Origin: Fodinibius halophilus
GTDB taxonomy: Bacteria; Bacteroidota; Rhodothermia; Balneolales; Balneolaceae
Assembly (NCBI RefSeq): GCF_011059105.1
Contig: NZ_JAALLS010000010.1
Coordinates: 1-64,000 of the forward strand
Length of the DNA: 64,000 bases
Direction of reading: 5' to 3'
The stretch's first letter is position 1, and the number at the start of each line of letters is the position of its first letter. A model generated the notes under the pieces. The model had not been told where the DNA came from and made no database searches. It saw nothing but the letters and a program-made list of their open reading frames with translations. The position numbers and the translations under genes are program-made. Shown piece after piece: positions 1-64,000 of this stretch.

Positions 1-35
1 GCCCTTCACGCCCAATCGCGTGAAGGGCTTTTTTT
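1..35 (+). terminator. Rho-independent terminator
   Basis: A perfect 11-bp stem (GCCCTTCACGC, positions 1-11, pairing with 18-28) encloses a 6-nt loop and is followed by seven T residues. This is a canonical intrinsic terminator for a plus-strand gene that ends left of the window. Confidence 0.9.
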
Positions 36-190
36 GTTATCACTGGTAAAAGAATTTAAAGGCGCTCTATAGGTTTTTACCAAGGAATTTTATTCGGTAT
101 ATTACCGTTTACGAAATAAGGCATTACTAAACGAAAGAAGGATTAATAAGATTTGGTAGGCTTTTAATTTTTTGAATTTGATTAACGGAT

Positions 191-1699
191 ATGAACTTTT
201 CTGATTTTATCTCCCATTATAAAAAAAGGCTGCATAAGCTATTCAATGTTGAGGAAGATATTGATAAGCTCAGTCTGAACCGTGGATTACCACAAGATAT
301 TTTAGAAAAAGTGATGGATTGCAAACCTCTGAGTGTATTTATACCGGAGGAATATGGAGGGCGAGGAGCAAAGACTCATGAGGCTCTTTCCATGTTGCAA
401 GCCAGCTCTTACGAATCCCTGCCATTATCACTCATGATGGGAATAAATGGGGCTTTGTTTTTACAACCAGTGGTCAACTATGGATCAGAGGAAGTAAAAC
501 AGCCTATTTTTGATCGTTTCCTGCATGAAAATAATATGGGCGGCTTAATGATAACAGAACCAGACTTCGGTTCTGATGCCCTTCGTATGGAGACGTCTTT
601 TAGAAAAGTAGAAAACGACAGTGATACCTGCTATCAGGTATCAGGTACGAAGCACTGGGCGGGCCTCACAGGAGCTGCAGACTTTTGGTTAATTACAGCC
701 AGGAGAGAGAATGGCAGTGGCCTTGGACGTGACATTGGATTTTTTATCCACGATAGCCGTCGCGGTGGCATTGAGGTAGAAGAGTATTATAATAATCTCG
801 GCTTGTATATGCTTCCTTATGGGAGGAATAAAGTTAATATCACAGTTCCTGAAGAGTATAAACTGCAGCCTAAGTCTATTGGGATAAAGATGATGTTAGA
901 CGTGCTGCATCGTAGTCGACTTCAGTTTCCCGGTATGGGGCTAGGCTTCTTAAAACGTATGTTGGATGAAGCGGTGACCCATTGCAGGGAACGTTATGTA
1001 GGTGGACAAAGTCTTTTTAACTATGAGCAGGTAAAAAAACGTCTTAACCGATTACAGTCTTCGTTTACAGTATGTTCTGCTATGTGTGCTTTTACCAGTG
1101 AGAATGTACCCATTACCAAAGATGTGTCTAATATGGATTTAACTGCAAATGCCATTAAGACATATACCACAGATTTAATGCAACAGGCATCCCAATCATT
1201 GTTACAGCTAATGGGAGCTAAAGGATATCGACTCGATCATATTGCCGGGCGTTCACTGGTTGATAGTCGTCCATTTCAGATCTTTGAAGGTTCTAATGAC
1301 ATTCTTTACCAGCAAATTTCTGAGTCTGTCATCAAACAGATGCGTAAGGTAAAATTAAAGAATCTGCACGAATTTCTTAGTGAATTTAAATTAACAGAAC
1401 GGGCTGCAGATTACTTTACTGAAGTGTTGGATTTCAAGATTGATCATCAACTAGGACAAGATAGGCTTGTTGAACTTGGCCGAATATTGAGTCGTGTAAT
1501 CTCCTTGGAATTTACTCTTCGACTAGATGAAAAAGGATTTAACAAAGGATTGATTAATAACGCTATTAGAATCCTGAGAGATGATGTAGAACGTATGGTA
1601 TCTACATTTAACTATTATGATAATCCTGATGTTATAGAGAATTATGAAGAGTCTAGCTCTTGGCTGGAAGCAATGACCCCGGAATTTGCTCATAATTAA
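191..1699 (+). CDS. Acyl-CoA dehydrogenase family protein
   Basis: This 502-residue protein has the acyl-CoA dehydrogenase layout: a helical N-terminal part, a middle segment ITEPDFGSD (residues about 121-129) typical of the FAD/substrate-binding beta domain, and a C-terminal helical domain. The segment FEGSNDILY near residue 370 matches the family's EGT/EGS region that carries the catalytic glutamate. Such enzymes are flavoproteins that oxidise acyl-CoA thioesters to enoyl-CoA. The protein is longer than the usual 380-400 residues, with an extra C-terminal tail, so the exact substrate cannot be named. It is followed 22 bp later by a sirtuin gene on the same strand, a plausible operon. Confidence 0.85.
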   Translation: MNFSDFISHYKKRLHKLFNVEEDIDKLSLNRGLPQDILEKVMDCKPLSVFIPEEYGGRGAKTHEALSMLQASSYESLPLSLMMGINGALFLQPVVNYGSEEVKQPIFDRFLHENNMGGLMITEPDFGSDALRMETSFRKVENDSDTCYQVSGTKHWAGLTGAADFWLITARRENGSGLGRDIGFFIHDSRRGGIEVEEYYNNLGLYMLPYGRNKVNITVPEEYKLQPKSIGIKMMLDVLHRSRLQFPGMGLGFLKRMLDEAVTHCRERYVGGQSLFNYEQVKKRLNRLQSSFTVCSAMCAFTSENVPITKDVSNMDLTANAIKTYTTDLMQQASQSLLQLMGAKGYRLDHIAGRSLVDSRPFQIFEGSNDILYQQISESVIKQMRKVKLKNLHEFLSEFKLTERAADYFTEVLDFKIDHQLGQDRLVELGRILSRVISLEFTLRLDEKGFNKGLINNAIRILRDDVERMVSTFNYYDNPDVIENYEESSSWLEAMTPEFAHN

Positions 1700-1721
1700 T
1701 AGCTACCTTTCTATTTAGGAT

Positions 1722-2405
1722 ATGGAGAAGATTGTGGTACTAACCGGTGCCGGTATGAGTGCCGACAGCGGGTTGAAAACCTTTCGCGGTTCTGATGGCT
1801 TATGGGAAGGACATGATGTTCATGATGTGGCTACTCCTCAAGCCTGGCATAACGACAAAGAACTAGTACTCGATTTTTATAATGAACGTAGAAAACAAGC
1901 ACATTCTGTAGAGCCAAACGAGGGACATCGAGCGATTGCTCAACTCGAAGAGCAATATGATGTTACCGTAATAACCCAGAATGTTGATAGTCTGCATGAA
2001 CGTGCGGGATCTACAGATGTACTTCATCTACATGGAGAACTCTCTAAAGTACGTAGTGAAAAAGACCGGTCTCTTGTGTACGATATAGGTGGAGACAGTA
2101 TTGAACTGGGAGATACGGCCGAGGATGGAGCACAACTGCGGCCCCATGTTGTATGGTTTGGCGAGCCTGTTCCCAATATGAGAAAAGCTTCAGCTATAGT
2201 TCCAGAGGCTGATATATTGATTGTTATTGGTACATCGCTTGTAGTTTATCCCGCAGCAGGATTAGTTGATTTAGCACCCAATGGGATATCAAAATACGTG
2301 GTTGATCCTAATACGCCTGATTTAGTCAACAACAATGACTGGAACCATTTTAAAGAACGAGCAGAAGAGGGAGCACCGAAATTAGCTTCAACGCTTCTTA
2401 ACTAA
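1722..2405 (+). CDS. Sir2-family NAD-dependent deacylase (CobB/SIRT5-like class III)
   Basis: The N-terminal GAGMSADSG and TFRG motifs, the TQNVDS motif and the LHLHGEL catalytic-histidine motif identify a sirtuin that removes acyl groups from lysine using NAD. Tyr53 and Arg56 in FYNERR correspond to the Tyr-x-x-Arg pair that lets class III sirtuins take succinyl and malonyl lysines. The four zinc-binding cysteines normally found between the HGEL motif and RPHVVWFGE are absent, which appears in some Bacteroidota homologues. It lies between an acyl-CoA dehydrogenase and an SGNH hydrolase on the same strand, suggesting cotranscription and a role in reversing metabolic acylation (inference). Confidence 0.9.
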   Translation: MEKIVVLTGAGMSADSGLKTFRGSDGLWEGHDVHDVATPQAWHNDKELVLDFYNERRKQAHSVEPNEGHRAIAQLEEQYDVTVITQNVDSLHERAGSTDVLHLHGELSKVRSEKDRSLVYDIGGDSIELGDTAEDGAQLRPHVVWFGEPVPNMRKASAIVPEADILIVIGTSLVVYPAAGLVDLAPNGISKYVVDPNTPDLVNNNDWNHFKERAEEGAPKLASTLLN

Positions 2406-2430
2406 TTAGAAAAACTTTACATTTATTTTT

Positions 2431-3399
2431 ATGGCTGATCATATAGCTACTGAAGAAGAGAAAGAAGTACTTGAAAAGTATTTGTTACAATTTCTGAATC
2501 TTGAAAAACGATATCCGTTATTACCGGGAGTTGAAAACGAAGAAGCAATAGCCGGTTTAATGGGATTGGAAACAGATGAGTTAAATAAACTGCGTGATCG
2601 TTTTTTAGCTAATGCCAAGCAAGCAGCTGTGGAACTGCTTGAAGATCCTGATGTTGCCGAATGGATAGAAGAGTTACCCTTTGAGGAGGGAGATACCATT
2701 GTAGCTTTGGGCGATTCTATTACGGATGACCTGCAAGGATGGTTTAATATCTTTGAGCATCTCTTAGACATAGGACTGGAAAGCCCCGATTTTACATTTA
2801 TCAACAGTGGTATTTCTTACGATACATCCAGCGATGCACTTAAACGATTGAATCGCGATGTGCTTTCACATGAACCAGATTGGGTAATAGTAGCACTTGG
2901 TACTTTTGATGCCCAACGCTTGCATGTAGCTCCTGATCGCCCGCTTGTTTCTCTTGCTGATTATTGGGAAAATCTGAATACCATTGAGGCAACGGTTTCT
3001 GAAATTACCGATAATCCTTTAATATGGATTACCCCGCCTCCGGTAATAACAGAGATGTTACAACAGATCCGCCTGTTCCATTTCGATCTTTTTGAGGACG
3101 ATTTAAGTAGCATCCGTGAAATACTGGTAGGTAAAAAGGGATATATTGTTGATCCTCTCGGAGAGAGAATGCATAGCGAAGACGAGGAGCACCATCAAAA
3201 TGAAGATGGCGAAGAGGAAGGTAGTGGTCCTGCACCATGGAACTATTTGAGTGATGGATTACACCCTTCACTGTCTGGGCACACTAATACGGTAAAAGAG
3301 TTAGTTCGATTCCTCGCCTTATCGAAAGATCCGGAAGAAGGGGCGAGCCTGGAAACACCGGATGATTATGAAGGCCAGAATGTAGATTTAGAAGAATAG
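2431..3399 (+). CDS. SGNH/GDSL hydrolase family protein
   Basis: ALGDSITDD near residue 93 is the GDSL block with the nucleophilic serine, ALGTFDAQ is close to the GxND block, and DGLHPSLSGH near residue 285 supplies the Asp-His dyad. These define an SGNH-fold esterase or lipase. About 85 residues of acidic helical sequence precede the catalytic domain, and an acidic low-complexity stretch (EDEEHHQNEDGEEEG) lies just before the last block. No signal peptide is seen, so it is probably cytoplasmic. The substrate is unknown. It starts 25 bp after the sirtuin gene and meets the next minus-strand gene tail to tail. Confidence 0.8.
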   Translation: MADHIATEEEKEVLEKYLLQFLNLEKRYPLLPGVENEEAIAGLMGLETDELNKLRDRFLANAKQAAVELLEDPDVAEWIEELPFEEGDTIVALGDSITDDLQGWFNIFEHLLDIGLESPDFTFINSGISYDTSSDALKRLNRDVLSHEPDWVIVALGTFDAQRLHVAPDRPLVSLADYWENLNTIEATVSEITDNPLIWITPPPVITEMLQQIRLFHFDLFEDDLSSIREILVGKKGYIVDPLGERMHSEDEEHHQNEDGEEEGSGPAPWNYLSDGLHPSLSGHTNTVKELVRFLALSKDPEEGASLETPDDYEGQNVDLEE

Positions 3400-3400
3400 G

Positions 3401-4072
3401 TTATAATTGAACTTTTAGCTGAACCAAGTCTACAGCAGTGTGGTAATCGAGCTGCACTGTTCGGCCTGTTACTTTCTTTTGAGTTATTAACTTAGGGCTA
3501 AGCATCCCAATATTAACTGATTGAGAAGCATTGCTATAGGTGAGTAACCCGTTAACAGCACTTTGCGAGAGCGAAGACTGGGCAGAATAGTTTGGCCCTT
3601 TTGCTAGTACAAAAGAGTCAAAAATACCAAAGCCAAAACCTGCCCAAGCACCTATACCCGATCCATATTGCAGGGCATCTACGATGGGTTCTTGAATAAT
3701 AAGAGAAACCGAGGATGCGATAACGGCTCCTGCAGCAGCCCCATAAAAGGTATCCAGTAAAACAATAATAGATGAGTTTACTCCGTCATTAAAGGTACCT
3801 GAAATATAGAATTGCTGGCCGGCATCTATTTGTGAAATATCATAAATACCTACCCCTATACCATAAAGGGTGCCTGCGCCCAATCCTATTCTAACAGGTT
3901 TAAAATCATCGCTATTTTTAAGTGCCATAGTAGCCCCTCCAAGAACAACTCCGTTCATAGCCCCGTTGAGGGTATTTCCACCAAGTAGTTTAAGTCGTTG
4001 TGCTTTTGTATTGGAGGTAGCTCCAAGAGAAAAAATGCTAATGATAAATAAAAGTGCTAAATATTTTTTCAC
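3401..4072 (-). CDS. Hypothetical exported glycine-rich protein
   Basis: I do not recognise the family. A GTG start at 4072 gives a 223-residue protein opening with VKKYLALLFIISIFSLG, a good signal peptide, followed by a cleavage-like region ending in AQ. This start is preferred because the longer reading would overlap the SDR gene. The body has repeated glycine-rich segments (GGNTLNGAMNGVVLGG, GLGAGTLYGIGVGIYD, GSGIGAWAGFGFGIFD) resembling glycine-zipper membrane-associated proteins. It may be an envelope protein. It follows the SDR gene on the same strand. Confidence 0.6.
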   Translation of the reverse strand: MKKYLALLFIISIFSLGATSNTKAQRLKLLGGNTLNGAMNGVVLGGATMALKNSDDFKPVRIGLGAGTLYGIGVGIYDISQIDAGQQFYISGTFNDGVNSSIIVLLDTFYGAAAGAVIASSVSLIIQEPIVDALQYGSGIGAWAGFGFGIFDSFVLAKGPNYSAQSSLSQSAVNGLLTYSNASQSVNIGMLSPKLITQKKVTGRTVQLDYHTAVDLVQLKVQL

Positions 4073-4142
4073 GGCTCTTGTATGATCTGTTAAAATTAGG
4101 CAGTAATGTAGAAAATATAGATTAAGATTCCCACTGTTATCA

Positions 4143-4838
4143 TTAGTCAGGGTCTGCCATAGCAACCGGCAATATCTTTCCATTGTAGAATGAGTGGCCG
4201 GTAAGGGCAAACTCTGAAATATATTGTCCCATTTCGGAAGCAGAAACCGGGGCTTCGAAACCGGGAAAAGCTTCTTCGAGCATATCGGTTTGTACGGCTC
4301 CCAAACACAATGTGTTTACGCTGATGCTTTGGTTACTGAGTTCTACCGACAAACATTCACTGAGAATACTTAATGCCCCTTTTGATACACTGTAAGCTGC
4401 CAGTCCGGGGAATTTAGAACTGCCCTGGTATCCCCCCATACTGCTTATATTAACAATGTGGGCATTATCATTAAAACAGTTAAGAAGCTGTCTGGTGATA
4501 TGCACTGCACTAATTAAATTACTTTCGATTTGGGAACGCCAGTCATCAAGAGTTAATTCAGCAAAAGGTTTATTAACAAGCGCCCCCGCATTATTTATGA
4601 GGATATCAATGCCCTCATAGTTTTGTGTTACCTGTGATATAAGGTTAGCAACGGCTTCCTCATCGGTAAGATCGGTAGGTATTGCCGTTATCATCTTGGC
4701 ATTGGTTTGTTCAAGTTCTTGTAGTGGTTTTTTTGAACGAGCAACTGCGATTACCTGAACCTCTTTATTAGCTAATAGTTTAGCTGTTTGAAAACCTATA
4801 CCACGGCTGGCGCCTGTTATAACTGCAGTTTTTATCAT
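4143..4838 (-). CDS. SDR family NAD(P)-dependent oxidoreductase
   Basis: A 231-residue short-chain dehydrogenase. TGASRGIG (residues about 8-15) is the dinucleotide-binding motif, NNAG (about 85-88) stabilises the Rossmann core, and the catalytic Ser of NISSMGG and the YSVSK motif complete the active site. The C-terminal segment is short, as in small cytoplasmic SDRs. It reduces or oxidises a carbonyl/alcohol, but the substrate cannot be inferred. It is divergent from the hisC-like gene across a 190-bp AT-rich gap that should hold both promoters. Confidence 0.85.
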   Translation of the reverse strand: MIKTAVITGASRGIGFQTAKLLANKEVQVIAVARSKKPLQELEQTNAKMITAIPTDLTDEEAVANLISQVTQNYEGIDILINNAGALVNKPFAELTLDDWRSQIESNLISAVHITRQLLNCFNDNAHIVNISSMGGYQGSSKFPGLAAYSVSKGALSILSECLSVELSNQSISVNTLCLGAVQTDMLEEAFPGFEAPVSASEMGQYISEFALTGHSFYNGKILPVAMADPD

Positions 4839-5027
4839 AATCAGAACAATTTTTTTATGAAGGTAACAAGTGGTTTGGGATCTTACAATAATGAATCAAA
4901 CAAAAAGTTTTAGGGCAAATCCGTTGTAAAAATGGGTTAATTTAGGCATATTAGAAACCTGAAATTTGGGACATTTATTAGTAGAAATAATCATTTTAAT
5001 TGGTAGTACACCAAGCGAATAATTGCT

Positions 5028-6149
5028 ATGGCAAATATGGATAACCGAAGTCTGGTTCCTCACAACATTCGAGATCTGTCTCCCTACGTAGCAGGAAAAA
5101 CAATTGCTGAAGTAGAGGATGAGTATGATCCGCCGCAGATATCGAAATTAGCCTCAAATGAAAATAGATTAGGTTGTAGTTCTCATGTACAGGCACAGGT
5201 TATCAAAGCGATGCAAGAGATTCAGGATTATCCGGATCCTGTATCTCTTCAACTGCGTGAGGTGCTTGCTGACCAAAATAATGTGTCTCCTGAAAATATA
5301 ATTGTGGGAGCCGGTTCAGAAAGCCTTATTGCCAATTTATGTCGCACATTCTTTTTGAATAATGAAGAAGCAATTACAGCCAACGCAACATTCGTTGGCT
5401 TTTTTGTGCAGGCCAATATTCGCGGTATATCGTTAAAAAAAATACCTGTAACTGATGATTATAGGTACGATTTAGATGCAATCGCAGGAGCGATATCAGG
5501 CCGTACAAAGATGGTATATATCGCCAATCCCAATAACCCCACAGGTACATATATCACCAGGTCTGAGTTTGAACGCTTTATGCGGAAAGTGCCTGAGGAT
5601 GTTATTGTTGTCATGGATGAAGCTTATTATGAGTTTGCCCAAGATGTATCGGATTATCCCCACAGCCTTGATTTTGATCATAATAATGTGATTACCTTAC
5701 GTACTTTTTCTAAGGCCTATGGGTTAGCTGGTTTTCGCATAGGTTATGGTATTGGCCCGGAGCACTTGATTAATGAAATGAGCAAGACCAAGCTTACTTT
5801 TGAACCCACAACTACAGCCCAAGCAGCGGCACTGGCAGCACTGGGTGATACTAAATTTCTTAAAAAAAGCCGCGACGTAGTTAAGAAGGGAAAGAAACGG
5901 CTATATCGATTTTTTGAAAAACATAATGTTGAATATGTGCCCTCTATTTCAAATTCCGTTATGATGATTCTACCTAACACCGAACAAGCTATTGCTTTTA
6001 CTCAAGCAATGATTGAGGAGGGGGTTATATTGCGCCGGATCAATGCTTTCGGTTTGCCTAACTGTGTGCGCATTACTATTGGTCGCGAACATGAGATGGA
6101 ACACTTTGAAAGAAGTTTCGAGAAGATATTAGAAGCACAAGAATTTTAA
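5028..6149 (+). CDS. hisC: Histidinol-phosphate aminotransferase (HisC-type class II PLP aminotransferase)
   Basis: The 373-residue protein matches HisC in length and motifs: KLASNEN near the N-terminus, YIANPNNPTGT for substrate and cofactor binding, VVMDEAYYEF with the PLP-contacting Asp and Tyr, and TFSKAYGLAGFRIGYG with the Schiff-base lysine. The reaction expected is transamination of imidazole-acetol phosphate with glutamate. No other histidine genes are nearby, and the downstream neighbour is a ketoacid dehydrogenase, so an aromatic or branched-chain aminotransferase role is a real alternative. The stop is followed within about 25 bp by the E1 gene. Confidence 0.8.
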   Translation: MANMDNRSLVPHNIRDLSPYVAGKTIAEVEDEYDPPQISKLASNENRLGCSSHVQAQVIKAMQEIQDYPDPVSLQLREVLADQNNVSPENIIVGAGSESLIANLCRTFFLNNEEAITANATFVGFFVQANIRGISLKKIPVTDDYRYDLDAIAGAISGRTKMVYIANPNNPTGTYITRSEFERFMRKVPEDVIVVMDEAYYEFAQDVSDYPHSLDFDHNNVITLRTFSKAYGLAGFRIGYGIGPEHLINEMSKTKLTFEPTTTAQAAALAALGDTKFLKKSRDVVKKGKKRLYRFFEKHNVEYVPSISNSVMMILPNTEQAIAFTQAMIEEGVILRRINAFGLPNCVRITIGREHEMEHFERSFEKILEAQEF

Positions 6150-6173
6150 GATAAGTTTTTGAATAAAACGGTT

Positions 6174-8276
6174 ATGCCAACTAATAAAGAAGCACAAATA
6201 GAATTACCGCCTATTGTTGACTCCGTTGATTGGGCTCATATAGCTGAGCTTATGCTCACTTCCCGAGCAATGGATGATAAAGAAGAGAATGAACTTGTCC
6301 CCAATAAAGAGGTTCTGTATCAATTTTCTGCGAGGGGGCATGAGCTTGGGCAGATATTGCTCGGCTCGCAACTAACCCACAAACATGATGCCGCCAGCGC
6401 CTATTATCGTTCTCGACCGTTGATGTTGTCATTGGGATTAGAGCTCGACGATGCAATGGCTGCTCCAATGGCTAAGTCTGGCGGATATAGTGATGGCCGG
6501 GATATTGGTGTAGTATGTAATAAACCGGGCCTTGACGGACCAACGGTATTACCAATGGCAGGAGATGTAGGCTCGCAGTATACACCAGCTATCGGATGGG
6601 CTCAAGGGATTCAATATCATAATCAGACACTTGAACAAGATGAATATGATCGTGCTATTTCAGTAGTGCTCGGTGGAGAAGGGTCTGTAGCAACAAACGG
6701 CTTTTGGTCGGCATTAACAATTGCTACTACTCAAGACCTCCCCATTCTTTTTTACATTGAAGATAATGGCTATGGTATTTCTGTTCCCGGTGAGTTCCAA
6801 ACTCCGGGAGGGAATATTGCTAAAAACCTGTATTCATTTAAAAATATCCGCATTTTCGATGGGGATGGAACAGATCCGGTTGAAGCCGCGGACCTGCTCA
6901 GCCAGTCAGTTAATTATGTGAGAGATCGTAAAGGGCCAGCTCTAATTCACTTGACAATGCCACGGCTGAATGGGCACTCCTATCAAGACAATCAGGCTTA
7001 TAAATCCCAAGAGCTCATTGAGCAAGAGCAAGAAGCCGATCCACTGAACAGTATAAAGACGTTTTTAGTACCTGACCGTATTACAGAAGCGGAGTGGAAT
7101 AATCTTGAAGAGAAGGCAGAAACTGATATCGAAGAAGCAACTAAAGCTGCTTTATCTCGTCCGGAACCCGATCCACAAGAGACCACACGCTATGCGTTTG
7201 AGGAGAAAAAGGAAGATGGCAGTGCAGATCTTCAGCTTATCGGAGGGCTCGCCCCTTCTGATCACACATTTCCCGAAAGTTCTGAGACACCAAATCCAGG
7301 CAAGCAGCGAATTAATATTGTTGAAGCCATCCGTAAAACGCTGGATTATGAATTAGAAACCAATCCCAAGGTGATGGTCTTTGGTGAAGATGTGGGCGCC
7401 AAAGGTGGGGTGCATGCCGCTACAATGGGACTGCAAACGGCGCATGGCGAATCGCGCGTTTTTGATACAAGCCTTTCGGAAGAAGGGATTATTGGCCGAT
7501 CAGTAGGACTTGCCTACAGTGGCCTAATGCCCGTAGCTGAAATCCAGTTCCGTAAATATGCCGATCCTGCTACAGAGCAACTTAACAATTGCGGAACTAT
7601 TCGCTGGAGAACAGCTAATCAATTTGCAGCACCAATTGTGGTACGTATGCCGGGAGGCTTTGCCAAATGTGGTGACCCCTGGCACAGCCTTTGTAACGAA
7701 GTGTTTTTTGCTCATGCTGTGGGCTGGCAATTAGTAATGCCCAGTAACGCTCAAGATGCTGTTGGACTGTTGCGGTCAGCATTACGAAGTAATAACCCTA
7801 CTATCTTTTTTGAACATCGTAACTTATTAGATGCTAAGTATGCACGTCGTCCCTATCCGGGTGATAAATATATTGTTCCTCTTGGTAAAGCAAAGACCTT
7901 GCGAGAAGGAAACGATGTTACAGTTGTTACATGGGGGGCTATGTGTGAACAATGTGAAAAAGCAGTTGACCAATCAGGTATCGATGCTGAGATTTTAGAT
8001 TTGCGTTCAATTATGCCGTGGGATAAAGAAGCTATTTTGAAATCAGTTCAAAAAACCAATCGCTGTTTGATTGTACATGAAGATACCCAAACAGCAGGTT
8101 TTGGGGCAGAAATAAGTGCTACCTTATCGAAACAGGCATTTACCTATTTAGATGCACCCATAGAACGTTTAGCAATGCCTGACATTCCGGTTCCTCATAA
8201 TGTGCAATTGATGGATTCGGTCTTGCCCAATGTGGATAAGATTACTAAAAAACTGAATTCAATAGTACGTTTCTAA
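6174..8276 (+). CDS. 2-oxoacid dehydrogenase E1, fused alpha and beta subunits
   Basis: One 700-residue chain carries both halves of a branched-chain or pyruvate-type E1. The N-terminal half has the E1-alpha thiamine diphosphate motif region (GGEGSVATNGFWSALTIA through IEDNGYGISVP). The C-terminal half from about residue 380 is E1-beta (VFGEDVGAKGGVHAATMGL, PIVVRMPGG, EHRNLLDAKY). The alpha subunit is usually a separate protein, and the fused form is known in Bacteroidota-like genomes. The ATG at 6174 is preferred over an in-frame TTG at 6159. The E2 and E3 components are not in the window. Proximity to the aminotransferase suggests amino-acid carbon catabolism (inference). Confidence 0.85.
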   Translation: MPTNKEAQIELPPIVDSVDWAHIAELMLTSRAMDDKEENELVPNKEVLYQFSARGHELGQILLGSQLTHKHDAASAYYRSRPLMLSLGLELDDAMAAPMAKSGGYSDGRDIGVVCNKPGLDGPTVLPMAGDVGSQYTPAIGWAQGIQYHNQTLEQDEYDRAISVVLGGEGSVATNGFWSALTIATTQDLPILFYIEDNGYGISVPGEFQTPGGNIAKNLYSFKNIRIFDGDGTDPVEAADLLSQSVNYVRDRKGPALIHLTMPRLNGHSYQDNQAYKSQELIEQEQEADPLNSIKTFLVPDRITEAEWNNLEEKAETDIEEATKAALSRPEPDPQETTRYAFEEKKEDGSADLQLIGGLAPSDHTFPESSETPNPGKQRINIVEAIRKTLDYELETNPKVMVFGEDVGAKGGVHAATMGLQTAHGESRVFDTSLSEEGIIGRSVGLAYSGLMPVAEIQFRKYADPATEQLNNCGTIRWRTANQFAAPIVVRMPGGFAKCGDPWHSLCNEVFFAHAVGWQLVMPSNAQDAVGLLRSALRSNNPTIFFEHRNLLDAKYARRPYPGDKYIVPLGKAKTLREGNDVTVVTWGAMCEQCEKAVDQSGIDAEILDLRSIMPWDKEAILKSVQKTNRCLIVHEDTQTAGFGAEISATLSKQAFTYLDAPIERLAMPDIPVPHNVQLMDSVLPNVDKITKKLNSIVRF

Positions 8277-8484
8277 GCGTTAGCTAAAGAGCCGTTCTTG
8301 GAAGGGATCGAATTCTTAGGCTTATTAGTATCGCTATTGATACATTCTCGTTTTACATTTCGAATTGGCAATAAACTTTAGTTTTATAAAAAGGACATTT
8401 GATGACTAAAGTAACTAGTGGGTGTTCTACATCTCAACTATGGCTTTGGTACGTCATGATCGATTTTAAAACCGTTTTCAAAGC

Positions 8485-10326
8485 ATGAAACTTAGTACAA
8501 AGTTATTTATTAGTTTTTCGGTGGTAATCATACTTGTTGGTGGCATCGGTATAACTTCTTCCTATATCAATGAAGCTGTCAAAGATCAGGTTACAGCCGA
8601 AAGTGCACAAGCAATTGACGAAATTGAGCTAGCCGGGGAACTGGGGTTACAGCTATATCAAAGCCTAACAAGAACCCAATACCTGCTTGAAGATCAATAT
8701 CGTAAAAGTTTGTCGATGAGCTTTAGTCGGGGGAATAAAACCCGAGAAACATTAGTAGCAGATATTGATGAATCTTTGAACAAGTTTCGACAGACGATAA
8801 GAAAAACGCGAAAACGTATTAAAGAGGAACCATCCAATATTTTTGAAGACAGTGTTCCATCAGAAGAGGGACTTGCAGTACTTAATAAGCTGGAAAAGAA
8901 ATTTAATATCTACAGTTCATTAATTGAGCAGCTGCAAAATATAGATCCCGAAAACTACAAAGATCAGAAAGAGTTTTTTACGGTTACTATTGAACCCTAC
9001 TTTCGGTCTAACCTATTACCGCTTATCGAAAAGGGACGGAAGAAGATCCAAAATAACCATCAACAAGAAATTACTTCCATAAATAGTCAGCTAGATCGTA
9101 TTGGGTATATTTTATCGGTAGCAACAATTGTGGCAATTGTAATTGCGATTATTTTGACGTTCTTCTTATACCGTTCTATTGCTAACCCGATTAAAAAGAT
9201 AGCTGCAGCTGCAAAAAGTATTGGCCAGGGGAACCTCCATGAGCGTATTGATTACAGTTCTAAAGATGAGCTCGGAGAATTGAGCGAGACCTTTGATCAT
9301 ATGGCTGAAAGTTTAAGCCAAACAACTGTTTCTCGTGATTATGTAGATAGTATTATTGAAGCAATGGCCGATTTGCTTGTTGTAACAGATGCTGAATATA
9401 ACATAACACGGGTTAATTCTGCCGGTGTAGCTATGCTGGGATCTACCGAAGAGAAATTATTAAACGAACCGGTTCAGAATATTTTTAAAAGTTCAGTACC
9501 TGATCTTTTTGAAGAAAATGCTACCAATAGCAGTAAGGGAAACGATGCGGTATTATTAGCCTCTGATGACAGTGCTTCTTCCATTCCGGTTAGTGTTTCT
9601 AAAGGAATGATTAAAAGCAGCAAAAATACAATTAAAGGGTATGTTATTGTTGCCAGTGATATAAGTGCAGAAAAAGAAGCCCAACAAAAGATCACCCGAT
9701 CTTTACAAGAAAAAGAAGTACTGTTAGCCGAAATCCATCATCGTGTAAAAAATAACTTAGCGGTTATTTCCGGGCTCTTACAGATGCAAATCTGGGATAC
9801 TGAGAACGATTATGCTGTTTCTGCATTGCAGCAGAGTCAAATGCGGGTGCGTAGTATCGCGCTGGTCCACGAAAACCTATACCAATCTGAGAGTCTCTCT
9901 TATATCGAATTTGATTCGTTTACCGAAGACCTTCTGGAATCGATTAAAGATTCATATTTGGATGATGACATTACAATTAATACTGATATTGATAATATTG
10001 TTCTTACTGTAAGCCAGGCAATTCCTTGTTCCTTAATCATCAATGAGCTGATCTTTAACGCCTTTAAAGATGGGAATGAGGCGGCTATAAGCTTACAAAT
10101 GAAAAAGCAGAAAGAGGAGATCTACTTTATTATAAAAGATGATGGGATCGGAATTAAAGAAGAAGATTTAGATTCAGATTCATTACGCATTTCATTGCTT
10201 CAAGTGTTGGCCAATCAATTAAATGGCAGGTTAAATATCCACAAGGACAATGGGATAGCAATTGAAATCTGCTTTGTTCCCGAAGAGATTGATCCCGAAC
10301 ATAGCAACACCCTGCATTTTGGATAA
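8485..10326 (+). CDS. Membrane sensor histidine kinase (HAMP-PAS-HisKA_2-HATPase)
   Basis: The 613-residue protein opens with a transmembrane helix (about 8-27), followed by an extracytoplasmic helical region and a second transmembrane helix (about 205-228). A HAMP linker (about 229-280), a PAS domain (about 285-400) and a HisKA_2 dimerisation domain with EIHHRVKNN follow, so the phosphoacceptor is His418 or His419. The C-terminal ATPase has NELIFNAFKDG as N-box and DDGIGI as G1-like box. No response regulator gene is adjacent. The kinase core closely resembles that of the propeller kinase downstream. Confidence 0.85.
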   Translation: MKLSTKLFISFSVVIILVGGIGITSSYINEAVKDQVTAESAQAIDEIELAGELGLQLYQSLTRTQYLLEDQYRKSLSMSFSRGNKTRETLVADIDESLNKFRQTIRKTRKRIKEEPSNIFEDSVPSEEGLAVLNKLEKKFNIYSSLIEQLQNIDPENYKDQKEFFTVTIEPYFRSNLLPLIEKGRKKIQNNHQQEITSINSQLDRIGYILSVATIVAIVIAIILTFFLYRSIANPIKKIAAAAKSIGQGNLHERIDYSSKDELGELSETFDHMAESLSQTTVSRDYVDSIIEAMADLLVVTDAEYNITRVNSAGVAMLGSTEEKLLNEPVQNIFKSSVPDLFEENATNSSKGNDAVLLASDDSASSIPVSVSKGMIKSSKNTIKGYVIVASDISAEKEAQQKITRSLQEKEVLLAEIHHRVKNNLAVISGLLQMQIWDTENDYAVSALQQSQMRVRSIALVHENLYQSESLSYIEFDSFTEDLLESIKDSYLDDDITINTDIDNIVLTVSQAIPCSLIINELIFNAFKDGNEAAISLQMKKQKEEIYFIIKDDGIGIKEEDLDSDSLRISLLQVLANQLNGRLNIHKDNGIAIEICFVPEEIDPEHSNTLHFG

Positions 10327-10462
10327 TATTTAAAGTAATTAGATCCGTTTATTATATTTAATGTTAAATTAAATACAGTTTGCAGAAAGGGATGTAAATA
10401 AGTGGTGGAGAGATAAGTGAGAAAACCCTATTGGGAATTTAGATATACGAGAGTATCTTTTA

Positions 10463-10837
10463 ATGGGATTCTCTGTTGTCTTATTTCCATTTCTTGGTCA
10501 TAGTCAGCGGTATAATATAGAAGCTTTTTTGTTGATGAGGAGCTCGCCTACAGCCAGACTTTTGATGTGGTATAAACAAGCGATGGTGATCTTTGAATCG
10601 GTATATATGTAGTGGCATTACCAAGTTTAATGGTAAAAATTTTAAGAACTATCACTAACAGTGGGGGCTGAAAGCCCAATAGTACAGAAGCATTTTACGG
10701 GAATAGCAAAGAGAACTTTTGGGCCCAAATAAAATGAACTCATACGTAATGCTAACAACTATGCCTTTAATGACCAACGCGAAGAGAGTATTCAGCTTCA
10801 AATAAAAGAAGCTGCTTTAAATGTACCAGTTGCATAG
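10463..10837 (+). pseudogene. Remnant of a propeller sensor histidine kinase gene
   Basis: Reading through frameshifts, 10463-10660 encodes a signal-peptide-like start then fragments equivalent to the first propeller blade of the next gene (TSDGDL, IG, GITKFNGKNFKNYH against TSDGFI, GGLSRFDGNSFKTY). From 10733 to the TAG at 10835 an open stretch reads NELIRNANNYAFNDQREES, the N-box of a HisKA_2-type kinase ATPase domain. The middle of the protein is therefore deleted and several stops and shifts are present. It is a decayed paralogue directly upstream of the intact gene. Confidence 0.7.
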
Positions 10838-11075
10838 AATTGGTATTTTGTCTATCCAAAAGAATAAATTAACAATTTTTTCTAAGTATAGATTCTTTTA
10901 TCTTCATCGCTGTTGGAAAGAAAACTATGCGTAAAGTATTATTTTTCATAGATATATTAGTTACAATAACTATTATTTAATAATAGTTTTCTACATTAAT
11001 TGTTATTGACAGATCATTTATTTGAAATAAAAGGGGTATAAGCTGAGATGCTTAAATTAGGTTTTAGGAGCAGTA

Positions 11076-14000
11076 ATGAGATATAATTGGGTTTTTAAAA
11101 ACAAAGTTTTCTACACATTCTTATTACTGGTAGGAATACCGTTTGTAGGAGTAGCCCAGCACTACGACTTTAAAATTTATTCAGTGAATGAGGGATTGCC
11201 ACAGGGACAAGTCCATGACATGGTTCAAACCAGTGATGGTTTTATCTGGATGGCAACAAATGGTGGAGGATTAAGCCGGTTCGACGGCAACTCTTTTAAA
11301 ACCTATACCACTGAAGATGGGCTCCGTAACAATGCAATACAAAATTTATATGAAGATTCTCAGGGGCGACTTTGGGTCGCCAACTACCCGGGGGGAGTGG
11401 TAACTTTTAAAGGTGATAGCTTGGTGAATCCTTTCCCTGATGATTCGCTAACACATTATGAAGTGTGGCAAATTAAAGAGTTTAATAATGAAGTTTGGTT
11501 TGGAACTTATGGCGGAGGTATCTTTGTACTTGATGATGGAGAATTTCGTCGAATTCGTAAACAAGACGGACTTGTAAGTAATTCGATATGGGATTTTAAA
11601 CAATTCAGTGATGGGGTTATCTGGATTGCAACACAACATGGTATTTCAAAATTTGAGGATGGTTCTTTTACAAATTATACCGTTGAGGATGGAGTGAGTG
11701 GGGCAAAGGTTTATCAGATAACCGAAGATAAGAAAGGCAATTTATGGTTTGCTACCAGCGATGGGGTATCAATATGGGATGGTAAAACATTTCGAAAAAT
11801 TAAAAAGATCAATGGAATTGATTTAGGCTACGTCTTTGATGTTAAAGCGGCTGCCAACGGCAATGTATGGATAGGTACTGAGATGAAGGGCGTTTTTGTT
11901 TTTGATGGTAACAGCTACAAACATTTTACCCGCGAAAATGGACTGAGCAGTAATTATATATATACCTTTTTTGAAGATGCCAACAACAATATGTGGGTTG
12001 CAACAGACGAAAATGGAGTCAACCTTTATCGTGGGGATGCTTTTGTTTTTTATGGTAAAAATTTTGGATTTTCTTCTGATGGGGTGCTAAGTGTTGATAT
12101 TGACCGGGACGGAACTATCTGGACCGGTACCGAAAATGGAGTTGATTCTTATGACGGAGAGGAAGTTAGGCATCATCCATTGCCTGAAAGGTATGCCGAC
12201 AGTAATATCTGGGAAATTGAAGAACTACCTAATGGCAACCAGTTAATAGTGATGCCGGATAACACGTTGCTGGAGTACGATGGAGATGAGTACCACAATT
12301 TTACCAAAGAAAAGGGTCTAAAACGGTGGTATACTTATGACGTCCTTATCGATTCTAAGGGTGTATGTTGGCTTGCTACTGATTATGGCATTATTCGGTT
12401 ACAAGATGGGCAGGTAGAACATTTTACTATAGAAGATGGCTTAGTCGGTAATATTGTCCATCATATCTACGAAGACACACAGGGTGATTTCTATATTGCA
12501 ACTACTGCCGGCCTGGGGATATACGATGGCAATAGCTTTGAGAAGGTTACAATTGAAGATGGGTTAGCCCATAACAGGATTAATTATATTACAGAAGATG
12601 ATAAGGGCAATATTTGGTTGGGTTCCGCTTCCGGTGTTTCCGTTTTACAACCTCAAAATGGGGGAAGCCAATATTCAATTACTAATTTTGGTAAAGAAGC
12701 GGGTATGCGACTACTGGATTCGCATTTCATTTGGTTTGACCAAGAAGGGCACTTGTGGCAGGGAACAAATGGAGGGATAAATCGCCTTAACGTTCCCCGG
12801 TACTGGGAAACCGGAAAAATGAACCTGGTGCATTATAAATTATTTGAAGAAGGAATGGGAGCTGAGTTTAACTTCAAAGCCTTGGCAGAAGATAGTTCTG
12901 GTACGGCCTGGTTTGGTAGTATGGAGGGCGTGATGAAGCTGGATATCTCTAAGCTTAATGCCAGAACGAAAACCAACCCTCCGACGGTCTATATAACAGA
13001 TATAAAAAGGAACGTTAAAAAAGTAAAGTGGGAGAAGTATAACTCTAAGCTTGAATACCAAACCGGACGATTGATATATCCATCAGTGACTTTTCCGCCC
13101 GGTGAGCATACTTATACATTCTCTTTTTCAGGTCTGGAATACCGCCAACCGGGAAATATGGAATACCGCTACCGAATGAAAGGGTTTGAAGATACTTGGT
13201 CACCTTTATCGGCAAACAATACAGCTACCTATACAAATCTGGAGCCGGGAGATTATACTTTGATGGTTCAGGCTGTTGGCGGATCCCCCAAAATGAAATC
13301 GGAGGTGACATCATATCAATTTTCTGTTGCTTATCCCTTTTGGCACACCTACTGGTTTTATACCTTGGTGGTTATAAGTTTTGTAGGGATAATATATGGC
13401 TACATCAGGGTACGGCTGGGCATGCTCGAAAAGAATAGATTGCAAGAGTTAGTAGAAGAGCGCACAAAAGATTTACGTGAAGCACTCGGAGAAAAGGAAG
13501 TATTGATTAAAGAGATCCATCATCGAGTAAAAAACAACCTTGCCGTAATTTCAGGATTATTAGAGTTACAACAGGGATATTCAGAGGACGATTTTTCCAG
13601 AAGAGTGCTTTCCGAAAGTCAACGACGGGTACAGTCGATTTCAATGATTCATGAAAAACTATACCAGAGTGAACGCCTTGCAGAAATTGATTTCAAAAAG
13701 TACGTCAAAGAGTTCATCGATATTGTCTCCTACTCATTTAATTATACAGAAAAAGAGATTACCGTTGGAATTGATGTCGATGGCTTTAAATTAGGTGTTG
13801 ATCAAGGAATACCCTGTGGCCTTATACTAAATGAGCTTGTGAGCAATGCCTATGAACATGCGTTCGAAAATCAAGAGAAAGGTCATATTGAAATAAGCAT
13901 GAAAGAAAATGGAGAAAGTAATATTGAACTTGTTATAGCTGATAATGGTAAAGGATTACCCGAAGATTTTGATATCAGCAAAAGTGACAGTTTGGGTTTG

Positions 14001-14129
14001 TCACTTATTGAGACTCTTTCAATGCAATTAAAAGGAGATTTTGAGTTTTACAATACCACCGATGGTGCGAAATTTGAATTAGAGTTCCCCAAGAAAGAGG
14101 CCCCACTCAAGGTACCCATAGACGAATAG
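11076..14129 (+). CDS. Two-component propeller sensor histidine kinase (Reg_prop-Y_Y_Y-HisKA_2-HATPase)
   Basis: A signal peptide (residues 1-27, ending VGVAQ) exports a long sensor region of repeated blades with the GxxxWxATxxGGLSRFDGxxF pattern, typical of two tandem seven-bladed Reg_prop propellers (about 30-640). A Y_Y_Y domain follows (about 690-755), then one transmembrane helix (about 758-780), a coiled-coil linker and a HisKA_2 domain with KEIHHRVKNN, placing the acceptor His at 815 or 816. The ATPase domain has NELVSNAYEHAF and DNGKGLPED. In Bacteroidota, such proteins sense periplasmic ligands, often carbohydrates. This one lacks the fused response regulator and AraC domain of classic hybrid versions, so its partner is elsewhere. 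Confidence 0.9.
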   Translation: MRYNWVFKNKVFYTFLLLVGIPFVGVAQHYDFKIYSVNEGLPQGQVHDMVQTSDGFIWMATNGGGLSRFDGNSFKTYTTEDGLRNNAIQNLYEDSQGRLWVANYPGGVVTFKGDSLVNPFPDDSLTHYEVWQIKEFNNEVWFGTYGGGIFVLDDGEFRRIRKQDGLVSNSIWDFKQFSDGVIWIATQHGISKFEDGSFTNYTVEDGVSGAKVYQITEDKKGNLWFATSDGVSIWDGKTFRKIKKINGIDLGYVFDVKAAANGNVWIGTEMKGVFVFDGNSYKHFTRENGLSSNYIYTFFEDANNNMWVATDENGVNLYRGDAFVFYGKNFGFSSDGVLSVDIDRDGTIWTGTENGVDSYDGEEVRHHPLPERYADSNIWEIEELPNGNQLIVMPDNTLLEYDGDEYHNFTKEKGLKRWYTYDVLIDSKGVCWLATDYGIIRLQDGQVEHFTIEDGLVGNIVHHIYEDTQGDFYIATTAGLGIYDGNSFEKVTIEDGLAHNRINYITEDDKGNIWLGSASGVSVLQPQNGGSQYSITNFGKEAGMRLLDSHFIWFDQEGHLWQGTNGGINRLNVPRYWETGKMNLVHYKLFEEGMGAEFNFKALAEDSSGTAWFGSMEGVMKLDISKLNARTKTNPPTVYITDIKRNVKKVKWEKYNSKLEYQTGRLIYPSVTFPPGEHTYTFSFSGLEYRQPGNMEYRYRMKGFEDTWSPLSANNTATYTNLEPGDYTLMVQAVGGSPKMKSEVTSYQFSVAYPFWHTYWFYTLVVISFVGIIYGYIRVRLGMLEKNRLQELVEERTKDLREALGEKEVLIKEIHHRVKNNLAVISGLLELQQGYSEDDFSRRVLSESQRRVQSISMIHEKLYQSERLAEIDFKKYVKEFIDIVSYSFNYTEKEITVGIDVDGFKLGVDQGIPCGLILNELVSNAYEHAFENQEKGHIEISMKENGESNIELVIADNGKGLPEDFDISKSDSLGLSLIETLSMQLKGDFEFYNTTDGAKFELEFPKKEAPLKVPIDE

Positions 14130-14130
14130 G

Positions 14131-14829
14131 TTACAAGGACAAATAATGTTGACGTTCATCTTCAGGAAATTTTTCAATAGCATATCGAAGCATTGTTCGT
14201 GGCATCTGTTGAACATGTTGATCTAAAAACCGTTTTTCACATTTACGATCACGATTTCCTATCTCCCGAAGCATCCATCCAACGGCCTTGTGAATAAGAT
14301 CGTGGTTATCATTCAGTAGTATCTCGGCAAGGGCCAGTGTATCTTCATACTCCTCTTGATGGATAAAATAGAAGGTACTTATAATCGCAATGCGCCGTTC
14401 CCACAGGTTATCCGATTTGGCCCAGCTATACAGTATATCCCGGTCTTTATCCATAAGGTAGCGACCGACAATATAGTGTGCAGAGCTGTCCACAAGATCC
14501 CAGTTATTAACGTACCGGGTATTTCGTTTATAGAGGTTGAACAGCTTTTTATGGGAGGTTTCATCCGCTTTTTCGGCTTTATGTACCATTATAACCAAAG
14601 CACAGAGGCGTTCCTCATGCCACTCAGATTGTAGTAATTTTTCAGTTTCCGGTAGTGAGAGCTCGTTAAAATCTTTGGCAATATTACGGATTTGGGGCGT
14701 AGGGATCCCCAAAAACCGATCCCCTTCGCCATACTCTCCGGGCCCTGTTTTGAAAAACTTTTGGGAACGTTCAGCACGTTCAGGATTCTCCTTTTCTCGA
14801 AGGGCCTGCTGTACTTCTTTATGATTCAT
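14131..14829 (-). CDS. DNA alkylation repair protein (AlkD-like HEAT-repeat glycosylase)
   Basis: A 232-residue all-helical protein with the AlkD-family signatures FFKTGPGEYGEGDRFLGIPTPQIR near the N-terminus and NNWDLVDSSAHYIVG, NLWERRIAIIST and DNHDLIHKAVGWMLREIG further on. AlkD-type proteins excise bulky or positively charged alkylated bases using HEAT repeats that wrap DNA. The ATG at 14829 is chosen because an upstream extension would overlap the enoyl-CoA hydratase gene; the two genes are 10 bp apart and probably cotranscribed. It meets the propeller kinase gene tail to tail with only one base between them. Confidence 0.9.
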   Translation of the reverse strand: MNHKEVQQALREKENPERAERSQKFFKTGPGEYGEGDRFLGIPTPQIRNIAKDFNELSLPETEKLLQSEWHEERLCALVIMVHKAEKADETSHKKLFNLYKRNTRYVNNWDLVDSSAHYIVGRYLMDKDRDILYSWAKSDNLWERRIAIISTFYFIHQEEYEDTLALAEILLNDNHDLIHKAVGWMLREIGNRDRKCEKRFLDQHVQQMPRTMLRYAIEKFPEDERQHYLSL

Positions 14830-14839
14830 AACAGGTTTG

Positions 14840-15601
14840 CTACGAATTTTTAAACTCATTAATGAAATTTTTGGTGAAATCAGAAAGTACCAGGCGTCCG
14901 CTGATTTCAGCTCGTTCTTCCAATAGCTCATCCCAGTTTTCGGTGCCTTCCCAGAATACTTTTTTGAGTTCAGCCATCGCATCGGGACTGTAATCAGAGA
15001 GCTGGCTCGCTAGGTCTGCCACCTGTTTATCTAGCGCTTCGTGAGAATCACAAACTTTAGAAAAGAGTCCCTTTTGACGAGCCCATTCAGCATCATTCCA
15101 GCTGGAGGCGTCAATGGATAGGGTGCTAAATGCAGAAGTCCCGACCTTTCGCTTTACAGCCGGCCCCACCACAAACGGTCCAATACCCAAGGCGAGTTCA
15201 CTCAGCTTTATAGCCGCAGATTTGTGTGCTATGGTGTAATCTCCCGCGGAGGCGATGCCTACACCACCACCAACGGTTTTGCCCTGCACACGCACAATAG
15301 TAAGCTTGGGGCACTGCCGCATAGCGTTAAGAACTTTGGCAAAACCCATGAAGAAATGTTTGCCTTCTTCATAGTTGTCGATGGCAATCAGCTCATCAAA
15401 CGAAGCCCCTGCACAGAAAGCACCTTCGCCCCGGCTTTTGAGCACCAGTACATGTACGTACTCCTTTTCGCCCATCTCAGTGATGGTAGAGGCAAGGTCG
15501 CGCAGCATCTGGCCGGGCAAGGAATTACCTTTGGGATGATAAAATTCAATAGTTCCAATGTTGTTTTCGATGGTTGTGGTAATTTCTCCGTTTTCGGGCA
15601 T
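14840..15601 (-). CDS. Enoyl-CoA hydratase/isomerase family protein, probably phenylacetate pathway
   Basis: A 253-residue crotonase-fold protein with the oxyanion-hole segment GAFCAGASFDEL and the second glycine-rich segment VGGGVGIASAGDYTIA. KLSELALGIGPFVVGPAVKRKVG holds the position of the first catalytic glutamate. It lies downstream of paaZ on the same strand, so a PaaF-like hydration step (2,3-dehydroadipyl-CoA) is likely, but the sequence alone does not separate PaaF from other crotonases. An IS481-type element and selfish units now separate it from paaZ. Confidence 0.75.
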   Translation of the reverse strand: MPENGEITTTIENNIGTIEFYHPKGNSLPGQMLRDLASTITEMGEKEYVHVLVLKSRGEGAFCAGASFDELIAIDNYEEGKHFFMGFAKVLNAMRQCPKLTIVRVQGKTVGGGVGIASAGDYTIAHKSAAIKLSELALGIGPFVVGPAVKRKVGTSAFSTLSIDASSWNDAEWARQKGLFSKVCDSHEALDKQVADLASQLSDYSPDAMAELKKVFWEGTENWDELLEERAEISGRLVLSDFTKNFINEFKNS

Positions 15602-15691
15602 AGTGGTTGGTTTAGGTCGCGATTACACGCGGGTTTGAGTTAAAATTTCTAGTTAGCAATTTCATTCGATATTTCTGTTTTGGAGTATAGT

Positions 15692-15715
15692 ATTCAGAAC
15701 TCAGAATTCAGAATA
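15692..15715. repeat. Degenerate short tandem repeat (TCAGAAT type)
   Basis: A run of the motif ATTCAGAACTCAGAATTCAG with a 7-8-nt period (units TCAGAAC, TCAGAAT, TCAGAAT). The same unit family flanks the four-helix-bundle gene at 17.7-18.1 kb, so this copy marks the left edge of the repeat-rich block inside the paa region. Confidence 0.6.
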
Positions 15716-15825
15716 TTTTTTTAATATCGTTGTGCTCCTGGGACCCACCTCTTGTTCTCCTCCGCCGGAGGAGAGACGCTTTGTTTTATGGCGTTGCCAG
15801 GTTAAAGAACATTTCCCCTCTTGGG

Positions 15826-17159
15826 TGTATAGACCGGGGACATCCTTTACAGGTGTTCCGAGACATCCTTTACACTTTAAAAAGATCAAAAAATAGGCAT
15901 TCTTACCTTCAAAAAGGAGGCCATAATGCCTTGGAAAACCGAGGAAACGAAAATGGAACTGAAAGCCGAATTTGTCCAAATGGCAGATCAACCACAGACC
16001 AATATGAGTAAGCTTTGCCGTCGGTTTGGTATCAGCTGTCCTACCGGCTACAAGTGGCTTCGCCGCTACCAACAGGATGGCTTGGAAGGGCTGTCCGAAC
16101 GTTCCCGTCGGCCCGATAACAACCAAAACAAGACACCTGACCATATCGAGGAGCTGGTCGTGGAGGCTCGTCGTCGGGATCCCGGCTGGGGCGGCCGTAA
16201 ACTGCGCTGTCACCTGTGTAATCAAGCAAGGGCCGGAACGATCGAGGCGGCTCCGGAGCAGATTCCGGCAGCGAGCACGATAACCTCCATCTTGGATCGC
16301 CACGATATGCTCGCCGAACCTTCGGATCCGAGCCGACGAGGAAGCTGGCAGCGCTTCGAGCGGGGCGCCCCCAACGAGCTCTGGCAACTGGATTTTAAGG
16401 GCGAATTTCGCTTGGCCAACCAGCAGTATTGCTATCCGCTCACGTTGGTAGATGACCATTCCCGCTTCAGTCTGGCTGTGGCAGGATGCCCGAACCAGCA
16501 ACGGAGTACGGTTCAAGAACTGCTGATAACGGTCTTCAGGCGCTATGGACTGCCTTGGGCCATGCTCTGCGACAACGGCCCGCCGTGGGGCGCGGGGCTC
16601 GGCTGGCGCGATTGGGGACCGTTCTATACCGGGTTGGCCGTCTGGCTGATGCGGCTTGGCATTGACGTCATCTACAGCCGCCCGAACCACCCGCAGGGCA
16701 AAGGCAAAAACGAGCGGTTTAACCGAACCCGGGGTGATGAGCTGCTTGCCCACCGGCAGTTCGCCGACCACAGCGAGGCCCATGCCCGGATGGCCGACTG
16801 GCGTACCCGCTATAACACAGTCCGCCCCCATCAGCACTTGGATATGAACCCACCGGCCACACGCTACGAATCCAGCGACAGAGCATTTCCAGAGCATCTG
16901 CCGCCGGTTGCCTACGCCAGCGGTGCGACCACTCGAAAAGTAACCACCAACGGCAGGATTCGCTTTCGCGGTCAACGCTTCACGGTGGGAAAAGCCTTCA
17001 GTGGCCACCGGCTTGCGCTCCGTGCTAGTTCGGAGTCTCACACATACGACGTTTATTTTTGCAACCAACAAATTCGAACCATTAATTTAAACAAGAATGC
17101 TAATTAAACGTGTTAACCATGTCCCCGAACAGGTGTAAACCATGTCCCGGAACAGAACA
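15826..17159 (+). mobile_element. IS481-family insertion sequence (1334 bp)
   Basis: The two ends are about 50-bp imperfect inverted repeats, each with two GGGACAT-ssTTTACA-type blocks (left 15826-15875, right 17110-17159, both ends beginning TGT). A 6-bp target duplication CTTGGG lies at 15820-15825 and 17160-17165. The element carries one transposase gene. Its base composition is visibly more GC-rich than the flanking AT-rich DNA, which fits recent arrival. It disrupts copy A of the 102-bp repeat and separates the enoyl-CoA hydratase gene from the DUF559 gene. Confidence 0.9.
15926..17107 (+). CDS. IS481-family transposase (DDE)
   Basis: A 393-residue protein with an N-terminal helix-turn-helix (about 25-60, LCRRFGISCPTGYKWLRRY) and an rve integrase core. 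The catalytic triad is visible as Asp156 (WQLDFKG), Asp216 (CDNGPP) and Glu263 (HPQGKGKNERFNR). A C-terminal beta-rich tail follows. A strong ribosome binding site AAAGGAGG precedes the ATG by 5 bases. The frame is intact and the inverted repeats are present, so the element may be active. Confidence 0.93.
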   Translation: MPWKTEETKMELKAEFVQMADQPQTNMSKLCRRFGISCPTGYKWLRRYQQDGLEGLSERSRRPDNNQNKTPDHIEELVVEARRRDPGWGGRKLRCHLCNQARAGTIEAAPEQIPAASTITSILDRHDMLAEPSDPSRRGSWQRFERGAPNELWQLDFKGEFRLANQQYCYPLTLVDDHSRFSLAVAGCPNQQRSTVQELLITVFRRYGLPWAMLCDNGPPWGAGLGWRDWGPFYTGLAVWLMRLGIDVIYSRPNHPQGKGKNERFNRTRGDELLAHRQFADHSEAHARMADWRTRYNTVRPHQHLDMNPPATRYESSDRAFPEHLPPVAYASGATTRKVTTNGRIRFRGQRFTVGKAFSGHRLALRASSESHTYDVYFCNQQIRTINLNKNAN

Positions 17160-17183
17160 CTTGGGAGGGGAGTAAGGGGTGGG

Positions 17184-17561
17184 TTAGTCATCATATTTTA
17201 AAACCCACTGTTCAATAACACGCAAAACATTATCAATGTCATCAAGCACTTCTTTTTCAGAAAATCGCAAGAAGTGAACACCAAAGGATTCTATTCTCTG
17301 TTGGCGTAGTCGATCTTGCTCATATTGCGAATCATGATATTTCCCGTCTATTTCAATAGCCAGCATTAGCTCTTTACAGTAGAAATCGACGATGTAACGA
17401 TCAATAGGTTTTTGACGGTCAAAATCGAAGCCGTTGACCCGCTTTTCCCGGATATATTTCCAGAGCCTTTTCTCTGCGGGTGTACTATTATTACGAAGTT
17501 TTCGTGCCTTTTCTACCAAATGGTGTTGGTAAGGAATAATATTCAATTTTTTATTGCTCAT
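17184..17561 (-). CDS. DUF559 endonuclease-domain protein
   Basis: A 125-residue protein with the DUF559 pattern: LRNNSTPAEKRLWKYIR near the N-terminus, then DRQKPIDRYIVDFYC, LAIEIDGKYH and a C-terminal VHFLRFSEKEVL. The Asp of VDFYC and the Glu-x-Asp of IEIDG match the restriction-endonuclease-like (Vsr-related) active site, so a nuclease is likely; the biological target is unknown. The gene is boxed by two direct 102-bp repeats. Its start codon is 4 bp from copy B and its stop codon overlaps the last base of copy A. It therefore has no leader or promoter outside the repeats. Confidence 0.85.
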   Translation of the reverse strand: MSNKKLNIIPYQHHLVEKARKLRNNSTPAEKRLWKYIREKRVNGFDFDRQKPIDRYIVDFYCKELMLAIEIDGKYHDSQYEQDRLRQQRIESFGVHFLRFSEKEVLDDIDNVLRVIEQWVLKYDD

Positions 17562-17565
17562 AAGT

Positions 17566-17667
17566 ACCCACCTCTTGTTCTCCTCCGCCGGAGGAGAGAC
17601 GCTTTGGTTTCTGGCATTGCTGGGTTAAAGAATATTTCCCCTCCGGGGAGGGGATTAAGGGGTGGGT
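17566..17667. repeat. 102-bp palindromic repeat, copy B
   Basis: An intact unit with terminal inverted repeats (ACCCACCTCTT and AAGGGGTGGGT), a first hairpin CTCCTCC-GCC-GGAGGAG and a second hairpin CCCCTCC-GG-GGAGGGG. It has the same length as copy A and differs mainly in the middle spacer and second loop. It lies immediately upstream of the DUF559 start codon, so it probably carries that gene's leader. Confidence 0.85.
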
Positions 17668-17717
17668 TTAAGCCCGCCCTTGTTTTATGCTTTATACTGT
17701 TTTAATTGGCAGCATCC

Positions 17718-17760
17718 ATTCTGAGTTCTGACACCTGAACTCAGGATTCAGCATTCACTC
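17718..17760. repeat. Degenerate short repeats left of four-helix-bundle gene
   Basis: Units of CTGAGTT, CTGAACT, CAGGATT and CAGCATT type form a 7-8-nt periodic run. CTGAGTTC and GAACTCAG (17721-17744) can pair as a small hairpin. The run overlaps the 3' end of the four-helix-bundle gene. Confidence 0.6.
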
Positions 17761-18113
17761 AGTATTGCCTTTGAATAAGCATTAATAAGTTTACTGACTT
17801 CTTGCAGCTTATTATTAAAATCTTCTGAGGCTTCAATATATCCAAGATCTTTTGATAAGATGATATAGTACCTACACTCTTCGAGTGATCCTTGGGAGAT
17901 ATTTAAATAACGTGCTGTATCTTTTTTTTCCCGTTTTTTAAATCCCTCCGCAATATTCGCAGCAATAGAAACAGCTGCTCTTCTAAACTGAGAGGTTAAA
18001 CCATACATTTCTGATTTTGGAAAATCTTCAGTTTGGGCATAAACTTCTAACACAAACTCATGTGCTTTTTGCCATACTATTAAATCTTGGAATGTCTTAG
18101 CTGGTCTCCTCAT
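17748..18113 (-). CDS. Four-helix-bundle protein (S23/IVS-encoded family)
   Basis: A 121-residue protein with the family signatures FQDLIVWQKAHEFVLEVY, MYGLTSQFRRAAVSIAANIAEG and a C-terminal helix with SKDLGYIEASE. The family was named from proteins encoded in 23S rRNA intervening sequences and is related to the Avd accessory protein of diversity-generating retroelements, which binds nucleic acid. It is widespread in Bacteroidota without a known function. It sits between paaZ and the DUF559 unit and is flanked on both sides by short degenerate repeats, which suggests a mobile unit (inference). Confidence 0.88.
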   Translation of the reverse strand: MRRPAKTFQDLIVWQKAHEFVLEVYAQTEDFPKSEMYGLTSQFRRAAVSIAANIAEGFKKREKKDTARYLNISQGSLEECRYYIILSKDLGYIEASEDFNNKLQEVSKLINAYSKAILSEC

Positions 18114-18125
18114 AACATCTCCTAT

Positions 18126-18160
18126 AAATTCTGATTTCTGAGTCCAGAATTCTGATGAAT
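18126..18160. repeat. Degenerate short repeats right of four-helix-bundle gene
   Basis: Units TTCTGAT, TTCTGAG, CAGAATT, CTGATGA repeat with a 7-8-nt period just upstream of the four-helix-bundle start codon. They are related to the runs at 15692 and 17718 and largely in the opposite orientation to the left-hand run. Confidence 0.6.
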
Positions 18161-18223
18161 CCTTGCCCCTTACTAGTATGACCAGCTAAAGATTCTATCC
18201 TTACAAGAAGAGCAGTAACTAAC

Positions 18224-20272
18224 TCATTCCTCCTCAAAAATATCCATATCCAGCACTTCGCGACGCTTGATGAGCGTAAGTATCGTATAGTCGGCTACAA
18301 TCTCATTATCTTGATTGCTTACTTCCACATCCCAGTAGATAATCCCGAAAGGAAATTTATCCTTAGCCTTCTTTTGCCGGACGGTCTTTCGTTTGACGAT
18401 CAATTTTGCCTGGATCGTATCGCCCGGAGCTACAGGTTGAGTAAAGCGCAGGTTTTCCAAGCCATAGTTTAGTATTACTGGGCCTTCATCCGGGTGGACA
18501 AATAAGCCTGCTGCACGTGAAAGTACAAAGTAACCGTGGGCTACGATTTCACCGAATAGTGAGCGCTCCGCAGCATCGGGATCGGTGTGAGCATAGAATT
18601 CATCTCCGGAGAGGTCGGCAAATCGCTCAATATCTTCTTCGGTCACGGTATGGGTTTCCGTAGTCCGTGCTTCTCCCACTTTCAGATCTTCGAAGAACTG
18701 CTGGAACGGATGTGTTTCAGCCTCTCGGGTTTCTGCTCCTTTAATATACTGGTTGGTGATATTCGTTAGCGTAGTAGGAGATCCCTGCAGGGCAACCCGC
18801 TGCATATTATGAATAACGGCACGGGCACCGCCCAGCTCTTCGCCACCGCCGGCATGTCCCGGTCCGCCGTGGACCATATGTGGCATCGGAGATCCGTGTC
18901 CTGTTGACTCATCAGCACAGTCGCGGTTGACGACCATAAAACGTCCGTGATACGGAGCACAGCCCAGCGTAATTTCGCGGGCAACATTATCATCGGCCGT
19001 AAAGAGAGAGCCCACCAGTGAACCGTCGGCCTTGTTTGCGAGATCGATTGCCTCTTGGTTTGACTCATAAGGCATTACCGTAGTCATAGGGCCAAAAGCC
19101 TCAACTTTATGAATCTCATCCACTTCAAAAGGCTGGCGACAAAGTAGAACCTTTGGATCAGTAAAAGCTCCTTCCAATCCTTTTCCGTTACTGTAGACCG
19201 ATTCTGTTATCTCCATGAGGTCGGAAACCTGTTCTTCGAATCGGTCGGCTTGCAGTGCACTTGCCAGTGGTCCCATACGCGTTTCCTTTTCAGCGGGATC
19301 GCCGATAGTGGTCTTGTCGAGACGTGCCTTTAAAGCTTCTACCACATCATCTACTCGTTCTTGGGGGACGATAGTGCGACGTATAGCCGTACATTTTTGT
19401 CCCGTTTTTACGGTCATTTCGTTGGCTACCTCTCTGATAAAGAGATCAAACTCTTCCATATCCGGGGTCACATCTTTCCCCAGGATCGAGCAGTTCAGCG
19501 AATCGGCCTCCAGGTTAAAGCGTACATTATTGGCTACAATATTGGGATGAGCTTTGAGCTTTTGTCCCGTGCTGGCCGAGCCCGTAAATGCAACACTATC
19601 TTGACTATTAAGATGATCCAGCAGGTCACCGGGCTTGTTGGCTGCTATAAACTGGATAGATCCTTCCGGAAGAAGCTTCGATTCTATCATATCCGAAAAC
19701 ACCTTGTAAGCGAGATACGAGCCCGTAGGTGAGGGTTTGATGATAGCAGGCATTCCCGAAATGATAGCTGGAGCAAGTTTCTCCAGCATCCCCCAAATAG
19801 GAAAGTTGAAGGCATTGATATGCACGGCTACACCATGACGGGGCACACAGATATGCTGTCCCACAAAAGTGCCTTCGCGTGAGAGTCGTTCGTGATCTCC
19901 TTCAACATGATAGGGCAGATCCGAAAGCTCAATACGGGACTTGCTGGAGAGTGTAAACATGCTGCCAATACCGCCCTCGATATCAATCCAGGAATCTTGG
20001 CGCGTAGCCCCGGTGTGGGTAGAAAGCTTATAGTAATCTTCTTTACGCTCCATCAGGTATTGGCCCAGGAACTTAATTTTAAAAGCCCGTTCATGGATGG
20101 AGAGTTTACGGAGTGCGGGTCCCGCATTTTGCCGGGCATATTCGCAAGCTCCTTTATAATCGAGATCGGCTTCCAGCATTGTTGCAACCGGCTCGCCTGT
20201 TACCGCGCTGATAAGTTCTTTTTCGTCGCCTTGGTCAATCCATTGGCCTTTAATATAGCTGCGTACTTTCAT
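18224..20272 (-). CDS. paaZ: PaaZ: oxepin-CoA hydrolase / 3-oxo-5,6-dehydrosuberyl-CoA semialdehyde dehydrogenase
   Basis: The 682-residue bifunctional enzyme has an aldehyde dehydrogenase domain (about 1-510) with catalytic Cys294 in GQKCTAIRR and general-base Glu255 in NLEADSLN. A MaoC-type hydratase domain follows (about 540-680), with the Asp/His active-site motif FADLSGDEFYAHTDPDAA. In the aerobic phenylacetate pathway, the hydratase domain opens oxepin-CoA and the dehydrogenase domain oxidises the resulting aldehyde. The size agrees with Escherichia coli PaaZ (681 residues). It is on the same strand as the other paa genes but about 36 kb from them, with selfish units inserted downstream. 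Confidence 0.95.
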   Translation of the reverse strand: MKVRSYIKGQWIDQGDEKELISAVTGEPVATMLEADLDYKGACEYARQNAGPALRKLSIHERAFKIKFLGQYLMERKEDYYKLSTHTGATRQDSWIDIEGGIGSMFTLSSKSRIELSDLPYHVEGDHERLSREGTFVGQHICVPRHGVAVHINAFNFPIWGMLEKLAPAIISGMPAIIKPSPTGSYLAYKVFSDMIESKLLPEGSIQFIAANKPGDLLDHLNSQDSVAFTGSASTGQKLKAHPNIVANNVRFNLEADSLNCSILGKDVTPDMEEFDLFIREVANEMTVKTGQKCTAIRRTIVPQERVDDVVEALKARLDKTTIGDPAEKETRMGPLASALQADRFEEQVSDLMEITESVYSNGKGLEGAFTDPKVLLCRQPFEVDEIHKVEAFGPMTTVMPYESNQEAIDLANKADGSLVGSLFTADDNVAREITLGCAPYHGRFMVVNRDCADESTGHGSPMPHMVHGGPGHAGGGEELGGARAVIHNMQRVALQGSPTTLTNITNQYIKGAETREAETHPFQQFFEDLKVGEARTTETHTVTEEDIERFADLSGDEFYAHTDPDAAERSLFGEIVAHGYFVLSRAAGLFVHPDEGPVILNYGLENLRFTQPVAPGDTIQAKLIVKRKTVRQKKAKDKFPFGIIYWDVEVSNQDNEIVADYTILTLIKRREVLDMDIFEEE

Positions 20273-20515
20273 AAATAGGATGATATTCTGTTAATACTAA
20301 TTCGCCTTATAAAATCCAGAGTAGGGTATATACGAACCCATTGTCCAAAAATAAAATAATGTCTTCTGATCAAAGTTTTGGGTGTCAGATACATCAGGGT
20401 AGAATAAAGAAAAATCTGGCTGACTAAAACAACAAATCTTTTTATTACGGGAACAAAATTGGGGGTTGTGCTTTTAAAGCATTGAATGTTAAGTAAAAAG
20501 ATTACTATATCTAAT

Positions 20516-21547
20516 ATGAAGGCCTCAAAAAATTCTCTTGCTGCAATTGTTATCCTGAGCCTGTATGTAATAATATTATTGACCGGTTGTGTAAATACGG
20601 CCAATGACAATGAGGAGATCAGTGTTGAGCTTATCGAGTCGAAGACGGAACTGCCTTCAAAAATACAACTATTTTATAAAGTTGATTTGGGAGAGGATAA
20701 CCAGTTTACAACCTTAGAACCGTCTAATTTCGAGATTTATGAAGATGGATCTAAAATATCATCGCTGGAAGCCCAGGCGCAGATTCAGCGCGAACCCGGC
20801 GACTTTCTGTATTCCTCTGTGTTAATGCTGGATCTCAGTGGAAGTATTCTCAATAATGCTGATCTGCCAAAGCTGAAAGAAGCGGCAACGTCATTTGTCA
20901 AGGAGACAATGCCCCGGCAGACAGAAAGCCTGCACGGCACTCGTGAGATGGCCCTGTTTTGGTTTGATGGAGAGGAGTATATCCATCCGCTGGTATCATA
21001 TACCGCCAACCGCGATACGTTGATCAGTGGAATAGAGTCTATTGATGAAGATATAAGCAATGATGTATCTACCAACCTAAATGGGGCGGTAATACAGGGC
21101 CTGTCATCAATGGACGCCCGGCTGCGTGAGGTGAAAGAAGATTCTGATATTGCTACTGCCGGCACGATGGTGCTTTTTACCGATGGTACCGACCAGGCGG
21201 GATATATAAATACCGAAGTTGCCTTGGACTCGGTCAGCAATGCTGCCGATGAGCACGGGGTGTTTACGATCGGTTTGGGAGGTGAGATTGATGAGGGAAT
21301 TTTGAAAAAAATGGGTAAAAGTGGTTTTGAATTAGCCGAAGATTCTCTTGAGTTAAATGACAGTTTTCTGAACATAGCTGAACGGCTGGAAGCAGAAACA
21401 AACTCATTTTATGTGCTTGAATACTGTTCCCCAAAACGTTCTGGAACCCATAGTCTTGAATTGCGTGCCGTCTATGAAGATAAGTTTGGTAGTTTCCAGA
21501 CGCAGTTTTCTGCCGAAGAATTTTCCGGCGGTTGCGAGGTTGAGTAG
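20516..21547 (+). CDS. VWA-domain lipoprotein
   Basis: The ATG at 20516 starts a lipoprotein signal peptide ending LLTGC, which is preferred to an ATG 30 bases upstream. A von Willebrand factor A domain follows, with the MIDAS motif DLSGS (LMLDLSGSIL) and the later T/D positions in LFTDGTD. VWA domains bind partner proteins through a divalent metal. A short N-terminal beta domain (FEIYEDGSKISS) resembles domains of surface VWA proteins. The protein probably sits on an outer or inner membrane face; its ligand is unknown. It is divergent from paaZ. Confidence 0.8.
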   Translation: MKASKNSLAAIVILSLYVIILLTGCVNTANDNEEISVELIESKTELPSKIQLFYKVDLGEDNQFTTLEPSNFEIYEDGSKISSLEAQAQIQREPGDFLYSSVLMLDLSGSILNNADLPKLKEAATSFVKETMPRQTESLHGTREMALFWFDGEEYIHPLVSYTANRDTLISGIESIDEDISNDVSTNLNGAVIQGLSSMDARLREVKEDSDIATAGTMVLFTDGTDQAGYINTEVALDSVSNAADEHGVFTIGLGGEIDEGILKKMGKSGFELAEDSLELNDSFLNIAERLEAETNSFYVLEYCSPKRSGTHSLELRAVYEDKFGSFQTQFSAEEFSGGCEVE

Positions 21548-21722
21548 CATCAGTTTGGGTTAGAAGTTGATTGATTCTTAGTACTTGGTTTGAATTCCTT
21601 CTGTATAAAAAGATACTCTTATTTTTTGTATCGTTTGGGTATTTACGGAATGTTGGTCTCCAGAAAAGGCTTTAAATAGATAGGGTAATACGTTAAAACC
21701 ATAAAAAAGAAGGGAGATTAAT

Positions 21723-22193
21723 ATGCCGTTATCTAAATTAACCGAATTTCTGGATTCTCACGATAAAAAGTATATGGTCATTAAGCATTCAAATGCTTAT
21801 ACCGCGCAAGAAGTAGCCGCAAGTGCTCACATCCCCGGAAAGGAGATGGCTAAGACGGTTATGGCAAATATCGATGGAACTATGAGTATGATTGTGACGC
21901 CGTCTACTCATATTGTCGATTTTGATCGGGTTAAGGAAGTGTTAGAAACTGAAGAGGCAGCGTTGGCTTCTGAGGAAGAGTTTCAGGATCTGTTTCCCGG
22001 TTGTGAGCTCGGGGCGATGCCGCCCTTCGGGAATCTTTTTAATATGGAAACCTATGTAGCTGCAGCTCTTACAGAAGATGAAGAGATCGCCTTTAATGCG
22101 GGCAATCACCGGGAGTTAGTAAAAATGCGTTATGATGATTATGAAGAGCTCGTTGAACCAACTATTATGCCGTTAGCTGTACGGCATGCCTAA
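21723..22193 (+). CDS. YbaK/EbsC-family protein (aminoacyl-tRNA deacylase-like)
   Basis: A 156-residue protein of the YbaK/ProX editing-domain superfamily, with HSNAYTAQEVAASAHIPGKEMAKTVMANIDG and a conserved GAMPPFGN loop. Members hydrolyse mischarged aminoacyl-tRNA such as Cys- or Ala-tRNA(Pro). A clear Shine-Dalgarno sequence (AAGGGAG) lies upstream of the ATG. It is probably monocistronic, with AT-rich gaps on both sides. Confidence 0.85.
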   Translation: MPLSKLTEFLDSHDKKYMVIKHSNAYTAQEVAASAHIPGKEMAKTVMANIDGTMSMIVTPSTHIVDFDRVKEVLETEEAALASEEEFQDLFPGCELGAMPPFGNLFNMETYVAAALTEDEEIAFNAGNHRELVKMRYDDYEELVEPTIMPLAVRHA

Positions 22194-22793
22194 CTTTTGG
22201 TAGTTAGGATTGATAACGCAGATAGATTTATTAAGTAAGTCTTTCTAGAAGCTGCGGCAGAAAAATACCTGTTCCAGGTTGATTTTCTATGGGTGATAAT
22301 AGCATTGGAATACCTATTCCTACGATGAAATAAATCCGATTAACTACAGGTGATGGTAAAAAATTGGCTATCAGGTTATAAATTAGATAAGTAGGTCGGG
22401 CAGATAGCTTTATGTTTTTTTGCTTCTTTACTGTTTAAAATACATTGCTCTATAATCTCAAAAATTATTATATCAATTTCTGAAAGTTGGATTTTCGGCT
22501 TTCATAGTTTTATAGATATGGGTACTCCCAGCATAAATTGAACAACAAAAATAGGTATTCGTTTTATATTAGAGAAAGAGAGTAATATTGAGTAAGTGGT
22601 AATTTAATTCTACATTGATAAATACTACTGAAATAACATCTACCTGGCGGTATTCTTCTATTACAAGTATCTGCCACAGGAAGGGTATGTATTTGTTTTG
22701 TTTCCTATGCGAGATCTTTCTACGCTAAGTTAAAAGAGGAGTGCAGATCAAGGTTCACAATACACTGTTTTAATAACACAAAAAGTGGGCAAT
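22194..22793. other. AT-rich intergenic region without recognisable features
   Basis: About 600 bases with stops in all frames, no convincing coding fragment, hairpin or repeat that I can see. It presumably carries the promoter of the RsbQ-like/PAS kinase pair at its right end. Confidence 0.6.
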
Positions 22794-23597
22794 ATGGGTA
22801 CAGATATCACATCGAGAAATAATGTAAAGCGTTTTGGTAATGGGAGTCAGACGATTATGTTTGCGCATGGATATGGTTGTGATCAAAATATGTGGCGGTT
22901 TATTACTCCTGCTTTCGAAGAAAACTATGATATCATTCTTTTTGATCATGTAGGGTCAGGGGATTCAGATGATGAAGCCTATGACTTTGACAAATACAGT
23001 TCGCTCAAAGGGTATGCTGATGATGTCATTGAAATATGTGAAGCCTTGAATCTGGACGAGGTAATATTTGTGGGGCATTCGGTAAGTACAATGATTGGCG
23101 TGTTAGCGGTAGGGGAGCGCCCGGATCTGTTTCAGCAGTTGATCATGATTGGCCCTTCTCCCCGATATATCAACGATGAAGACTACTATGGTGGTTTTGA
23201 AAAGGAGGATATCGAAGGGCTGGTAGAGACGCTTGAAAGCAACTATTTAGGATGGACCCGTAATATTACCCCCGTTATTGCCGGGAAGTCCAATGATGAA
23301 AAGTTTGCGGAGGAGCTAAAAAACAGTTTCTGTAGAATGGATCCCGACATAGCCAAACATTTTGGGAAAGTTACCTTTCTGAGTGACAACTGTGATGATC
23401 TATCAAATGTTTCGATCCCCAGTCTTGTTATTCAATCGGAACCTGATGTGATTGCTCCGTCCCGAGTGGGAAAGTATGTACAAACGGAAATACCCAACTG
23501 TAGCTTTACCAAGCTTGACGCTACGGGACATTGTCCGCACCTTACTGCTCCTGATGAAACTATAAAAGCGATAAAAACTTATCTCGCTAAAGGCTAA
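22794..23597 (+). CDS. RsbQ-like alpha/beta hydrolase
   Basis: A 267-residue hydrolase whose sequence follows RsbQ of Bacillus: RNNVKRFGNGSQTIMFAHGYGCDQNMWRF at the N-terminus, the nucleophile Ser96 in GHSVS, an acid near residue 218 in SEPDVIAP and the histidine in ATGHCPHL. RsbQ acts with the PAS domain of RsbP to signal energy stress, probably by processing a small ligand; plant D14/KAI2 receptors belong to the same family. The ATG at 22794 is chosen over an in-frame GTG at 22785. The next gene, 5 bp away, encodes a protein with an RsbP-like PAS domain, so the pair is very likely one signalling module. Confidence 0.88.
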   Translation: MGTDITSRNNVKRFGNGSQTIMFAHGYGCDQNMWRFITPAFEENYDIILFDHVGSGDSDDEAYDFDKYSSLKGYADDVIEICEALNLDEVIFVGHSVSTMIGVLAVGERPDLFQQLIMIGPSPRYINDEDYYGGFEKEDIEGLVETLESNYLGWTRNITPVIAGKSNDEKFAEELKNSFCRMDPDIAKHFGKVTFLSDNCDDLSNVSIPSLVIQSEPDVIAPSRVGKYVQTEIPNCSFTKLDATGHCPHLTAPDETIKAIKTYLAKG

Positions 23598-23602
23598 TAA
23601 GG

Positions 23603-24733
23603 ATGATACTAAACAAAGAAAATCTTAAAGATCTCTACCAGAATGCTCCCTGTGGCTATTTATTGATGAAAGATGATGGGAGTATTGTTAATGCAAATAA
23701 CACCTTACTGGAATGGTTGGGCTATGAGCGGGAAGAAATCGTGTTAGAAAAAACATTTCAGGATTTAGTGGGTATGGGGGGAAAGATCTATTTTGAGACC
23801 CATTTAATACCTCTTTTACAGATGCAGAAAGAGATATCAGAGATTAATTTAGAGTTGGAGAGAAAAGATTCTTCAAAGATTCCGGTATTACTTAATGCAA
23901 AATTGGTACAGGATAGCCCCGAAGATGAATTGATTTACCGGGTTGCCCTCTCAGATATGACCCAGCGTAAACTCTACGAAGAAGAGTTACTTCTTGCCCA
24001 AAAAGAGGCGGAGGAGAAAACGAAACAGCTAAAACAGATCAATGAAGAGCTGGAACGTTTTGCACATAGTATCTCTCACGATCTGCAGGCTCCACTCAAT
24101 ACCATAACATCACTTATATCTTTATATGAAGAAGAGGGATTGAGTGAAAATGAAGAAAAAATAAAAGAGTTCTTTTCATTAGTGGCTACAAATACCGATC
24201 GGATGCGTATGATGATTCGGGACCTTTTGAGCTATTCGAAGATTGATACTAAAACCAAAAACCTTGATCCGGTATCTCTAAAAGAAGTTTGTCAGGAAGC
24301 CCTGGAACTGTTGCATGCAGATATACAGAAGCACAATGCCACATTTGATATTGGGGATCTGCCTACGGTAATGGGAGAGCGGTCTCAACTAGTACGCTTA
24401 TTCCAGAATTTATTTTCCAATGCAATGAAATACCGCTCTGAGGAAGATCCTGTTATCGAAGTATATTCAGAAAAGGGGGATGACTTTTATACTATCCGGG
24501 TTAAAGACAATGGAATGGGCATTGATAGAGAGGATGAGGAGAAAGTATTTGAGTTCATGGAGCGACTGGATACTGACAAATCTATTGAAGGAACGGGGAT
24601 AGGGTTGTCAACCTGTAAGCGGGTGGTAGAAAACCATGGCGGAAATATTACGGTCTGTTCAGAAGCAGGTGACGGATGCACCTTTTCATTTACATTACCC
24701 TTGGTAGAGCAGGAAGAAAATGTCCGAGAGTGA
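23603..24733 (+). CDS. PAS-domain sensor histidine kinase paired with RsbQ-like hydrolase
   Basis: A 376-residue soluble kinase. The N-terminal PAS domain (about 5-125) has APCGYLLMKDDGSIVNANN and GGKIYFETHLIPLLQMQ, the pattern seen in PAS domains partnered with RsbQ. A coiled coil leads to a HisKA domain with HSISHDLQAPLNT, whose SHD histidine is the phosphoacceptor. The ATPase domain has an N-box (LFSNAMKYR), DNGMGI and GTGIGL. There is no transmembrane segment, so sensing is cytoplasmic. In Bacillus the PAS output is a PP2C phosphatase, whereas here it is a kinase. No response regulator is adjacent. Confidence 0.87.
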   Translation: MILNKENLKDLYQNAPCGYLLMKDDGSIVNANNTLLEWLGYEREEIVLEKTFQDLVGMGGKIYFETHLIPLLQMQKEISEINLELERKDSSKIPVLLNAKLVQDSPEDELIYRVALSDMTQRKLYEEELLLAQKEAEEKTKQLKQINEELERFAHSISHDLQAPLNTITSLISLYEEEGLSENEEKIKEFFSLVATNTDRMRMMIRDLLSYSKIDTKTKNLDPVSLKEVCQEALELLHADIQKHNATFDIGDLPTVMGERSQLVRLFQNLFSNAMKYRSEEDPVIEVYSEKGDDFYTIRVKDNGMGIDREDEEKVFEFMERLDTDKSIEGTGIGLSTCKRVVENHGGNITVCSEAGDGCTFSFTLPLVEQEENVRE

Positions 24734-24816
24734 GTCTACTTGTTTTGTCTGTTTATATGTTGGCAAATAGGTCTGTGTCCCAAGGGTTCGTTTTTCACAC
24801 CAAGGCTATCGGTTAA

Positions 24817-25110
24817 CTATTCTAATGTTGAAACGAGTTTGACCGACAAAATATAGTAATGGGAGAGGATCTCTCCTAGTTCTTTGGGGGGATTAGGTAA
24901 GCAGGCTCGCCGAACCATGTTATTGCCCAGCTTTTGATCCCAAACAGTAAAGAGACTTAAAATCGGAATTTTAACGCCGGCCTTGATATCCGAATTTAAA
25001 AATGATTTCCAGGTATATTCTCTCCGCGGATTTAGAGCTTTTTTAATCTCTGTAATGGATCCCTTTTTAAAAAATGTTCTGAGTTCAACGGGTTTTGCCA
25101 TCATATCCAT
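24817..25110 (-). CDS. Hypothetical protein
   Basis: I do not recognise this 97-residue protein. It begins MDMMAKPVELRTFFKKGSI and has no signal peptide or membrane segment. It is lysine-rich with a few Trp and Pro residues in the middle. It lies tail to tail with the PAS kinase gene. The reading is plausible but could be spurious. Confidence 0.4.
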   Translation of the reverse strand: MDMMAKPVELRTFFKKGSITEIKKALNPRREYTWKSFLNSDIKAGVKIPILSLFTVWDQKLGNNMVRRACLPNPPKELGEILSHYYILSVKLVSTLE

Positions 25111-25186
25111 TTAAGTTCTACTACCTTAAACTGCATGAAATGATGCGTGCAATGTTTGAAATGAAACTGTTGCCATTGGGTGGCAT

Positions 25187-25600
25187 TTAACGGGCCAAAT
25201 AGGGATTCGTTTGAATGGCTTCCGGATTATTCCTGAAGTAGGTACGGTAGTGTTCAACTTCATTTTTTAAATGCTCTTTGGCCTGCTTAGAATCTTCATG
25301 CTGTAGTGGCAACAATTGGTCGCCTGTAACGGGATTGGTAAACTTTTTGGGCATTGGCCTATTGGTAGCCAGGAAAGCCTGAAGTTTAGCCCGTTTCTCT
25401 TTTGGGGTATGGCATTCTACATTTCGCTTGTCGGTTGATATCTGAAAGGAAAAAATAAGATGCTCAATCATATGCTGTGCTGTCATCGTGCCCCACAGCG
25501 GCTGGTCTATCTTTATGTAGCGAATCTATGGCCTTGGCAGGGTATCATTAAAAAATGCTGTTCTTGCATCTTTATCGTTGACCGATAATTCTATATTAAG
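25187..25600 (-). pseudogene. DinB-like DUF1569 protein, frameshifted
   Basis: The open part (from 25486 down to 25187) encodes TAQHMIEHLIFSFQIS and a C-terminal tail ending YFRNNPEAIQTNPYLAR, matching the DinB-like DUF1569 family. Upstream coding sequence continues as NDKDARTAFFNDTLP, then shifts frame to AIDSLHKDRPA and back to LWGTM. Two compensating single-base indels within about 40 bases create a TAG stop in the original frame. No good start codon is seen, so this is a broken gene or a detached fragment. A sequencing error is the alternative. Confidence 0.6.
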
Positions 25601-25613
25601 TGTTGATATAGGG

Positions 25614-26480
25614 TTAGGATGAGTTATTTAAAAACGTTGTTATTCTATTTGCAAGCCAATTTTTGAATTCATCTGTTGTAGGGGGACAATGCCGGCTGTT
25701 TTCAATGAGCTCCGTTTCTGTATGTGGGATGTGGGTTTGAACCCTGTTAATGAGTGGTTGACCGGGAAAAGAGATATCATGTTCTGCCGCCATAACCAGG
25801 CAAGGCATGGAAAGGGTTTCGAGTTCTTCTTTCTCAGCAACCGGTGGTATTCTTGATGGGGTTTTGAAATCATTAAACGCATCACCCAAATAGTAAGCCC
25901 AGTCCTCATCCCAGTTTGTAATCAAATATTGCACTAAATTTCGAAGTCGTTTTTCGGAAGGGGCAATTTTGTACATAATCATTGGGAGAGCCATTTTCAT
26001 GAGACCTTTGAAGATGGATCCCTGAACAATTCCGGCAGGGACTAACAGAATTAAGTTGTTAACTTTTTGGGGATGTTGAGATGCAAATTGCCGGGCAATA
26101 AAACCACCGAGACTTATCCCAAATAAATTGATCTTACCTAGTGCAAGTCCATTGAGAATCTCATTAAGCCATCGAGCCTGTGAGTCATCAGAATAAGAAA
26201 GACGTTTGGGAATACCTTTGACAGATTCTCCCGGAATGTCGGGGGCAATGATGTGATAGTTTTCAAGAAGTGGTTCGAGAGCTGCAACGAGATGGGCAGA
26301 GCTGGTCATCATTGCATGCAGGCAAAGCAGGGGTGGTTTGGAGGTATCGCCGGCAATTAAAATATGGGTATCTCCAAAAGAAGTAGAAAGGGACTGCTCT
26401 TTTTTCGGAGCATCAATTTTGTCCAGGAATTTCTGGTACCAGTTTTCCAGCCGTCGGCGTGCTTTCTTATTTTTGATCAT
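25614..26480 (-). CDS. Alpha/beta hydrolase
   Basis: A 288-residue hydrolase. The oxyanion-hole region is LLCLHAMMTSSAHL, the nucleophile elbow is GISLGG, an acid sits in VMAAEHDISFPG, and the histidine is in ENSRHCPP. There is no signal peptide. The family cleaves diverse esters and amides and no substrate can be inferred. The gene precedes the DUF1569 remnant on the same strand. Confidence 0.82.
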   Translation of the reverse strand: MIKNKKARRRLENWYQKFLDKIDAPKKEQSLSTSFGDTHILIAGDTSKPPLLCLHAMMTSSAHLVAALEPLLENYHIIAPDIPGESVKGIPKRLSYSDDSQARWLNEILNGLALGKINLFGISLGGFIARQFASQHPQKVNNLILLVPAGIVQGSIFKGLMKMALPMIMYKIAPSEKRLRNLVQYLITNWDEDWAYYLGDAFNDFKTPSRIPPVAEKEELETLSMPCLVMAAEHDISFPGQPLINRVQTHIPHTETELIENSRHCPPTTDEFKNWLANRITTFLNNSS

Positions 26481-26660
26481 GGTATGGTCTCCATAAAGTC
26501 AGGGTATGAAATTGATCATCGGCCTTCATCTAAAAAATAGATTACTATAATGGTAAGTAATAAATGAAATGTATAAAGGGCAAAGAAATGTGGGGGTTTA
26601 GCATGCCGGATGACGGGGCAAGAACAGGAGGGAAACTACCGGATGTGTGCTAGTTGTTGA

Positions 26661-27554
26661 TTACCAAATAAGACTATTTCGAACGAGAAAACGACCATTA
26701 AATAAGATAGGAATGCCAACCCCGTCTCGCGTGGCATGAATATGCAAATGAGGTTCAGAAGTATTGCCCGAATTTCCCACTTGTCCAACAGGAGTGCCTT
26801 TACTAACTATTTCGCTGCTGTCAACAAGTACACTTTTTTGTAATAAGTGGGCTAAGTATACATGAGCCTCTTTACATTTTATCATTACATGGTTGCCCGC
26901 GGGATGCTTTGGGTCATGATTGGGTGGGATATAGTCGGGGAGGTCAGAAACAGCCTTTTGTATCCTACCACTACAGGGGCTGTAAACAGTATCGGCATAT
27001 ATAGCATAGGAGGAAAGGTTATTGGGATATATTCCCTTGGCACGCGTTCCAAGAGAGTTTAATTCGGAGATATCTAGAGCAAATTGTTGTGCTTCATGGA
27101 TATTATGATAGTTGATGAGCGGGGTGCTACCACCGTGGGCCACATGATATACTCCATTTTGTAAAGGAAACTGTAATTCTATAGATGGGTGGGAGGTTGT
27201 ATAGCCCATCAGCCCAAAAATGTTTAACGGTATAAAGCATAGGCAAATGATGATATAAGTAATGGTTGTAACCTTTTTTTGCCAGGTATTGCCAAGTTGT
27301 ATGGGGCCCCAGTGGGCAGGGAGCCTAAACAGTGATTTTATAACAGCTACAAAATATGCGACTAATATTAGTAACCCCAGGTAAATACTTGTCCAGGCTT
27401 GGGCCCCCACGATAAGAGAAAATCCTACGACAGAAGATGTAGCTAATAGCAGAAGTATCCAGTTTATGCGACTATTTTCTTGGCTATTCCAAAGCCAAAT
27501 AATAAATAAAAATGGTAGCAACAGCTGGGCTACAAAAAGGTTTACAAAGGCCAT
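26661..27554 (-). CDS. Membrane-anchored M23-family metallopeptidase
   Basis: Four hydrophobic segments in the first 130 residues are followed by a LytM/M23 peptidase domain. Zinc-ligand motifs are visible as QFALDI (Asp), YLAHL and HLHIH near residue 275. M23 enzymes cleave peptidoglycan cross-links or act as lysostaphin-like peptidases, so the catalytic domain should face the periplasm. The multi-helix N-terminus is unusual, since most M23 proteins have a single anchor or signal peptide. Confidence 0.82.
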   Translation of the reverse strand: MAFVNLFVAQLLLPFLFIIWLWNSQENSRINWILLLLATSSVVGFSLIVGAQAWTSIYLGLLILVAYFVAVIKSLFRLPAHWGPIQLGNTWQKKVTTITYIIICLCFIPLNIFGLMGYTTSHPSIELQFPLQNGVYHVAHGGSTPLINYHNIHEAQQFALDISELNSLGTRAKGIYPNNLSSYAIYADTVYSPCSGRIQKAVSDLPDYIPPNHDPKHPAGNHVMIKCKEAHVYLAHLLQKSVLVDSSEIVSKGTPVGQVGNSGNTSEPHLHIHATRDGVGIPILFNGRFLVRNSLIW

Positions 27555-27769
27555 GCATCAACATTTGAGAGTGTTTTGGGAGGTCAGTTATCCTCTCTGC
27601 AATAAAATGGTATTGATATATAATGATTTGCACAATGAATAAAAAAGCTAATACCATCATGCCGTTGACTTGGCCAACACCGGGCTGACTTTAAGAACAA
27701 GTAGATAAAAGGTATAATTATTCAGCAATGGTATATAAATTGTAGACCGGTGTTTTTAGGTAGCTTAAT

Positions 27770-28282
27770 TCAGTGGTTCGTGTACTTTAACCGTCGTTCT
27801 AAGTCCTTGAAGTATTGTTTGATTGTAGTATCATGGCCAACAAAAACAGTTGAAATAAACCGGTATATGGGGCTATAAATTTCCCCGTTTTCAGTGATGG
27901 TCAGTTGAGTGCCCTCCGCAGTGCTGTCAATGGCGTAAGTCCATGTACCCCCAAAGGGCAGGTCTGAGTCGGTAATTTTAGTTACAAGTTTACTGCTGTC
28001 ATTAGAAGCGGTTACCACAAAAGGCAACGATTCAGCCTCACGATAATATTCTCGCCAGCGAAGTGCTTCCGTTGAATCGGAAAGTACTTTAACAGAGTCT
28101 ACATAGGGGCGCCAGTCCGGATACGATTTAACATCAGTAATAAGCTGCCAAACCTGTTGTTGAGGCACTTCAAATGTTTGCTGATGGCTAACGGTGTGGG
28201 ATTGCGGCAAAAAAGAGCCGATGCCGTAGACGATAAGGGGAATGCCTGCCAGGGTGCCTAATATGATCAGAAAGTATTTCAT
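27770..28282 (-). CDS. SRPBCC-family protein with N-terminal membrane anchor
   Basis: The 170-residue protein begins with a hydrophobic helix (FLIILGTLAGIPLIVYGIGSF) and continues with a START-like SRPBCC domain (FEVPQQQVWQLITDVKSYPDWRPYVDSV). Such domains bind hydrophobic ligands in a deep cavity. The ligand is unknown. Confidence 0.78.
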   Translation of the reverse strand: MKYFLIILGTLAGIPLIVYGIGSFLPQSHTVSHQQTFEVPQQQVWQLITDVKSYPDWRPYVDSVKVLSDSTEALRWREYYREAESLPFVVTASNDSSKLVTKITDSDLPFGGTWTYAIDSTAEGTQLTITENGEIYSPIYRFISTVFVGHDTTIKQYFKDLERRLKYTNH

Positions 28283-28395
28283 AAATTGTTTTTAAATCTC
28301 AATTTCAAGTAGGATTAAAATACTACATTTCTATAAATGTTACAGTGAGCAATATTAATGTCTCTATTTTTAAAAGATGGGGGTGGGTTAGATAT

Positions 28396-29028
28396 CTATT
28401 TTAAAAGCCAAACCTGCTCCTCGGCCGCACATTTGCCCTTCAATCCGCCCGGCACATTAGAGCGGACAAGAAGCGTTATTTCGTAGCTATCTGCGTAGTG
28501 TTGATCTATTTCGTCACTGCTGATCGAAAAGGGCGGGCCTTCCATCAGTTGTTGATCATATTCATAACAGATTAACAGCTGCGGCGCGTTATTGGTGATA
28601 TTTATTAGATGGGCAGTATATCGGTTTTGCATCTTTTTGGGTAGTGCTACCAAAGCTGCACGGTTATAAATAGCATCAACCCGACCAAGTATTTTACCGG
28701 TCAGGTCAAAGATATCCCCGACAAAAATGTCAATATGTTTTGCACTGTATCGTTCTATATCACCAACTGTTGAGATGGCAGGTTTCATCTTCAGTTCTTC
28801 AAACAACTGTTTAACAGCTAGTTGGCTTAGTTCTATGCCGGCTACGTGATATCCTTTCTCAAGCAGCCAGGAAATATCCACCGTCTTTCCGCATAAGGGA
28901 ACAAATACCCGCTGACCTTTTGCTAGTGAAAGTTTATTAAAATGGGTGACGAGTAAGAGATTAGCATTACTTTTATGAAAGGCTATATGATTAGTTTCCC
29001 AGCGTTGGTGCCAAAAACGTTTTTTCAT
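28396..29028 (-). CDS. tpm: Thiopurine S-methyltransferase
   Basis: A 210-residue SAM-dependent methyltransferase of the TPMT family: FWHQRWETNHIAFHKSNANLLLV near the N-terminus, VFVPLCGKTVDISWLLEKGYHVAGIELS for SAM binding, and YNRAALVALP in the middle. Bacterial TPMTs methylate thiopurines and also selenium and tellurium oxyanions. The gene lies 45 bp downstream of a thioredoxin-reductase-like gene on the same strand, compatible with a detoxification or redox operon. Confidence 0.9.
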   Translation of the reverse strand: MKKRFWHQRWETNHIAFHKSNANLLLVTHFNKLSLAKGQRVFVPLCGKTVDISWLLEKGYHVAGIELSQLAVKQLFEELKMKPAISTVGDIERYSAKHIDIFVGDIFDLTGKILGRVDAIYNRAALVALPKKMQNRYTAHLINITNNAPQLLICYEYDQQLMEGPPFSISSDEIDQHYADSYEITLLVRSNVPGGLKGKCAAEEQVWLLK

Positions 29029-29073
29029 AGCTGTTTTTCTAGTTAAATGGTTGTTAGCATTTGTACTACTCGG

Positions 29074-29982
29074 TTACAACTCATTCAATATGAGCTCATT
29101 GTTTATTTTCATGCCAGCGGTTGTTCCCTGTGCTACGGCATTGGCCAGGGTTCGCATACGGCCGGAATTATCGCCGGCGGCATAAACACCCGGAATTGAG
29201 GTCGCTTGCATAGCATTTACTTGGATATATCCTTCTTCGGTTAAAGCGCAGCCCAGGGATTTAGGGATATCGCATTGCTGAACGACAGGAGGACGAGTAT
29301 ATAACGTTTTGAGGGGAGAGCGGGAACCATCCTGAAAGATGACCGCCTCGAGGTATCCGTTTGTATGATCCAGCCTATCAAGTCGATTTTCAATAATTTT
29401 GATCCCTTTATCCGTAAGCTCGCTCGTTTGTTGGGCTGTTAAACTGGATTCCCCATTGGTAAATAAGCTTACCTTATCGGTCCAATTGGAGACTAGTCCG
29501 GCAAATTGGAAGCCGGATTCTCCGTTAGCCAGTATGCCCGTTGTTTGGCCTCGCACTTCGTAGCCGTGACAATAAGGACAGTGGAGTGCGGATATTCCCC
29601 AGCACTCGGAAAAGCCTTCAATAGGGAGCATGAGGTCCCGAAGGCCGGTAGCAAAAATGATTTTTGTGCTCCTGAAAGTATCACCGGAGTCAGTTAGAGT
29701 TTTAAAGCCATTTGGGACTTTTGTAACATCGTTGACTAAGCCATTGATTGATGACACGGTATTATACGGCATTAGTTGTTTTTTGGCTATAGCCAATATT
29801 TCAGCGGGTGTTTTTCCGTCTTGGGTAAGAAAGTTGTGAGAGTGAGGTGTTTGCCTATTGCAGGGGGTGCCACTGTCAATAATTAAAACATTTCGTAAGG
29901 CTCTGCCGAGTGCCATTGCCGCGGCAAGTCCGGAATAGCTTCCACCCACGATGATAACATCAAAATAATTGCGATTACACAT
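29074..29982 (-). CDS. Thioredoxin reductase-like FAD/NAD(P)-binding oxidoreductase
   Basis: A 302-residue flavoprotein with an N-terminal FAD motif (IIVGGSYSGLAAAMALG), a redox-active-looking CPYCHGYE in the centre, and a C-terminal FAD-binding segment GVYAAGDNSG. The layout is that of thioredoxin reductase, but the CPYC motif and PHSHNF segment place it among the thioredoxin-reductase-like proteins often linked to small regulators or methyltransferases. The adjacent divergently oriented control is not obvious; an AraC regulator lies upstream on the same strand. Confidence 0.85.
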   Translation of the reverse strand: MCNRNYFDVIIVGGSYSGLAAAMALGRALRNVLIIDSGTPCNRQTPHSHNFLTQDGKTPAEILAIAKKQLMPYNTVSSINGLVNDVTKVPNGFKTLTDSGDTFRSTKIIFATGLRDLMLPIEGFSECWGISALHCPYCHGYEVRGQTTGILANGESGFQFAGLVSNWTDKVSLFTNGESSLTAQQTSELTDKGIKIIENRLDRLDHTNGYLEAVIFQDGSRSPLKTLYTRPPVVQQCDIPKSLGCALTEEGYIQVNAMQATSIPGVYAAGDNSGRMRTLANAVAQGTTAGMKINNELILNEL

Positions 29983-30085
29983 TATACCTGGTTTTGAAGA
30001 ATTACAATTTATACACTGTTGTTGTGCTTAAAGGTAATTGACCGGGCAATATATGTGGTAGGACAAAAGGAAAGTTTAACAGGAC

Positions 30086-30979
30086 TTATTTAAAATTTTG
30101 CCTGAAAGCATCAGGAGAATGGCCAGTGTGTTTTTTAAAAAACCGAATATAGTAGGAGACATCTTCGTACCCCAGCCGGTAGGCAATTTCTTTCACCTGT
30201 TTAGTGGTAGCAAGAAGCTGTCTTTTTGATTCCAGGATAATAAGATCATTGATAAGTTCTGAGCATGTTTTACCGACAGTGGCCTTTGTGCTTGCATTCA
30301 GTTGATAAGCAGAAAGGTTCATCATATCCGCATATTCAGAGACCCTTTTACAGATAGAGATATGGCTTTCAAGAAGTTCCAGAAAATCTTCTAACCGTTG
30401 TTGTTTGTAGGTAGCAACGTTATGCGAAGAGGTATTGTCCTGTTGGCGGATGAGTTCAATAAGTATAATTTCCAGGTATGATTGAATAGCTGTTTGATAT
30501 CGATTCTGCTTGGCAGAATACTCTTGGTATATAGCTGCCAATGCAGGAAGATTTTTCTCTGATTTATCAGCATCCAACTGGTAATGGTTTGTACCACTGG
30601 CTTTTCTTAATAGCTGATGCGAGCGATTGCTGCGCGGTATGTAAAAGTCAGCATTGAATTGCAGTAAGTACCCCGTACTTCCGGATTTGAGGGTAAGTTC
30701 GTGGACTTGTCCGGGCCGCATAATAAATATGCTGTAATCCGATACTTCATAAGAGATAAAATCGATCTCATGGGTACCCACAGCACTTTCCAGGGCTAGG
30801 ATATAATAGAAATCATGCCGGTGTAGCTCTTGTACCATGTCGGTATTATCCATCATATCCCGAAGGTCTCGAATGTTAAAACTGCCGATTAAAGCAGGCT
30901 CCTTTTTTGAATTCGGGATGCGTCGTATCGGGATTTCATTCATTCCAGCAGTTTGTAAAGTGAGATTTCGAATGTACAC
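30086..30979 (-). CDS. AraC-family transcriptional regulator
   Basis: A 297-residue protein with an N-terminal AraC-type cupin sensor region (about 40-150) and a C-terminal double helix-turn-helix (about 195-295). VKEIAYRLGYEDVSYYIRFFKKHTGHSPDAFRQ is the second helix-turn-helix with the family signature. Probably a ligand-responsive activator. It is immediately upstream of the thioredoxin reductase-like and TPMT genes on the same strand and may control them (inference). Confidence 0.9.
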   Translation of the reverse strand: MYIRNLTLQTAGMNEIPIRRIPNSKKEPALIGSFNIRDLRDMMDNTDMVQELHRHDFYYILALESAVGTHEIDFISYEVSDYSIFIMRPGQVHELTLKSGSTGYLLQFNADFYIPRSNRSHQLLRKASGTNHYQLDADKSEKNLPALAAIYQEYSAKQNRYQTAIQSYLEIILIELIRQQDNTSSHNVATYKQQRLEDFLELLESHISICKRVSEYADMMNLSAYQLNASTKATVGKTCSELINDLIILESKRQLLATTKQVKEIAYRLGYEDVSYYIRFFKKHTGHSPDAFRQNFK

Positions 30980-31105
30980 TGAAAATACAATTTTTGTCGT
31001 ACAAATTGGTTTTGTACCGTATTTAATGATCTGTCACTCTATGGAACAATATGCTGGCATCAGTCTTCTAATACAATGAATAGCGTTTAATAAACGCAGA
31101 AAAAG

Positions 31106-31294
31106 ATGATATATATAGGCTATTTATTATCGATAGGAGGATTTATATCACTAATAATAACCGGAGTTAATTATATAAATGATTCAGAGAGCTTTTATAT
31201 AGAAGGGGGCTTTGCGAAACTAGTCACATCTTGTCATGCTGAACTTGTTTCAGCATCTCATATACAGTTATTAGCATTAAAACCGAGATCCTGA
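31106..31294 (+). pseudogene. Small membrane protein gene truncated by a palindromic repeat
   Basis: The first 33 codons encode a hydrophobic helix (MIYIGYLLSIGGFISLIITG) followed by NYINDSESFY. From 31204 the frame runs into a palindromic repeat and reads CHAELVSAS, a peptide typically produced when such repeats are translated. The original protein was probably a one- or two-helix membrane protein whose 3' end was lost. Confidence 0.4.
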
Positions 31295-31335
31295 ACTGAA
31301 TTCAGGATGACATGCCAAGTTTTGCAAAGCTCCCT
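31204..31335. repeat. 132-bp MITE/REP-like palindromic element
   Basis: The ends AGGGGGCTTTGCGAAACT and AGTTTTGCAAAGCTCCCT form an 18-bp inverted repeat with two mismatches. Inside are two smaller inverted motifs, CATGCTGAACTTGTTTCAGCAT and ATCCTGAACTGAATTCAGGAT (each described here only by its arms TGCTGAA/TTCAGCA and TCCTGAA/TTCAGGA). The structure is that of a nonautonomous miniature element or REP pair. Confidence 0.75.
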
Positions 31336-31386
31336 AGAAATAATGCAAAAGCCGTATATAGAATATCCTTGCTGTGGATAGATATG

Positions 31387-32034
31387 TTAGTGGCAAGAAT
31401 GCAATTGAGTAGTATCTCCTTTCTCAGGAAAACCAATGAGCTGTTGTCCCGTGAGGGTATAGGTGCTGTTTTCAAGAGAATCTTTGGCAATAAATTGTTC
31501 TCCTTCCAAGATGGCCGTATCTCCCTGCCGGTTGTAGTAGCCATGGAAATAGGAGGCATAGGAATGTGGGCCTATTTGTTTGGAAATAGTAGCAACTGAG
31601 CTTTCGCTGTTTAATCGCAGAATATAACTATTGTTCTCACTCTCTATACAATAGGTGCTTTTGTAACGATCAAAGTGATACCACTGAAAGACAGAGAAAG
31701 AACAATAGGCAAAGAATGGGGCAAGGAAAATAAATGTCAGCGAGAGTACAAATATCATTTTCTGTATCTTTTGTTTGTATACCATTACGCCTACGACTAT
31801 AGCATTCAACAGACTGGCCAGGGTAATTACGAATAGAAAAAATAGCCGTTCATATCCCATCGTCGGATTCCAGAGGTCTTCTATATAGACCGCTGAAAGT
31901 GTGAAAAGGAACAAAACTAGATATCCGGATAAGAACGCCAGGGAGATATTTTGGAAATGTACTTTTTGTAGAAAAAAGGCTATCCCTAACAATAGAAGAA
32001 ATGAGAGTACGCCTAAAAGAATAATGGTCATCAT
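31387..32034 (-). CDS. Hypothetical membrane protein
   Basis: A 215-residue protein with four transmembrane helices (about 4-22, 30-50, 63-86, 93-115) followed by a roughly 95-residue extracytoplasmic domain. That domain is beta-rich (YCIESENNSYILRLNSESSVATISKQIG). I do not recognise a family. Confidence 0.6.
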   Translation of the reverse strand: MMTIILLGVLSFLLLLGIAFFLQKVHFQNISLAFLSGYLVLFLFTLSAVYIEDLWNPTMGYERLFFLFVITLASLLNAIVVGVMVYKQKIQKMIFVLSLTFIFLAPFFAYCSFSVFQWYHFDRYKSTYCIESENNSYILRLNSESSVATISKQIGPHSYASYFHGYYNRQGDTAILEGEQFIAKDSLENSTYTLTGQQLIGFPEKGDTTQLHSCH

Positions 32035-32148
32035 AGGTTAAGCTTTGGGAGTATTAAATCTGTCGGGGATTGTTTGTAATATTCAAAGAGATAATAAGAA
32101 GTCGGTCTGGAATATGGATTAACGATGGGGTGAAAAAATAGGGGAGAT

Positions 32149-32808
32149 CTACCTGATTTTTTGGTCAACTTCGTTGCTGGTTGTAAAATTTTCTGCCTTC
32201 AGTTCCATCTTCTTAATATCAGTTGCTGTTGAGATCCAGGTATAACTATCGCTTTCAACAATGAATTTTAATGGTAATGAACCATTACTTTCTTTTAGAA
32301 ACCTGCCCCAGCCTCCCATTTTGTGTTTTGCAAAAGGTTCTGGGCTAATGCTGATTTCAGGGCTATACCAATAGATGGTTTTATCATGGTTGGTTTTGAT
32401 GATTACTTTTTTGCAGAGATAATCTAAAATATTTTTTGTTTCATTAAAATGCTCAACGGAGATTACTTCTGAAACGGTATTGCCGGCATTTGTGGCCATC
32501 AGTCGGATTGTAGCAGGGGCTATGTAGTAATAGGTGTTTGTTTTACTGTTATAAAGATGTTTGAAATTGCCATTGCCATCGTACGCTTTGTAATTAAAAG
32601 CATTGATAAAATAATGTTGTTCTGTTCCAAAGCGTTGCCCCATCTGATGAGTGATATCCTTGCCGGTTTGGCGATCTTTGAACTGGTATTCGTATATGAT
32701 CTTTCCGCTGAAAATATTGCTTTCCCCAGGTGTTGTGTCAATATTTGATTTGGAGCTGCTACAAGAGATTAGAAAGGAAACGGCAAAAAAGAGGAATAGC
32801 TTTTTCAT
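32149..32808 (-). CDS. Lipoprotein, GLPGLI-like
   Basis: A 219-residue protein with the lipobox FLISCSSS at residues about 12-18. The body is beta-rich, with FSGKIIYEYQF and ILDYLCKKVIIKTNHDKTIYWYSPEIS, which resembles the GLPGLI family of Bacteroidota (conserved C-K then W/Y-Y-T pattern). Function unknown; probably outer-membrane or periplasmic. Confidence 0.65.
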   Translation of the reverse strand: MKKLFLFFAVSFLISCSSSKSNIDTTPGESNIFSGKIIYEYQFKDRQTGKDITHQMGQRFGTEQHYFINAFNYKAYDGNGNFKHLYNSKTNTYYYIAPATIRLMATNAGNTVSEVISVEHFNETKNILDYLCKKVIIKTNHDKTIYWYSPEISISPEPFAKHKMGGWGRFLKESNGSLPLKFIVESDSYTWISTATDIKKMELKAENFTTSNEVDQKIR

Positions 32809-33190
32809 GTAAATGAAGCGTTTAAAATTATATACAGGGCTATACTAATAAATTAGCGCCAACGTCATACTTTGCGTATGAAATAAAAGTGTAACTATAA
32901 ATAGTGTGGTAGGCAACTGATACTATTCCAACTCATTAATCTTGGAGATTGTGTATTAACTAATAAACAGGAATGCAATTTCTCAGAAAGAGGAGAGGAA
33001 AATATGTAGAACGGGAGAGATGGTGTTCAATACCGATTTTAATGATTTAATTAGCGGCATACATTATACCATTATTCCAAACTATTGTGCCTGGTTTTTA
33101 TCTCCGTAACTAAACCGAAAGCCGAGATATCAAGCTATATATCGGCTTATTGGATGGAGGGTCTATGACTATAGTTCTAGCTAAAAAAGT
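32809..33190. other. Intergenic region with one hairpin
   Basis: No coding fragment is evident. An imperfect hairpin at 33119-33148 (AAGCCGAGATAT pairing with ATATATCGGCTT around a 6-nt loop) could be a terminator or processing site, but it lacks a T-run on either strand. Confidence 0.5.
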
Positions 33191-33712
33191 TCATTTATGA
33201 CCAGAAAGGCTATCTCCCTTCGCTTTTGTCCCATCCGATGGATTTGGTTTTTTAAACCTATGAAGGTTGTTCAATGATTTGGGATTGATAAAACTTTTGA
33301 TCATCCGGTCGGTGCCGTTGTGTTTAAAGTGCAATTCTACCAACCTATTGAAATAACTGTTTCGACGAATCCTCGTGATTTTTTGTGTTGTTATTTTCAT
33401 CTCTGCCTGGGGCATATCGCTTATAAAAAAGGGAGAGTAGAGCCTAAGAATTGATGCCCCATTTTCATGGTCCGTAATCTCCAGTATTCTAAGAGATTTT
33501 GATAACCTGTAAATTGGGGCAGTAAGCAAAAGACAAATAATGCCGGGAATGATGACAATAATGTGTTCTGCCAGTGCTTCTGGCAAACCGGATTGGCTCG
33601 CTTCTTTAACTACAATCATGACAGTAAAAATGCCAAATATGTAAATCAGCATTGAAAGAACGACAATGCTGTATACCAAGAAGTTGTTTGAATTTTTTTG
33701 GGTTTTACTCAT
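33191..33712 (-). CDS. Hypothetical membrane protein
   Basis: A 173-residue protein with two transmembrane helices (about 12-33 and 47-66), followed by a basic soluble domain that resembles a bacterial PH-like fold (SKSLRILEITDHENGASILRLYSPFFISD). Family not recognised. It is downstream of the ABC transporter genes on the same strand and may belong to that operon. Confidence 0.6.
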   Translation of the reverse strand: MSKTQKNSNNFLVYSIVVLSMLIYIFGIFTVMIVVKEASQSGLPEALAEHIIVIIPGIICLLLTAPIYRLSKSLRILEITDHENGASILRLYSPFFISDMPQAEMKITTQKITRIRRNSYFNRLVELHFKHNGTDRMIKSFINPKSLNNLHRFKKPNPSDGTKAKGDSLSGHK

Positions 33713-33754
33713 GATGGATGAATGTGTTATGATTATGCTACAGTAGTTAATTGG

Positions 33755-35110
33755 TTAGTCGTTTTGCTGCTTTAAGTGCCATGACCTTTTAAAATAATGA
33801 TGTGTAATTGTATTCATATCCGGAATCAAGGCTTTACTGATACCTATCCCGGCTGCAATTACTAATAGGTTTAAAAGCCCAAACAGGGATAGATCTTTTA
33901 TAATATAGGCCATGAGTAATATAACAAAGCTGGAAACCAGGGCCTGCCAGCTGGTACTTTTACTGCCGTGTTTTGCAAAATCGAGGCTTATATACTTTTC
34001 TTTTATTAACGGCCATTTTAATGATATCGGGAATGCCGTTACATAATAGAGGATAGCCGATGTCAGATAAAAAGTGATGTTTGGTATTGTCTCGAGACCT
34101 GTACTGATAATGAAAGCACTGAAGATAACAGCATCTATAGCCAATAGTTTGAGATAAAACTTGCTATACACCTTACAAAGATTTTGAACGGAATGTTCCC
34201 GTAGGGCATGGGTGAGCAGTAGGTTCCGGTTTACCCCAAAGAAATTGTATCCCAAATAAGTAAACAAGATTAGGGGGGACGCAAGCATCCAGGTTACAAT
34301 TTCAGGGCGAAGTAACATCATTCCTTTGGTTACCTGCATAACGCCACTCATTGACAGAATTATGATCTTAAAGCCAAAGGCTACTCCCAGTGAAATCTTA
34401 ACATTGCGGTTGGCAAAAATACGTAGAAATAAGCTTTTGCGGTATTTTTTTGTTTGATCTTGTAGCTTTATCTCTTTTTTACTTTCGGTATATGCGTATA
34501 TAAAACCGAGGGTTATAAACAGCAGGAGCGAACAGATTATCCCCCAACGGCTGCTGCCCCAATGAGCGTAGATATAAAAAGATGCTGCAAGTACGGCACC
34601 GCCGGCTATTACCGACAGAGTTGGTCGGGGGAGGCTAAATTCGAGGATATTTTTTATCGTACGGTTTAGGCTATAAAATGAGAGTATCAGAACAGAGGAG
34701 GTCACAATATGGGTAAGATCAACAGGGGTACTGAAAAAGAGCAGAATCAACTGCATCAGAAAAACAAAAAGCATAAAATGCCTCAGCAGACCGAATGTTA
34801 TATCAATGCAAATCTTTTTAGCTGTGGAGACCGGGTAATACGAAGGGAATACGATTTGCGAACGTTTTAGGGTGGGGAAAAAATCCAGAATAAGGCAAAC
34901 GGCGCCTACTGCAAGTGTATAAACAGTCATACATTGATGCAGGCTATATCCTTCTGAGATGAAGTATAGAATTCCATAAGCCAGACCACCCCCATACATC
35001 AATGCCGATAGAACGGCGGTGCCAAAATAGAGGAGAAATTTACCAATCTTTGGCCAGCGTAGTATCGAAGCCGTTTTTTTCTTTAACAGAAAAGAAGCGA
35101 GTGAAAACAT
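33755..35110 (-). CDS. ABC exporter membrane subunit (putative)
   Basis: A 451-residue polytopic protein with about twelve hydrophobic segments, starting 2 bp after the ATP-binding subunit gene. Length and topology fit a Bacteroidota-type ABC-2 export permease, although no diagnostic motif is seen and assignment rests mainly on the operon. Substrate unknown. Confidence 0.7.
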   Translation of the reverse strand: MFSLASFLLKKKTASILRWPKIGKFLLYFGTAVLSALMYGGGLAYGILYFISEGYSLHQCMTVYTLAVGAVCLILDFFPTLKRSQIVFPSYYPVSTAKKICIDITFGLLRHFMLFVFLMQLILLFFSTPVDLTHIVTSSVLILSFYSLNRTIKNILEFSLPRPTLSVIAGGAVLAASFYIYAHWGSSRWGIICSLLLFITLGFIYAYTESKKEIKLQDQTKKYRKSLFLRIFANRNVKISLGVAFGFKIIILSMSGVMQVTKGMMLLRPEIVTWMLASPLILFTYLGYNFFGVNRNLLLTHALREHSVQNLCKVYSKFYLKLLAIDAVIFSAFIISTGLETIPNITFYLTSAILYYVTAFPISLKWPLIKEKYISLDFAKHGSKSTSWQALVSSFVILLMAYIIKDLSLFGLLNLLVIAAGIGISKALIPDMNTITHHYFKRSWHLKQQND

Positions 35111-35112
35111 GA

Positions 35113-35850
35113 TTAAAACTCCCCAAGCTCTTTGGGTTTGTATCCTAACCGGTCAGAAATCTCATCTTCAAAACTTTTCCCATTATTTTGCACATCTTCT
35201 TTGGCAAGATGCAGCAGTTCAGCTCCTTTTATCAGATCGATATGGGAGGCAATTTTATCCATGTACAGCAGGTCGTGAGAAGATACGAGCACCGTATTAC
35301 CCTTTGCACGATAATCATTCAAAAAAGCGGCAAGGTTCTTACTGGAAAAAACATCCAGTCCGTCGAAGGGTTCATCAAGGATCAGGAATTTTGGTTTATG
35401 AATGAGAGCGGCGCATATGCCCGTTTTAAGCTTCATCCCTTTGGAATATTGGCCGATGGATTTTGACGGCGAGGGGACATCTTCAAAAAAGTAGTTAATC
35501 AGGTACTCTGTTCGGCTTTGAATAAGTTCTTGATTCATTCCATAGATGAGGCCCACATATTCCAGGTAGTCCTGAACGCTGAATTCATCAATAACCGGAT
35601 TGATTTCGGGCAATACACCGATCTTCTTTTTTATCGCTTGTGGGTGATCGTGCCATTTTTTCCCAAAGAGTTCAATAGTTCCGCCATCCGGAGGCAAAAG
35701 GTTTACAATGATATTGATAAGGGTGCTTTTCCCGGAACCGTTTTTGCCTATAAGTCCATGGCACTCTCCTTGCTTTATTGTCAGTGCTATATCTTGCAGA
35801 ACAACCTGATCTCCGAACGTTTTATGAAGATTTTTAATACGTAGTATCAT
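35113..35850 (-). CDS. ABC transporter ATP-binding protein
   Basis: The 245-residue ATPase has Walker A GKNGSGKST, a Q-loop region (GVLPEINPVIDEF), the signature YSKGMKLKTGICAALI, Walker B FLILDEPFDGLD and the switch His in SSHD. The YSKGM form of the signature and short size are typical of ABC-2-type exporters such as drug, lantibiotic or gliding-type systems. It is translationally close to the permease gene. Confidence 0.9.
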   Translation of the reverse strand: MILRIKNLHKTFGDQVVLQDIALTIKQGECHGLIGKNGSGKSTLINIIVNLLPPDGGTIELFGKKWHDHPQAIKKKIGVLPEINPVIDEFSVQDYLEYVGLIYGMNQELIQSRTEYLINYFFEDVPSPSKSIGQYSKGMKLKTGICAALIHKPKFLILDEPFDGLDVFSSKNLAAFLNDYRAKGNTVLVSSHDLLYMDKIASHIDLIKGAELLHLAKEDVQNNGKSFEDEISDRLGYKPKELGEF

Positions 35851-35999
35851 ATCTGATCAATAATTATGCGATATCGGTTTGTGAGCTGCTGCCAGTGGGT
35901 CGGTACAGAATTTATAGATACCATGACTCATAGTTCCAACTCGAACAAGGTAAAAGGGGAGTGGTTTACTTAATGCAGAGGTTATGTGTCCATGCGGGA

Positions 36000-36212
36000 T
36001 TAATGCGTACTTGCCCATCGCTGCCCCTCCTGAAAGGCTTCGGATAAAGAAGCAACATCAATAGATAGTATCCCAACAGTAATTAATACTACACTAACTA
36101 TTAGTAATTTTGATCTATACTCCCGGAATTTTTTTGAGAAACTCATGAAAAACAGGATTATTCCTCCTAACAGACTCAGGTCCACAAGAAGTCCGATAAT
36201 AAAATCAAGCAT
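36000..36212 (-). CDS. Small hypothetical membrane protein
   Basis: From the ATG at 36212, a 70-residue protein begins MLDFIIGLLVDLSLLGGIILFF and has two transmembrane helices. A longer version starting at 36260 is less likely because its first 16 residues are hydrophilic and out of character. Function unknown. Confidence 0.5.
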   Translation of the reverse strand: MLDFIIGLLVDLSLLGGIILFFMSFSKKFREYRSKLLIVSVVLITVGILSIDVASLSEAFQEGQRWASTH

Positions 36213-36750
36213 GATGATCTGTATTTTATTGTTTGTACGATAATGAACCGGGGATTTCACCTCCCCGAGCAGCGTAGCATCACATATTATATGACCAACG
36301 TATCAATTATTTGTGAATGCAGTTGCTAGTTTACTATTTGGCATCCAAAAAACAAAATCCCCCCCTTACCGGTATTTCTAAATGGAATAGTTGTATCTTA
36401 TGGACCTTTCTAATTTTATGTTGACAAACAACTTTTCTCCGTACTTGCCTGATGCCATGCAGATTTTGGGACACCCTATTGTTTGTAAGCAGATCTCTTT
36501 GCCATTTATTAGTCATTATATTTAACCGCTAAGCGGAATTAGTAATTAATGAACAGTTAAATACAAAACCAGAACGCAGCCGGGCTTGTCTTGCGAAACT
36601 CTGGGTTTAAAGGGCAGTAGAGCTTGTGTTGTCTGATTGGTAAGCAGGTTTATGTTTTTCGAGTTTACTCAGATTTCATTTTGATTACAAAACGATAGGG
36701 AAGCCAAATTTATCTCATATTTTTTGGGATCAATACCCGATTTTACGATA
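36213..36750. other. Long spacer with attC-like traces
   Basis: ATTTAAC at 36518-36524 (reading GTTAAAT on the minus strand) fits the outer attC box, and is followed by a small palindrome CGCTAAGCG and a segment (AATGAACAG, AAAACCAGAACGC) that resembles the core of the clearer attC sites further right. Positions 36324-36359 repeat at 38757-38792. A 60-codon reading at 36334-36516 is not convincing as a gene. I treat this as an eroded cassette boundary. Confidence 0.4.
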
Positions 36751-37812
36751 TCACAAGCTATACTTAACAGGCACAAAAATTTGTCTTGTTAGGGAGATAT
36801 CACTTTTCAAAAGTTTTGCTATTCCCTTTATCGGACCCTTTCTGTGAAGGTTTTTTAATACAATTTTTCCATCTCTATTAATTACGATTGTTTTAGGTAG
36901 AACTCGTACGTTGTACAAGTTTGCGAGTTCATCGTTATAACTTTTGGGTTGCCTGATTTGTGGCCAATCCATCATATGTTTATTAAGGAAAGCTTGTAAC
37001 TGCAGTTCATCTTTATCCAGTGAAATCCCGATAATCTGAAGCTCTTTTTGGGAGTACTTGTCCCTTAACATTCGTAGGGTTCGGATCTCTTGAACACAGC
37101 TTTTGCACGAAGTAGCCCAAAAATAGAGTATCACCAATTTACTCTTTTGGTTTTCCAGGGAGAGTTGCTTTCCATCTATTGTTGTAGCCTTAAATTGGGG
37201 CGCTTGTTTACCAATACTGAACTTCTCTAGTTCATAGAGATAGGTGCGAGCTAAATTTACATAAAAAGGAGCAGCATCAAGCTTGATAATTTCACGATAT
37301 CGCTTTTTAACCTCATGCATATTGTCTTTTAACAGATGGTCGGAGGAAAGCAGAAAAAGAGCAGCAGTTCTGCTTTTGGGATCGGTAAGGTTCTTCTCAA
37401 GTTTGTTCAACAGGGTAATATACTCGTCATATTTATTTTGTTTTAAAGCATTACTATTGCCGACTAAGCGTAAAATATCATACCAGGCATCTGAATCATA
37501 AGCTATATGATCTAAAGCTGAATTTAGTTTTTCTGTTTCTCCAATGTTGATCCACATCAAACAGGCATCTTTTAATGCCTCTTTGCCAATCGTAGTGTTA
37601 GGGCTTTTTAAAAAATATTGGAAAAACTCTTCAGCATATTTGTATTGAAGACGGTCGTAATATTGGGTTTTCTCAAGGTGAGTTTCAGCACTATCCATAT
37701 ATGCCGCGAAAGAAGAATCGGTAGCGGTACTGATGTCCTGTCCATATAGATCTGCGGCAAGTGTAAATATTACGAACAATACGAGGTGGATTGCCTTTTG
37801 ATGAAGTGTCAT
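36751..37812 (-). CDS. TlpA-like thioredoxin-fold protein
   Basis: A 353-residue exported protein. The signal peptide LHLVLFVIFTLAADLYGQ-like start is followed by about 180 residues of helical, TPR-like sequence and then a TlpA/AhpC-TSA domain. The redox motif is FWATSCKSCVQEI, a WCxxC-type site with Cys-Lys-Ser-Cys. Such Bacteroidota proteins act as periplasmic thiol-disulphide reductases. A second protein of this kind is at 38836. Confidence 0.82.
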   Translation of the reverse strand: MTLHQKAIHLVLFVIFTLAADLYGQDISTATDSSFAAYMDSAETHLEKTQYYDRLQYKYAEEFFQYFLKSPNTTIGKEALKDACLMWINIGETEKLNSALDHIAYDSDAWYDILRLVGNSNALKQNKYDEYITLLNKLEKNLTDPKSRTAALFLLSSDHLLKDNMHEVKKRYREIIKLDAAPFYVNLARTYLYELEKFSIGKQAPQFKATTIDGKQLSLENQKSKLVILYFWATSCKSCVQEIRTLRMLRDKYSQKELQIIGISLDKDELQLQAFLNKHMMDWPQIRQPKSYNDELANLYNVRVLPKTIVINRDGKIVLKNLHRKGPIKGIAKLLKSDISLTRQIFVPVKYSL

Positions 37813-38137
37813 GACTTTTTGCTTGTTGAGGCTTTTAAGCGTCCATCTAACGTTCTTAATAATTAAGATGAACTTTTTGATTTCTTATTGAACTCCTTTG
37901 GTTTTGTTATCTATTCTATACATTGGTTGGTTTCGTTGAGGGAAGGTAAAATCACTTTAACAGGGGTATCAAAGGGTAGAAGCTGAATAATGTAAATGAG
38001 AAAGTACGTCTATATTATTTTTTTGCTATCTCTTTTCGGACAAGCTAAATAAGTCCATCCTACTTTAGCTGTCTTAATGCAGTTTTAGTGATATGTCTAA
38101 CGGTCGTGTGCAAAAACTTTAGCAGACCGCTTTTTAT
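37813..38137. other. Spacer with possible attC-like boxes
   Basis: ATCTAAC at about 37850 and GTCTAAC at about 38096 match the RYYYAAC outer-box consensus, and GTTAGAT then lies 25-30 bp upstream of the TlpA-like start on the minus strand. The arms do not pair convincingly, so these are only candidates. No coding sequence is seen. Confidence 0.35.
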
Positions 38138-38632
38138 TTAAGTTTCCAACCTATCAATCCATTCGCTTCGGTCGTCTACAACAAAATCAAACTCTGTGTT
38201 TTCGGTAGTGTTAATTCTTAATCCATTATCAACCAAACGAGCAGTTTTTCGTTTTTTAATGCTACTTATTTTAGATAAATCAATTGACGTTTCTTTCTGT
38301 TGGAAATTATATTTGTGAGCACTAAAAATTAACCTTCTATTGGTTAAAAATAGCTTTCCCCCGGTAGCAATCCACCAGTTTCGAAATAGATTTGCCTTTT
38401 GCTCGATAATAATTTTTTCTCCTTCAGACAGGATCGGAGTGTCAACATTTTTTACTAAAAATGGGGTTATCTTTTTCAAGAGATACGGAAAACCAACACC
38501 CATAAAAAGGCCCATGAACAGTGTAGGAAGCAAAATGGATTTCATATTGTTCAAAGAGAAACCACCATTAATTACCATCATTAATATTGCAAAAACTACC
38601 ATTGAGAAAAGTGCTGAAAGAGCAAACACCAC
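38138..38632 (-). CDS. Membrane protein with GRAM/PH-like domain
   Basis: A 164-residue protein with two transmembrane helices (about 3-22 and 34-50) and a soluble domain. The soluble domain reads GEKIIIEQKANLFRNWWIATGGKLFLTNRRLIFSA, the pattern of GRAM/PH-like lipid-binding domains. The remainder (SIDLSKISSIKKRK) fits the same fold. Cellular role unknown. Confidence 0.7.
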   Translation of the reverse strand: MVFALSALFSMVVFAILMMVINGGFSLNNMKSILLPTLFMGLFMGVGFPYLLKKITPFLVKNVDTPILSEGEKIIIEQKANLFRNWWIATGGKLFLTNRRLIFSAHKYNFQQKETSIDLSKISSIKKRKTARLVDNGLRINTTENTEFDFVVDDRSEWIDRLET

Positions 38633-38756
38633 TTTTTGTTGCTATTATAAGCATCCATCTTGTGTATTATTTTGTCGCATTTTAGAAAGTATGATTTATA
38701 GCCGCCAAGCCTACGCAGGCTGTACATAACCGGTGAAAGGGTTATCGATAGCACAT

Positions 38757-38792
38757 GTTAGTTTACTATTTGGCAATCAAAAAACAAAACGG
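38757..38792. repeat. 36-bp direct repeat, second copy at 36324-36359
   Basis: The two copies share TAGTTTACTATTTGGCA followed by TCAAAAAACAAAA-type sequence with few mismatches. Both lie in spacers next to minus-strand genes, so they may belong to degenerate attC-like sites. Confidence 0.55.
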
Positions 38793-38835
38793 GCAAGGGC
38801 AGCATATCTCCCTTGCATGCTTTACCGTTCTTGGG

Positions 38836-40191
38836 TTATTTGATGTAAGTATTTAGGGTTTTTATTAGTTGATCTCCTTTTAATTCATTGCCAAAAGCTA
38901 CTATGTTACCATCCGGATTCACCAGGTACTGTGTAGGATACCCTGTAACCCTATAAAGATTGCTGATAGGTTGATCTACTTGGCCATAGGGTTCGTAAAT
39001 TTGAGGCCATTTGATATTTCTTTCCTTAACAAAATCTCTTACCTGTTTAATATTCTGATCCACACAAATGCCTACAATTTCAAAATTCTTATCTGAAAAT
39101 ATGCTGTAAGCTTCTTTCAAATTAGGGATTTCCTTTAGGCAGGGGCCACACCACGTACCCCAGAAATCGAGGAGCACAAACTTGCCTCTGAGATTACTAA
39201 ATGCTAAAGAATCTCCGCCAATCGTTTGAGCTTTGAAATTTAGGGCGCTTGCACCTTTTCGAAGCGCCAATGCCGGTAAAACGCTGGTATCAGGTTTTGT
39301 AATATGGATTTTTGTACCAATGGCATTAATAGAGTCAACTTGAAATGTTTCCCCGAATACATTGAAGGGACGATCGGTCCTATAGGATTCATTATTTCCC
39401 GGCATGATATCAAATTGACCATCTTTGTTTAGGTCAATTAACAAATAAGTAAATTCCCCGGGATTATACACTGCTTCATATCCAAAGGAAAATAAAGCAA
39501 CGTCAAAAGTTTGTTTGTTCACTTGCCATTTTCCTCGTCGATATTTGTCGTAGTTAATACCAATAGAAGGAACCCCCGCCGTTGGACTATAGGTAAGAAT
39601 AAATGGTTCGGTTTGTGTTAAAATTTGATTATCACGGTAAATCTCGAAGGTTAGGTCGACCTGAGCTCGTTTAACTGCCATTCGTTTTGTTTTGAATTCT
39701 AGTGTATCGGTTGAAAATGTAATTGGCTCTTCATCACTTAGGTCTTCATCATTATCTTTATCTAAAATAGTAACCCATTGCCCATTCTTATCTTTGCCAA
39801 ATGCAATGGTGCTAATGCAGTCTACCCATTGTTCTGTTTGGCTGCTGGTATCAATAGGAGGACTCATATTATTGAACTCTTCCTCAGACCAATCTCCTTT
39901 TTTATATGCATAGTAGAAGTATTGATCGCTGTAAATGAAATCGTGCCAAACGTTCAGTTCTTTTAGAGTGTCAGGTATACCCGTAATATTATTGCGTTCC
40001 TTGACAGTAAAAATATGCTTGGTAGGGTCAAAGGTGTCAAAAGCTGCGTTTGGCGGAAGGGCATTATCATATTTTATCTGCTTTAGATGAATGATGTTTG
40101 GAGAATCACTTTCGCTGCATCCCGCGACAACAAGTACTGCTGCAAGAAAAACTCCCCATAAGATGAACAATCTTGATTCGTTTGTTTCCAT
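38836..40191 (-). CDS. Thioredoxin-family lipoprotein
   Basis: A 451-residue protein whose signal peptide ends AVLVVAGCSESD, a lipobox. A roughly 280-residue N-terminal beta-rich region precedes a TlpA-like domain with FKAQTIGGDSLAFSNLRGKFVLLDFWGTWCGPCLKEIPNL; the WCGPC redox motif is intact. It is probably a periplasmic membrane-anchored disulphide reductase. The N-terminal region has no clear family. Confidence 0.85.
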   Translation of the reverse strand: METNESRLFILWGVFLAAVLVVAGCSESDSPNIIHLKQIKYDNALPPNAAFDTFDPTKHIFTVKERNNITGIPDTLKELNVWHDFIYSDQYFYYAYKKGDWSEEEFNNMSPPIDTSSQTEQWVDCISTIAFGKDKNGQWVTILDKDNDEDLSDEEPITFSTDTLEFKTKRMAVKRAQVDLTFEIYRDNQILTQTEPFILTYSPTAGVPSIGINYDKYRRGKWQVNKQTFDVALFSFGYEAVYNPGEFTYLLIDLNKDGQFDIMPGNNESYRTDRPFNVFGETFQVDSINAIGTKIHITKPDTSVLPALALRKGASALNFKAQTIGGDSLAFSNLRGKFVLLDFWGTWCGPCLKEIPNLKEAYSIFSDKNFEIVGICVDQNIKQVRDFVKERNIKWPQIYEPYGQVDQPISNLYRVTGYPTQYLVNPDGNIVAFGNELKGDQLIKTLNTYIK

Positions 40192-40241
40192 AATTTACGA
40201 TTAAAATTAAAGATTTAGTCACTTTGATAAACAGTATACTA

Positions 40242-40372
40242 AACGCGTGTATACGCTTCGTGCACCGGATGTCAAGTTAAAAACAAAATGTACTACAGAA
40301 AGTGATTAGCTCAAAATTGGCGGTCAAGGCCCCCTGTCTGTTTAATCTGGCGGCTGATCTGAGTTGTTGCGC
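40242..40372. other. attC-like remnant
   Basis: A core segment (AAAATGTACTACAGAAA, then TTGGCGGTCAAGGC) matches the core of the good attC sites at 52.8 and 54.1 kb (AAAATGTACTAC, GAAACTGACAAA). The outer arms no longer pair well. This marks a probable eroded cassette boundary upstream of the thioredoxin lipoprotein. Confidence 0.45.
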
Positions 40373-40539
40373 CATGTTTTGTCTCGGGTTAGAGTGTATA
40401 GAACTAATTCTTCTCTGTGTAAGGGCAATCCAGTTTTTTGCTGTGAACAAGAGATCAACACGAGTAGTGCCGGGAGTGTGATGAGAACGGTTTTTATATA
40501 GTCATGGGTATATCGATTTAAATTTGAAGACGATGACAA
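40342..40539 (-). CDS. Truncated lipoprotein (putative)
   Basis: A 65-residue reading with a lipoprotein signal (VLITLPALLVLISCSQQ) whose downstream part runs into the attC-like remnant. It is probably the 5' stub of a lost gene, or a small lipoprotein. Low confidence. Confidence 0.3.
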   Translation of the reverse strand: MSSSSNLNRYTHDYIKTVLITLPALLVLISCSQQKTGLPLHREELVLYTLTRDKTWRNNSDQPPD

Positions 40540-40564
40540 AATATTTTGGAAGTTATATTTTAAA

Positions 40565-40580
40565 TTCTACATTTGTAGAA
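40565..40580. promoter_or_regulatory. BlaI/MecI-type operator
   Basis: TTCTACATTTGTAGAA is a near-perfect palindrome with the TACAnnTGTA core bound by BlaI/MecI repressors. It lies 25 bp upstream of the blaI-like start codon, and a half site CTACATTTG follows at 40591. The same sequence occurs upstream of the second blaI-like gene. Confidence 0.75.
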
Positions 40581-40605
40581 ACAAGCCTAACTACATTTGA
40601 AAACA

Positions 40606-40977
40606 ATGCAATTACCAAGAGCCGAAGAAGAGTTGATGCAGCATTTGTGGAAGCTGGAAGAGGCTTTCATGAGAGACCTGCTTGAAGAATATCCTGAGCC
40701 AAAGCCGGCTCCCTCTACGATAGCCACATTGCTAAAGCGGATGACAGACAAAGGTTTTGTGGACTATGAGCAAAAGGGGCGCTCGCGACAGTATTATCCG
40801 CTGGTGAAGAAATCAGACTATTTTTCGAAACATGTAAACGGACTAATCAAGAAGTTTTTTAATAACTCAGCGGCCCAGTTTGCCTCTTTCTTTACTTCGG
40901 AAACTGAGCTCTCAGAGGAGGAACTGAAAGAATTAAAAGCTATTGTTGAAGACGAAATAGAGGGGAAAAACCAATGA
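40606..40977 (+). CDS. BlaI/MecI-family transcriptional repressor
   Basis: A 123-residue winged-helix regulator: EEELMQHLWKLEEAFMRDLLEEYPEPKPAPSTIATLLKRM is the DNA-binding domain, with the C-terminal helix dimerising. The ATG at 40606 is chosen because it aligns with the start of the paralogue at 45361. It overlaps the M56 gene by 4 bases (ATGA), so the two are translationally coupled. Members are released from DNA when the partner M56 sensor is activated. Confidence 0.9.
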   Translation: MQLPRAEEELMQHLWKLEEAFMRDLLEEYPEPKPAPSTIATLLKRMTDKGFVDYEQKGRSRQYYPLVKKSDYFSKHVNGLIKKFFNNSAAQFASFFTSETELSEEELKELKAIVEDEIEGKNQ

Positions 40978-42410
40978 TTATCTATCTAGTAAAATCGACG
41001 TTACTGCTTGGGGGACTATTCGGAGTGTACAAGCTGTTGCTTGAAAATGAAAAAATGCACCATTTCAACCGGTTCTTTTTACTTTTTGCTTTGATTTTCG
41101 GCCTCACAGCTCCATTGGCTACTTTTGATATTTACCCTGAACAGACCATTGCCGGAATCAAGATGCAGCAGATGGAACAAGCGGTTAACGAGCCGGCTGA
41201 GGCGATAAGCAAATCGGTAGAATCAGCGATAATCTCAGAGCCTGCTACAGCATCCAACACTGAAGTGGCTCCAGCTACATCTGCAGAAACCGGAGGGGGG
41301 ATAAGTACCACAGATATATTGTTCGGTTTATATGGGTTGATCGCGCTATTTCTTTTTATGCGCTTTATGGGTGGATTATTTGAAATCCGGAATAAAGTTA
41401 AAGTCGGCAGTCATCAAAAAGCAGGTTCTGCTACCCTGGTGTTGCTGGATGAGCCAATTACTCCCCAGTCATTTTTCAGCTTTGTTTTCCTCGATAAAGA
41501 ACAATTTGAATCCGGAAATATTGATGCTGAAATCCTGGATCATGAACTGACGCATGTCCGCCAGTTCCACTCTCTGGATGTGTTAGTGATTGAGTTTCTG
41601 AAAGTTATCTTTTGGTTTAATCCATTCATGTATCTGTACAAACAGGCTATTCAATTGAACCATGAGTTTTTAGCGGATGAGTCTGTAGTAAGCAAGGCTT
41701 CATCGGCAAGCGATTACCAAGAAATGCTGATTCGGGCCTGCAGCGGGAAAAAAACTCTGAATGCAACGAGCAGTATTGATTTTTCTCTTACCAAAAAGAG
41801 GCTACGCATGATGGTTCGTCCCTTTTCACTGTTGCGGTCGGGTTCAAAGACAGTACTGCTTCTTCCTATATTAGCGTTGCTTACGCTTACATTTTGCAAC
41901 AAGGAGCGGGAATACAAGGATCAGTCTCCTCACTACAGTGATATAGAACTTCATTTTGATAAGAAACGCAATGAGGAGCTAGGGAAGCCCATCGACACAC
42001 ATTACACTTCTTCTGGAGAACCGTTCACCGGAACTCAAAAGATATACTACACCGAGAATGACAGCCTGTATATGGAGATGTATTTCGAAGATGGCCTAAA
42101 TACCGGTTCAGTCATGTATGAAGAAGATGGAGACGTCGTTCGACAAAAGCATGGCAGGTATCTAGATTTTACTTACACTAAGGAAATATATATCAATGAG
42201 CACTTGGTTTACCAAAATATTCCGCCAACAGAAAGTGAGGGTGGGATGGGGCACCTTCGTGGATGGCACAAAAATGGTCAGCTCTCATATGAAGTCTCCT
42301 ATACCGGTGACCGGGTAGAGCAGGGAATTATGACAGAGTATGACGAAGAGGGTAATATCATCACACAAGAGCGGTATGAGGATGGGGAAGTGGTGGAAAA
42401 AATACAGTAA
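40974..42410 (+). CDS. BlaR1-type M56 metallopeptidase with C-terminal MORN-like repeats
   Basis: A 478-residue membrane protein with four predicted transmembrane helices and the M56 zinc site HELTHVRQFHSLDVLVIEFLKVIFWFNP. A later NHEFLADE supplies the third ligand. After the last helix (about residue 300, ending TFCNKE) comes a periplasmic region with YwqK/MORN-like repeats (GEPFTGTQKIYYTENDSLYMEMYFEDG, GHLRGWHKNGQLSYEVSY). The sensor probably cleaves or inactivates BlaI in response to an envelope signal. No beta-lactamase gene is in the operon. Confidence 0.88.
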   Translation: MIIYLVKSTLLLGGLFGVYKLLLENEKMHHFNRFFLLFALIFGLTAPLATFDIYPEQTIAGIKMQQMEQAVNEPAEAISKSVESAIISEPATASNTEVAPATSAETGGGISTTDILFGLYGLIALFLFMRFMGGLFEIRNKVKVGSHQKAGSATLVLLDEPITPQSFFSFVFLDKEQFESGNIDAEILDHELTHVRQFHSLDVLVIEFLKVIFWFNPFMYLYKQAIQLNHEFLADESVVSKASSASDYQEMLIRACSGKKTLNATSSIDFSLTKKRLRMMVRPFSLLRSGSKTVLLLPILALLTLTFCNKEREYKDQSPHYSDIELHFDKKRNEELGKPIDTHYTSSGEPFTGTQKIYYTENDSLYMEMYFEDGLNTGSVMYEEDGDVVRQKHGRYLDFTYTKEIYINEHLVYQNIPPTESEGGMGHLRGWHKNGQLSYEVSYTGDRVEQGIMTEYDEEGNIITQERYEDGEVVEKIQ

Positions 42411-42474
42411 AAATATTTACAAGGTACTGGAACTAGATCGAGGGCCGAGAAATCGATATTTCTCCAAGCCTAGT

Positions 42475-42532
42475 CAGCGTGCCCATCGGATCCAAAGGTG
42501 GGGTGCCAATCCGATTAATCCGATGGTTAGGT
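42475..42532. other. attC-like right arm
   Basis: CCATCGGAT (42483-42491) pairs with ATCCGATGG (42518-42526), and the segment ends with GTTAGGT (42526-42532), which fits the GTTRRRY box. The left outer box is missing. It directly abuts the stop codon of the next minus-strand gene. Confidence 0.5.
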
Positions 42533-42537
42533 ATTGA

Positions 42538-42981
42538 TTATTTTTGTTGAATCATGTGCTTGTTTTCTAATCGGTGATAATATGAAGTGTCACTGGTTGC
42601 ATATATGACAGGTAGCTTTTTCCCTATAGCTTTGTTTGTAAGGGGATGAATTTTATATCGGCTCTCCAATGATGAATTTAATGAATCACGAAAAATAGTT
42701 GTAACTCTGGGTATTGAGTGTTGCGGAGCTTTTTTTAGATCTATAGAGTATATGTCCGCGAAACTTCTTTCAGGTCCATTCTTTCTATAGATCACAAATT
42801 CATCATACTTTCGCCAAACCCAGATTGAAATAAGATTTGGTTCATCCTTATGCAATTGAATGTGAGCATATACTTCCTTATTGCCTTCCTCTACTTTATC
42901 AGAAATACTATCAAGTCTTGGAAGTTCTTTGGGAGTTGAACATGCGAATGAATGACCCCGCATGCTCTGCCTCGGGGTCAT
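42538..42981 (-). CDS. N-terminally truncated lipoprotein (hypothetical)
   Basis: Residues from about 12 onward (SFACSTPKELPRLDS) look like the lipobox and mature start of a lipoprotein whose signal peptide is gone. The first eleven codons lie in a 14-bp stem hairpin and are probably not native. The mature part (about 130 residues) is a hypothetical beta-rich protein. Function unknown. Confidence 0.5.
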   Translation of the reverse strand: MTPRQSMRGHSFACSTPKELPRLDSISDKVEEGNKEVYAHIQLHKDEPNLISIWVWRKYDEFVIYRKNGPERSFADIYSIDLKKAPQHSIPRVTTIFRDSLNSSLESRYKIHPLTNKAIGKKLPVIYATSDTSYYHRLENKHMIQQK

Positions 42982-42986
42982 TCATT
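42947..42986. terminator. Strong hairpin, probably terminator-like or an inserted palindrome
   Basis: AATGAATGACCCCG (42947-42960) and CGGGGTCATTCATT (42973-42986) form a perfect 14-bp stem with a 12-nt loop, followed by TTG rather than a clean T-run. It coincides with the damaged 5' end of the lipoprotein gene. Confidence 0.6.
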
Positions 42987-43135
42987 TTGTTAAATAACGA
43001 ACCGAAAACTAAAAAGTCAGAAAATTAGTCACTGTGCCAAGGACCCAGGTTGCATGATCAACGAAACCGATTGCGGACTTGCCCCATAGAGCAAAAATAC
43101 CGCTCACATAGGATTTGCCGGAGGAATACGATGCT

Positions 43136-43396
43136 CTAAGGTAGGAAGCACTCGCTAATCTTGTTTGACGGAGAGGGCGAAACATTTTTTTGAAAGGGGA
43201 TATTAGCCATTTTTATTCTGGTGAATTCAAGTGAATCTTTAAGTGGTAACCCATATTTATTGTTTAGAAAGATGGTGGCATTTGGAATGGGCTCAGCAGT
43301 TTTCAAAGAAACAACGTATCCACTGATACTAATTTGCCCGTTACCTGAACTAGTTACGAAAAGTAAAACAGCTCCGACTAATAGTAACTTTTTCAT
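43136..43396 (-). CDS. Truncated carboxypeptidase-regulatory-like protein
   Basis: The first 56 residues carry a signal peptide (LLLVGAVLLFVTSSGNGQ) and the start of a CarboxypepD_reg-like beta domain (ISGYVVSLKTAEPIPNATIFLNN). The remaining 30 residues have no family character and the chain ends abruptly, so the gene is probably truncated where the attC-like spacer begins. It lies just downstream of the M56 gene. Confidence 0.5.
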   Translation of the reverse strand: MKKLLLVGAVLLFVTSSGNGQISISGYVVSLKTAEPIPNATIFLNNKYGLPLKDSLEFTRIKMANIPFQKNVSPSPSNKISECFLP

Positions 43397-43418
43397 CTGC
43401 TCATGAATAATAAAAGAT

Positions 43419-44993
43419 TTAACTTCTTGAAGGATCTGTTATACTGATTCTCTTTGGATACAAATTTTTTATTTTATTTCTCTTTTCACTTCCTTCTTCA
43501 AGGGCTTTATAAGGTTTGTCGAACAATTCCATTGAAGCTTGATTTCTTAATTCATCATAAACACCCAAGATTTTATCAATGGCACTGATATAAGTGTCAT
43601 GAGGTGTTCTTTTCACAGTCTTTATTGCGATGATGGCTTTTTCCGGATTTTCAGATAAACCGGCAGCTTCTCCATTATTTGTTATAAATTTTTTCACCAA
43701 TTTACTTAAAGAAGAAAGGGAAGTAACATCTTGATTTACTATAACTTCTGCTTCCTCATTAATCTGTAGGTCTAGAATATTTCGACTCTTTAGTTTAGAC
43801 CTCCAAACCTCCTTAGCCTCGGCATCATTCGGTTCAACCGTGGTATAATTAATTTTTAGTGTACCATTTTCACGGAGAATTTCTTGTACATCAGTAACAA
43901 GTCCCATCGTAGTATTCTTGTGCACTTTAAGGTCAATAATGGTGCGTTTAGGATCTATAATCAAGTCAGAAAAAGCGGCCTCAAATTTAGAAGAGGAAAC
44001 AGTTTTGCCATTGAGTTTTATGGTTTCAGAATCTACTAATTCTAAGCTTATACTGTCAGTTAGATTATCATCTTCTATATTTGCCGGTTCACAACCAAAT
44101 GTGATACCAAGAATAAGAAAGAAGGGAACTATCAATGCTATTTTGAAGGAAGAACGGGCTCTCGAACTTTGAAGGGTCATCATTTTGAATCTTTTTTTTG
44201 TGATGTTAAAATTTAATCCGGTACTAAGATAGTGAGCTGATTTACCAGCCCGCATTTTCAGTAATAACGTCTGATAATCAACGATATCTGCACCGTTGGA
44301 TAAGACTTTATCGTCTGCGATATATTCATGATTTACTTGGATTACAGTTTTATAAAAGTACAGCACAGGGTTAAACCATAAGATGGTTTTCAGGATCTCT
44401 ATTATCAGGACATCAAATGAATGATTTTGCTCAGCATGGATTAGTTCATGAACCATCACCTCCTCGCTGATCTCGTGATTTTTGTACTGCTCTTGATTTA
44501 CGAATATGGTCTTCCAAAAGGTATGGGGAACGACTTCTTCACCTACCAAAACCACTTTATGACCTTTAAAAGAGATGGCAGGATTCTTCATTGACTTACG
44601 TTGCATGCGATACAATTGTCGAATCATCCGAAAAGACAAGAGCAGTGTCACAATACCGTAACAATAAAGAAGGAATGGAGTAAGCCACTCAAAGTATGAT
44701 GTATGGCTTACAGAACTGTTTCTTGTTGAATTAGCATGAAACTGGGAAGCAGTCTCAGAATTGGGACTCTCAATCACCTCTGAAAGTATTTGAGGCACTT
44801 CAGTATTTCCGCTGAAGGTTAATAAAGAGTCGGATATTCCGAAGGGCATAAATGGAACGATCAATGAAAAGAGCAGGCCGCCAAGCAGATACCAGCGATT
44901 AGTCTGATATGTTTTTTCTCTTGCTAGAACAAAATGATAAAATAGGAGTACGAATCCCATACATATCGTTGAGTATATCAGGTAAGAAATCAT
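43419..44993 (-). CDS. BlaR1-type M56 metallopeptidase
   Basis: A 524-residue membrane protein with the zinc motif HELIHAEQNHSFDVLIIEILKTILWFNP and NHEYIADD as third ligand. Three N-terminal helices precede the peptidase, and one follows it (FKIALIVPFFLILGITFGC). The roughly 220-residue C-terminal region differs entirely from that of the other M56 protein here, with no MORN-like repeats. Start overlaps the BlaI stop by 4 bases. A role in envelope-stress signalling with BlaI is inferred from the family. Confidence 0.88.
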   Translation of the reverse strand: MISYLIYSTICMGFVLLFYHFVLAREKTYQTNRWYLLGGLLFSLIVPFMPFGISDSLLTFSGNTEVPQILSEVIESPNSETASQFHANSTRNSSVSHTSYFEWLTPFLLYCYGIVTLLLSFRMIRQLYRMQRKSMKNPAISFKGHKVVLVGEEVVPHTFWKTIFVNQEQYKNHEISEEVMVHELIHAEQNHSFDVLIIEILKTILWFNPVLYFYKTVIQVNHEYIADDKVLSNGADIVDYQTLLLKMRAGKSAHYLSTGLNFNITKKRFKMMTLQSSRARSSFKIALIVPFFLILGITFGCEPANIEDDNLTDSISLELVDSETIKLNGKTVSSSKFEAAFSDLIIDPKRTIIDLKVHKNTTMGLVTDVQEILRENGTLKINYTTVEPNDAEAKEVWRSKLKSRNILDLQINEEAEVIVNQDVTSLSSLSKLVKKFITNNGEAAGLSENPEKAIIAIKTVKRTPHDTYISAIDKILGVYDELRNQASMELFDKPYKALEEGSEKRNKIKNLYPKRISITDPSRS

Positions 44994-45361
44994 TGGTCTC
45001 TTTTTTTGAGTTCGTTGTTAATGATCTCCTGAAGCTCTTCAAGTTCCTCATCTGATAGGTCAGTTTCCTTCGTAAAGAAAGAAGCAAAAGTCGAAGCGGA
45101 GTCATTGAAATAGTTTTTAATGAGGCTATTTATGTGCTTCGAAAAGTAGTCTGACTTTTTTACCAACGGATAGTACCTGCGTGAACGACCCATCTGCTCA
45201 TAATCGATATAGCCTTTCCCTTTCATTCTTTTCAGCAAGGTTGCGACCGTACTACTGGCTGGTTTTGGTTCGGGATATTGTTCAAGCAGCTCACTTAAGA
45301 ATGCTTCCTCAAGCTCCCAGATATATTGCATCAACTGTTGTTCTGATTTCGATAACTTCAT
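44990..45361 (-). CDS. BlaI/MecI-family transcriptional repressor
   Basis: A 123-residue winged-helix protein very close to the one at 40606 (EQQLMQYIWELEEAFLSELLEQYPEPKPASSTVATLLKRM). It is coupled to the M56 gene by a 4-base overlap. The shared operator sequence implies that the two systems may cross-regulate. Confidence 0.9.
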   Translation of the reverse strand: MKLSKSEQQLMQYIWELEEAFLSELLEQYPEPKPASSTVATLLKRMKGKGYIDYEQMGRSRRYYPLVKKSDYFSKHINSLIKNYFNDSASTFASFFTKETDLSDEELEELQEIINNELKKRDQ

Positions 45362-45367
45362 ATGTTA

Positions 45368-45403
45368 TTCTACATTGTTAGAACTGTTACTACAAATGTA
45401 GAA
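45368..45403. promoter_or_regulatory. Tandem BlaI-type operators
   Basis: Two palindromes precede the blaI-like gene on the minus strand. One is TTCTACATTGTTAGAA at 45368-45383, and the other is ACTACAAATGTAGAA ending at 45403, the same TACAnnTGTA core as at 40565. Confidence 0.7.
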
Positions 45404-45459
45404 TAAAAATAGGGAGGAATGCAAATACATTTTTTTCAGTAATATTGTGGTAGCAGGAT

Positions 45460-45650
45460 GTTATTAAAAGGGAGACAAGGACCGGTAATCTGATTCCGAT
45501 AACCGATTGCTCAACTTGCCCCGCAGAGTGGGGGACAGGTTTGGAATAAGGATTTATTGGACGAATAAGATGCTAGGGTGGGTCAGGACTGGCTGTCCTA
45601 CGGGAGCTGCTTGCCATTTCCCTGTTTGAAGGTGGTGACCATTCGTTTAT
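45460..45650. other. attC-like spacer with shared array repeat
   Basis: GATAACCGATTGCTCAAC at about 45499 resembles the left arm of an attC site, and the segment 45537-45640 is a member of a repeat family found next to other cassette genes (copies at 48176, 49656 and 55548). It abuts the stop codon of the CPBP gene. Confidence 0.5.
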
Positions 45651-45652
45651 TC

Positions 45653-46390
45653 TTACTTCGGCGCTGTTAGTAATGCCTTTTGTTCCTTTACAAAATATCT
45701 TACATAAATTAAGACTAATATCGGGACGATTACCAGACCGGCGGTAAAGTTCAATAGAGAAGCCCACTCTGTTAATTCATTTCCACCTTCAGAGATTAGG
45801 ACTAATTCTCCTAAAGGACCTTTTGAAAATATGGTGTTGTGAATAAAATTCCATCCTAAATGAAGTCCGAAAGGAAGCATGATAGATTTAGTTTTCGAAA
45901 ATGCCCAGGCCCAGGCATATCCCATCAGCTCGGTTCCAATAAATATTATAATCATGGCTATCAGGTTTCCTAATACCCCGTAAGAGAACCAATGATAAAC
46001 TCCGAATGCAACAGCTGAAATAAAAATACTCTTTCTCGGACCAATTTTTTGGATGAGGATATAGAGTATAGCGCCACGAAAAATCAACTCTTCTGTTAAT
46101 ACAGATCTGAGATCCCACCAAAAGGATTTTAAAATAATTCCACCAGTAATACTTTCGTTCAAGACCCAGGTAGATGATGTTAGATATGCTTCTAAGGATT
46201 GAATAAGTACACAGAGGATTCCTGTAATCATAAATCCGATTAAGAACTGTTTCGACCTTTCAACAATTGGCAATAATCCTAAAGCCAGGATACTTTCACT
46301 TTCGATTACATAAAGAAGTAACCATGAGAGGGCAATTGCTACTATTAATCCGAGCATTATATAGGTTTTTAAAATTATGCCTAACGGCAT
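45653..46390 (-). CDS. CPBP-family intramembrane metalloprotease
   Basis: A 245-residue polytopic protein with about seven transmembrane segments. EELIFRG gives the EExxxR motif, and FGVYHW and LGWNF supply the later conserved histidine region of the CAAX-protease/bacteriocin-processing family. The first codons lie inside the adjacent attC right box (ATGCCGTTAGGC on the minus strand). The start could be slightly downstream. As an array cassette gene its role is unknown; related proteins confer bacteriocin self-immunity. Confidence 0.85.
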   Translation of the reverse strand: MPLGIILKTYIMLGLIVAIALSWLLLYVIESESILALGLLPIVERSKQFLIGFMITGILCVLIQSLEAYLTSSTWVLNESITGGIILKSFWWDLRSVLTEELIFRGAILYILIQKIGPRKSIFISAVAFGVYHWFSYGVLGNLIAMIIIFIGTELMGYAWAWAFSKTKSIMLPFGLHLGWNFIHNTIFSKGPLGELVLISEGGNELTEWASLLNFTAGLVIVPILVLIYVRYFVKEQKALLTAPK

Positions 46391-46467
46391 GGTATTTAGC
46401 GGTGAGACTGGTTAGTAAAATGTAGGTTCCAAACTGCGATCGAGTCCAGTTGAAACGCTTGTTAGGC
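46379..46467 (-). other. attC site
   Basis: GCCTAAC (46379-46385) and GTTAGGC (46461-46467) are perfect complementary outer boxes. Inner arms AGCGGTGAGACTGG and CCAGTTGAAACGCT also pair with mismatches. The right box overlaps the stop codon of the HAD pseudogene, and the left box lies within the first codons of the CPBP gene, as expected for adjacent integron cassettes. Confidence 0.8.
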
Positions 46468-47177
46468 TTTTTTTAAGTAGAGCAAATCAGGTATTATTAC
46501 ATCGACAAACTCATGTTGATGGTTTTGCTTAAAAGCTTCTTCATTGATCCAGATAGTTTTGAGTCCCAACTCTGAAGCACCTTGCATATCGTAAGTCAGG
46601 CTATCCCCAATAAAAGCAATCTTGTCAATATCTTTTACTCTTAAATTTGATAATGCTTCCTGATAAATTTTAGAAGATGGTTTAATGAACGAATAATCAC
46701 TTGAGAAAACCAAGACTTCAAAGAGGTCTTTGATGCCAGATCGTTTTAGCTCTTCTATCCAGATTTTTTTGGTGCCCAAATGTTGGTTACTAATCCCATT
46801 GCGAAGTTTTCAGCAAGAGTGGTAAGGTATTCGGCATATTGTTCAGGAATATTGCCTAATTCATGTATTGCAAAAGCTTCGATAAGTAGATGTAGGTTCT
46901 CTTCAGTTAGCCCTGTCTCTTCTTCAGAGAACATTATTAACCCTTCTTTTAAGGATGGAAAGTTCTCAAAATAATTAGGTTATTTATAAAGTTTTCCCAT
47001 CCCATTGTAACAATCCCGAATAATATTATTTACAGAATTTCTGCTTAACTTTTTCCCTCCGAGTTTGCGATAGGTGTTATAAAAATCTTGGTTGTCGTCA
47101 AAATTGTCTTCCCCAAACATGAACGTACTATTCATATCTAGAAGAATTCCGTCAATAGTAGAAAGTGTATCAGTCAT
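46462..47177 (-). pseudogene. HAD-family hydrolase pseudogene
   Basis: The N-terminal part starts at 47177 (GILLDMNSTFMFGEDN, the HAD motif I region) and ends at a TAA at 46980. The same frame continues as NYFENFPSLKEGL and GLVTN (motif II region). A run of seven A residues at about 46767 instead of eight then shifts the frame, which resumes as KKIWIEELKRSGI and IAFIGDSLTYDMQGA (motif IV). The full protein would be about 237 residues. One stop and one single-base deletion disable it. The start lies 10 bp after a GTTAGGC box. Confidence 0.75.
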
Positions 47178-47186
47178 TTAAAAAAA

Positions 47187-47453
47187 GCCTAACGACCTGG
47201 CCCATAAGGTGCCCAAGGATTGATTATTATTGATTTATTAAATAACGAACGGTAGGCTAAAAAGTCAGCAAATCAGCGCCGTGCCCGTCGAAACTATACC
47301 TACGTTAAAGCTTGGCCAGATTTACTCTAGTCTAGGAGGGAGGTGTGCTCCTTTGACTGCTATTTGGGTTTTAGTAATACTACCGGCGGGAGGGCCAATA
47401 GGGGCGTTAAGCTCCAGGCCTTATAGGTGGGCCAGCCGGCAGGTATGTTAAAA
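47187..47453 (-). other. attC-like site, long
   Basis: The left outer box GCCTAAC (47187-47193) is followed by GACCTGGCCCATAAGG, and the right arm CCTTATAGGTGGGCC (47419-47433) pairs imperfectly with it, ending near GTTAAAA at 47447. The core TTTATTAAATAACGAACG and CTAAAAAGTCAGCAAATC is shared with other sites in the array. Confidence 0.65.
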
Positions 47454-47533
47454 TATCAGAGACGTTTTTGTACATATTAGCTCGGTCGGGTAATCTAATA
47501 AATGCGTTGGTTATACTGCCGACCCCAATGTTT

Positions 47534-48004
47534 CTATTGTTTAGTACTGCTTTTTTGGGGTTTGATACTGCTAATTATATCCCGATGAATTTTCCACTCA
47601 TCATTTTTCTTCTTCCAGATGGTGGAATAATCCCCGTGGTCTATTACTGTTTCGCTTTCCACAGATATTAATTTATAAGTACCTATTTCGTATGCCATGT
47701 CTCCAAAAGTTTGTACTTCAGTGGTTGATGGTTTTACGCCGATTCCTTCTTCAATCATTTTTTCATGCGCTTCTTCTATCCCTTTACGCCCGGTAATAGG
47801 AGGTTGCCCGGGAAATTTAAGTAGGGCGTCTTCAGTAAAATGCTGAGCCAATTTTTTAGCATTACCATTCGCCATGGCACTACCCATTTGCTCAAAATTT
47901 TGCTGGATTGCCTTAGTAACTTCTTGATTTACGGATTGACCAAAGCCTAAGTTCGTAATACCAAATAAAAAGACAAATACGGCGATGAAATATTTAATAT
48001 TCAT
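47534..48004 (-). CDS. NTF2-like / DUF4440 exported protein
   Basis: A 156-residue protein with a signal peptide (FIAVFVFLFGITNLGFGQ) and an NTF2-like cone fold: VTKAIQQNFEQMGSAMANGNAKKLAQHFTEDALLKFPGQPPITGRKGI through DYSTIWKKKNDEWKIHRDIISS. This matches the SnoaL/DUF4440 group. Ligand or enzymatic role unknown. It is a probable array cassette gene. Confidence 0.8.
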   Translation of the reverse strand: MNIKYFIAVFVFLFGITNLGFGQSVNQEVTKAIQQNFEQMGSAMANGNAKKLAQHFTEDALLKFPGQPPITGRKGIEEAHEKMIEEGIGVKPSTTEVQTFGDMAYEIGTYKLISVESETVIDHGDYSTIWKKKNDEWKIHRDIISSIKPQKSSTKQ

Positions 48005-48059
48005 GATAAATTGATTGCATTAATGTTTAGTGGGAAGTAATTTTTATAAATAGTTATAG

Positions 48060-48297
48060 ACTATCGGCAGTATAACAACGACATATGAACATATGCTGTA
48101 TACGAAAGATTGTTGATTTATTAAATAATAAACGGAGAGCTAAAAAGCCAGAAATCCAGGGCCGTGCCCACCGATAAAGGTTTGAACCAAGGATTTACTG
48201 GACGAATATGATGTTAAGGTCGGTGAGGACTAGCCTGCCTCGCTTCCGTTCTACGGGGCTGCTTTGATGTTTCCCTTTTTACAGGGGGTAGGGTTAT
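48060..48297. other. attC-like spacer with shared array repeat
   Basis: GTATAACAACGACATATG (about 48080) is a left-arm-like segment, and the core TTTATTAAATAATAAACG and GCTAAAAAGCCAG follows. Positions 48176-48297 belong to the array repeat family also seen at 45537, 49656 and 55548. The right outer box is not clear. Confidence 0.5.
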
Positions 48298-48299
48298 CT

Positions 48300-49364
48300 T
48301 CAAAAGTCTATATTATACTCAAATAGATATTTTTCATTTTCAATTTTATGAATTACAAAAAGGTATTGGTCATCTGCGGCTATGTGCCCCGTTTTATTAG
48401 GCAATTCTACGGTGAATAGATATTTTCCATTATTACGGTTATAAATATCTATCTTACTCTGGTTAGATTTACTATTACTACCTCCATGAATTATGAGCCA
48501 TTTATTTTTATAAATAGTTGATCCAACAGCATTAAAATATGCATGCTCTAAGTATCTGCTTATTTTTTGATTTGCCCCTTCCATTTTAGCATAGTTTGCT
48601 TCGCTTGGGTAGTTATCAATTGACTTTACAGAAAAGATTAAATTTCCTTCTGGGTCCCATTTTTTAAAAATATGTTCAGAGTAACCTGCGTAGTAAACAT
48701 TATCTTGGTCATCGACAAGCATATGTCCTTCAGCTTTTAGCGAACTATAATTTTCTTTGGAAACTTTCCCAAAACCTGAAACAGGATTACCGTCAGAATT
48801 TATAACCTGTATCAGATTTCTCTCCCCATCTACAAAAAAGAAGTTTGATAAAATAACCATGTTATTATTTGAATTAAGTCGAATTCTTCTGGGATGTAAA
48901 TTTTTATAGCGAAATTCATCACGAAAACTACCATCTGTATTCCAGATCTGTATTTTTTGCATATTAATGCTGGAAATAACTACCGTTTCAGATGCCACAT
49001 CAAATGATCCAAGTCTCGTAAGTTCTCGAGGCCCACGGCCTTCCGATATTGAAATGCTTGCTTTTTGATTAAGGGTGTGTTTATCAATAGCATATATTTT
49101 TTGCTGTGCTTGGTCTTCGATATATAGATTATCTCCATTGATCTTGAGACTTGATGTATCGAGAATATCATAGCGCTCAGATAATAATAAACTGTCGTTA
49201 ACAGTCAGTATACCTTTGTTTGAACGTTTTTCAACTTCTTGAGGAAGGCTCTGCCAAAAGCTTTGGTAATTTTGTCCATTCTTAATTTCCGTATCCTCTT
49301 CACAACCCAACAATAATAGGGTTGGGGGGAATATTAGGAGTATATAAATTAAAGCTCTATGCAT
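48300..49364 (-). CDS. 6-bladed beta-propeller lipoprotein
   Basis: A 354-residue lipoprotein (LLIFPPTLLLLGCEED) with a body in the style of 6-bladed propeller proteins of Bacteroidota (DNLYIEDQAQQKIYAIDKHTL, KIQIWNTDGSFRDEF, LMVDDQDNVYYAGY). The ATG at 49364 is chosen because an upstream extension would cross the attC site ending at 49398. Probably a binding or sensor protein of the outer envelope. It is a cassette gene. Confidence 0.82.
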   Translation of the reverse strand: MHRALIYILLIFPPTLLLLGCEEDTEIKNGQNYQSFWQSLPQEVEKRSNKGILTVNDSLLLSERYDILDTSSLKINGDNLYIEDQAQQKIYAIDKHTLNQKASISISEGRGPRELTRLGSFDVASETVVISSINMQKIQIWNTDGSFRDEFRYKNLHPRRIRLNSNNNMVILSNFFFVDGERNLIQVINSDGNPVSGFGKVSKENYSSLKAEGHMLVDDQDNVYYAGYSEHIFKKWDPEGNLIFSVKSIDNYPSEANYAKMEGANQKISRYLEHAYFNAVGSTIYKNKWLIIHGGSNSKSNQSKIDIYNRNNGKYLFTVELPNKTGHIAADDQYLFVIHKIENEKYLFEYNIDF

Positions 49365-49391
49365 AATATTAAAGTTTACTCTTGAAGAGAA

Positions 49392-49779
49392 ACCTAACGA
49401 TTGGCGTATAACCGGCAGGCGCCGGCATATCGATTTTATTTTAAACGAAAGGTTAACTAATAAATGAAAGGGAGGCAAGGAAAAGGCGAGACTTGTCCAC
49501 GTTAATGAAGGAGACTGGAAGCGGGATATCTGGGATAGTAGTTCCGCTGGAAATACAGCTTCTGCCCATTGGCAGAAGATAAGTTTCGACAGCTGTTGGA
49601 ATGTGGATGCCGGCAGGCAGTCCGAGCGTGCTCACTGAAACCGGTTGCCAGCCATAGGTTTGAACCAAAGATTTACTGGACGAATATGATGCTAAGGTAG
49701 GTGAGGACTAGCCTGCCCCGTTCTACGGGGTCTGCTTGAGATTTCCCTTTTTGAAAGGGTTATACCGCTTTTGTTAGAT
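49392..49779 (-). other. attC site, unusually long
   Basis: ACCTAAC (49392-49398) and GTTAGAT (49773-49779) fit the outer boxes, and GGCGTATAACC pairs with GGTTATACCGC next to them. The 390-bp interior holds the repeat block 49528-49762, which also occurs at 55420-55640. The right box overlaps the stop codon of the vapC-like gene. Confidence 0.7.
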
Positions 49780-50180
49780 TATTTAGCAAATTCCTGTGGA
49801 CTAATAGCAATGTTGGGAAATTCACTTACAATTTTTTTATCAAATGTGACCAGTTGAACATCCAAATCATCAGCTAATGCCACAAATTCACAATTGTATG
49901 CCGAACAGGGTGAATCCGAAACAAGACTCATAACTTGTGTTGAGTTTACTTCGAATTCATTGGCATTCATTAATTGTTCGGCTTCTTCTGTAGCCTGCAA
50001 GACAACCGACAAATCTAAAATTTCCTTCCGTAAATATATCGATAGGACATTCCTGAATTCGGACCGCCAGAGAAGAGGGGCAATCCAATTATCATCTTTC
50101 TTAAGCATCTTGTAAACCCACTCGTCCATATCATTTGGTACCCACATGCTTGCAATTACATTGGTATCGACAACAATCAT
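49779..50180 (-). CDS. VapC-like PIN-domain toxin
   Basis: A 133-residue PIN-domain protein: MIVVDTNVIASMW has the first conserved Asp, EFRN the Glu, and YNCEFVALADDLD together with LVTFDKK the remaining acidic residues. PIN toxins are Mg-dependent RNases. It follows its antitoxin gene with a 4-base overlap. Toxin-antitoxin pairs are typical cassettes in chromosomal integrons. Confidence 0.85.
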   Translation of the reverse strand: MIVVDTNVIASMWVPNDMDEWVYKMLKKDDNWIAPLLWRSEFRNVLSIYLRKEILDLSVVLQATEEAEQLMNANEFEVNSTQVMSLVSDSPCSAYNCEFVALADDLDVQLVTFDKKIVSEFPNIAISPQEFAK

Positions 50181-50419
50181 GGACGCCCTTGGTCAATTGC
50201 TTGTTGAATTTCATCCATAGAAAGGGTGCCTTTTGCTTTCTGTTTAAGTCTTTTAGCACGAGTAATTACTTGATCAGGATCTCGTCGGTTGCTTTGGACT
50301 AATTTCTTCAAATAAACGATCACTTCACTGTTAATGCTCCGATGATGTAGGTCTGCCTGTTTCTTTATTTTGGCATAGACTTCGTCGGGTATATCCCGGA
50401 TTGTGATATTTGTTGGCAT
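50177..50419 (-). CDS. FitA/VapB-like antitoxin
   Basis: An 80-residue protein with a ribbon-helix-helix N-terminus (NITIRDIPDEVYAKIKKQADLHHRSINSEVIVYLKKLV), typical of FitA-like antitoxins that bind DNA and neutralise the adjacent PIN toxin. It is the first gene of the pair. Confidence 0.85.
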   Translation of the reverse strand: MPTNITIRDIPDEVYAKIKKQADLHHRSINSEVIVYLKKLVQSNRRDPDQVITRAKRLKQKAKGTLSMDEIQQAIDQGRP

Positions 50420-50672
50420 AGCACTTGAATTTAATTTGGTTTCAAATTAAAACTAATCAGAAGGGGTGATTATTACAAGAAAAGCGGTATAACAACCTCG
50501 CGCATAAGCTGCACGCGAAGAAATGTTGATTTATTAAATAACGAAAGGGTAACTAAAATACAGAAAGAGAGTAAGAAAGAGCCAGGCCTGTCCGGTATTA
50601 TGCATTAGAAAGAGGACACCTGTAGATTGGGTAGAAACCACATTTAGTACCAACCCAACAGGAGGTCCTCTT

Positions 50673-51710
50673 ATGAACAGAACTACACATTACGCAGGAA
50701 TGGATATTCATGCAAGCAATACCGTCATACAGGCCATTGACCCAACTGGGGAGCAAGTGCAACAGCGGGAGGTGCCCACACGAGCAGATAAACTGATCAA
50801 CTGGGCCCGCAACTACCCACATGACCAACTGCACGTAATCCTTGAACAGGGAACCCATGCACGCTGGGTGGCAAGTGCTCTGGCCCAGTGGGTCGACCGA
50901 CTGGTCATCTGTGATCCGGCTGAGAATGCCTTGGTTCACAGGGGGGGAAACAAAAATGACCGAACCGATGCCCATAAACTGGCTCGACTGCTTCGACTGG
51001 GCGAATACAAGTCCGTTTGGTGGCAACCTTTGGAAGCCCGCCACGTCTTCAAGTCTCGCATGAAGATGTATCTGCGCCAGCGCCGGGCCAAGGCTGCGGC
51101 CATTCAACGGCTGACCCACTACCTTCGGCATATAGGGGTACGGATTCCTACCGGCAGCAGCCGGTTTAGTTTCCGCAGGGGCAAGAGGTGGGTCGGTCAA
51201 ATTAGCTCCGGTGAGCATCGGAGGCTGGCCCAACAGAAGCTGGCGTTTATCACCTACCATCACGAGCAGTCGTTGGAAATCTTTCGAGGCATCCGCGAGC
51301 AAGGCAAAACCTACTGGGAAATTGCCGAATTTGCCAAGATTCCTGGTATAGGTCCGGTAGGCTCTCATCTGTTTTCGGCCTTGTTGGAAGATCCCCACCG
51401 ATTTTGCAAGCGCAGCCAGGTCTATAAGTTTTGCCAGTTGGCCGTTGTGAGTCGCAGTTCCGCCGGACAGCCGGTGAGTCGCAAACGCTTGGATAAAAAG
51501 GGATATGGGGAGCTCAAAGCCATGAGTTATCGGGCTTGGCTGAGTGCTGCTAATACAAAGAATGATAACGAAGTTAAGCGATTTTGGAAGGATAGCTGAC
51601 GCCGGGCCAGCAGTGAACGCAAAGCCCGACTTAACACGCAACGTAAAATTATTAACGTCATGTGGAGCCTATGGAAGAACGGACGGATCTATGATCCGGA
51701 CAAATTTTAA
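50673..51710 (+). pseudogene. IS110-family transposase, interrupted by an in-frame TGA
   Basis: The N-terminal DEDD-type domain starts AGMDIHASNTV with the first Asp at residue 11; LEQGTHARW and NDRTDAHKLARLLRLGE carry further acidic residues. The C-terminal Transposase_20 region has IPGIGPVGSHLF and SRKRLDKKGYGELKAMSYRAW. A TGA at 51597-51599 interrupts the frame, which continues uninterrupted as RRASSERKARLNTQRKI to a TAA at 51708. Either the gene is inactivated or readthrough is needed. Confidence 0.85.
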
Positions 51711-52058
51711 TATCTAAATAACCGCTTTTGACAGCAATCCCATCCCAGCGATGGGTCAGGCCCGGGCAGGCTCTTATTAACGCGTAATCCAGCAGTCCGC
51801 TGCTGAGGTTCTCGTCCGGTTATTCCGACTGCTGTCGGAACACCGTTTGAATACTAAGCCAGATAAGACATTAGACGTTTCCACGCAAAGGAAAACAGTC
51901 TCAGATAAGCGCCTGGACAAGATTCATGTCCTCTTAAAAAGCAATCTCGTACATCGGGGATGGAGAAATGGAAGTCAAAAGTAGTACGAAATTATCCAAT
52001 AGTAGGTGTCCTAGCAACCGCTCAAATAGGACTAAAGGAGAAGTATGGAGTGAGTTGA
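51711..52058 (+). ncRNA. Putative guide (seekRNA-like) region of the IS110-family element
   Basis: The long noncoding stretch follows the transposase and precedes the right subterminal repeat, the position where IS1111-group elements encode their seekRNA. It holds several hairpins, including CATCCCAGCGATGGG-type and the palindrome TTCCGACTGCTGTCGGAA (51823-51840). ATTAACGCG (51776-51784) is the exact reverse complement of CGCGTTAAT in the attC flank at 52075-52083, a candidate target-guide match. The RNA itself is inferred. Confidence 0.45.
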
Positions 52059-52106
52059 CTTTCTAATGCATAAACGCGTTAATGCGCTGGTTAGCCGTAT
52101 TTTCTA

Positions 52107-52496
52107 TTATTCTATAGCATTCTCTTTTAGATGTTCGGCAACTTCCTCTTTGGAAATATCTTTTGATAAAAAGTCTAAGACTAAGTCAGCAAGTTCCAGA
52201 TCATAAGATTCCTCTATTTCATATCCATTGAGATACAAAAAGGTCAGGGCAGAAGCCAAAGCTGTTCGTTTATTTCCATCGACGAATGGATGTCGGATCG
52301 TTAAACATATGATATAACTGGCTGCCATTTCAAATAGGTCATTCAGATATTCCCCGTCAAAGCTAGCCTTGGGAGCATCCGCGCAAGCTTCAACATCTTG
52401 TTCTTCTCGAAGACCTGGATCACCGCCTGCTTTTTGAATCTCTTGATTATGGATGAATAAAATGTCTTCCGTAGTTAGAAAGGAAGGTTCTTTCAT
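52107..52496 (-). CDS. Doc/Fic-family death-on-curing toxin
   Basis: A 129-residue Fic-fold protein with the motif HPFVDGNKRTAL (residues about 69-80), a near-canonical Doc active site that phosphorylates EF-Tu in P1 Doc. The N-terminus begins FLTTEDILFIHNQEI, as in Doc homologues. It shares one base with the antitoxin gene (TAATG), so the two are coupled. Confidence 0.88.
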   Translation of the reverse strand: MKEPSFLTTEDILFIHNQEIQKAGGDPGLREEQDVEACADAPKASFDGEYLNDLFEMAASYIICLTIRHPFVDGNKRTALASALTFLYLNGYEIEESYDLELADLVLDFLSKDISKEEVAEHLKENAIE

Positions 52497-52702
52497 TATT
52501 CACCCAGTTTATCTAACGATTTTCGATGCTTTTTGCTGACTTCTTGATAAGCAGACTTTGCATCAACTTTTTTAATCAAAAGTCCTTCATCTTGTGGGAT
52601 GATTTCGACTTGGTCGTCATCTTCCACTTTCAAAAGCTTTAGCAGGGCTTTTTCGAGCAAGACACCACGACTGTTACCTATTTTTTGCAGTTTCTTAATC
52701 AT
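52496..52702 (-). CDS. AbrB/MazE-type antitoxin
   Basis: A 68-residue SpoVT/AbrB-like swapped-hairpin protein (MIKKLQKIGNSRGVLLEKALLKLL), the antitoxin of the adjacent Doc-like toxin. The pairing of an AbrB-type antitoxin with Doc differs from the Phd antitoxin of phage P1. Confidence 0.85.
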   Translation of the reverse strand: MIKKLQKIGNSRGVLLEKALLKLLKVEDDDQVEIIPQDEGLLIKKVDAKSAYQEVSKKHRKSLDKLGE

Positions 52703-52791
52703 AATCTTGTTGTTTTATGTTCTTACGATGTTATTAACATAAGGATACAAAATAAAAAGCAAAAAAGTATATCAGAAGGGAAGATTAATAC

Positions 52792-52921
52792 GGCTAACGA
52801 CATTGCGCATAAGGGGCGTGCAAAATAGCGCTGAATTTATTTTAAAATGTACTATGAAAACTGACAAAATAGAAACTGGCAGTCAATGGCGAGGCACGTC
52901 CCCTTAATGCGCGGGTTAGGT
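52792..52921 (-). other. attC site
   Basis: Outer boxes GGCTAAC (52792-52798) and GTTAGGT (52915-52921). The inner arms GCGCATAAGGGGCGTGC and GCACGTCCCCTTAATGCGC pair with single extrahelical bases, the asymmetry that sets attC orientation. The 130-bp site is nearly identical to the one at 54101. Confidence 0.88.
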
Positions 52922-52946
52922 TGCCTGTGTAAAGATAACTCTGTGG

Positions 52947-53174
52947 CTATTTATTTTTCATCTGGTTTTTAATTGATATGACTAAATCATCAGAATTTAA
53001 AAACCAAGGAATTAAACTTAGGCCAAATAGAAATAGCTTAGTTTTAAATTCTAGATCATTAAAGCACTGATCGGGCACTGCAAATATGTAACAGAAAAAT
53101 TCGACAAACCCAATAGCTGATAACAAATATGCTACTAATAAAGATAGGTAAATGTATAATTTTATTTTGCTCAT
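52947..53174 (-). CDS. Small hypothetical membrane protein
   Basis: From the ATG at 53174, a 75-residue protein with two transmembrane helices (LYIYLSLLVAYLLSAIGFV and LFLFGLSLIPWFL). The longer reading overlaps the upstream gene and is not preferred. Function unknown; it is in a multi-gene cassette between the attC sites at 52792 and 54101. Confidence 0.5.
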   Translation of the reverse strand: MSKIKLYIYLSLLVAYLLSAIGFVEFFCYIFAVPDQCFNDLEFKTKLFLFGLSLIPWFLNSDDLVISIKNQMKNK

Positions 53175-53179
53175 AACTT

Positions 53180-53818
53180 CTATTCTGAAATACAATTTGT
53201 GAACTCATATACTGCTATAGCAACACCGACATAACCCAAGTACCTTTTACCTACTGTTTTGACGATTTTAACAGCAGTCTTGGCTGTCATTAATTCTGCT
53301 GTCCCTGAAATTATGGTTTTCACAGATTGAACACCTAATGCAGCACTTGCACAAGAAACAACTTTATCACCATCAACGTTAGATATAGTTTTATTTTTAA
53401 GCGAATTATTGTTCTTCTTGAGTTCATTATGAATTAAAGAAACTAAGCCAAGAAGCATTGTTTGTTTTTTATTAAGGTCTGAGATCCCATTTTTAAATCT
53501 TTTCTTATCAGAATTTTCTTTTAAACTGTTTTTAAATTCTTTCCCTTCATTTATCAATGGTTGGAGAACTTTTTCTAACTCTGAGTTTTTTCTTTTCTCG
53601 ACCTTCGAAGTGTTTTGATGAATTTTTTTTAGGTCTCCATATGAAGTTACATTGTTAAGATTATCAACAACTAAGTTTAGATCTTCAATCGAATTTAATT
53701 TTACGTCTTTATTATCTATATCTGGTGCATTTGCGATGTCATTTGTACAAGAAATGAATAAAATTGCAAGCATGAGGGAGATGAATAGACTTGATGAAAT
53801 ATTTTTAGAAGTATTCAT
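53180..53818 (-). CDS. Hypothetical lipoprotein
   Basis: A 212-residue protein with lipobox LAILFISCTND. The body is lysine- and asparagine-rich and largely helical, and the C-terminal 60 residues (AALGVQSVKTIISGTAELMTAKTAVKIVKTVGKRYLGYVG) are hydrophobic and amphipathic. That region resembles the tail of pore-forming or immunity-type exported proteins, but no family is recognised. Confidence 0.55.
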   Translation of the reverse strand: MNTSKNISSSLFISLMLAILFISCTNDIANAPDIDNKDVKLNSIEDLNLVVDNLNNVTSYGDLKKIHQNTSKVEKRKNSELEKVLQPLINEGKEFKNSLKENSDKKRFKNGISDLNKKQTMLLGLVSLIHNELKKNNNSLKNKTISNVDGDKVVSCASAALGVQSVKTIISGTAELMTAKTAVKIVKTVGKRYLGYVGVAIAVYEFTNCISE

Positions 53819-53831
53819 AAGTAGAGATTAT

Positions 53832-54050
53832 TTAAGAATTATTGTTATTGATAGAATTAACTAAATTTTTAATTACCCTAGACTCACCGAACCACATAAT
53901 TATTCCCAATGCGAACCCCAACCAAATAAAGGCATCACCTAATACTTTATTGGGTGAAGATATCATTGAAATTAGTTTGAATATTCCAATGCCTGCAAAT
54001 GCAAAAGGAATAAATAGAGTAGCATAAATTTTCCAAGTTAAATTTTTCAT
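53832..54050 (-). CDS. Small hypothetical membrane protein
   Basis: The ATG at 54050 gives a 72-residue protein with two transmembrane helices (KIYATLFIPFAFAGIGIFKLI and DAFIWLGFALGIIMWF). The longer open frame upstream would run through the attC site and is rejected. First gene of the cassette. Confidence 0.5.
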   Translation of the reverse strand: MKNLTWKIYATLFIPFAFAGIGIFKLISMISSPNKVLGDAFIWLGFALGIIMWFGESRVIKNLVNSINNNNS

Positions 54051-54100
54051 AATGAAATTTTTGTTTTTTGTAATCCTAAAAAGATTAGGACATTCATGCA

Positions 54101-54225
54101 ACCTAACGACATTGCGCATAAGGGGCGTGCAAAATGTCGCTGAATTTGTTTTAAAATGTACTACGGAAACTGACAAAGTTGAAGCCAGCACCAAACGGCG
54201 AGGCACGTCCCACTTAATGCGCGGG
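54101..54225 (-). other. attC site truncated at its right box by an IS110-like element
   Basis: ACCTAAC (54101-54107) and the full left arm are present, and the right arm GCACGTCCCACTTAATGCGCGGG ends (54225) exactly where TTAGG would follow in its twin at 52792. The IS begins at the next base, the G^TT recombination point. Confidence 0.85.
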
Positions 54226-55419
54226 ATCTTTCCAAAAAGGAAGTCCTCACTTAGATTAGAGATAATCAATCGTAACTAACTAAGGAGGACCCCATGATTC
54301 ACGTAGGAATCGATCTTCATACAACTAATATGATGAATGTAGCTTTAAATGACAACGGGGAAGTTGTCCAGAAGGCCAAGCTGCCGACGTCCCGGCGATC
54401 CCTTGAGGATTTTTTCGGTACATTTGATGATCCAGTGAAAGCCGTCGTCGAATGTACCAGCAACTGGTATTGGCTGTCGGACTGGTGTCGGTCCAATGGC
54501 GTGGACCTGACGCTGGCCCACGCGAAGATGGTCAAGGCGATCAGCTATGCCAAGGTCAAAACCGACACGGTTGATGCGAAGACTCTGGCCGAGCTACTAC
54601 AGGCCGACCTTATTCCGGAGGCCTACCAGGTACAACCCGACCGACGAGAGCTGCGGGAGCTGACCCGCGGTCCCGACAGCTGTCGGGATGATCCAGTGGC
54701 GGGGCAAGCTGCAGTCGGCGCTGTGGGGCCAGGCGATCAAGTATAACGTGCAGATCACAGGCAGCCAGTGGCGACAGCTGGATAACCTACAAGCCTGGCT
54801 CCATCCACAATTGCCCAAGGCGGCGGTCTGCAGGCCGAGCTGATGATCGCCCAACTCAGTCAGCTGCAATTGCATATCCATCGGGTAGAAGAAATTGAGA
54901 AACAAGTCCCCTTTGAGGCTGCCGTCGAGTGCCTGATGGCCGTCCCCGGACTGGGCAAGGTAGGGGCATGAACCATTATGGCCGAGATTGGCGATATTAC
55001 CCGATTCCCGAGTGCCAAGCAGTTTGTCAGCTACTGTCGGCTGGTACCGGGTAGTAAAAACAGTGGAGGGAACAGGAGGCATAAATCAGGCAATAAAGAC
55101 GGGAATAAGTACCTGCGAGCAGCTTTCGGGCAAGCAGCCGTCTCTGCATATACCCATTACAAGGTCGTGAAGAAATTTTATCGAAAAATTAAACGCCGCA
55201 GCGGTCGCTCGGTAGCCCGAGCCGTTGTAGGCAAAGAGCTGGCCAAAGGCGTTTGGTATATGTTGACACGAGATGAAGAATACAAAGGATTTAAGGGGCA
55301 TCCCGACAGTTGTCGGGACTCCTTAAACCTGCTGGCCCCAACCGATAAGCCCGAACGCCTAAGAGGGACATCGAGCCCGTGCGCCCCGGTTGGGACATCG
55401 GTTGGCTGGCCGGTTAAAG
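54226..55419 (+). mobile_element. Degenerate IS110-family element in an attC site
   Basis: Begins at the attC crossover point and runs to about 55419, with a possible short inverted end (ATCTTT near 54226 and AAAGAT near 55416). It carries one transposase gene broken in several places. The right side continues into the array repeat at 55420, so the right end of this attC and the beginning of the next are missing, as after an IS-mediated deletion. It is more GC-rich than its surroundings. Confidence 0.7.
54294..55400 (+). pseudogene. IS110-family transposase, frameshifted
   Basis: The first part (IHVGIDLHTTNMMNVAL, VVECTSNWYWLSDW, KVKTDTVDAKTLAELL) is a DEDD-type IS110 N-terminal domain. A palindrome TCCCGACAGCTGTCGGGA at 54671-54688 occurs where the frame changes. 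The next part (IQWRGKLQSALWGQAIKYN to LPKAAV) is one frame over, a base is missing near 54828, and a TGA interrupts at about 54970. The C-terminal part resumes as IMAEIGDITRFPSAKQFVSYCRLVPG. A second palindrome is at 55301-55318. The gene is inactive. Confidence 0.85.
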
Positions 55420-55640
55420 ATCTGGGATAGTGGCTCCGCTGGAGCTACAGTCTCTGTCCATTGACGGAAGATAAGTTCCGACAGCTGTCGGAATGTGGAC
55501 GCCAGCAGGCAGTCCGAGCGTGATCACCGAAACCGGTTGCCAGCTAAAGGTTTGAACCAAGGATTTATTGGAGTAATACGATGCTAAGGTAGGTGAGTCC
55601 GCCAGCCGACGGATTGAGATTTTCCTTTTTGAAGGGGTTA
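55420..55640. repeat. Array repeat block, copy of 49528-49762
   Basis: ATCTGGGATAGT, ACCGAAACCGGTTGCCAGC and AGGTTTGAACCAAGGATTTA segments align in order with the block inside the attC at 49392. It contains the palindrome TTCCGACAGCTGTCGGAA (55476-55493). It abuts the stop codon of the HEPN-like gene. Confidence 0.75.
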
Positions 55641-55649
55641 GTGGTTCTG

Positions 55650-56447
55650 TCAAATTGTTTTACATCTTATTTTATCTCTTGGTATTTCGTGATCAATTGC
55701 ATCAAGCAAGAATTTAAAAGATTTCACGATTTCAAACTCATCATCTACAGAATTTGTCATTCTTAGTAACCAAAAAAACTCTTCAACCTTAGAGCTAATA
55801 TTTATTGGTTCGTTTCCATTGTAGGTTGAATTTCTTTTTAGCTGGATTTTAAAAACCTTCTTATCTTGATCAAATCTTGTATAAATACCATCATCAGTAA
55901 ATGAATGGTGCTCTTCATCATCAATCAACTTATTTTCATCAGTCAAGATCATATGACTTTCAATAATCCAGATCTTACCTCGAACTGATCTTATAAAAAG
56001 GTCTGCTATTTCGACAGCTTCTTTAACTTCATCAAACTGAGGTTTCACATAATCGTGTTCTATTTTATTTCGAATATTTCTGACCTTCGATATCAAATAG
56101 CTTGGTGCAAAATTTAAGGCTTGAATTAATTTTAGAGGTATTGGGGTATTAGGCTCAAAGCTGAATTTTGAAAGAAAAGTATCTCGAGCTTTCTTATTAT
56201 TATTTCTTAAATAAAAAATTGAATGAACTTCGTCCACCTGGCAATCTATTGCTCTTTTTGAATTGGAAAGAACATTTATTAGACCTCGCAAATTACCTAC
56301 CTCTAAATCTTCTTTTGCAAATCTCAGGTAATCTTTTGGCAAAAGATCAAAATCTGTTTTTTGATAGCCATCACCTCCATCGTGTATAATAACAGCCTTA
56401 GTTAAATCTAGTTTAAGAATTTTTAAAAAATCTTTGAGCGAGTTCAC
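55650..56447 (-). CDS. HEPN-like domain protein (hypothetical)
   Basis: A 265-residue protein. A helical middle part ends YLISKVRNIRNKIEHDY, where RNKIEH fits the Rx4H signature of HEPN RNase-type domains. An unknown beta-rich C-terminal part follows. No signal peptide or membrane helix is seen. HEPN proteins often act in phage defence or toxin systems, and integron cassettes often carry such genes; here the function is only inferred. It is bounded by inverted GGTTAGTGGTTCT segments at 55636 and 56466. Confidence 0.55.
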   Translation of the reverse strand: MNSLKDFLKILKLDLTKAVIIHDGGDGYQKTDFDLLPKDYLRFAKEDLEVGNLRGLINVLSNSKRAIDCQVDEVHSIFYLRNNNKKARDTFLSKFSFEPNTPIPLKLIQALNFAPSYLISKVRNIRNKIEHDYVKPQFDEVKEAVEIADLFIRSVRGKIWIIESHMILTDENKLIDDEEHHSFTDDGIYTRFDQDKKVFKIQLKRNSTYNGNEPINISSKVEEFFWLLRMTNSVDDEFEIVKSFKFLLDAIDHEIPRDKIRCKTI

Positions 56448-56467
56448 AATTGATATGATTTAAGAAC

Positions 56468-56623
56468 CACTAACCTATAATTATGTCAACTAGGTATTTG
56501 TATAATAATATTATCATTCAGAGCTATAATGTGCCCAAATCCTTTTAAAAGCCAAAAAATAATATTATACGGGAATGTTATGTCAATTAAATGCAGCATA
56601 ACATGTTGACATAATATGACAAC
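56468..56623 (-). other. attC-like site at the right end of the array
   Basis: CACTAAC (56468-56474) is a near-consensus outer box, and ATTATGTCAAC (56480-56490) pairs perfectly with GTTGACATAAT (56605-56615). The right outer box is degraded. This is the last cassette-like junction before paaY. No integrase gene lies beyond it in the window. Confidence 0.5.
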
Positions 56624-56698
56624 CGCAGAGGACGACCTAGAGGGGTAAAGTTCCAGACCATCAGGCGATTGATCTCACAGAAATAGGGGGCAATACCA

Positions 56699-56740
56699 TT
56701 TACCAAATAACCAATTAACTAATAACAAATAACCATTACC
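56699..56740. repeat. Degenerate TAACCAA/TAACTAA short repeats
   Basis: Units AATAACCAA, TTAACTAA, TAACAAA and TAACCATT recur with a 7-8-nt period just beyond the paaY stop codon. The same unit family flanks the four-helix-bundle gene on the other side of paaY. Confidence 0.65.
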
Positions 56741-56748
56741 CAACCAAA

Positions 56749-57339
56749 TCACTTCCGCTTGCCCCAGGTCTCATATTTAGCCGACTGGCTGGGACGGTCT
56801 TTGGGCTCCTCGCGCAGGGGTTCACACTCCTTGAGGGAATCATGGAGCTGTCCCGGCAGTTTTTGGTAGAGCTTGGTGCCTTGGGTCTTCCATTTGATCA
56901 TCTCATCACTTACATCTTTGACGATTTTAGCGGGATTCCCCACCACCAACTTCCGTTTGGGAATCTCCATACCTTCTTTTAGAAATGACATGGCGCCTAC
57001 AATACACTCAGGGCCCAGCTCTACGCGATCCATCACCACCGCATTCATCCCCACCAGGCAGTTGCGGCCAATATGTCCCCCGTGAATTATAGCTCCGTGA
57101 CCGATATGCGCACTCTCTTCGAGCACCACCGTCACGCCCGGAAACATATGGATGGTGCAGTTCTCCTGTACGTTGCAGCCGTCTTTGATCACAATCTTGC
57201 CCCAGTCGCCGCGGATGGCGGCCCCCGGCGCGATATACACATCCTTGCCGATCACCACGTTGCCCGTGACCGCGGCCTGCGGGTGCACGTAGGCACTTTC
57301 ATCAACCACCGGTTTGTATCCGTCAAATTCGTAAATCAC
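56749..57339 (-). CDS. paaY: PaaY-type thioesterase (gamma-carbonic-anhydrase fold)
   Basis: A 196-residue left-handed beta-helix protein with hexapeptide repeats (VTGNVVIGKDVYIAPGAAIRGDWGKIVIKDG) and the metal-site histidines in HIGHGAIIHGG. The length and C-terminal tail fit PaaY, which hydrolyses dead-end CoA thioesters of the phenylacetate pathway. It is the last paa gene on this strand. Confidence 0.9.
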   Translation of the reverse strand: MIYEFDGYKPVVDESAYVHPQAAVTGNVVIGKDVYIAPGAAIRGDWGKIVIKDGCNVQENCTIHMFPGVTVVLEESAHIGHGAIIHGGHIGRNCLVGMNAVVMDRVELGPECIVGAMSFLKEGMEIPKRKLVVGNPAKIVKDVSDEMIKWKTQGTKLYQKLPGQLHDSLKECEPLREEPKDRPSQSAKYETWGKRK

Positions 57340-57340
57340 A

Positions 57341-57371
57341 GCTTGTTATTAGTTAATGGTTATTGGTTATT
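57341..57371. repeat. GTTATTA-type short repeats, left of second four-helix-bundle gene
   Basis: GTTATTAGTTAATGGTTATT and GGTTATTAGG form a 7-8-nt periodic run in the opposite orientation to the run at 57808-57893, so the gene between is framed by inverted repeat arrays. Confidence 0.7.
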
Positions 57372-57797
57372 AGGCTCCGAACCATATTCAATAGAAGGTT
57401 CCTTGGTAATATGATTTTGCTTGGCCTTCTTCAAATAAGCAATGTATCCATTTAATAATTTGATACAAGTTGTTATTTGGGTACTGATTTTTTCTGTTTC
57501 ATTAGGGGACAAATATTTTTCGTCAATACTACAGCTTATGTGGTCCAAAAGTTCATATAATGATCCTCTGGCTTGTCGGCAGAACTGAATATTTTCCTGG
57601 TAGTGGAACCTGCCATACCCTTCCGCAATATTAGCAGTTACTGATCTTGATGCGCGTAATAGTTGATCTTTGAGTCGGTACTTTTCTTCATCCGGCAACT
57701 TGTTCGCGAGGATAGAGGTTTCTTTTCTAACCTCACGACAATCTTGCCAAACTTTGAGATCCTTAAATGATTGTATCTCTTTTTGGGATGAATCCAT
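57360..57797 (-). CDS. Four-helix-bundle protein (S23/IVS-encoded family)
   Basis: A 145-residue protein with FKDLKVWQDCREVRKET, LKDQLLRASRSVTANIAEGYGRF and CSIDEKYLSPNE, the conserved blocks of the family. Its C-terminal codons are within the left repeat run. It separates paaY from the thiolase gene in an otherwise continuous paa run, and has the same architecture as the gene at 17748 but with different repeat units. Confidence 0.9.
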   Translation of the reverse strand: MDSSQKEIQSFKDLKVWQDCREVRKETSILANKLPDEEKYRLKDQLLRASRSVTANIAEGYGRFHYQENIQFCRQARGSLYELLDHISCSIDEKYLSPNETEKISTQITTCIKLLNGYIAYLKKAKQNHITKEPSIEYGSEPNNQ

Positions 57798-57807
57798 GTT
57801 TACCTAT

Positions 57808-57893
57808 CAACGAATAACAACTAACAAATAACCATTAACCAATAACTAATAACCAATAACAATTAACTATTAACTATTAACTACCAACAAATA
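57808..57893. repeat. TAACTAT/TAACCAA short tandem repeat array, right of four-helix-bundle gene
   Basis: About a dozen degenerate 7-8-nt units (CTAATAAC, CAATAACA, ATTAACT, ATTAACT, ATTAACTA). The array resembles the heptanucleotide STRR repeats of cyanobacteria in style. It fills the space between the thiolase stop and the four-helix-bundle start. Confidence 0.75.
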
Positions 57894-57894
57894 A

Positions 57895-59100
57895 CTAAGC
57901 TTTTTCCAGGATGACAGCCATGCCTTGGCCTACGCCTACGCAGAGTGTACAGAGCGCATAGCGTTGATCCTGCTCGTGCAGCTCAATAGCTGCCGTTTGC
58001 AGCAGTCGTGCCCCTGACATACCCAGCGGATGTCCCAGTGCAATAGCACCGCCGTGTGGATTTACCCGTGGATCATCATCGGCAATACCCAGCTCACGCA
58101 GCACCGCCAGGCTCTGGGCCGCAAAGGCCTCATTCAGTTCAATAACACCCATATCGTTAAGCGACAGGTCGGTGCGGCCGAGCACCTTCTTGGTAGCATC
58201 TACCGGACCCATCCCCATAATACGGGGTTCAACACCCACTACGGCCGAAGCCACAATGCGTGCCATCGGTTCCAGGTCGAAATCCTTAATGGCCGAATCG
58301 CCGGCAATCAGCATAGCACAGGACCCGTCATTGATACCGCTGGCATTACCGGGCGTTACCGAGCCGCCATCACGGAACACCGCAGGCAGCTTGCTAAGGA
58401 CTTCCACCGTAGTGTCCGGACGAATAAACTCATCATTCTCGAAAATTTTGGGATCACTTTTTCTTTGGGGGATCTCCACCGGCATAATCTCTTTGGCCAG
58501 TCGTCCGCTTTCGGTAGCCTGGGCCGCTTTCTGTTGTGATCGGGCCGAAAATTTGTCTTGGTCTTCGCGACTCACGCCAAACTTCTCCACAATATTTTCT
58601 GCTGTCTGGCCCATCGCTTCACTGCCGTACTCTTCATCCATCTTGGGATTCACAAAGCGCCAGCCAAAGGTGGTATCATGCATCTCGTTAGTACCGGAGT
58701 AGGGTGCTGATCCTTTGCCCAGCACCATCGGTCCGCGAGTCATATGCTCCATCCCGCCCGTAATAAAGAGGTCGCCTTCACCTACCTTAATAGACTTATA
58801 GGCCATCACTGCACTGCTCATGCCCGAGGCACAGAGGCGGTTTACGGTTTCGCCGGGTACCGAGGTGGGCAGTCCTGCCAGCAGAGAAGCCATTCGTGCT
58901 ACATTGCGATTATCTTCGCCCGCCTGGTTAGCGCATCCCAAAACAACATCTTCAATGCGTTCGGGATCAATATCAGGATTACGGTTCATAAGCTCCTTGA
59001 TCGGCAGTGCAGCCAGATCGTCGGCACGGATGGGGGAGAGCGATCCGCGGTATTTGCCGATTGGAGTTCGAATGGCGTCAATAATATAAGCTTCAGACAT
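57895..59100 (-). CDS. paaJ: 3-oxoadipyl-CoA thiolase (PaaJ/PcaF)
   Basis: A 401-residue thiolase with nucleophile Cys90 in NRLCASGMS, NPHGGAIALGHPLGMSGARL with the catalytic His, and CTLCVGVGQG with the second Cys. It cleaves 3-oxoadipyl-CoA to succinyl-CoA and acetyl-CoA. The length equals E. coli PaaJ. PcaF of the protocatechuate pathway is equally close, but the paa context favours PaaJ. Confidence 0.93.
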   Translation of the reverse strand: MSEAYIIDAIRTPIGKYRGSLSPIRADDLAALPIKELMNRNPDIDPERIEDVVLGCANQAGEDNRNVARMASLLAGLPTSVPGETVNRLCASGMSSAVMAYKSIKVGEGDLFITGGMEHMTRGPMVLGKGSAPYSGTNEMHDTTFGWRFVNPKMDEEYGSEAMGQTAENIVEKFGVSREDQDKFSARSQQKAAQATESGRLAKEIMPVEIPQRKSDPKIFENDEFIRPDTTVEVLSKLPAVFRDGGSVTPGNASGINDGSCAMLIAGDSAIKDFDLEPMARIVASAVVGVEPRIMGMGPVDATKKVLGRTDLSLNDMGVIELNEAFAAQSLAVLRELGIADDDPRVNPHGGAIALGHPLGMSGARLLQTAAIELHEQDQRYALCTLCVGVGQGMAVILEKA

Positions 59101-59103
59101 AAG

Positions 59104-59138
59104 CTAGTAGAAAGTTTTAAGTGTTAAGTAAAAAGTTT
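59104..59138. repeat. Degenerate AAGTTTT/AAGTGTT short repeats
   Basis: AAAGTTTTAAGTGTTAAGTA and AAAAAGTTT recur with a 7-8-nt period between the thiolase and paaI genes. No four-helix-bundle gene is next to this copy. Confidence 0.55.
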
Positions 59139-59146
59139 GTTTAGTT

Positions 59147-59575
59147 TTAATCCTGCTCAAAATGTTGGTCTTGGGTTCGGAAGACCGTGCCGCGAAACAG
59201 GGCTACTTTGTCATCATCCTGGTTTTGGATGTTAATATTGTATACTGCGATACGTCGTCCCAGGCTTAGCTCTTCGGTGGTCGCTGTCAGTTGATCGCCG
59301 GCCATTACTTTCTTGGTAAACGAAATATTATTTTCCAGGGCCAGCGCCACGCGTCCATAGCTGTTGGAGGCAAAGGCGAGGGCACTGTCGGCCAGCGAAA
59401 AGGCGATGCCGCCGTGAGAGACATTAAAGCCGTTTACCATCTCGGGACGAACCTTCATTTCTAACTGGGCATAGCCCGGCTCAATATCGACTACCTCAAT
59501 ACCCAGCCACTGACTGAAAGCATCATCAGCCATCATCTTCTCAACAACTTTTACCGCAAGTTTCTGTTTATTCAT
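59147..59575 (-). CDS. paaI: PaaI hotdog-fold thioesterase
   Basis: A 142-residue hotdog thioesterase with NVSHGGIAFSLADSALAFASNSYG, the PaaI signature around the catalytic Asp, and the C-terminal AVYNINIQNQDDDKVALFRGTVFR. PaaI hydrolyses ring-hydroxylated phenylacetyl-CoA side products. It is between paaH and paaJ on the same strand. Confidence 0.93.
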   Translation of the reverse strand: MNKQKLAVKVVEKMMADDAFSQWLGIEVVDIEPGYAQLEMKVRPEMVNGFNVSHGGIAFSLADSALAFASNSYGRVALALENNISFTKKVMAGDQLTATTEELSLGRRIAVYNINIQNQDDDKVALFRGTVFRTQDQHFEQD

Positions 59576-59582
59576 TGTGCAA

Positions 59583-59649
59583 GATTCAAGTTACAGGATT
59601 CAGGATGCTACATCACGCATCACGTATTACGTATCACGCATTACTTGTC
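59583..59649. repeat. CACGTAT/CACGCAT short repeats
   Basis: Units TCACGCA, TCACGTA, TTACGTA, TCACGCA, TTACTTG, TCACGAA with a 7-8-nt period between paaH and paaI, preceded by AGATTCAAGTTACAGGATTC. Its unit differs from the neighbouring repeat runs. Confidence 0.65.
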
Positions 59650-59654
59650 ACGAA

Positions 59655-60821
59655 TCAATGAAACGTCTCGTTATTTCGAACCTTCCGCTTCAGCAGTGGA
59701 TTGGGTCGGTAGCGGTCTTCGCCGTACTCTTCCTGTAATTTCTCCATACGCTTCAGCACGGTGTCTAGTCCCAGCTCATCAGCCCACTTCAGCAATCCTT
59801 TGGGATAGTTCACGCCTTTGGTCATCGCTAAATCAACATCTTCAATGGTGGCTACATTCATAAACACCGCATCGGCGGCCTCATTTATTAACATAGCTAC
59901 AATGCGATCTACAATCTGTTGTCCCAAGGCTTCATCCTTGGTGGGTTCGGGATTGTCAGCTTCATCCCCATACTCATAAAAACCTTTGCCCGATTTCTTG
60001 CCCAGCCAGCCGGCCTCTACCAAGCGCTTCTGTGTAAATGAGGGCTTGAAACGGGGATCGTAGAAAAACTCTTTAAACACGGTTTCAGTCACCTTGTAGT
60101 TTACATCGTGACCAATGAAATCCATCAGTTCAAAAGGTCCCATGCGGAAGCCGCCAATCTCTTTCATTGCCCAGTCTATCGTAGGCACGTCGGCCACGCC
60201 TTCTTCGAGCTGTCGGATCGCCTCGCTGTAAAAGGGACGGGCAACACGGTTTACGATAAAGCCGGGGGTATCTTTGGCCAATACCGTGGTTTTGCCCCAG
60301 CTGTTGATAAGGGCGCGGGCACTTTCAGTGGTATCGTCCGTTGTGGGGATACCGGGGACGATCTCAACCAGTGGCATAATAGGCGCCGGGTTAAAGAAGT
60401 GAATCCCCAGAAAACGTTTGGGCTTTTTAAGTGCTGATGAGATAGAGGCGATAGACAGGGAAGAGGTGTTGGTGGCCAGGATACAGTCGCGCGGGACAAT
60501 CCCTTCCAGCCGTTGAAAGACATCCTGCTTAATATCCAGGTCTTCAACAACCGCTTCAATGACGCATGAACACTCATCAAAATTGGTGAGGTCTTCCACG
60601 AAGTGGATGCGATCCATAATATCGTTAACCTCTTTCTGGCTCATCCGCTCTTTTTCGACCTGTCGCTGCAGGATTTTACGGAGAGCGTGTTTGGCGTTAC
60701 CCAGCTGATCGGGGTAGGCATCATACAGGTACACCTTGTGTTTGTTAGTTGATGCAATTTGGGCAATGCCTTGTCCCATAGTGCCGGCCCCTACAACGCC
60801 GATAGTTGTGTCTTGATCCAT
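59655..60821 (-). CDS. paaH: PaaH-type 3-hydroxyacyl-CoA dehydrogenase
   Basis: A 388-residue enzyme with the NAD-binding motif GVVGAGTMGQGIAQIAS, the segment VIEAVVEDLDIKQDVF, the catalytic-His region LGIHFFNPAPIMPLVEIV, and two C-terminal 3HCDH helical domains. It oxidises 3-hydroxyadipyl-CoA. E. coli PaaH is longer (475 residues); the extra C-terminal region is absent here. Confidence 0.93.
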   Translation of the reverse strand: MDQDTTIGVVGAGTMGQGIAQIASTNKHKVYLYDAYPDQLGNAKHALRKILQRQVEKERMSQKEVNDIMDRIHFVEDLTNFDECSCVIEAVVEDLDIKQDVFQRLEGIVPRDCILATNTSSLSIASISSALKKPKRFLGIHFFNPAPIMPLVEIVPGIPTTDDTTESARALINSWGKTTVLAKDTPGFIVNRVARPFYSEAIRQLEEGVADVPTIDWAMKEIGGFRMGPFELMDFIGHDVNYKVTETVFKEFFYDPRFKPSFTQKRLVEAGWLGKKSGKGFYEYGDEADNPEPTKDEALGQQIVDRIVAMLINEAADAVFMNVATIEDVDLAMTKGVNYPKGLLKWADELGLDTVLKRMEKLQEEYGEDRYRPNPLLKRKVRNNETFH

Positions 60822-60975
60822 GTTATTCTATTTCAAATTCCTGATTACTTAAATTCGTTTTGAAAATAACGATTTCACAATTAAAACCAACTCTTTGGGT
60901 GCTTTGCCCTCGGGTTGCATTTTATTTAAAAAAGTGATAGCATGATGATAGTATAGAAATAAAAGGAGAGGTGTT

Positions 60976-61215
60976 ATGTCTAAAGATGTACTCGTAAGAA
61001 ATATTGATGAAGAAGTACTGGAAAAGCTGAAGAAAAAGGCTGCGGCCAATAATCGATCGCTGCAAGAAGAGCTTAAAACTTTGCTGGAGGCCCATGCCGG
61101 TCCTGATTTCGAAGAGGTTCGTCGAATGGCCCGGGAATCCATCGAAAAGTATAAAGCCGAAGGCAAAAAGTTTTCTGATAGCACGGATGATATCAGGGAG
61201 GACCGGGAACGGTGA
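60976..61215 (+). CDS. FitA/VapB-like antitoxin
   Basis: A 79-residue ribbon-helix-helix protein (KDVLVRNIDEEVLEKLKKKAAANNRSLQEELKTLLEAHA). A strong AAGGAGAGG site lies upstream of the ATG. It overlaps the toxin gene by 4 bases and is on the opposite strand from the paa genes, inserted between paaH and paaG. Confidence 0.88.
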   Translation: MSKDVLVRNIDEEVLEKLKKKAAANNRSLQEELKTLLEAHAGPDFEEVRRMARESIEKYKAEGKKFSDSTDDIREDRER

Positions 61216-61628
61216 GTAACTATGTAATTGATGCCTCTGTGGCCCTTAAATGGTTTATTTGGGAAGAAGGAACAGAAGAAGCTCATCAGTTGCTTGATCA
61301 ATTGAATTTCTTTTGGGTGCCTGATCTTTTTTTAACGGAGATTGATGCCATCCTGACAAAAAAGGTAAGACGAGGTGAACTGGAGGTATCTGATGCTTTT
61401 CAAAAGCGAAAAGTATTTCGTCAGCTGCCTTACAAAATTATTCCCTTTGAAGAGATCTCAGAATTTGCTTTTCATCTGTCAACAGCATTTCCGGTTACCT
61501 TTTTTGATGCCACCTACCTTGCCGTAGCTGTTGATTACGAGGCCATTTTCTATACAGCTGATAAAAGGTTGGTGAAAGGAATGGTAGATTCTCCTTTCGA
61601 AGAAAATATCGGAGGGCTTAATTATTGA
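61212..61628 (+). CDS. VapC-like PIN-domain toxin
   Basis: A 138-residue PIN-domain RNase: VIDASVALKWF with the first Asp, FLTEIDAILTK with the Glu, FFDATYLAVA and FYTADKRLVKG with the later acids. Starts with GTG in a GTGA overlap. Its stop is one base from the paaG stop on the other strand. Confidence 0.9.
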   Translation: MSNYVIDASVALKWFIWEEGTEEAHQLLDQLNFFWVPDLFLTEIDAILTKKVRRGELEVSDAFQKRKVFRQLPYKIIPFEEISEFAFHLSTAFPVTFFDATYLAVAVDYEAIFYTADKRLVKGMVDSPFEENIGGLNY

Positions 61629-61629
61629 C

Positions 61630-62415
61630 CTACTTTCCTTTAAATTCCGGCTTCCGCTTTTCTAAAAACGATTGTACCCCTTCGTGGTAGTCGTGGGTGT
61701 TGCCGGCTTCGGTTTGCAGGTCGGCTTCCAGCTCCAGGTGTTCGTCAAGGTTGTTGCTGAGTGATTGGTTGATGGCCCGCTTGTAGAGGCCAAATCCTTT
61801 GGTTGGCATTTTCGCCAGTTTTTGGGTGATGGAATTAGCTTCTGCAATGAGAAACCCATCTTCCACTGCTTTATAGATAAGGCCGATTTCTTCGGCCTTT
61901 TCTGCCGATACCTTTTCATCGAGCAGGTACATTGCATTGGCACGCTGCAGTCCTACCAGGCGGGGCAAGAAAAAGGTGCCGCCGCTGTCGGGAATTAATC
62001 CAATTTTACTGAATGATTGTACAAAAACAGCCTCTTCGGAAGCCAGTACGATATCACAGGCCAGGGCCAGGTTAGCACCTGCACCCGCTGCCGTTCCATT
62101 TACGGCACAGACTACCGGCTTCTCGAGATGACGAATGGCTTTGATAACGGGATTATAGCTTTTGCGAACGGTTTCGCCCAGTTCATAGTCATCCCCTTTA
62201 TCTACGACTTCGGGTAGGTCCTGCCCGGCAGAAAAAGCGTTACCCTTGCCTGTTAACAGCACACATCGGACATCATCATTAGTCTTTGCATCGGCCAGCG
62301 CCTCTTGCAGCTGCTTGGCCATGGGCTCGATGAAACTGTTGAGCTTGTCTGGCCGGTTAAGAGTAATTGTTAGTATGCCATTGTCAACAGAAGATGTAAC
62401 TAACTTTTCGCTCAT
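61630..62415 (-). CDS. paaG: PaaG-type 2-(1,2-epoxy-1,2-dihydrophenyl)acetyl-CoA isomerase
   Basis: A 261-residue crotonase-fold enzyme: AFSAGQDLPEV for the oxyanion hole, NGTAAGAGANLALACD, and IGLIPDSGGTFFLPRLVG with Asp143 at the place of the PaaG catalytic aspartate. It converts the ring epoxide to oxepin-CoA. The next gene upstream is a small exported protein and then paaD. Confidence 0.93.
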   Translation of the reverse strand: MSEKLVTSSVDNGILTITLNRPDKLNSFIEPMAKQLQEALADAKTNDDVRCVLLTGKGNAFSAGQDLPEVVDKGDDYELGETVRKSYNPVIKAIRHLEKPVVCAVNGTAAGAGANLALACDIVLASEEAVFVQSFSKIGLIPDSGGTFFLPRLVGLQRANAMYLLDEKVSAEKAEEIGLIYKAVEDGFLIAEANSITQKLAKMPTKGFGLYKRAINQSLSNNLDEHLELEADLQTEAGNTHDYHEGVQSFLEKRKPEFKGK

Positions 62416-62435
62416 TTATCAGAATTGTTTAGTAA

Positions 62436-62822
62436 TTAATTATCGTTATCCAGATTGTATTGCCTATACCGATCTAGAAAAAGTTGATATTCGGTAGCTG
62501 TTTCAGGATAGCGTACCGTTGGCCCGGGATATTTCCAGGCGTTATCCAGAGAATAGATTGAGTGATCCTCCATGTCTCCACGAACTAAGTCTGCTCCTAA
62601 TTTTAACAGAAGCTTTGTTGTTTTACTAAATTGGGTAACATTTGATTTGGACGAAGAGTAAGCAGGATCATTTATATTCAGGGGTAACAATGAGGGATTC
62701 AGTAGTTCTTGAATAGAAATGCTAGTGGTATCTTTTTTAGTTTGCACTCCTTTTCTGACAGGTTGCGCAATACTGGAAAGTCCATATAATAGCAAGATGA
62801 CGAAAAAAATAAATTGTCGCAT
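62436..62822 (-). CDS. Hypothetical exported protein
   Basis: A 128-residue protein with a signal peptide (FFVILLLYGLSSIAQ). The mature part is short and polar with no recognised family. It lies between paaD and paaG with small gaps (12 and 20 bp), so it is probably cotranscribed with the paa genes. Confidence 0.6.
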   Translation of the reverse strand: MRQFIFFVILLLYGLSSIAQPVRKGVQTKKDTTSISIQELLNPSLLPLNINDPAYSSSKSNVTQFSKTTKLLLKLGADLVRGDMEDHSIYSLDNAWKYPGPTVRYPETATEYQLFLDRYRQYNLDNDN

Positions 62823-62834
62823 CGCTTGACCTCC

Positions 62835-63347
62835 TTAAATACATTTGAAGTGTTCAAAAGGCTCATTGCAATCTCGGCAATAGTACTGTGCTTTGCAAGC
62901 TGTAGACCCAAACTCACTTTGAATTTCCGTATTTTCAGAATCACAATATGGGCAGGGCACATGATCCCCCGAACTCTCAAGAGATTTTAGAAAATTATCC
63001 ACTTTTTCGGTTTTGCCCGGTGGTGCAATGCCATACTCTTTGAGGCGCTTTTTGGCATCTTCCGTCATCCAGTCGGTGGTCCAGGTTTCCGAGAAATCCG
63101 TTTTGATCTCGAAATTGTCGATGCCGTTGAGCCGCAGTTTTTTCTCAATCTCCTTTTCAATGGCCTGCATGGCAGGGCAGCCCGAATAGGTGGGGGTGAT
63201 GCGGATGACAAACGTGCCATCCTTGTATTCCACATCACGGGCGATCCCCAAATCTACAATGGTCAATACCGGGATCTCCGGGTCGGTAACCTCGGATATC
63301 AGCTCCCAGATATCTTCTTTGTTATATGTAGATTTTGTGGCTGTCAT
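62835..63347 (-). CDS. paaD: PaaD, maturation factor of the phenylacetyl-CoA epoxidase
   Basis: A 170-residue protein with a DUF59/MIP18 domain (ELISEVTDPEIPVLTIVDLGIARDVE, TPTYSGCPAMQAIE) and a C-terminal zinc-ribbon with CPYC and CRDC pairs. It helps assemble the Fe centre of the PaaABCE epoxidase. Directly downstream of paaC. Confidence 0.93.
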   Translation of the reverse strand: MTATKSTYNKEDIWELISEVTDPEIPVLTIVDLGIARDVEYKDGTFVIRITPTYSGCPAMQAIEKEIEKKLRLNGIDNFEIKTDFSETWTTDWMTEDAKKRLKEYGIAPPGKTEKVDNFLKSLESSGDHVPCPYCDSENTEIQSEFGSTACKAQYYCRDCNEPFEHFKCI

Positions 63348-63353
63348 AATTTT

Positions 63354-64000
63354 TTATTGCCAATTGCCATCGGGGTATGAGCGGCGCAGATGCTGCATTT
63401 CGGCCAGAAGGTGGCCCAGATGTTCGGTATGTAGTCCCTGTCGGCTGCCTTCTACCATAAACTGATCAAAGTCGGGTACCTCTAGGGTTGCCTCTTCCAG
63501 GGTATCCACCACCAGCTCTTTCCATTCTTCTTTAAACGTTTCGGTATCGGCGGCCAGGTTATGCTCCTGCAAAATTTCGTCCACTTCGTCTTGGTAAAAG
63601 AGTTCACCTACGTAAGTCCAGACGTCGTCAATCGAATCTTGGATACGCTCATGGCTTTCTTCAGTACCGTCGCCCAGGCGTAGTACCCACTCGCGGCTGT
63701 GACGAAGGTGGTATTTAACCTCTTTGAGATGTTTCTTTACCATGCCGGCAAACTGCTCGTCTTCTACTTCAGAAAGTTCCGTATAGAGGAAGTAACTGAA
63801 AGAGGCGAAGAGAAACTGGCGGGCGATGGTAAAGCCAAAGTCCCCTTTGGGCAGTTCGGTGAGCTTAAGATTTTTAAACTCTACGTCATTGCGGAAGTAG
63901 ACCAGGTCATCACGGTGGCGATCTTCGCCTTCTATTTCCACGGCATATTCGTAGAGCGATGCCGCATGCCCGATATAATCGAGGGCCACATTGGCCAGCG
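63354..64000 (-). CDS. paaC: PaaC, structural subunit of the 1,2-phenylacetyl-CoA epoxidase (5' end outside window)
   Basis: At least 215 residues in frame, continuing past the window edge (LANVALDYIGHAASLYEYAVEIEGEDRHRDD). It belongs to the ferritin-like PaaC family, with RQFLFASFSYFLYTEL and a C-terminal GRQGLHTEHLGHLLAEMQHLRRSYPDG, typical of PaaC. PaaC is the catalytically inactive partner of PaaA. The E. coli protein has about 248 residues, so roughly 30 residues are missing. Confidence 0.93.
   Translation of the reverse strand, partial: LANVALDYIGHAASLYEYAVEIEGEDRHRDDLVYFRNDVEFKNLKLTELPKGDFGFTIARQFLFASFSYFLYTELSEVEDEQFAGMVKKHLKEVKYHLRHSREWVLRLGDGTEESHERIQDSIDDVWTYVGELFYQDEVDEILQEHNLAADTETFKEEWKELVVDTLEEATLEVPDFDQFMVEGSRQGLHTEHLGHLLAEMQHLRRSYPDGNWQ

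Follow-up and report, generated by a model that had tools for sequence, protein, structure and literature searches.

REP-like palindromes are among the commonest repeats of bacteria, and the GTAG type is, to our knowledge, the only one to which an enzyme has been assigned. In REP/REPIN-RAYT systems (REPtrons, TnpA-REP), a small nuclease gene of the HUH/Y1 type has hairpin repeats of its own type on both sides; these are also found solo, as single and dimer copies, and within genes, and each gene has its own repeat type. The RIMEs of rhizobia are intergenic elements of about 100 bp with two palindromes, a layout resembling that of the solo dimers described below. According to a 2013 survey (Di Nocera et al. 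2013, PMC3733652), CGTC-tagged and untagged REPs are short palindromes which form head-to-head dimers and lie, in some cases, in frame in genes, including those for tRNA synthetases. The same survey states that the CGTC repeats have no dedicated transposase, asks whether untagged palindromes are paired with specific proteins, and describes the Rickettsia palindromic elements (RPE) as palindromes in frame within protein genes.

The proteins of the DUF559 family have been put in the EDxHD family (PMC9403480). A Caulobacter member, VsrA, causes an SOS response (DNA-damage signalling) in cells without a cytosine methylase and was proposed to be a Vsr-like very-short-patch repair enzyme (PMC12907096). 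In Legionella, segments in which a transposase occurs together with DUF559 are hotspots of recombination (PMC12308824).

Here we describe a DUF559 gene of Fodinibius halophilus located in a window of 64,000 nucleotides (the whole stretch of DNA that was analysed) and compare it with DUF559 genes elsewhere. The arrangement shares with REP/REPIN-RAYT all the features listed above, i.e. the boxed small nuclease gene, solo single and dimer copies, one repeat type per gene and intragenic copies. However, its nuclease is a Vsr-like PD-(D/E)XK enzyme instead of an HUH/Y1 one, its repeats mostly lack GTAG, and RAYTs of the same genomes use other repeats. With a nuclease of another type than HUH/Y1 and without the tags, the system is not considered here a member of REP-RAYT, although it seems to work alike. 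Short palindromes, head-to-head dimers and in-frame copies in genes are likewise shared with the CGTC-tagged and untagged REPs (PMC3733652), the difference from the former being that CGTC is absent from single DUF559 units. The fold is that of EDxHD/I-Bth0305I and Vsr, but the DUF559 gene has hairpins at its borders, and no splicing device is known for its entry into host proteins; unlike an RPE, the unit has its own nuclease gene between two palindromes. It is fairly probable, in our view, that the DUF559 gene and its two repeats are a unit of a widespread nuclease-plus-repeat system in which DUF559 is the proposed cognate enzyme of an untagged REP/REPIN class. The recurrence of this pairing in many phyla suggests a kind of mobile DNA that has gone unrecognized, in which the enzyme would travel together with its own repeat class. 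In the openly available literature searched, no link between DUF559 and a repeat was found; a previous sequence-only reading of the locus knew of no description.

Organization of the locus

The sequence-only reading had proposed that a nuclease gene is boxed by two 102-bp repeats in direct orientation, each with inverted ends and two internal hairpins. Both copies were indeed found to be 102 bp long (83 + 19 bp for copy A, the IS and one copy of CTTGGG being left out) and to be identical at 93 of 102 bases in the same orientation (Table 1). Within copy A, the IS interrupts the loop region of hairpin 2 and has a 6-bp duplication (CTTGGG, at 15820-15825 and 17160-17165) on its two sides. Each copy appears as a dimer of two opposed hairpin-tail units with the tails outwards (ACCCACC...GGTGGGT): unit R consists of ACCCACCTCTTGT followed by TCTCCTCCGCCGGAGGAGA and unit L, in the opposite sense, of TCCCCTCCGGGGAGGGGA followed by TTAAGGGGTGGGT, with a spacer between them. 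The gene has the R end of one copy on one side and the L end of the second copy on the opposite side. As had been read, its start is 4 bp away from copy B, and base 17184 is common to the stop codon (17184-17186) and copy A. The claim that nothing but repeats surrounds the nuclease gene did not hold, since a four-helix gene (PF05635; 17751-18113) adjoins the DUF559 region.

A single long hairpin is the predicted fold of copy B as one DNA strand (-22.2 kcal/mol, z = -3.33), and none of 200 shuffles was as good. In the window, the initial 21 nt of the repeat were found at two positions, which was the case in none of 100 shuffles (mean 0.00). On the minus strand, the window copies have CGTC next to hairpin 1.

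Table 1. Features of the DUF559 locus (positions in the window)
Feature	Positions	Strand	Remarks
Copy A, left 83 bp: tail, hairpin 1 (15756-15774), spacer, left half of hairpin 2	15743-15825	+	
IS481-family insertion sequence, 1334 bp, ends TGT...	15826-17159	+	transpos_IS481, 250.6 bits (cut-off 224)
IS481-family transposase gene, 393 aa; later insertion, outside the DUF559 unit	15926-17107	+	
Copy A, right 19 bp: remainder of hairpin 2 and tail AGTAAGGGGTGGGT	17166-17184	+	Last base within DUF559 stop codon
DUF559 gene, 125 aa, Vsr-like nuclease fold (predicted)	17184-17561	-	PF04480, E = 2.8e-33
Copy B, intact 102-bp repeat: hairpin-tail units R (17566-17602) and L (17637-17667), spacer between	17566-17667	+	
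Hairpin 1 of copy B, TCTCCTCCGCCGGAGGAGA	17579-17597	+	
Hairpin 2 of copy B, TCCCCTCCGGGGAGGGGA, then tail TTAAGGGGTGGGT	17637-17654	+	

The DUF559 protein

The gene belongs to the DUF559 family by its PF04480 profile match (114.5 bits; cut-off 20.6). DUF559 and MTES_1575 were the only Pfam matches at E <= 0.001, an HUH/Y1 tyrosine nuclease domain thus not being among them. The structure was predicted from 40 sequences (pLDDT 87.8), and this model was used for fold comparison, an earlier one from the single sequence being poor (pLDDT 66). It was most similar to the gonococcal DUF559 structure 3hrl (NGO0050; Z = 15.3), followed by the homing endonuclease I-Bth0305I (3r3p; Z = 12.1) and Vsr (1cw0; Z = 9.8). 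The predicted fold is therefore of the Vsr/I-Bth0305I kind, and the nuclease can be called Vsr-like, as the sequence-only reading did. Residues E30, D59, E70, D72 and H76, which we take to be the putative active-site (catalytic) residues, are invariant across the 40 sequences. DUF559 was also matched by the I-Bth0305I profile (E = 2.7e-4) and by a PHROG homing endonuclease family (E = 3.5e-7), and PADLOC yielded nothing beyond weak matches to methyl-directed restriction enzymes (E = 7.9e-7). Purifying selection on the protein is strong: dN/dS was 0.04-0.12 in the hemF-linked DUF559 pairs (4 of 6 pairs with computable dS, synonymous change being near-saturated).

Linkage of DUF559 genes to flanking repeats

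Seven DUF559 genes were found in the genome of F. halophilus, and a DUF559 match in 30 of 58 relatives. For each gene, 300 nt on either side were taken and a flank-to-flank repeat score was computed, a locus being called boxed at a score >18. Three sets were analysed: 69 DUF559 loci of the relatives (from 86 rows, 17 being dropped as weaker, partial or not fetched), 76 of the best-scoring 80 loci of named organisms among the matches listed (4 were dropped because a flank was <150 nt; this set is biased towards relatives of the window protein) and 166 control ORFs (4 further ORFs were excluded, being DUF559 themselves). Boxing was observed for 55 of the 69 relatives' loci and 60 of the 76 from the best 80 named loci, versus 9 of 166 control ORFs (Mann-Whitney P about 1e-26 for DUF559 versus control scores). 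The possibility that DUF559 genes of relatives lack such repeats, as well as that of the repeat being absent outside the window locus, can thus be dismissed. Flanks of the same locus match far more often than flanks from different genomes, for which 43 of 828 pairs were over the threshold (set of 69). However, 14 of 69 and 16 of 76 loci, respectively, were unboxed at >18, which counts against the preferred explanation.

A tblastn search (E <= 1e-5) detected DUF559 in 42 of 72,556 records of a plasmid collection (some of the 42 being, judged on length, whole chromosomes) and in 2 of 50,697 phage records. Given so few matches, the idea that DUF559 is phage or plasmid cargo was rejected. Among 13 loci drawn from the 42 records, 8 were boxed at a score >20, and these belong to alpha- and betaproteobacteria, Deinococcus and cyanobacteria; the other 5, including the gene of E. 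coli H240, were unboxed at >20 and again count against the preferred explanation. The boxing of DUF559 by matching repeats is, all the same, a cross-phylum phenomenon which extends beyond the window locus. In one relative (L078, G001:C1), two DUF559 genes with identical protein cores are 3.25 kb apart, which may reflect tandem copying or recent movement.

A distinct class of repeats

The repeats flanking DUF559 genes form a distinct class, made up of a C-rich hairpin (TCCCCTCTTGAGAGGGG-like) and a GGGGTGTGT-like tail. The C-rich stem motif was present on both flanks in 67 of the 76 loci from the best 80 named ones and in 56 of the 69 relatives' loci, as against 3/67, 5/65, 3/60 and 2/54 distant-window pairs for the named loci and 1/66 for the relatives. 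Forty-eight single-unit segments could be aligned as TCCCC-hairpin-GGGG, a short link and GGGGtgtGT; among their sources are Cyanothece, Brevinematales, Planctomycetota (including Jettenia and Loosdrechtia), an Acidobacterium, Ignavibacteriae, Chlorobiota, a proteobacterium and many Bacteroidota. Pelosinus, Nitrospinota, Thermodesulfovibrionia and Magasanikbacteria have boxed loci as well, in which the repeats are longer or direct. By a strict pattern the tail is on the gene side in at least 26 of the 48 single units, which is a lower bound because tails vary (GGGGTGTGT, GGGGTGGGT, GGGGGATGA). The general unit has one hairpin per side, in inverted orientation and with tails towards the gene, the 102-bp dimers on both sides of the window gene being a further form of it. 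The distances between hairpin and codon are widely spread, both values being drawn from 15 loci only. In the preferred explanation, the repeat is a hairpin of REP-like kind whose G-rich tail stands on one side only, and two such units are often combined in a REPIN-like dimer of about 100 bp. GTAG was found anywhere in 3 of the 48 single-unit segments and CGTC in none of them; membership of the DUF559 repeats in the GTAG- or CGTC-tagged REPs was rejected on these counts.

Solo copies of the repeats

Exact matches to the 21-nt start of the window repeat were confined to F. halophilus itself (G000), G005 and G007, the 3 of 12 genus members that have DUF559 at the window's site. Besides copies A and B, only two solo half-copies of the window repeat exist in its own genome, and this counts against the preferred explanation. 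Matches with three mismatches to the 21-nt start belong partly to another repeat in this genome, in which several places also carry a longer dispersed repeat (GTCCCTCTCCCTGCG...AACCTCCTCTTGGTCTCCTCCTTCATAAGGAGGAGAAAT; L154-L160).

The tail-and-stem pattern of one repeat type gave 126 matches in 16 of the 58 genomes: 12 within 600 bp of a DUF559 gene and 114 elsewhere. Solo repeats of this type thus outnumber the DUF559-linked ones, a comparison that the sequence-only reading had recommended. Matches with at most one mismatch occurred in 10 of 30 DUF559-positive versus 0 of 28 negative genomes (P = 8e-4, uncorrected for kinship). All of these 10 genomes are also Y1_Tnp-positive, so that presence alone cannot separate DUF559 from Y1_Tnp as the mover. 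G017 has two clear solo units and yet neither DUF559 nor Y1_Tnp matches, a further point against the preferred explanation. Twenty of the tail-and-stem matches were inspected: several are outward-tailed dimers like the window copies, others are single and one (G011) has no hairpin. A Sinorhizobium repeat was found at 512 places in 164 plasmid-collection records; 27 of these places are within one record, in which tblastn shows a single DUF559 place. DUF559 genes thus present the REPtron-type combination of a gene flanked by palindromic repeats that are found solo as well. In solo dimers the tails point outwards and in gene-bearing units inwards, so bare dimers are not simply units from which the gene was deleted.

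RAYT and four-helix genes as alternative partners

RAYT-like Y1_Tnp matches were found in 30 of the 58 relatives. The set compared with DUF559 consisted of 40 Y1_Tnp loci (out of 49 rows, E <= 1.5e-16), of which 31 were boxed at >18, a frequency like that of the DUF559 loci, providing a useful positive control for the boxing score. The C-rich motif was present in 37 of 47 DUF559 repeats, 1 of 29 RAYT repeats and none of 7 four-helix repeats. The nearest repeat from another genome was of the same class for all 47 DUF559 repeats (RAYT repeats being the sole alternative class) and for 17 of 29 RAYT repeats. RAYT was therefore rejected as the owner of the DUF559 repeats, its own loci being boxed by another class, as was the four-helix gene as the owner of C-rich repeats. 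The RAYT-like Y1_Tnp boxes (L331-L370) contain many different palindromes, several of which are not GTAG-like. Fifteen four-helix (PF05635) genes are present in the F. halophilus genome (the one in the window and 14 further loci; L012-L026), 7 of them boxed by repeats that are not C-rich; four-helix genes and their own repeats may be another gene-repeat partnership.

Similarity between proteins and similarity between repeats were correlated across 100 DUF559 loci, including the best named loci (Mantel rho = 0.373), and within the relatives (0.264) and the best named loci (0.336), with 0 of 500 permutations as high in each case. This joint variation fits cognate pairs; common descent of neighbours would also produce it.

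These results bear on an explanation in which a different enzyme is the mover of the repeats, the likeliest candidate being a RAYT-type Y1/HUH transposase that acts in trans, with DUF559 as one of several passengers caught between the repeats. The distribution of Y1_Tnp, which includes every genome with close repeat matches, and the boxing of four-helix genes, which deprives DUF559 of uniqueness in this respect, are in its favour. However, a RAYT is expected to sit inside its own repeats and the RAYT loci are boxed by a different class, whereas the DUF559 protein and its repeat vary together. We therefore regard a RAYT in trans as unlikely.

Gain or loss at insertion sites

The window's site is between PaaZ and an enoyl-CoA hydratase gene. 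Of 10 genus members with recognisable synteny, 3 have DUF559 there: F. halophilus, G007 and, as a decayed copy, G005. In the latter two the unit is just R-gene-L. A recent horizontal arrival of the window gene was considered, but its synonymous divergence from the copies of G007 and G005 shows the same saturation as is seen for the gene next to it. Because the synonymous divergence of DUF559 resembles that of its neighbours, two of the filled sites look old and mostly vertically inherited, which counts against the preferred explanation. The only transposase near the window unit is that of the IS481 element inserted later. In G008 (L121) a four-helix gene occupies the same intergenic spot upstream of the enoyl-CoA hydratase gene, F. 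halophilus having both genes, and the spot may be an insertion hotspot.

At the hemE-hemF site, 4 of 12 genomes have the unit. Hairpins delimit it on either outer side, and its gene forms an in-frame fusion with hemF. The site is empty and without repeat in the other 8. A third site is filled only in F. halophilus (1/12), measuring 664 nt there versus 27 nt in its close relative G010. At this site (L401, G000:C1, near 234000), there is a partial tandem duplication of a 181-bp stretch in which 41 bp of host gene, a repeat and the 3' end of DUF559 are joined, possibly a trace of the insertion process. In 11 of the 69 records DUF559 is inside a longer open frame, the host frames being hemF (4), Eco57I-type methylase genes (3), leuS, pheT, hsdR and hemD; 8 fusions were confirmed by Pfam (one hemF representing four). 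The insertion in leuS (about 166 aa) was seen in 1 of 26 parsed alleles (30 genomes; 4 loci unparsed) and that in pheT (about 185 aa) in 1 of 18 parsed alleles (28 loci; 9 not entered in the comparison and 1 unparsed). Empty alleles at hemE-hemF, leuS and pheT are all without repeat, from which it seems that the hairpins and the gene arrived together. No clear target-site duplication was visible when the empty sites were compared by eye. The sequence-only reading had looked to empty sites with one repeat copy; empty sites do exist, but none with exactly one whole repeat was found at the three sites examined.

According to another explanation, DUF559 is a free-standing homing endonuclease which landed in pre-existing C-rich palindromes, the target being duplicated on arrival and the repeats spreading otherwise. 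I-Bth0305I is the closest solved fold after NGO0050, the profile and PHROG matches point the same way, and the solo dimers share the anatomy of the 102-bp copies, between two direct copies of which the window gene lies. The repeat-free empty alleles at hemE-hemF, leuS and pheT speak against it, as does Rfam, which gave no match at E <= 1 around the DUF559 gene in window positions 14000-19000. No intron or intein was seen around the gene, and the Pfam tables of the 8 fusion proteins contained no intein domain. Homing appears improbable to much the same degree as a RAYT in trans. Least probable of all is a reading of DUF559 as an ordinary host gene, for repair or of a restriction-like kind, at which terminators or regulatory hairpins gather as they would at small genes. 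The strong purifying selection, the unboxed E. coli H240 gene and the VsrA activities (PMC12907096) speak for it. Against it, boxing is rare among control ORFs, unrelated genes have units within their open reading frames, and close relatives differ by the gain or loss of sites.

A possible mechanism and its implications

If DUF559 is the cognate enzyme of its repeats, as we favour, the hairpin would first be extruded, on the lagging strand or as a cruciform, and DUF559 would recognize its own repeat type once folded. It might then nick or cut at the hairpin-tail junction, after which repair would copy or re-insert the hairpin-bounded stretch elsewhere. The products would mostly be bare repeats and occasionally hairpin-gene-hairpin units. 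Such units could survive in frame within essential genes because translation meets no stop on its way through hairpins and gene. The sequence-only reading had likened the locus to a REP/RAYT-like repeat-mobilizing unit; the gene-repeat partnership stands in view of the boxing, the solo repeats and the empty sites, whereas binding and cleavage by DUF559, the strand chemistry and the role of DUF559 itself as the mover of the repeat are what we infer.

DUF559 is a candidate for the protein of one untagged REP class, and tying it to that class across many phyla would be a testable answer to the question asked in the 2013 survey (PMC3733652). A family named as a domain of unknown function would gain a likely biology, and small nuclease cassettes are seen here in frame within essential genes such as leuS and pheT. 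A broader proposal, which we advance only tentatively and on balance slightly doubt, is that DUF559 founds a second lineage of repeat-mobilizing nucleases unrelated to HUH/RAYT, each gene having its own C-rich hairpin-tail repeat. Together these would account for much of the untagged REPs/REPINs found in bacteria of many phyla, and the hairpin-gene-hairpin cassettes would be able to insert in frame into essential genes and be kept there as additional domains.

Other repeats in the window

The entire DUF559-IS region is surrounded by a 25-nt inverted repeat of the ATTCTGA type (15683-15707 and 17718-17742, 80% complementary), and repeats such as ATTCTGAATTCTGA surround the four-helix gene next to it. 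Two nearly identical GC-rich hairpins, TCCCGACAGCTGTCGGGA (54671-54688) and TCCCGACAGTTGTCGGGA (55301-55318), are located 630 bp apart.

Follow-up and report, generated by a model that had tools for sequence, protein, structure and literature searches.

Among the closest described counterparts of the locus presented here are the intervening sequences (IVS) of ribosomal RNA genes. In Coxiella burnetii, the 23S IVS has a length of 428 nt, forms a 28-bp stem, and carries an S23 ORF together with GACAGAT heptamers; RNase III excises it from the transcript (PMC4990558). Mobility of IVS was suspected in older literature, as cited in PMC4990558. A solved relative of the S23 protein, XCC0516 from Xanthomonas (2gsc), is described as a toroidal homopentamer, and a survey of CRISPR-linked genes includes the 23S rRNA IVP (PMC10910872). 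Short repeats with a period of seven are known as well: the STRR are heptamer repeats of cyanobacteria. The RAYT proteins of REP/REPIN systems are transposases with catalytic activity, and a genome is typically served by one type of repeat.

Here, we describe an S23 gene framed by heptamer arrays. It lies in a window of 64,000 nt from Fodinibius halophilus; by window, we mean the whole stretch of DNA that was analysed. The gene and its surroundings comprise the following features:

17748..18113, minus strand: S23 / four-helix-bundle gene (PF05635, TIGR02436), 121 aa, the sole gene of the element
18126..18162, minus strand: 5' arm of degenerate TTCTGAR/TCAGRAN heptamers, upstream of the S23 gene
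17716..17762, minus strand: inner part of the 3' arm, TTCTGAR/TCAGRAN motif, partly inverted relative to the 5' arm
15689..15714, minus strand: "third run", outer part of the 3' arm, adjoining the enoyl-CoA hydratase gene
17184..17561, minus strand: DUF559 gene, a separate palindrome-framed cassette in the 3' arm region, outside the S23 element
15926..17107, plus strand: IS481-type transposase gene, inserted at the DUF559 place, outside the S23 element
18177..18206, minus strand: promoter-like motif TTGTAAGG-N-GTCATACT with a fixed length of 30 nt

In profile searches, the protein of 17748-18113(-) matches PF05635 with E 1.4e-38 and 131.8 bits (cut-off 33.8), and TIGR02436 with 124.6 bits versus a cut-off of 24. 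The 5' arm is placed between the start codon and the promoter-like motif, and the upstream flank (18127-18156) reads AATTCTGATTTCTGAGTCCAGAATTCTGAT. Downstream, the flank at 17718-17762 reads ATTCTGAGTTCTGACACCTGAACTCAGGATTCAGCATTCACTCAG; this inner 3' arm is a small hairpin in itself and covers the last codons of the gene. The array units comprise 7 nt, now and then 8. A lag-7 score of 12 at 17700-17760 was reached by none of 2000 shuffles, the score of 8 at 18114-18175 by 18 of 2000. Between the two flanks, the inverted similarity amounts to 16 (0/2000 shuffles) and the direct similarity to 15 (1/2000), and the term "partly inverted" is thus correct for these arms; each of them is partly palindromic in itself. 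The preliminary description, which was made from the sequence alone, had claimed a four-helix-bundle gene framed by degenerate 7-8-nt repeats, with TTCTGA/TCAGAAT-like flanks that are partly inverted relative to each other. Both claims held, the former by the PF05635 match and the shuffle tests, the latter by the similarity shuffles. The copy has an aldehyde dehydrogenase/MaoC-like gene on one side and an enoyl-CoA hydratase-like gene on the other, and with these protein-gene neighbours it is not inside an rRNA helix. Most likely, it represents a degraded copy of a small mobile element that consists of an S23 gene and inverted heptamer arms.

A third run of repeats had been reported at 15692, and this held, too. 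The stretch 15689-15714 reads AGTATTCAGAACTCAGAATTCAGAAT, and none of 2000 shuffles reached the lag-7 score of 13 at 15661-15730. In the relative G010, the S23 gene is absent from the window's site, and the gene-less array found there aligns with the third run and the neighbouring CTATACTCC. We therefore interpret the 15692 run as the outer part of the downstream arm. Presumably, the 3' arm of the window copy was split later by the DUF559 cassette and the IS481-type element. At the window's site, 17 genomes range from S23 genes of differing subfamily and motif through inverted pairs without S23 to no element at all; among them, no high-identity empty allele was found for this site.

The DUF559 gene is framed by repeats like GGAGGAGAACAAGAGGTGGGT and CCCACCCCTTAATCCCCTCCC (window 17160-17680 and 15745-15830; also L130 and L133), and the cassette was observed at the same site in G005 and G007. 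The genome has six other DUF559 genes, and by eye, four or five of these have G/C-rich palindromes in their vicinity. The cassette could be a second small-gene element of similar style, which is no more than a possibility.

The promoter-like motif, TGTAAGG...GTCTTACT, precedes 31 of 90 S23 genes as well as a few non-S23 genes in the genome, and it measures 30 nt in 30 of the 31 cases. We take it to resemble an ECF-sigma promoter. Because of its fixed length and its occurrence before other genes, it is treated as a promoter that stands outside the mechanism. The reading as a structured 5' leader RNA was dropped, as the 30-nt length is rigid and the motif precedes other genes, too. In 7 loci searched against Rfam, no family reaches the gathering score.

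The window contains a second S23 element:

57360..57797, minus strand: S23 gene of the second element
57804..57898, minus strand: its 5' arm, about 13 units of GTTA-N-T-N (AACNAHT on the plus strand)
57345..57371, minus strand: its 3' arm, inverted

About 600 bp away, beyond a hexapeptide-repeat-like gene, an array at 56694-56742 shows the TAAC motif of this second element. A lone array of CATCACG/CGTATTA and ATTCAGG units is located at 59580-59652 between a thioesterase-like and a 3-hydroxyacyl-CoA dehydrogenase-like gene (names given by eye). It has no S23 gene and is probably a relic or an S23-less unit.

Within the order of the window's organism, 130 PF05635 rows were obtained in 23 of the 28 genomes searched; the window's genome has 15 PF05635 matches. 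After exclusion of weak, fragmentary and unfetched ones, 90 distinct S23 loci were used, 88 with full flanks. The samples contain related genomes, such that counts are not independent, and counting one locus per site corrects for this only partly. The mean lag-7 score is 11.19 for 178 flanks of the 90 loci versus 4.99 for 174 control pieces, with 54% and 6%, respectively, scoring at least 9. At other lags, S23 flanks are near the control save for 14 and 21, and lag 8 is slightly raised. With one locus per site cluster (n=54), arrays occur on both flanks in 28 cases, on one in 13 and on none in 13; the corresponding control numbers are 0, 4 and 50. Overall, neither flank carries an array at the threshold used in 22 of 88 loci of the order. 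Across 843 kb of the window's genome, there are 12 S23 genes and 21 lag-7 arrays; 9 of the arrays are no more than 400 bp away from an S23 gene and 12 are solitary, without S23 nearby. A lag-7 score of at least 9 is reached in 7 of 17 intergenic stretches adjoining S23 versus 21 of 426 others. The association of arrays with S23 is strong, though not exclusive. It had been stated in advance that flanking repeats no commoner than at random intergenic sites would refute the idea; this comparison was run, and arrays are enriched next to S23.

The inverted arrangement is a common property of these loci. A local similarity of at least 16 between the upstream flank and the reverse complement of the downstream flank is found in 69 of 88 loci versus 53 of 523 swapped pairs, and inverted similarity of the arms beats direct similarity in 74 of 88. 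On the coding strand, upstream arms are G-rich (41/50) and downstream arms C-rich (36/44). The best arrays mix fixed and free positions, e.g., GTTA-N-T-N, AAC-N-C-N-N and CAGT-N-A-N. Individually, 5 of 29 arrays show position-specific variability of their units at p<0.05 (7e-6 when Fisher-combined). As this null ignores the shared descent of the units and few arrays are significant on their own, we regard such variability as shown for the best arrays only. The cysD-cysN interval was compared in 21 genomes of the order: some hold an S23 gene, whose subfamily and motif vary between genomes, others an inverted pair without S23, and others nothing.

The heptamers are not confined to this order. 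A search of public genomes with the window protein gave 294 places, the best 80 of which were kept. These relatives have 61-82% identity, belong to many phyla (record titles name Balneolaceae, Bacteroidetes, cyanobacteria, Verrucomicrobia, Acidobacteria, Chloroflexi, Nitrospirae, Deltaproteobacteria, Ignavibacteria and more), and most of them carry the window's motif. Their 156 flanks have a mean lag-7 score of 17.16 versus 3.98 in the control, with 78% versus 3% at threshold. Within 60 nt of the gene, TCAGRA is found upstream in 47 and TYCTGA downstream in 67 of the 80 loci, both in 45, while controls 600 nt off gave 3/73 and 0/77. The typical arms read AGGAGTCAGAATAA-ATG on the 5' side and ATTCTGAATTCTGACTCCTGA on the 3' side, and the 3' array also encodes the last codons of the S23 gene in these copies. 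In phage records, no relative was found.

For pairs of S23 genes at unlinked sites, flank similarity averages 10-11 when the proteins are 10-50% identical, 15.1 at 60-70%, 20.5 at 80-90% and 30.9 above 90%. Paralogues at unlinked sites with a common motif are L072 and L073 of G007, and L007 with L061, L063 and L066; L010 with L083 and L067 with L070 are further examples. The heptamer motif differs between loci and is passed on together with the S23 subfamily, at unlinked sites as well as between phyla.

Filled and empty sites were compared directly. Plasmid C of T. variabilis has 428 bp inserted relative to Fremyella NIES-3275; GTAAT stands at both edges of this insert and only once in the empty allele. 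In Anabaena catenula, the insert comprises 464 bp when compared with a congener whose flanks are 98-99% identical; CATTAAAAGTCA (12 bp) borders this insert on either side and occurs as a single copy in the empty allele. The true duplication in A. catenula is possibly as short as 8, as some of the 12 bases could be array sequence. In both clean comparisons, the flanks are about 98% identical and the empty alleles lack the gene as well as the arrays. The S23 gene and its arms hence insert as one unit, with direct repeats of 5 and 12 bp at these two sites, and the size of a complete element is likely about 430-465 bp. S23 genes at unlinked sites of A. catenula are 97% identical. Inverted ends, a target duplication and empty alleles, the hallmarks of a TIR/TSD transposable element (IS or MITE type), are present for relatives at the two clean sites; the set is incomplete for the window's own site, which has no close empty allele. 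The preliminary description had considered a repeat-linked mobile role plausible, and it is supported by the clean filled and empty alleles and by the motif, which accompanies its S23 subfamily at unlinked sites and in other phyla.

A blind direct-repeat scan at the array edges of 105 loci found no excess at 5-6 nt; at 8 nt or more, there were 6 cases versus 1.5 expected. Given this weak result, either most copies are too old or the duplication claim rests on two sites, and we therefore limit the duplication claim to sites whose empty allele was read. Further sites are filled in some genomes and not in others, with edges that are not clean: on Nostoc plasmids, on the Nostoc chromosome, and between cas10 and cmr3 of Picosynechococcus PCC 7003 versus PCC 7002. 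For the Nostoc chromosomal site, 30 loci were read of 39 genomes with a match: S23 is present in L273, L274 and L289, decayed in L298 and reduced to an array relic in L284; L276 and L286 have other neighbours, the remainder is element-free by eye, and the junctions are unclean. For a second site in Nostoc, 37 genomes gave a match and 29 loci were read, with L318 lacking the anchor; none of these loci is clearly empty, and several heptamer families occur at this one site. The Nostoc intergenic site of L316-L345 holds at least four heptamer families across species, with S23 in either orientation or absent, and is likely a hot spot. Sites of S23 elements also contain hairpins without a gene, remnants of arrays, and decayed genes; the gene-less hairpin of Brasilonema L255 folds with a z of -4.46.

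As RNA, the 428-nt insert of T. variabilis pairs its ends in a 28-bp terminal stem (z -2.74) and holds the gene in the loop. The fold of the window copy is modest (z -1.38; 8 of 100 shuffles fold equally well). An S23 ORF enclosed by complementary arms that form a terminal stem, the defining build of a 23S rRNA IVS, is thus present in the intact T. variabilis copy, whereas the stem is only weak in the decayed window copy.

With respect to orientation, 55 of the 65 cross-phyla loci with both neighbours called are in sense between co-directional genes, 2 are antisense and 8 other. This bias is weaker in the window's order, where 51 of 82 loci are in sense, 16 antisense and 15 other. S23 genes are also found within conjugation operons. 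S23 elements were observed inside CRISPR operons, in cas10-cmr3 and twice in cas6-cas4 (L247 1300-3200, L264, L305), and the cas10-cmr3 interval of sister plasmids has no S23 element.

Implementing these results, we consider a mobile, IVS-like element with heptamer-array arms the likely explanation; direct evidence is lacking both for binding of S23 to the arms and for a role of S23 in mobility. We infer that the S23 protein, a pentamer in the solved relative, would recognise its own arms as RNA or DNA. There are no binding data, and the suggestion is drawn from the covariation of protein and motif. Profile searches matched no catalytic family to the S23 protein, and PADLOC gave none for the two S23 proteins of the window. 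As the protein has no recognised catalytic domain, strand transfer is inferred to be supplied in trans by an enzyme that is unidentified. Sense copies may persist because transcription of the host operon runs through them, and because their hairpin does no harm in the RNA or is processed there; by analogy, such processing would parallel the action of RNase III on rRNA IVS.

Two readings are versions of this explanation with a named mechanism, and both are possible. One assumes mobility at the RNA level, where the hairpin transcript is copied at a nicked target by a reverse transcriptase acting in trans and S23 serves as RNA-binding helper like Avd, a bacterial analogue of SINEs. The strong sense orientation, the RNA hairpin, the different lengths of the direct repeats (5 and 12 bp) at the two clean sites and the remote Avd homology speak in its favour. 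However, selection can also yield a sense bias, only two junctions are clean, and an RVT_1 match is absent in 10 of the 23 S23-bearing genomes of the order, including G014 with 12 S23 rows. Given the genomes without an RVT_1 match, a reverse transcriptase was rejected as a generally required partner. The other version has a DNA transposase act in trans on the inverted arms, e.g., a single-strand HUH enzyme (Y1, RAYT-like) at the hairpins. This is supported by inverted ends and gene-less miniature copies, for which REP/REPIN are the familiar parallel, and by the copy numbers of S23 and Y1_Tnp (Spearman 0.65, 28 genomes, uncorrected for kinship and genome size). Against it, a Y1 match is absent in 10 of 23 S23-bearing genomes, and direct repeats at two sites are contrary to what is expected of HUH enzymes; single-strand transposition of this type is not known to leave a target duplication.

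If the arrays were slippage-prone, STRR-like intergenic repeats, regulatory or without role, S23 genes would merely gather there. Many arrays are without S23, and heptamer repeats are known in cyanobacteria and Beggiatoaceae (PMC4679880), yet the identity of the motif goes with the S23 protein, even between unlinked sites and between phyla, and the two clean empty alleles without gene and arrays contradict the idea for those copies. We regard it as very unlikely. Even less remains for S23 as the Avd of a diversity-generating retroelement, a reading based on remote profile similarity and practically excluded. The scores are 29.8 bits for bAvd (cut-off 40) and 36.6 bits for DivGenRetAVD (cut-off 80); RVT_1 has no match on the window's contig (C2), and the sole match of its genome (G000) is on C10. 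These remote scores, together with the absence of RVT_1 in 10 of 23 S23-bearing genomes, leave this reading unsupported. The kinship to Avd stated in the preliminary description held only partly, being remote and below the Avd cut-offs.

Beyond the mobile IVS-like element, a bolder reading can be formulated. In it, the elements form a separate class of prokaryotic mobile DNA that occurs in many phyla; their ends are degenerate heptamer arrays specific to each subfamily, and a pentameric four-helix-bundle protein without catalytic activity reads these ends; they would spread in sense through operons, probably via hairpin RNA as a SINE-like retroposon, and leave gene-less hairpins and heptamer relics behind; and they would be the common source of rRNA IVS, cyanobacterial heptamer repeats and "CRISPR-linked" IVP genes. 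As one joint claim, we expect this to fail slightly sooner than to hold.

If true, it would account for the very common "four helix bundle protein" genes, for the origin of heptamer repeats in cyanobacteria and Bacteroidota, and for the way intervening sequences got into rRNA genes. The question is open to testing, as fresh insertions, defined arms and one small protein are available. For annotation, caution is advisable: S23 genes in cas or conjugation operons are likelier passengers than parts of these systems, and the IVP entry of the CRISPR survey (PMC10910872) possibly reflects such passenger elements.

In the open-access literature searched, we found no paper in which heptamer arrays are connected with S23 genes outside rRNA, and several known systems are alike in part. 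Avd is a member of the four-helix-bundle family with remote profile similarity; unlike the Avd of diversity-generating retroelements, S23 has no adjacent reverse transcriptase and stays under the Avd cut-offs. REP/REPIN sequences are alike in their small inverted units, gene-less miniatures and one associated gene family (cf. PMC3116915), whereas the S23 gene has no known catalytic domain and each subfamily its own repeat. The TAACTGA/STRR heptamer repeats of cyanobacteria, Beggiatoaceae and Bacteroidetes share the 7-nt period, the intergenic location and the patchy distribution across phyla (PMC4679880). TAACTGA is the reverse complement of TCAGTTA, a unit in the arms of the CAGTNAN S23 subfamily, and GGGGACT arrays occur as inverted pairs without S23 at a site that is occupied by an S23 element in other Nostoc species. 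Passages of PMC4679880 on the TAACTGA repeats describe them without an S23 gene; unlike the repeats described there, the heptamers here are the ends of a gene-carrying element and of its gene-less derivatives. The Coxiella IVS is alike, with an S23 ORF in the loop of a 28-bp terminal inverted stem, a length of 428 nt and heptamers by the ORF. Unlike rRNA IVS, the present copies sit between protein genes, in operons and on plasmids, their arms are degenerate heptamer arrays with a motif that varies by S23 subfamily, and their insertion with direct repeats is seen against empty alleles. From this anatomy, we infer that free-standing elements and rRNA IVS may be of one kind and differ in location.

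Follow-up and report, generated by a model that had tools for sequence, protein, structure and literature searches.

A predicted guide RNA in an IS1111-type element of the Balneolaceae and its match to the L' arm of integron attC sites

An IS1111-attC group of insertion sequences is said to have been described by Tetu and Holmes in 2008 and by Post and Hall in 2009. The closest systems with an RNA component include: (i) the IS1111 elements with a seekRNA (ISEc11, ISKpn4, ISPst6 and ISPa11), for which attC targeting and the choice of target by an RNA derived from the noncoding region (NCR) are published in PMC11187229, and (ii) IS621, whose bridge RNA has target- and donor-binding loops with a core dinucleotide within each pairing (PMC11208160). 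Earlier publications on this kind of guide-RNA system are PMC11208160, PMC11616780 and PMC11089894. A literature search of openly licensed papers returned none that treats integrons or IS110 elements in the Balneolaceae and no other paper on an attC-targeting seekRNA.

The element compared with these systems lies in a window of 64,000 nucleotides, the whole stretch of Fodinibius halophilus DNA that was analysed (Table 1). On comparative sequence evidence, it is very probably an IS1111-type insertion sequence of the Balneolaceae (Fodinibius/Aliifodinibius relatives) whose 3' noncoding region encodes a two-stem-loop seekRNA/bridge RNA and which targets the attC L' arm. The kind of element is already published with regard to IS1111 family, attC targeting and seekRNA; new are the Balneolaceae lineage, the internal position in attC and the presence in the same window of another IS110-type lineage, which sits at the R' box of attC.

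Table 1. Features of the element and of the interrupted attC, in window positions
Feature	Position	Strand	Remark
Left part of attC: R'' GTATAAC (50487-50493), L'' arm, loop, left target half ending GTC-CG	50487-50594	+	Arm TAACAACCTCGCGCATAA at 50490; the relatives' 38 complete empty attC share this layout
IS1111-type element, 1482 bp	50593-52074	+	Ends from empty versus filled sites; CG 50593-50594 included
Left terminal extension, 7 bp, CGGTATT	50593-50599	+	
Left subterminal inverted repeat, 13 bp, ATGCATTAGAAAG	50600-50612	+	15 bp with outer TT/AA counted
Transposase frame, DEDD/IS110 type	50673-51710	+	TGA at 51597-51599 interrupts
Predicted seekRNA/bridge RNA region	51750-51922	+	Alignment of 13 elements, consensus fold of 12; ends approximate
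Predicted right target guide (T / RTG), ATTAACGCG	51776-51784	+	Would pair with CG-CGTTAAT of the top strand, on the right side of the insertion point
Hairpin CCAGCAGTCCGCTGCTGAGG separating the two target guides	51789-51808	+	
Predicted left target guide (B / LTG), CTCGTCCG	51811-51818	+	GTCCG matches left flank GTC-CG
TTCCGACTGCTGTCGGAA, in place of the relatives' 3' strand of the outer target-loop stem	51823-51840	+	Outer stem pairs broken
Candidate right donor guide (RDG), ATAAGAC	51863-51869	+	Against left end GTATTAT, 6/7; register +1
Predicted left donor guide (LDG) position, ATAAGCG in the window	51905-51911	+	
Right subterminal inverted repeat, 13 bp, CTTTCTAATGCAT	52059-52071	+	
Right terminal extension, 3 bp, AAA	52072-52074	+	
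Right part of attC: target half CG-CGTTAAT, L' arm, R' box GTTAGCC (52090-52096)	52075-52096	+	

Several features are shared with the seekRNA elements of the IS1111 family as PMC11187229 presents them. The noncoding region lies downstream of tnp, and the predicted guides fall at 51776-51911 inside its 348 nt. The top-strand guide lies 5' of the bottom-strand guide, an order also shared by the aligned relatives; the two matches overlap at the insertion point (here CGTCCG, 51813-51818, matches the left target side and overlaps the right-guide match at CG), and guides are naturally redirected between relatives. Like the IS1111-attC group, the element enters the attC sites of integron cassettes at a single point and in a single orientation; the target is "one end" of attC in the wording of PMC11187229, whereas here it is the inner L' arm of a Balneolaceae attC. 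The plan of two loops, with the core dinucleotide within each pairing, is also that of the IS621 bridge RNA. By contrast with IS621 (PMC11208160), the RNA is at the right end, the target guides are reversed in order, the subterminal repeats are long and the core is CG (AG or GG in relatives) rather than CT.

The ends of the element agree with the IS1111 family, in which 11-13-bp subterminal repeats are flanked by 7-bp left and 3-bp right extensions. The same geometry is found here (7 bp + 13-bp repeat ... 13-bp repeat + 3 bp) with the shared CG counted on the left, and PMC11187229 gives this geometry for IS1111. An initial annotation, made from the window alone, had placed an element with 15-bp subterminal inverted repeats at 50598-52096. 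The repeats are perfect at 50598-50612 and 52059-52073 and the element is present, while its bounds are moved to 50593-52074 by the comparison with empty sites; thus, 52075-52096 is attC and not element. The second copy of the CG lies at 52075-52076, and element bounds shifted by this shared CG are an alternative.

The transposase frame has the DEDD_Tnp_IS110 and Transposase_20 domains, both over the cut-off, as expected of the DEDD/IS110 type first noted. The noncoding stretch of about 350 bp reported 3' of it measures 348 nt after the full frame, provided that the internal TGA is read through; the protein then has 345 aa, compared with 330-350 aa for transposases of the IS1111 family. Both copies of a related genome (G011) have an uninterrupted frame. 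The transposases of the IS1111 elements with seekRNA are distant from this protein, which aligns with that of IS5075 over 316 columns at 17% identity (hhalign, Prob 92.8, E 3.8e-7) and also matches IS621. The strict form of the GL-P----S(T)G motif of the IS1111 C-terminal domain is absent from the window transposase, which reads QLAVVSRSSAG in this region (KLAVRKFTSDG and KLAITRHTSDG in genome G058). The seekRNA elements of the family have G in the SG motif; by contrast, most clade members read here keep the S and have A or D in place of the G; of the rows read, L075 alone has SG (L074, L076, L077 and L078 were ignored, as wrong frames had been chosen). Since PMC11187229 calls the motif a consensus with exceptions, its absence is not taken as excluding the IS1111 family. 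This G is called important in the IS1111 family; its replacement by A or D applies to most of those read among P0001-P0004 and their relatives.

The target site is defined by its uninterrupted versions. The pattern GCGAGGTNNG-N(0-12)-TTAATGC occurs at 60 places in 18 of 92 family genomes, compared with one match each in three of 92 for the reversed control pattern. Empty sites GTC-CG-[CA]GTTAATGC (GTC-CG-[CA]GTTAATGCGC in the form used for the end comparison), set against the filled ends, locate the point of exchange at the CG that both share. A strict RYYYAAC...GTTRRRY scan of the window for attC gave no match, because attC sites of the Balneolaceae conserve little besides AAC/GTT, and the layout observed in relatives was used in its place. 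This layout comes from 45 unique empty sites, of which 38 were complete at both ends and seven were dropped; the length is 125-133 bp in all but one site. An intI gene adjoins the target sites in the five genomes checked: G009 has fourteen empty sites at C2:545483-572188 and intI at 576659, and in G011, G013, G014 and G019 intI lies at most 5 kb from a target site. In the element's own genome, intI is over the cut-off on contig C37.

Half of the empty places (30/60) are of the CG-[CA]GTT type. None of the other empty types, e.g., GTCCCCTT, was found occupied by the present lineage; occupied sites are all of the CG-[CA]GTT type, as expected if CG and guide matter. In the window, the core CG begins 15 bp before GTTA, within the inner L' arm, which suggests that attC is open to attack at an internal point and not just at its end. 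The cassette genes on either side of the element (49779-50419 and 52107-52702) resemble toxin-antitoxin pairs, with a PIN protein (just under the cut-off) paired with a FitA-like RHH and a Fic/DOC protein paired with a small partner lacking a Pfam match.

Folding of the noncoding region of 12 relatives (RNAalifold, window excluded) gives one target stem-loop and one donor stem-loop; thus, comparison with the seekRNA/bridge-RNA plan, proposed with the initial annotation, yields a conserved two-stem-loop guide fold. The stems show many double changes, i.e., covariation. The donor hairpin retains its pairs in 10-12 of the 12, and as many as five types of pair occur, while the inner target hairpin, which has compensating changes, is kept in 7-11 of 12 only. 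The window has no Rfam family at the gathering threshold and no tRNA by ARAGORN. A repeat pairing 50577-50593 with 51759-51775 (I3) was discarded as a guide, since the 51759-51775 arm belongs to the outer RNA stem.

The best evidence for reading these segments as guides is their apparent natural reprogramming in 10 diverged elements. Relatives were taken from a search of the class, in which 15 of 244 genomes gave matches at E <= 1e-35, and 13 noncoding regions were aligned by the local-pair method, as default MAFFT misaligned the target loop in the window group. Permutation tests covered 10 diverged elements with different targets, with fixed guide windows set after sequence inspection; L009, L011 and L077 were left out (lineage already represented, or no right flank). 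For each element, the score takes the longest matching run shared by the RNA and that element's flank or end, and the values are added up over all 10. The sum is 69 for the right guide against its own right flank (permuted mean 34.6), 57 for the left guide against its own left flank (35.0) and 66 for the LDG against right end plus core (45.5), each reached in 0 of 200,000 permutations. With position left free over the whole noncoding region, the right guide again gives 0/200,000 and the left guide p = 0.023. No signal is seen in five displaced control windows (4,422 to 14,994 of 20,000) or, for the left guide, in the opposite-strand control (6,529 of 20,000). For the right guide, the control on the same strand does show some signal (235 of 20,000), which is probably due to the near-palindromic sequence of several targets. 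The RDG scores 56 versus 51.3 (270 of 20,000 permutations) in a register chosen by sliding, and its assignment is tentative.

Individual elements illustrate the same relation. L010, with a transposase 35% identical, has ACCCGCGGCT against AG-CCGCGGGT and TGAATAG on the left; the guide AAACCAAT of L072 stands against ATTGGTTT, and L071 has GCTTGCGG in both RNA and left flank. The shortest right-guide runs are those of L074, with 3 nt, and L076, with 5 nt. The window copy has ATTAACGCG at CGCGTTAAT, and genome G019 has the matching guide ATTAACTCG at a CGAGTTAAT site (CGAGTT). Both fully visible G011 copies carry ATTAACGCG, yet two G011 right junctions read CGAGTT; a single mismatch next to the core may be tolerated, or identical copies may have been misjoined in the assembly. 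At the LDG position, G011 and G019 have ATAAACG, matching right end plus core ATAAA-CG. Among copies of a related element, L074, L082, L087 and L089 (G141) share an identical left flank and differ in their right flanks, so that the left end or target assigned to them is provisional. Two further copies, L090 and L091 (G141:C1:84025-86560), are in head-to-tail order, and the right end of the first leads straight into the left end of the second, an arrangement as expected from insertion at a copy's own end.

The comparison bears on whether the transposase itself recognises the folded attC hairpin or the attC sequence, with a coincidental guide match. The arms of the 38 complete attC are complementary, with unpaired extra bases (mean score 10.8 versus 5.0 shuffled), and every insertion lies in the same arm of attC with the same orientation, as such recognition could also produce. 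Relatives with 35-39% identical transposases, however, sit at unrelated sites with the RNA altered at the same positions to match, and the match to the linear target involves both strands and spans the insertion point, which makes recognition by the protein very unlikely.

Guide reading of the attC arm was first proposed from a 9-nt match, in which the noncoding ATTAACGCG is the exact reverse complement of CGCGTTAAT (52075-52083). The match holds and corresponds to the predicted right target guide, although this is one guide only of three or four. A match of this length is reached in 12 of 1000 first-order Markov resamples (348-nt noncoding region versus the first 20 nt of flank); by itself it is modestly unlikely by chance and not acceptable evidence, and it becomes convincing because of the comparative tests across relatives. 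The same resampling figure leaves room for a piece of attC captured in an earlier imprecise insertion rather than a guide. Other elements, however, have a different, matching word at the same RNA position inside the conserved two-loop fold, and capture is thus a shade less probable still than recognition by the protein.

Guide-directed insertion into attC also accords with the junctions of other copies. Ten distinct right junctions are available (the window, C17 of its own genome G000, three in G011, C6 of G013, G019, two in G091 and one in G037); one more right end in G011, that of the first copy on C9, was left out, as the contig ends 7 bp into the flank. All ten read ACG-[CA]GTT and run into the GTTA of attC, so that the location inside attC holds, with intI beside the arrays, and none of the ten is at a site without the attC arm. 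The seven distinct left junctions all end in GTCCG; GGCGA lies upstream in five of them and is absent in the window and on C3 of G011. Gene cassettes are moved by IntI, and the element is within a cassette array, but its arrival as cassette cargo, which would make the attC context uninformative on targeting, is the least probable reading of all, as attC is interrupted at one fixed base in 10/10 right junctions from different cassettes and genomes and uninterrupted versions of the same site are present elsewhere.

By analogy with the published family, the element would circularise and form a promoter at its joined ends; the predicted circle junction has a promoter-like TTGACT-17-TATTAT. The RNA would be produced from the noncoding region and loaded on the DEDD recombinase. 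The two guides of its first loop would pair with both sides of the target and the second loop would read the element's own joined ends. The loaded recombinase would deliver the circle to the L' (inner) arm of attC, with strand exchange at the shared CG. In this scheme RNA production, circular form and strand exchange are modelled on the published family; the sequences themselves show where the element ends, which site it targets, how the guides covary with target and donor, and the fold.

The window copy is probably inactive, a relic of past insertion. It is most likely dead because it combines the stop codon, a broken RNA stem and an altered donor guide. Pairs are broken in the outer target stem, with the TTCCGACTGCTGTCGGAA hairpin instead, and at the base of the donor stem, and the LDG position reads ATAAGCG versus ATAAACG in the readable lineage members (G000 C17, L009, L011, L046 and L049). 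The C17 copy is the one further piece in the same genome, a right-end fragment (C17:10398-10597) in another attC; since its left flank is the continuation of the attC loop, it looks like the remnant of an internal deletion.

A second IS110-type element, with a broken transposase frame, lies at about 54227-55639 in another attC of the same array. Its junction, GCGC-GG/GTTAG, is at the R' box of attC, the site of strand exchange by IntI. All seven copies of this element in the genus share the junction kind (10 of 11 matches read). GCCTAA, the reverse complement of TTAGGC in the R' box, is in the downstream noncoding part of six of the seven, and the seventh (L097) has a shortened noncoding region without it; L021 carries GCCTAACC. 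The GCCTAA is a candidate guide to GTTAGGC. On balance, it seems somewhat more likely than not that Balneolaceae integrons are targeted by two separate RNA-guided IS110/IS1111-type lineages, with guides independently set on different parts of attC (L' arm and R' box GTTAGGC), and with those of the first lineage rewritten to unrelated targets in relatives. If so, attC would be a recurrent landing pad for converging guide RNAs. The first lineage is a distant one in which natural variation directly reveals guide, donor and target (ten diverged elements, ten targets), offering natural examples of reprogramming for IS1111-type recombinases and a predicted RNA-guided integron parasite outside Proteobacteria.

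The array is littered with decayed copies of the second element. Right-end fragments are found in the window (49528-49762, 48175-48227 and 45537-45586) and in L003 (455-550 and 2268-2416), and at least two of them end at an attC-like GTTA or ATTA.

Follow-up and report, generated by a model that had tools for sequence, protein, structure and literature searches.

A four-helix-bundle gene of Fodinibius halophilus framed by inverted heptamer arrays as a probable copy of a small mobile element of bacteria

In a window of 64,000 nucleotides from Fodinibius halophilus (contig NZ_JAALLS010000010.1, the whole stretch of DNA that was analysed), a small gene for a four-helix-bundle (4HB) protein lies at 57.3 kb between two arrays of short repeats that face each other in inverted orientation. 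The locus raises the question of whether the gene and the arrays form one unit and, if so, of what kind. Judging from sequence comparisons, we consider it probable that the locus holds a resident copy of a small mobile element of bacteria, ~0.4-0.6 kb long and composed of one 4HB gene and terminal inverted arrays, whose short, degenerate unit has a period of 7, sometimes 8.

The 57.3-kb locus and its counterparts in the genus

The preliminary description of this DNA had placed a four-helix-bundle gene framed by inverted arrays at 57341-57893, and both the gene and its frame proved to be real, the coordinates taking in the gene and both arrays (57345-57897, Table 1). The protein matched TIGR02436 with an E-value of 1.2e-28 and 99.5 bits against a curated cut-off of 24, and the PF05635 profile with 107.2 bits against a curated cut-off of 33.8. 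Its AlphaFold2 model was predicted as four helices with a pLDDT of 90, and structure comparison returned strong matches to 2gsc (XCC0516) and 2rld and weaker ones to Avd (4dwl) and to the reverse-transcriptase complex of a diversity-generating retroelement (DGR; 8ube/8ub7). Tandem Repeats Finder (TRF) reported GTTATTAGTTAATGGTTATTGGTTATTAG as the left array and 12 copies of TAACNNN units with period 7 as the right array, and the arms at 57345-57373 and 57846-57874 are 93% complementary across 29 nt. The stop of the 4HB gene falls within the left array, and the thiolase stop codon is supplied or overlapped by the outer end of the right array. The 4HB gene is the only gene within the element, which sits between the thiolase and paaY genes, not inside a 23S rRNA gene, and Rfam gave no match in window positions 56000-58500. 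The AGCTT on both outer sides of the element is compatible with a target-site duplication and alone is not significant; as the paaY locus offers no exact empty site for comparison, this candidate is weak by itself.

Table 1. Coordinates of the 4HB loci and neighbouring features in the window
Feature	Position	Strand	Basis or remark
4HB gene (TIGR02436 / PF05635), 145 aa	57360..57797	(-)	profile matches, ORF, AlphaFold2 model
Left array, downstream arm of the gene, GTTATTN on + strand	57345..57373		TRF; overlaps the last codons of the gene
Right array, upstream arm of the gene, TAACNNN on + strand, ~12 units	about 57806..57897		TRF
AGCTT directly outside left array	57340..57344		candidate target-site duplication, left copy
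AGCTT directly outside right array	57898..57902		candidate target-site duplication, right copy
Third TAACNNN array, gene-less, beyond paaY	56695..56743		TRF, inverted-pair scan
Thiolase, upstream host gene	57895..59100	(-)	stop codon abuts array
paaY-like, downstream host gene	56749..57339	(-)	
Second 4HB gene, TCAGAAT-unit subfamily	17748..18113	(-)	profile match, unit comparison
Degenerate array, ATTCTGA-like, downstream side of 17.7-kb gene	17718..17755		read directly
Degenerate array, ATTCTGA-like, upstream side of 17.7-kb gene	18128..18160		read directly

The second 4HB gene of the window, at 17.7 kb, has the same layout with weak arrays, for which TRF gave no report at score 30. The two loci thus share an architecture and differ in unit (GTTATTN and TCAGAAT, which are unrelated), as had been described before. 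PF05635 matched 15 times in the F. halophilus genome, and many of the 15 copies lie between short inverted repeats whose unit differs from copy to copy. When we scanned a sample of about 464 kb of this genome for well-separated, non-overlapping inverted pairs with periodic arms, only 4 were found. Three of these flank 4HB genes, and the fourth joins the left array to the third array across paaY; in the block-shuffled control, 1 pair passed the same filter. The third array has opposite polarity around paaY, and a similar one occurs in genome G006 of the genus. Elsewhere in the window, a period-7 CATCACG array with no adjoining 4HB gene lies at 59611-59657, between a 142-aa ORF and a 388-aa ORF (59655-60821), and the ORFs at 54294-54746 and 54978-55430 look by eye like a broken IS110-type transposase gene.

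The thiolase-paaY junction was then compared in 10 genomes of the same genus. Four had the gene together with its arrays, G003 had GTTANNN arrays but no gene, G004 had half an array, and the remaining 4 had hairpins of other units; the junction lacking the gene, for which a search in sister strains had been suggested, is therefore found in some sister species. Gene-less hairpins of ACAGAGG, CACTAAG and GCAGATT types were seen there in G001, G009, G010 and G011 (L044-L051). At the junction after paaY, short gene-less arrays of TCAGAAT type precede a paaZ-like gene in several species. Since dN/dS of the paaY-junction gene between G000 and G006 was 0.07, purifying selection has, on sequence evidence, maintained this copy, and several species have it by descent. 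A value this low would also be expected of a useful host gene and, together with the vertical presence at one junction in four species, it speaks for a module that serves the host. In such a module, which would act in autoregulation or mRNA processing, the 4HB protein would bind the arrays within the mRNA of its operon and control the cutting or coupling of the neighbours; the arrays and the gene would spread solely by descent and ordinary horizontal transfer. The stable stem predicted to close the element in RNA (z of -4.5 at 57.3 kb and -7.1 in Nostoc) fits that explanation as well.

Inverted arrays around 4HB genes and their units

For each 4HB locus, we aligned the left flank to the reverse-complemented right flank of that locus, with the right flanks of other loci as the control. 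Across 262 unique 4HB loci from many phyla, the self score was 19.0 compared with 10.2 for mismatched pairs, and 116 of the 262 loci exceeded the 99th percentile of the control, where 2.6 were expected. The direct-orientation control yielded 21 loci, and 4HB-sized ORFs of the F. halophilus genome had a mean arm score of 10.7. Arm pairing was also seen in the genus alone, in 73 loci of many phyla, and in 30 XCC0516-like Pseudomonadota loci. Considering that 56% of the loci did not exceed the strict 99th percentile, many arrays are decayed or absent. The best arm lag was 7 in 72 of 112 loci and 8 in 26, and G exceeded C in the sense-strand upstream arm of 112 out of 116 loci, corresponding to a single polarity with the G-bearing strand upstream and the C-bearing strand downstream. 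Gene-less arrays with units of 4HB elements also occur.

With respect to placement, in the 104 loci whose upstream gene runs in the same direction, the array started a median of 1 nt from the upstream stop, and within 12 nt of it in 61. The 4HB genes are in sense orientation in operons in 97 cases versus 8, the same ratio as that of ordinary genes (221 versus 24). We had regarded the sense bias as a sign of insertion at the RNA level, and this idea was dropped because ordinary ORFs of the genome share the ratio; the same resemblance to ordinary genes counts in favor of the host-serving module. Copies of PF05635 per genome in the genus ranged from 1 to 15, truncated and broken ones included. 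At least one 4HB copy was present in 297 of 394 genomes sampled from the phylum, which places 4HB/IVP, a family with no assigned function, among the phylum's most copied small genes.

To compare units with proteins, we examined the arms of relatives of both window proteins. Among relatives of the 57.3-kb protein, with identities of about 46-76%, the arms are GGTTATT-, GTTAATT- or GGTAATT-like, while TCAGAAT- and AGAAGTC-like arms accompany relatives of the 17.7-kb protein, the cyanobacterial plasmid genes of that subfamily included. Leave-one-out sorting by flank 4-mers, run after orthologous sites were removed, was correct for 34 of 36 loci, compared with at most 28 in 500 label shuffles. A part of this signal is background, because an outer-flank control taken 300-420 nt away also reached 28 of 36. 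In a global Mantel test of unit against protein, using 4-mer spectra of deduplicated flanks at all loci, the correlation was not significant (r of 0.072, permutation maximum 0.126), and unit similarity increased only above about 50% protein identity; a Mantel test with orthologous sites kept is inflated and was left unused. The unit, as read from these flanks, varies between protein subfamilies and is kept within each, which agrees with the covariation of unit and protein that had been put forward for checking. The suggestion that structure rather than sequence is conserved holds for period and polarity; the sequence is not free, because the unit is kept within a subfamily.

These results bear on whether the arrays are simply generic short tandemly repeated repetitive (STRR) sequences expanded by slippage, with a gene nearby by chance. 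Heptamer repeats are indeed widespread in cyanobacteria and Bacteroidetes (PMC4679880), and some arrays occur without the gene. Such an origin is contradicted by the mismatched-pair and direct-orientation controls, by the specificity of periodic inverted pairs for 4HB flanks in the F. halophilus genome, by the way the unit follows the protein subfamily, and by the joint arrival of the gene and both arrays at the empty sites described below, and we regard it as very improbable.

Filled and empty sites and the means of movement

Closely related cyanobacterial plasmids provided sites with and without the element. At the first site, between two conjugation-region genes, plasmids of Trichormus and Scytonema are filled with the gene and arrays, whereas those of Microchaete, Aulosira and N. 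carneum are empty, with about 97.5-98% identity along the stretch. The empty sequence is AAAAAGTAATTAAC and the filled one AAAAA-GTAAT-[insert]-GTAAT-TAAC, where the insert of 428 bp has array units at both ends and is bordered by the 5-bp repeat GTAAT. Three further Nostoc sites have the repeats TTCTA, TACTAAG and TAATG/TTATG, the last with one mismatch. As two of the four duplications allow a longer imperfect reading, we give their length as 5-8 bp. At the empty sites, the insert is precise and comprises the gene and arrays together (~0.4-0.5 kb), and the target lies in or beside the stop codon of the upstream gene at all 4 plasmid sites. By comparison of these sequences, the gene and arrays are shown to be inserted as a discrete unit between cistrons, where a short stretch of the target at or next to the upstream stop is duplicated, and the four filled and empty sites support mobility. 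The first site holds a gene-less hairpin with the unit of the Trichormus/Scytonema insert in a Brasilonema plasmid and an internally deleted copy in a Nostoc plasmid. A search for target duplications from flanks alone gave no genome-wide signal (24% versus 20%).

The element has entered cas6-cas4, cas10-cmr3, sufA-sufB and apparently accB-accC junctions. In three cyanobacterial plasmids (L242, L243 and L263), 4HB elements lie in cas6-cas4 (type I-D) and cas10-cmr3 (type III-B) junctions, which may explain the CRISPR-linked 23S rRNA IVP proteins (PMC10910872). No boundary was readable in the cas10-cmr3 and Anabaena/Dolichospermum cas6-cas4 comparisons, which were too diverged or had a partner with another hairpin. 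In Dolichospermum pUHCC0315a (L253), the cas6-cas4 gap that a 4HB element occupies in Anabaena sp. 90 has a different insert, bounded by GTAGGTTGGGTTGA and AACCCAACCTAC. The 4HB gene between a sufA-like gene and sufB is on Riemerella anatipestifer NZ_CP081930 (L240), a 101-kb record labelled as a plasmid that carries lepA and suf genes and appears chromosomal. Entry into such unrelated operons argues against the host-serving module, as do the cleanly empty sites and short duplications seen among near-identical plasmids, the gene-less array pairs, and the copy range at unrelated sites with decayed copies among them. We therefore consider a host-serving module unlikely.

If the element is mobile, it could be moved in trans by an unrelated enzyme, either a reverse transcriptase or a Y1/RAYT-type transposase, with the 4HB protein as an accessory or passenger. 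The 4HB family includes DGR Avd, a partner of reverse transcriptase, and the copy number of Y1_Tnp tracks that of 4HB genes with a rho of 0.84 in 12 genomes. However, RVT_1 had no match in four genomes with 2-6 4HB copies each, so a reverse transcriptase in the same genome was rejected as a requirement. The Y1 transposase genes of the genus (L329-L348) have their own REP-like inverted hairpins (self 19.9 versus 10.6) and no heptamer arrays; Y1/RAYT was rejected as the mover since its genes have other ends despite the correlated copy numbers. Short target duplications are also not expected in Y1 transposition (IS200/IS605), and IS4-type DDE genes are absent from most genus genomes examined. Movement in trans thus appears improbable, even more so than the host-serving module.

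Returning to the element with its own ends, the 4HB protein, likely a pentamer as are its relatives XCC0516 and DGR Avd, probably binds the array as DNA or RNA. XCC0516 is described as five assembled four-helix bundles (Lin et al. 2006, as cited in PMC10053308), and a ring of like subunits set against a repeat in which a few letters are fixed would be an economical way of reading arrays. Each unit's fixed letters could serve as repeated points of contact, by which the element's own ends would be marked for mobilisation; no catalytic residue was recognised in the 4HB protein. In the operon transcript, the arms would pair into a long stem from which RNase III could cut the insert, as in the 23S rRNA intervening sequences (IVS), and this removal would let the host operon tolerate the element. 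Gene-less array pairs would be derivatives that keep the ends only. We put forward more tentatively, as a proposal that we doubt somewhat more than we believe, that the 4HB protein, in elements devoid of a transposase, recognises the heptamer arrays particular to its own subfamily and is itself what drives insertion at stop codons in many phyla, possibly via an RNA intermediate, and that the cyanobacterial, Xanthomonas and Geobacter heptamers are the gene-less derivatives of such elements.

Taken as a whole, the structure is real and general, and it is most likely a small mobile element that ends in arrays and was until now known only in fragments. Heptamer repeats have had no agreed origin, the published views being quadruplexes, IHF sites and regulatory repeats, and tying them to the ends of a single-protein element gives a source and makes the origin testable. 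Several unexplained bacterial repeat families would thereby be linked with a single apparent mobile element. If the protein does recognise a repeat whose unit changes along with it, nature would offer a collection of matched pairs of protein and DNA, or of protein and RNA.

Comparison with known systems

The 23S rRNA IVS with an S23/IVP ORF, such as that of Coxiella burnetii (PMC4990558), shares with the present copies the PF05635 family, a size of about 0.4 kb and complementary ends that form a stem around the ORF; the 28-bp Coxiella stem is cut by RNase III in vitro (PMC4990558). The present copies differ in that they lie in operon junctions of protein genes and end in tandem heptamer arrays with a subfamily-specific unit. 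DGR Avd is alike in fold with a weak family match, but the scores, 20.8 bits for the 57.3-kb protein and a second of 36.6 bits, were far below the equivalog cut-off of 80 bits, and no reverse-transcriptase ORF was seen adjacent to the 57.3-kb gene. MITEs and REP/RAYT elements are likewise short, with inverted ends, in intergenic junctions. Neither a known transposase nor ends derived from one were found here, and the RAYT genes of the genus have different hairpins. Discrete insertion with target-site duplication, as in IS elements and MITEs, was found at the plasmid sites, and the F. halophilus locus has the candidate AGCTT only.

The Xanthomonas GGGNATC and Geobacter MTYCTGA heptamers have already been described, and the link to a 4HB gene is not made there. 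In Geobacter metallireducens, the class 1-3 sites consist of two runs on opposite strands, each of 3-5 tandem 7-9-mers, separated by a variable distance (Aklujkar et al., PMC2700814). The MTYCTGA unit of class 3 is that of the 17.7-kb locus, whereas in that study the sites were taken to bind IHF/HU, and no gene entered the interpretation. In X. campestris, 186 GGGAATC-type arrays with 70 convergent pairs were reported (Rehm 2015, PMC4692102), and GGGNATC arrays near stop codons and between aligned ORFs were described as quadruplex repeats, with no tie to mobile elements found. These Xanthomonas/Nostoc repeats resemble the present arrays in their period of 7, convergent inverted pairs and G strand near stop codons, although no gene link was proposed for them. 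The closest sampled relative of X. campestris XCC0516 (L362, 65% identical) has GGGATTC arrays upstream and GAATCCC downstream, at an apparent accB-accC junction as judged by the sequences of the neighbours. Among the passages of open-access papers that we consulted, no proposal of a link between the 4HB family and heptamer repeats was found. Lastly, the likeness to cyanobacterial STRR that had been pointed out concerns tandem 7-mers in intergenic DNA, and membership is by form only, STRR not being a homology family. Cyanobacterial 4HB genes themselves have arrays on their flanks, GGGTGTA and GGGAGTC among them, and in Nodularia the GGGTGTA pattern is present at a 4HB element and two further places; what stands of the likeness is a kinship of architecture.
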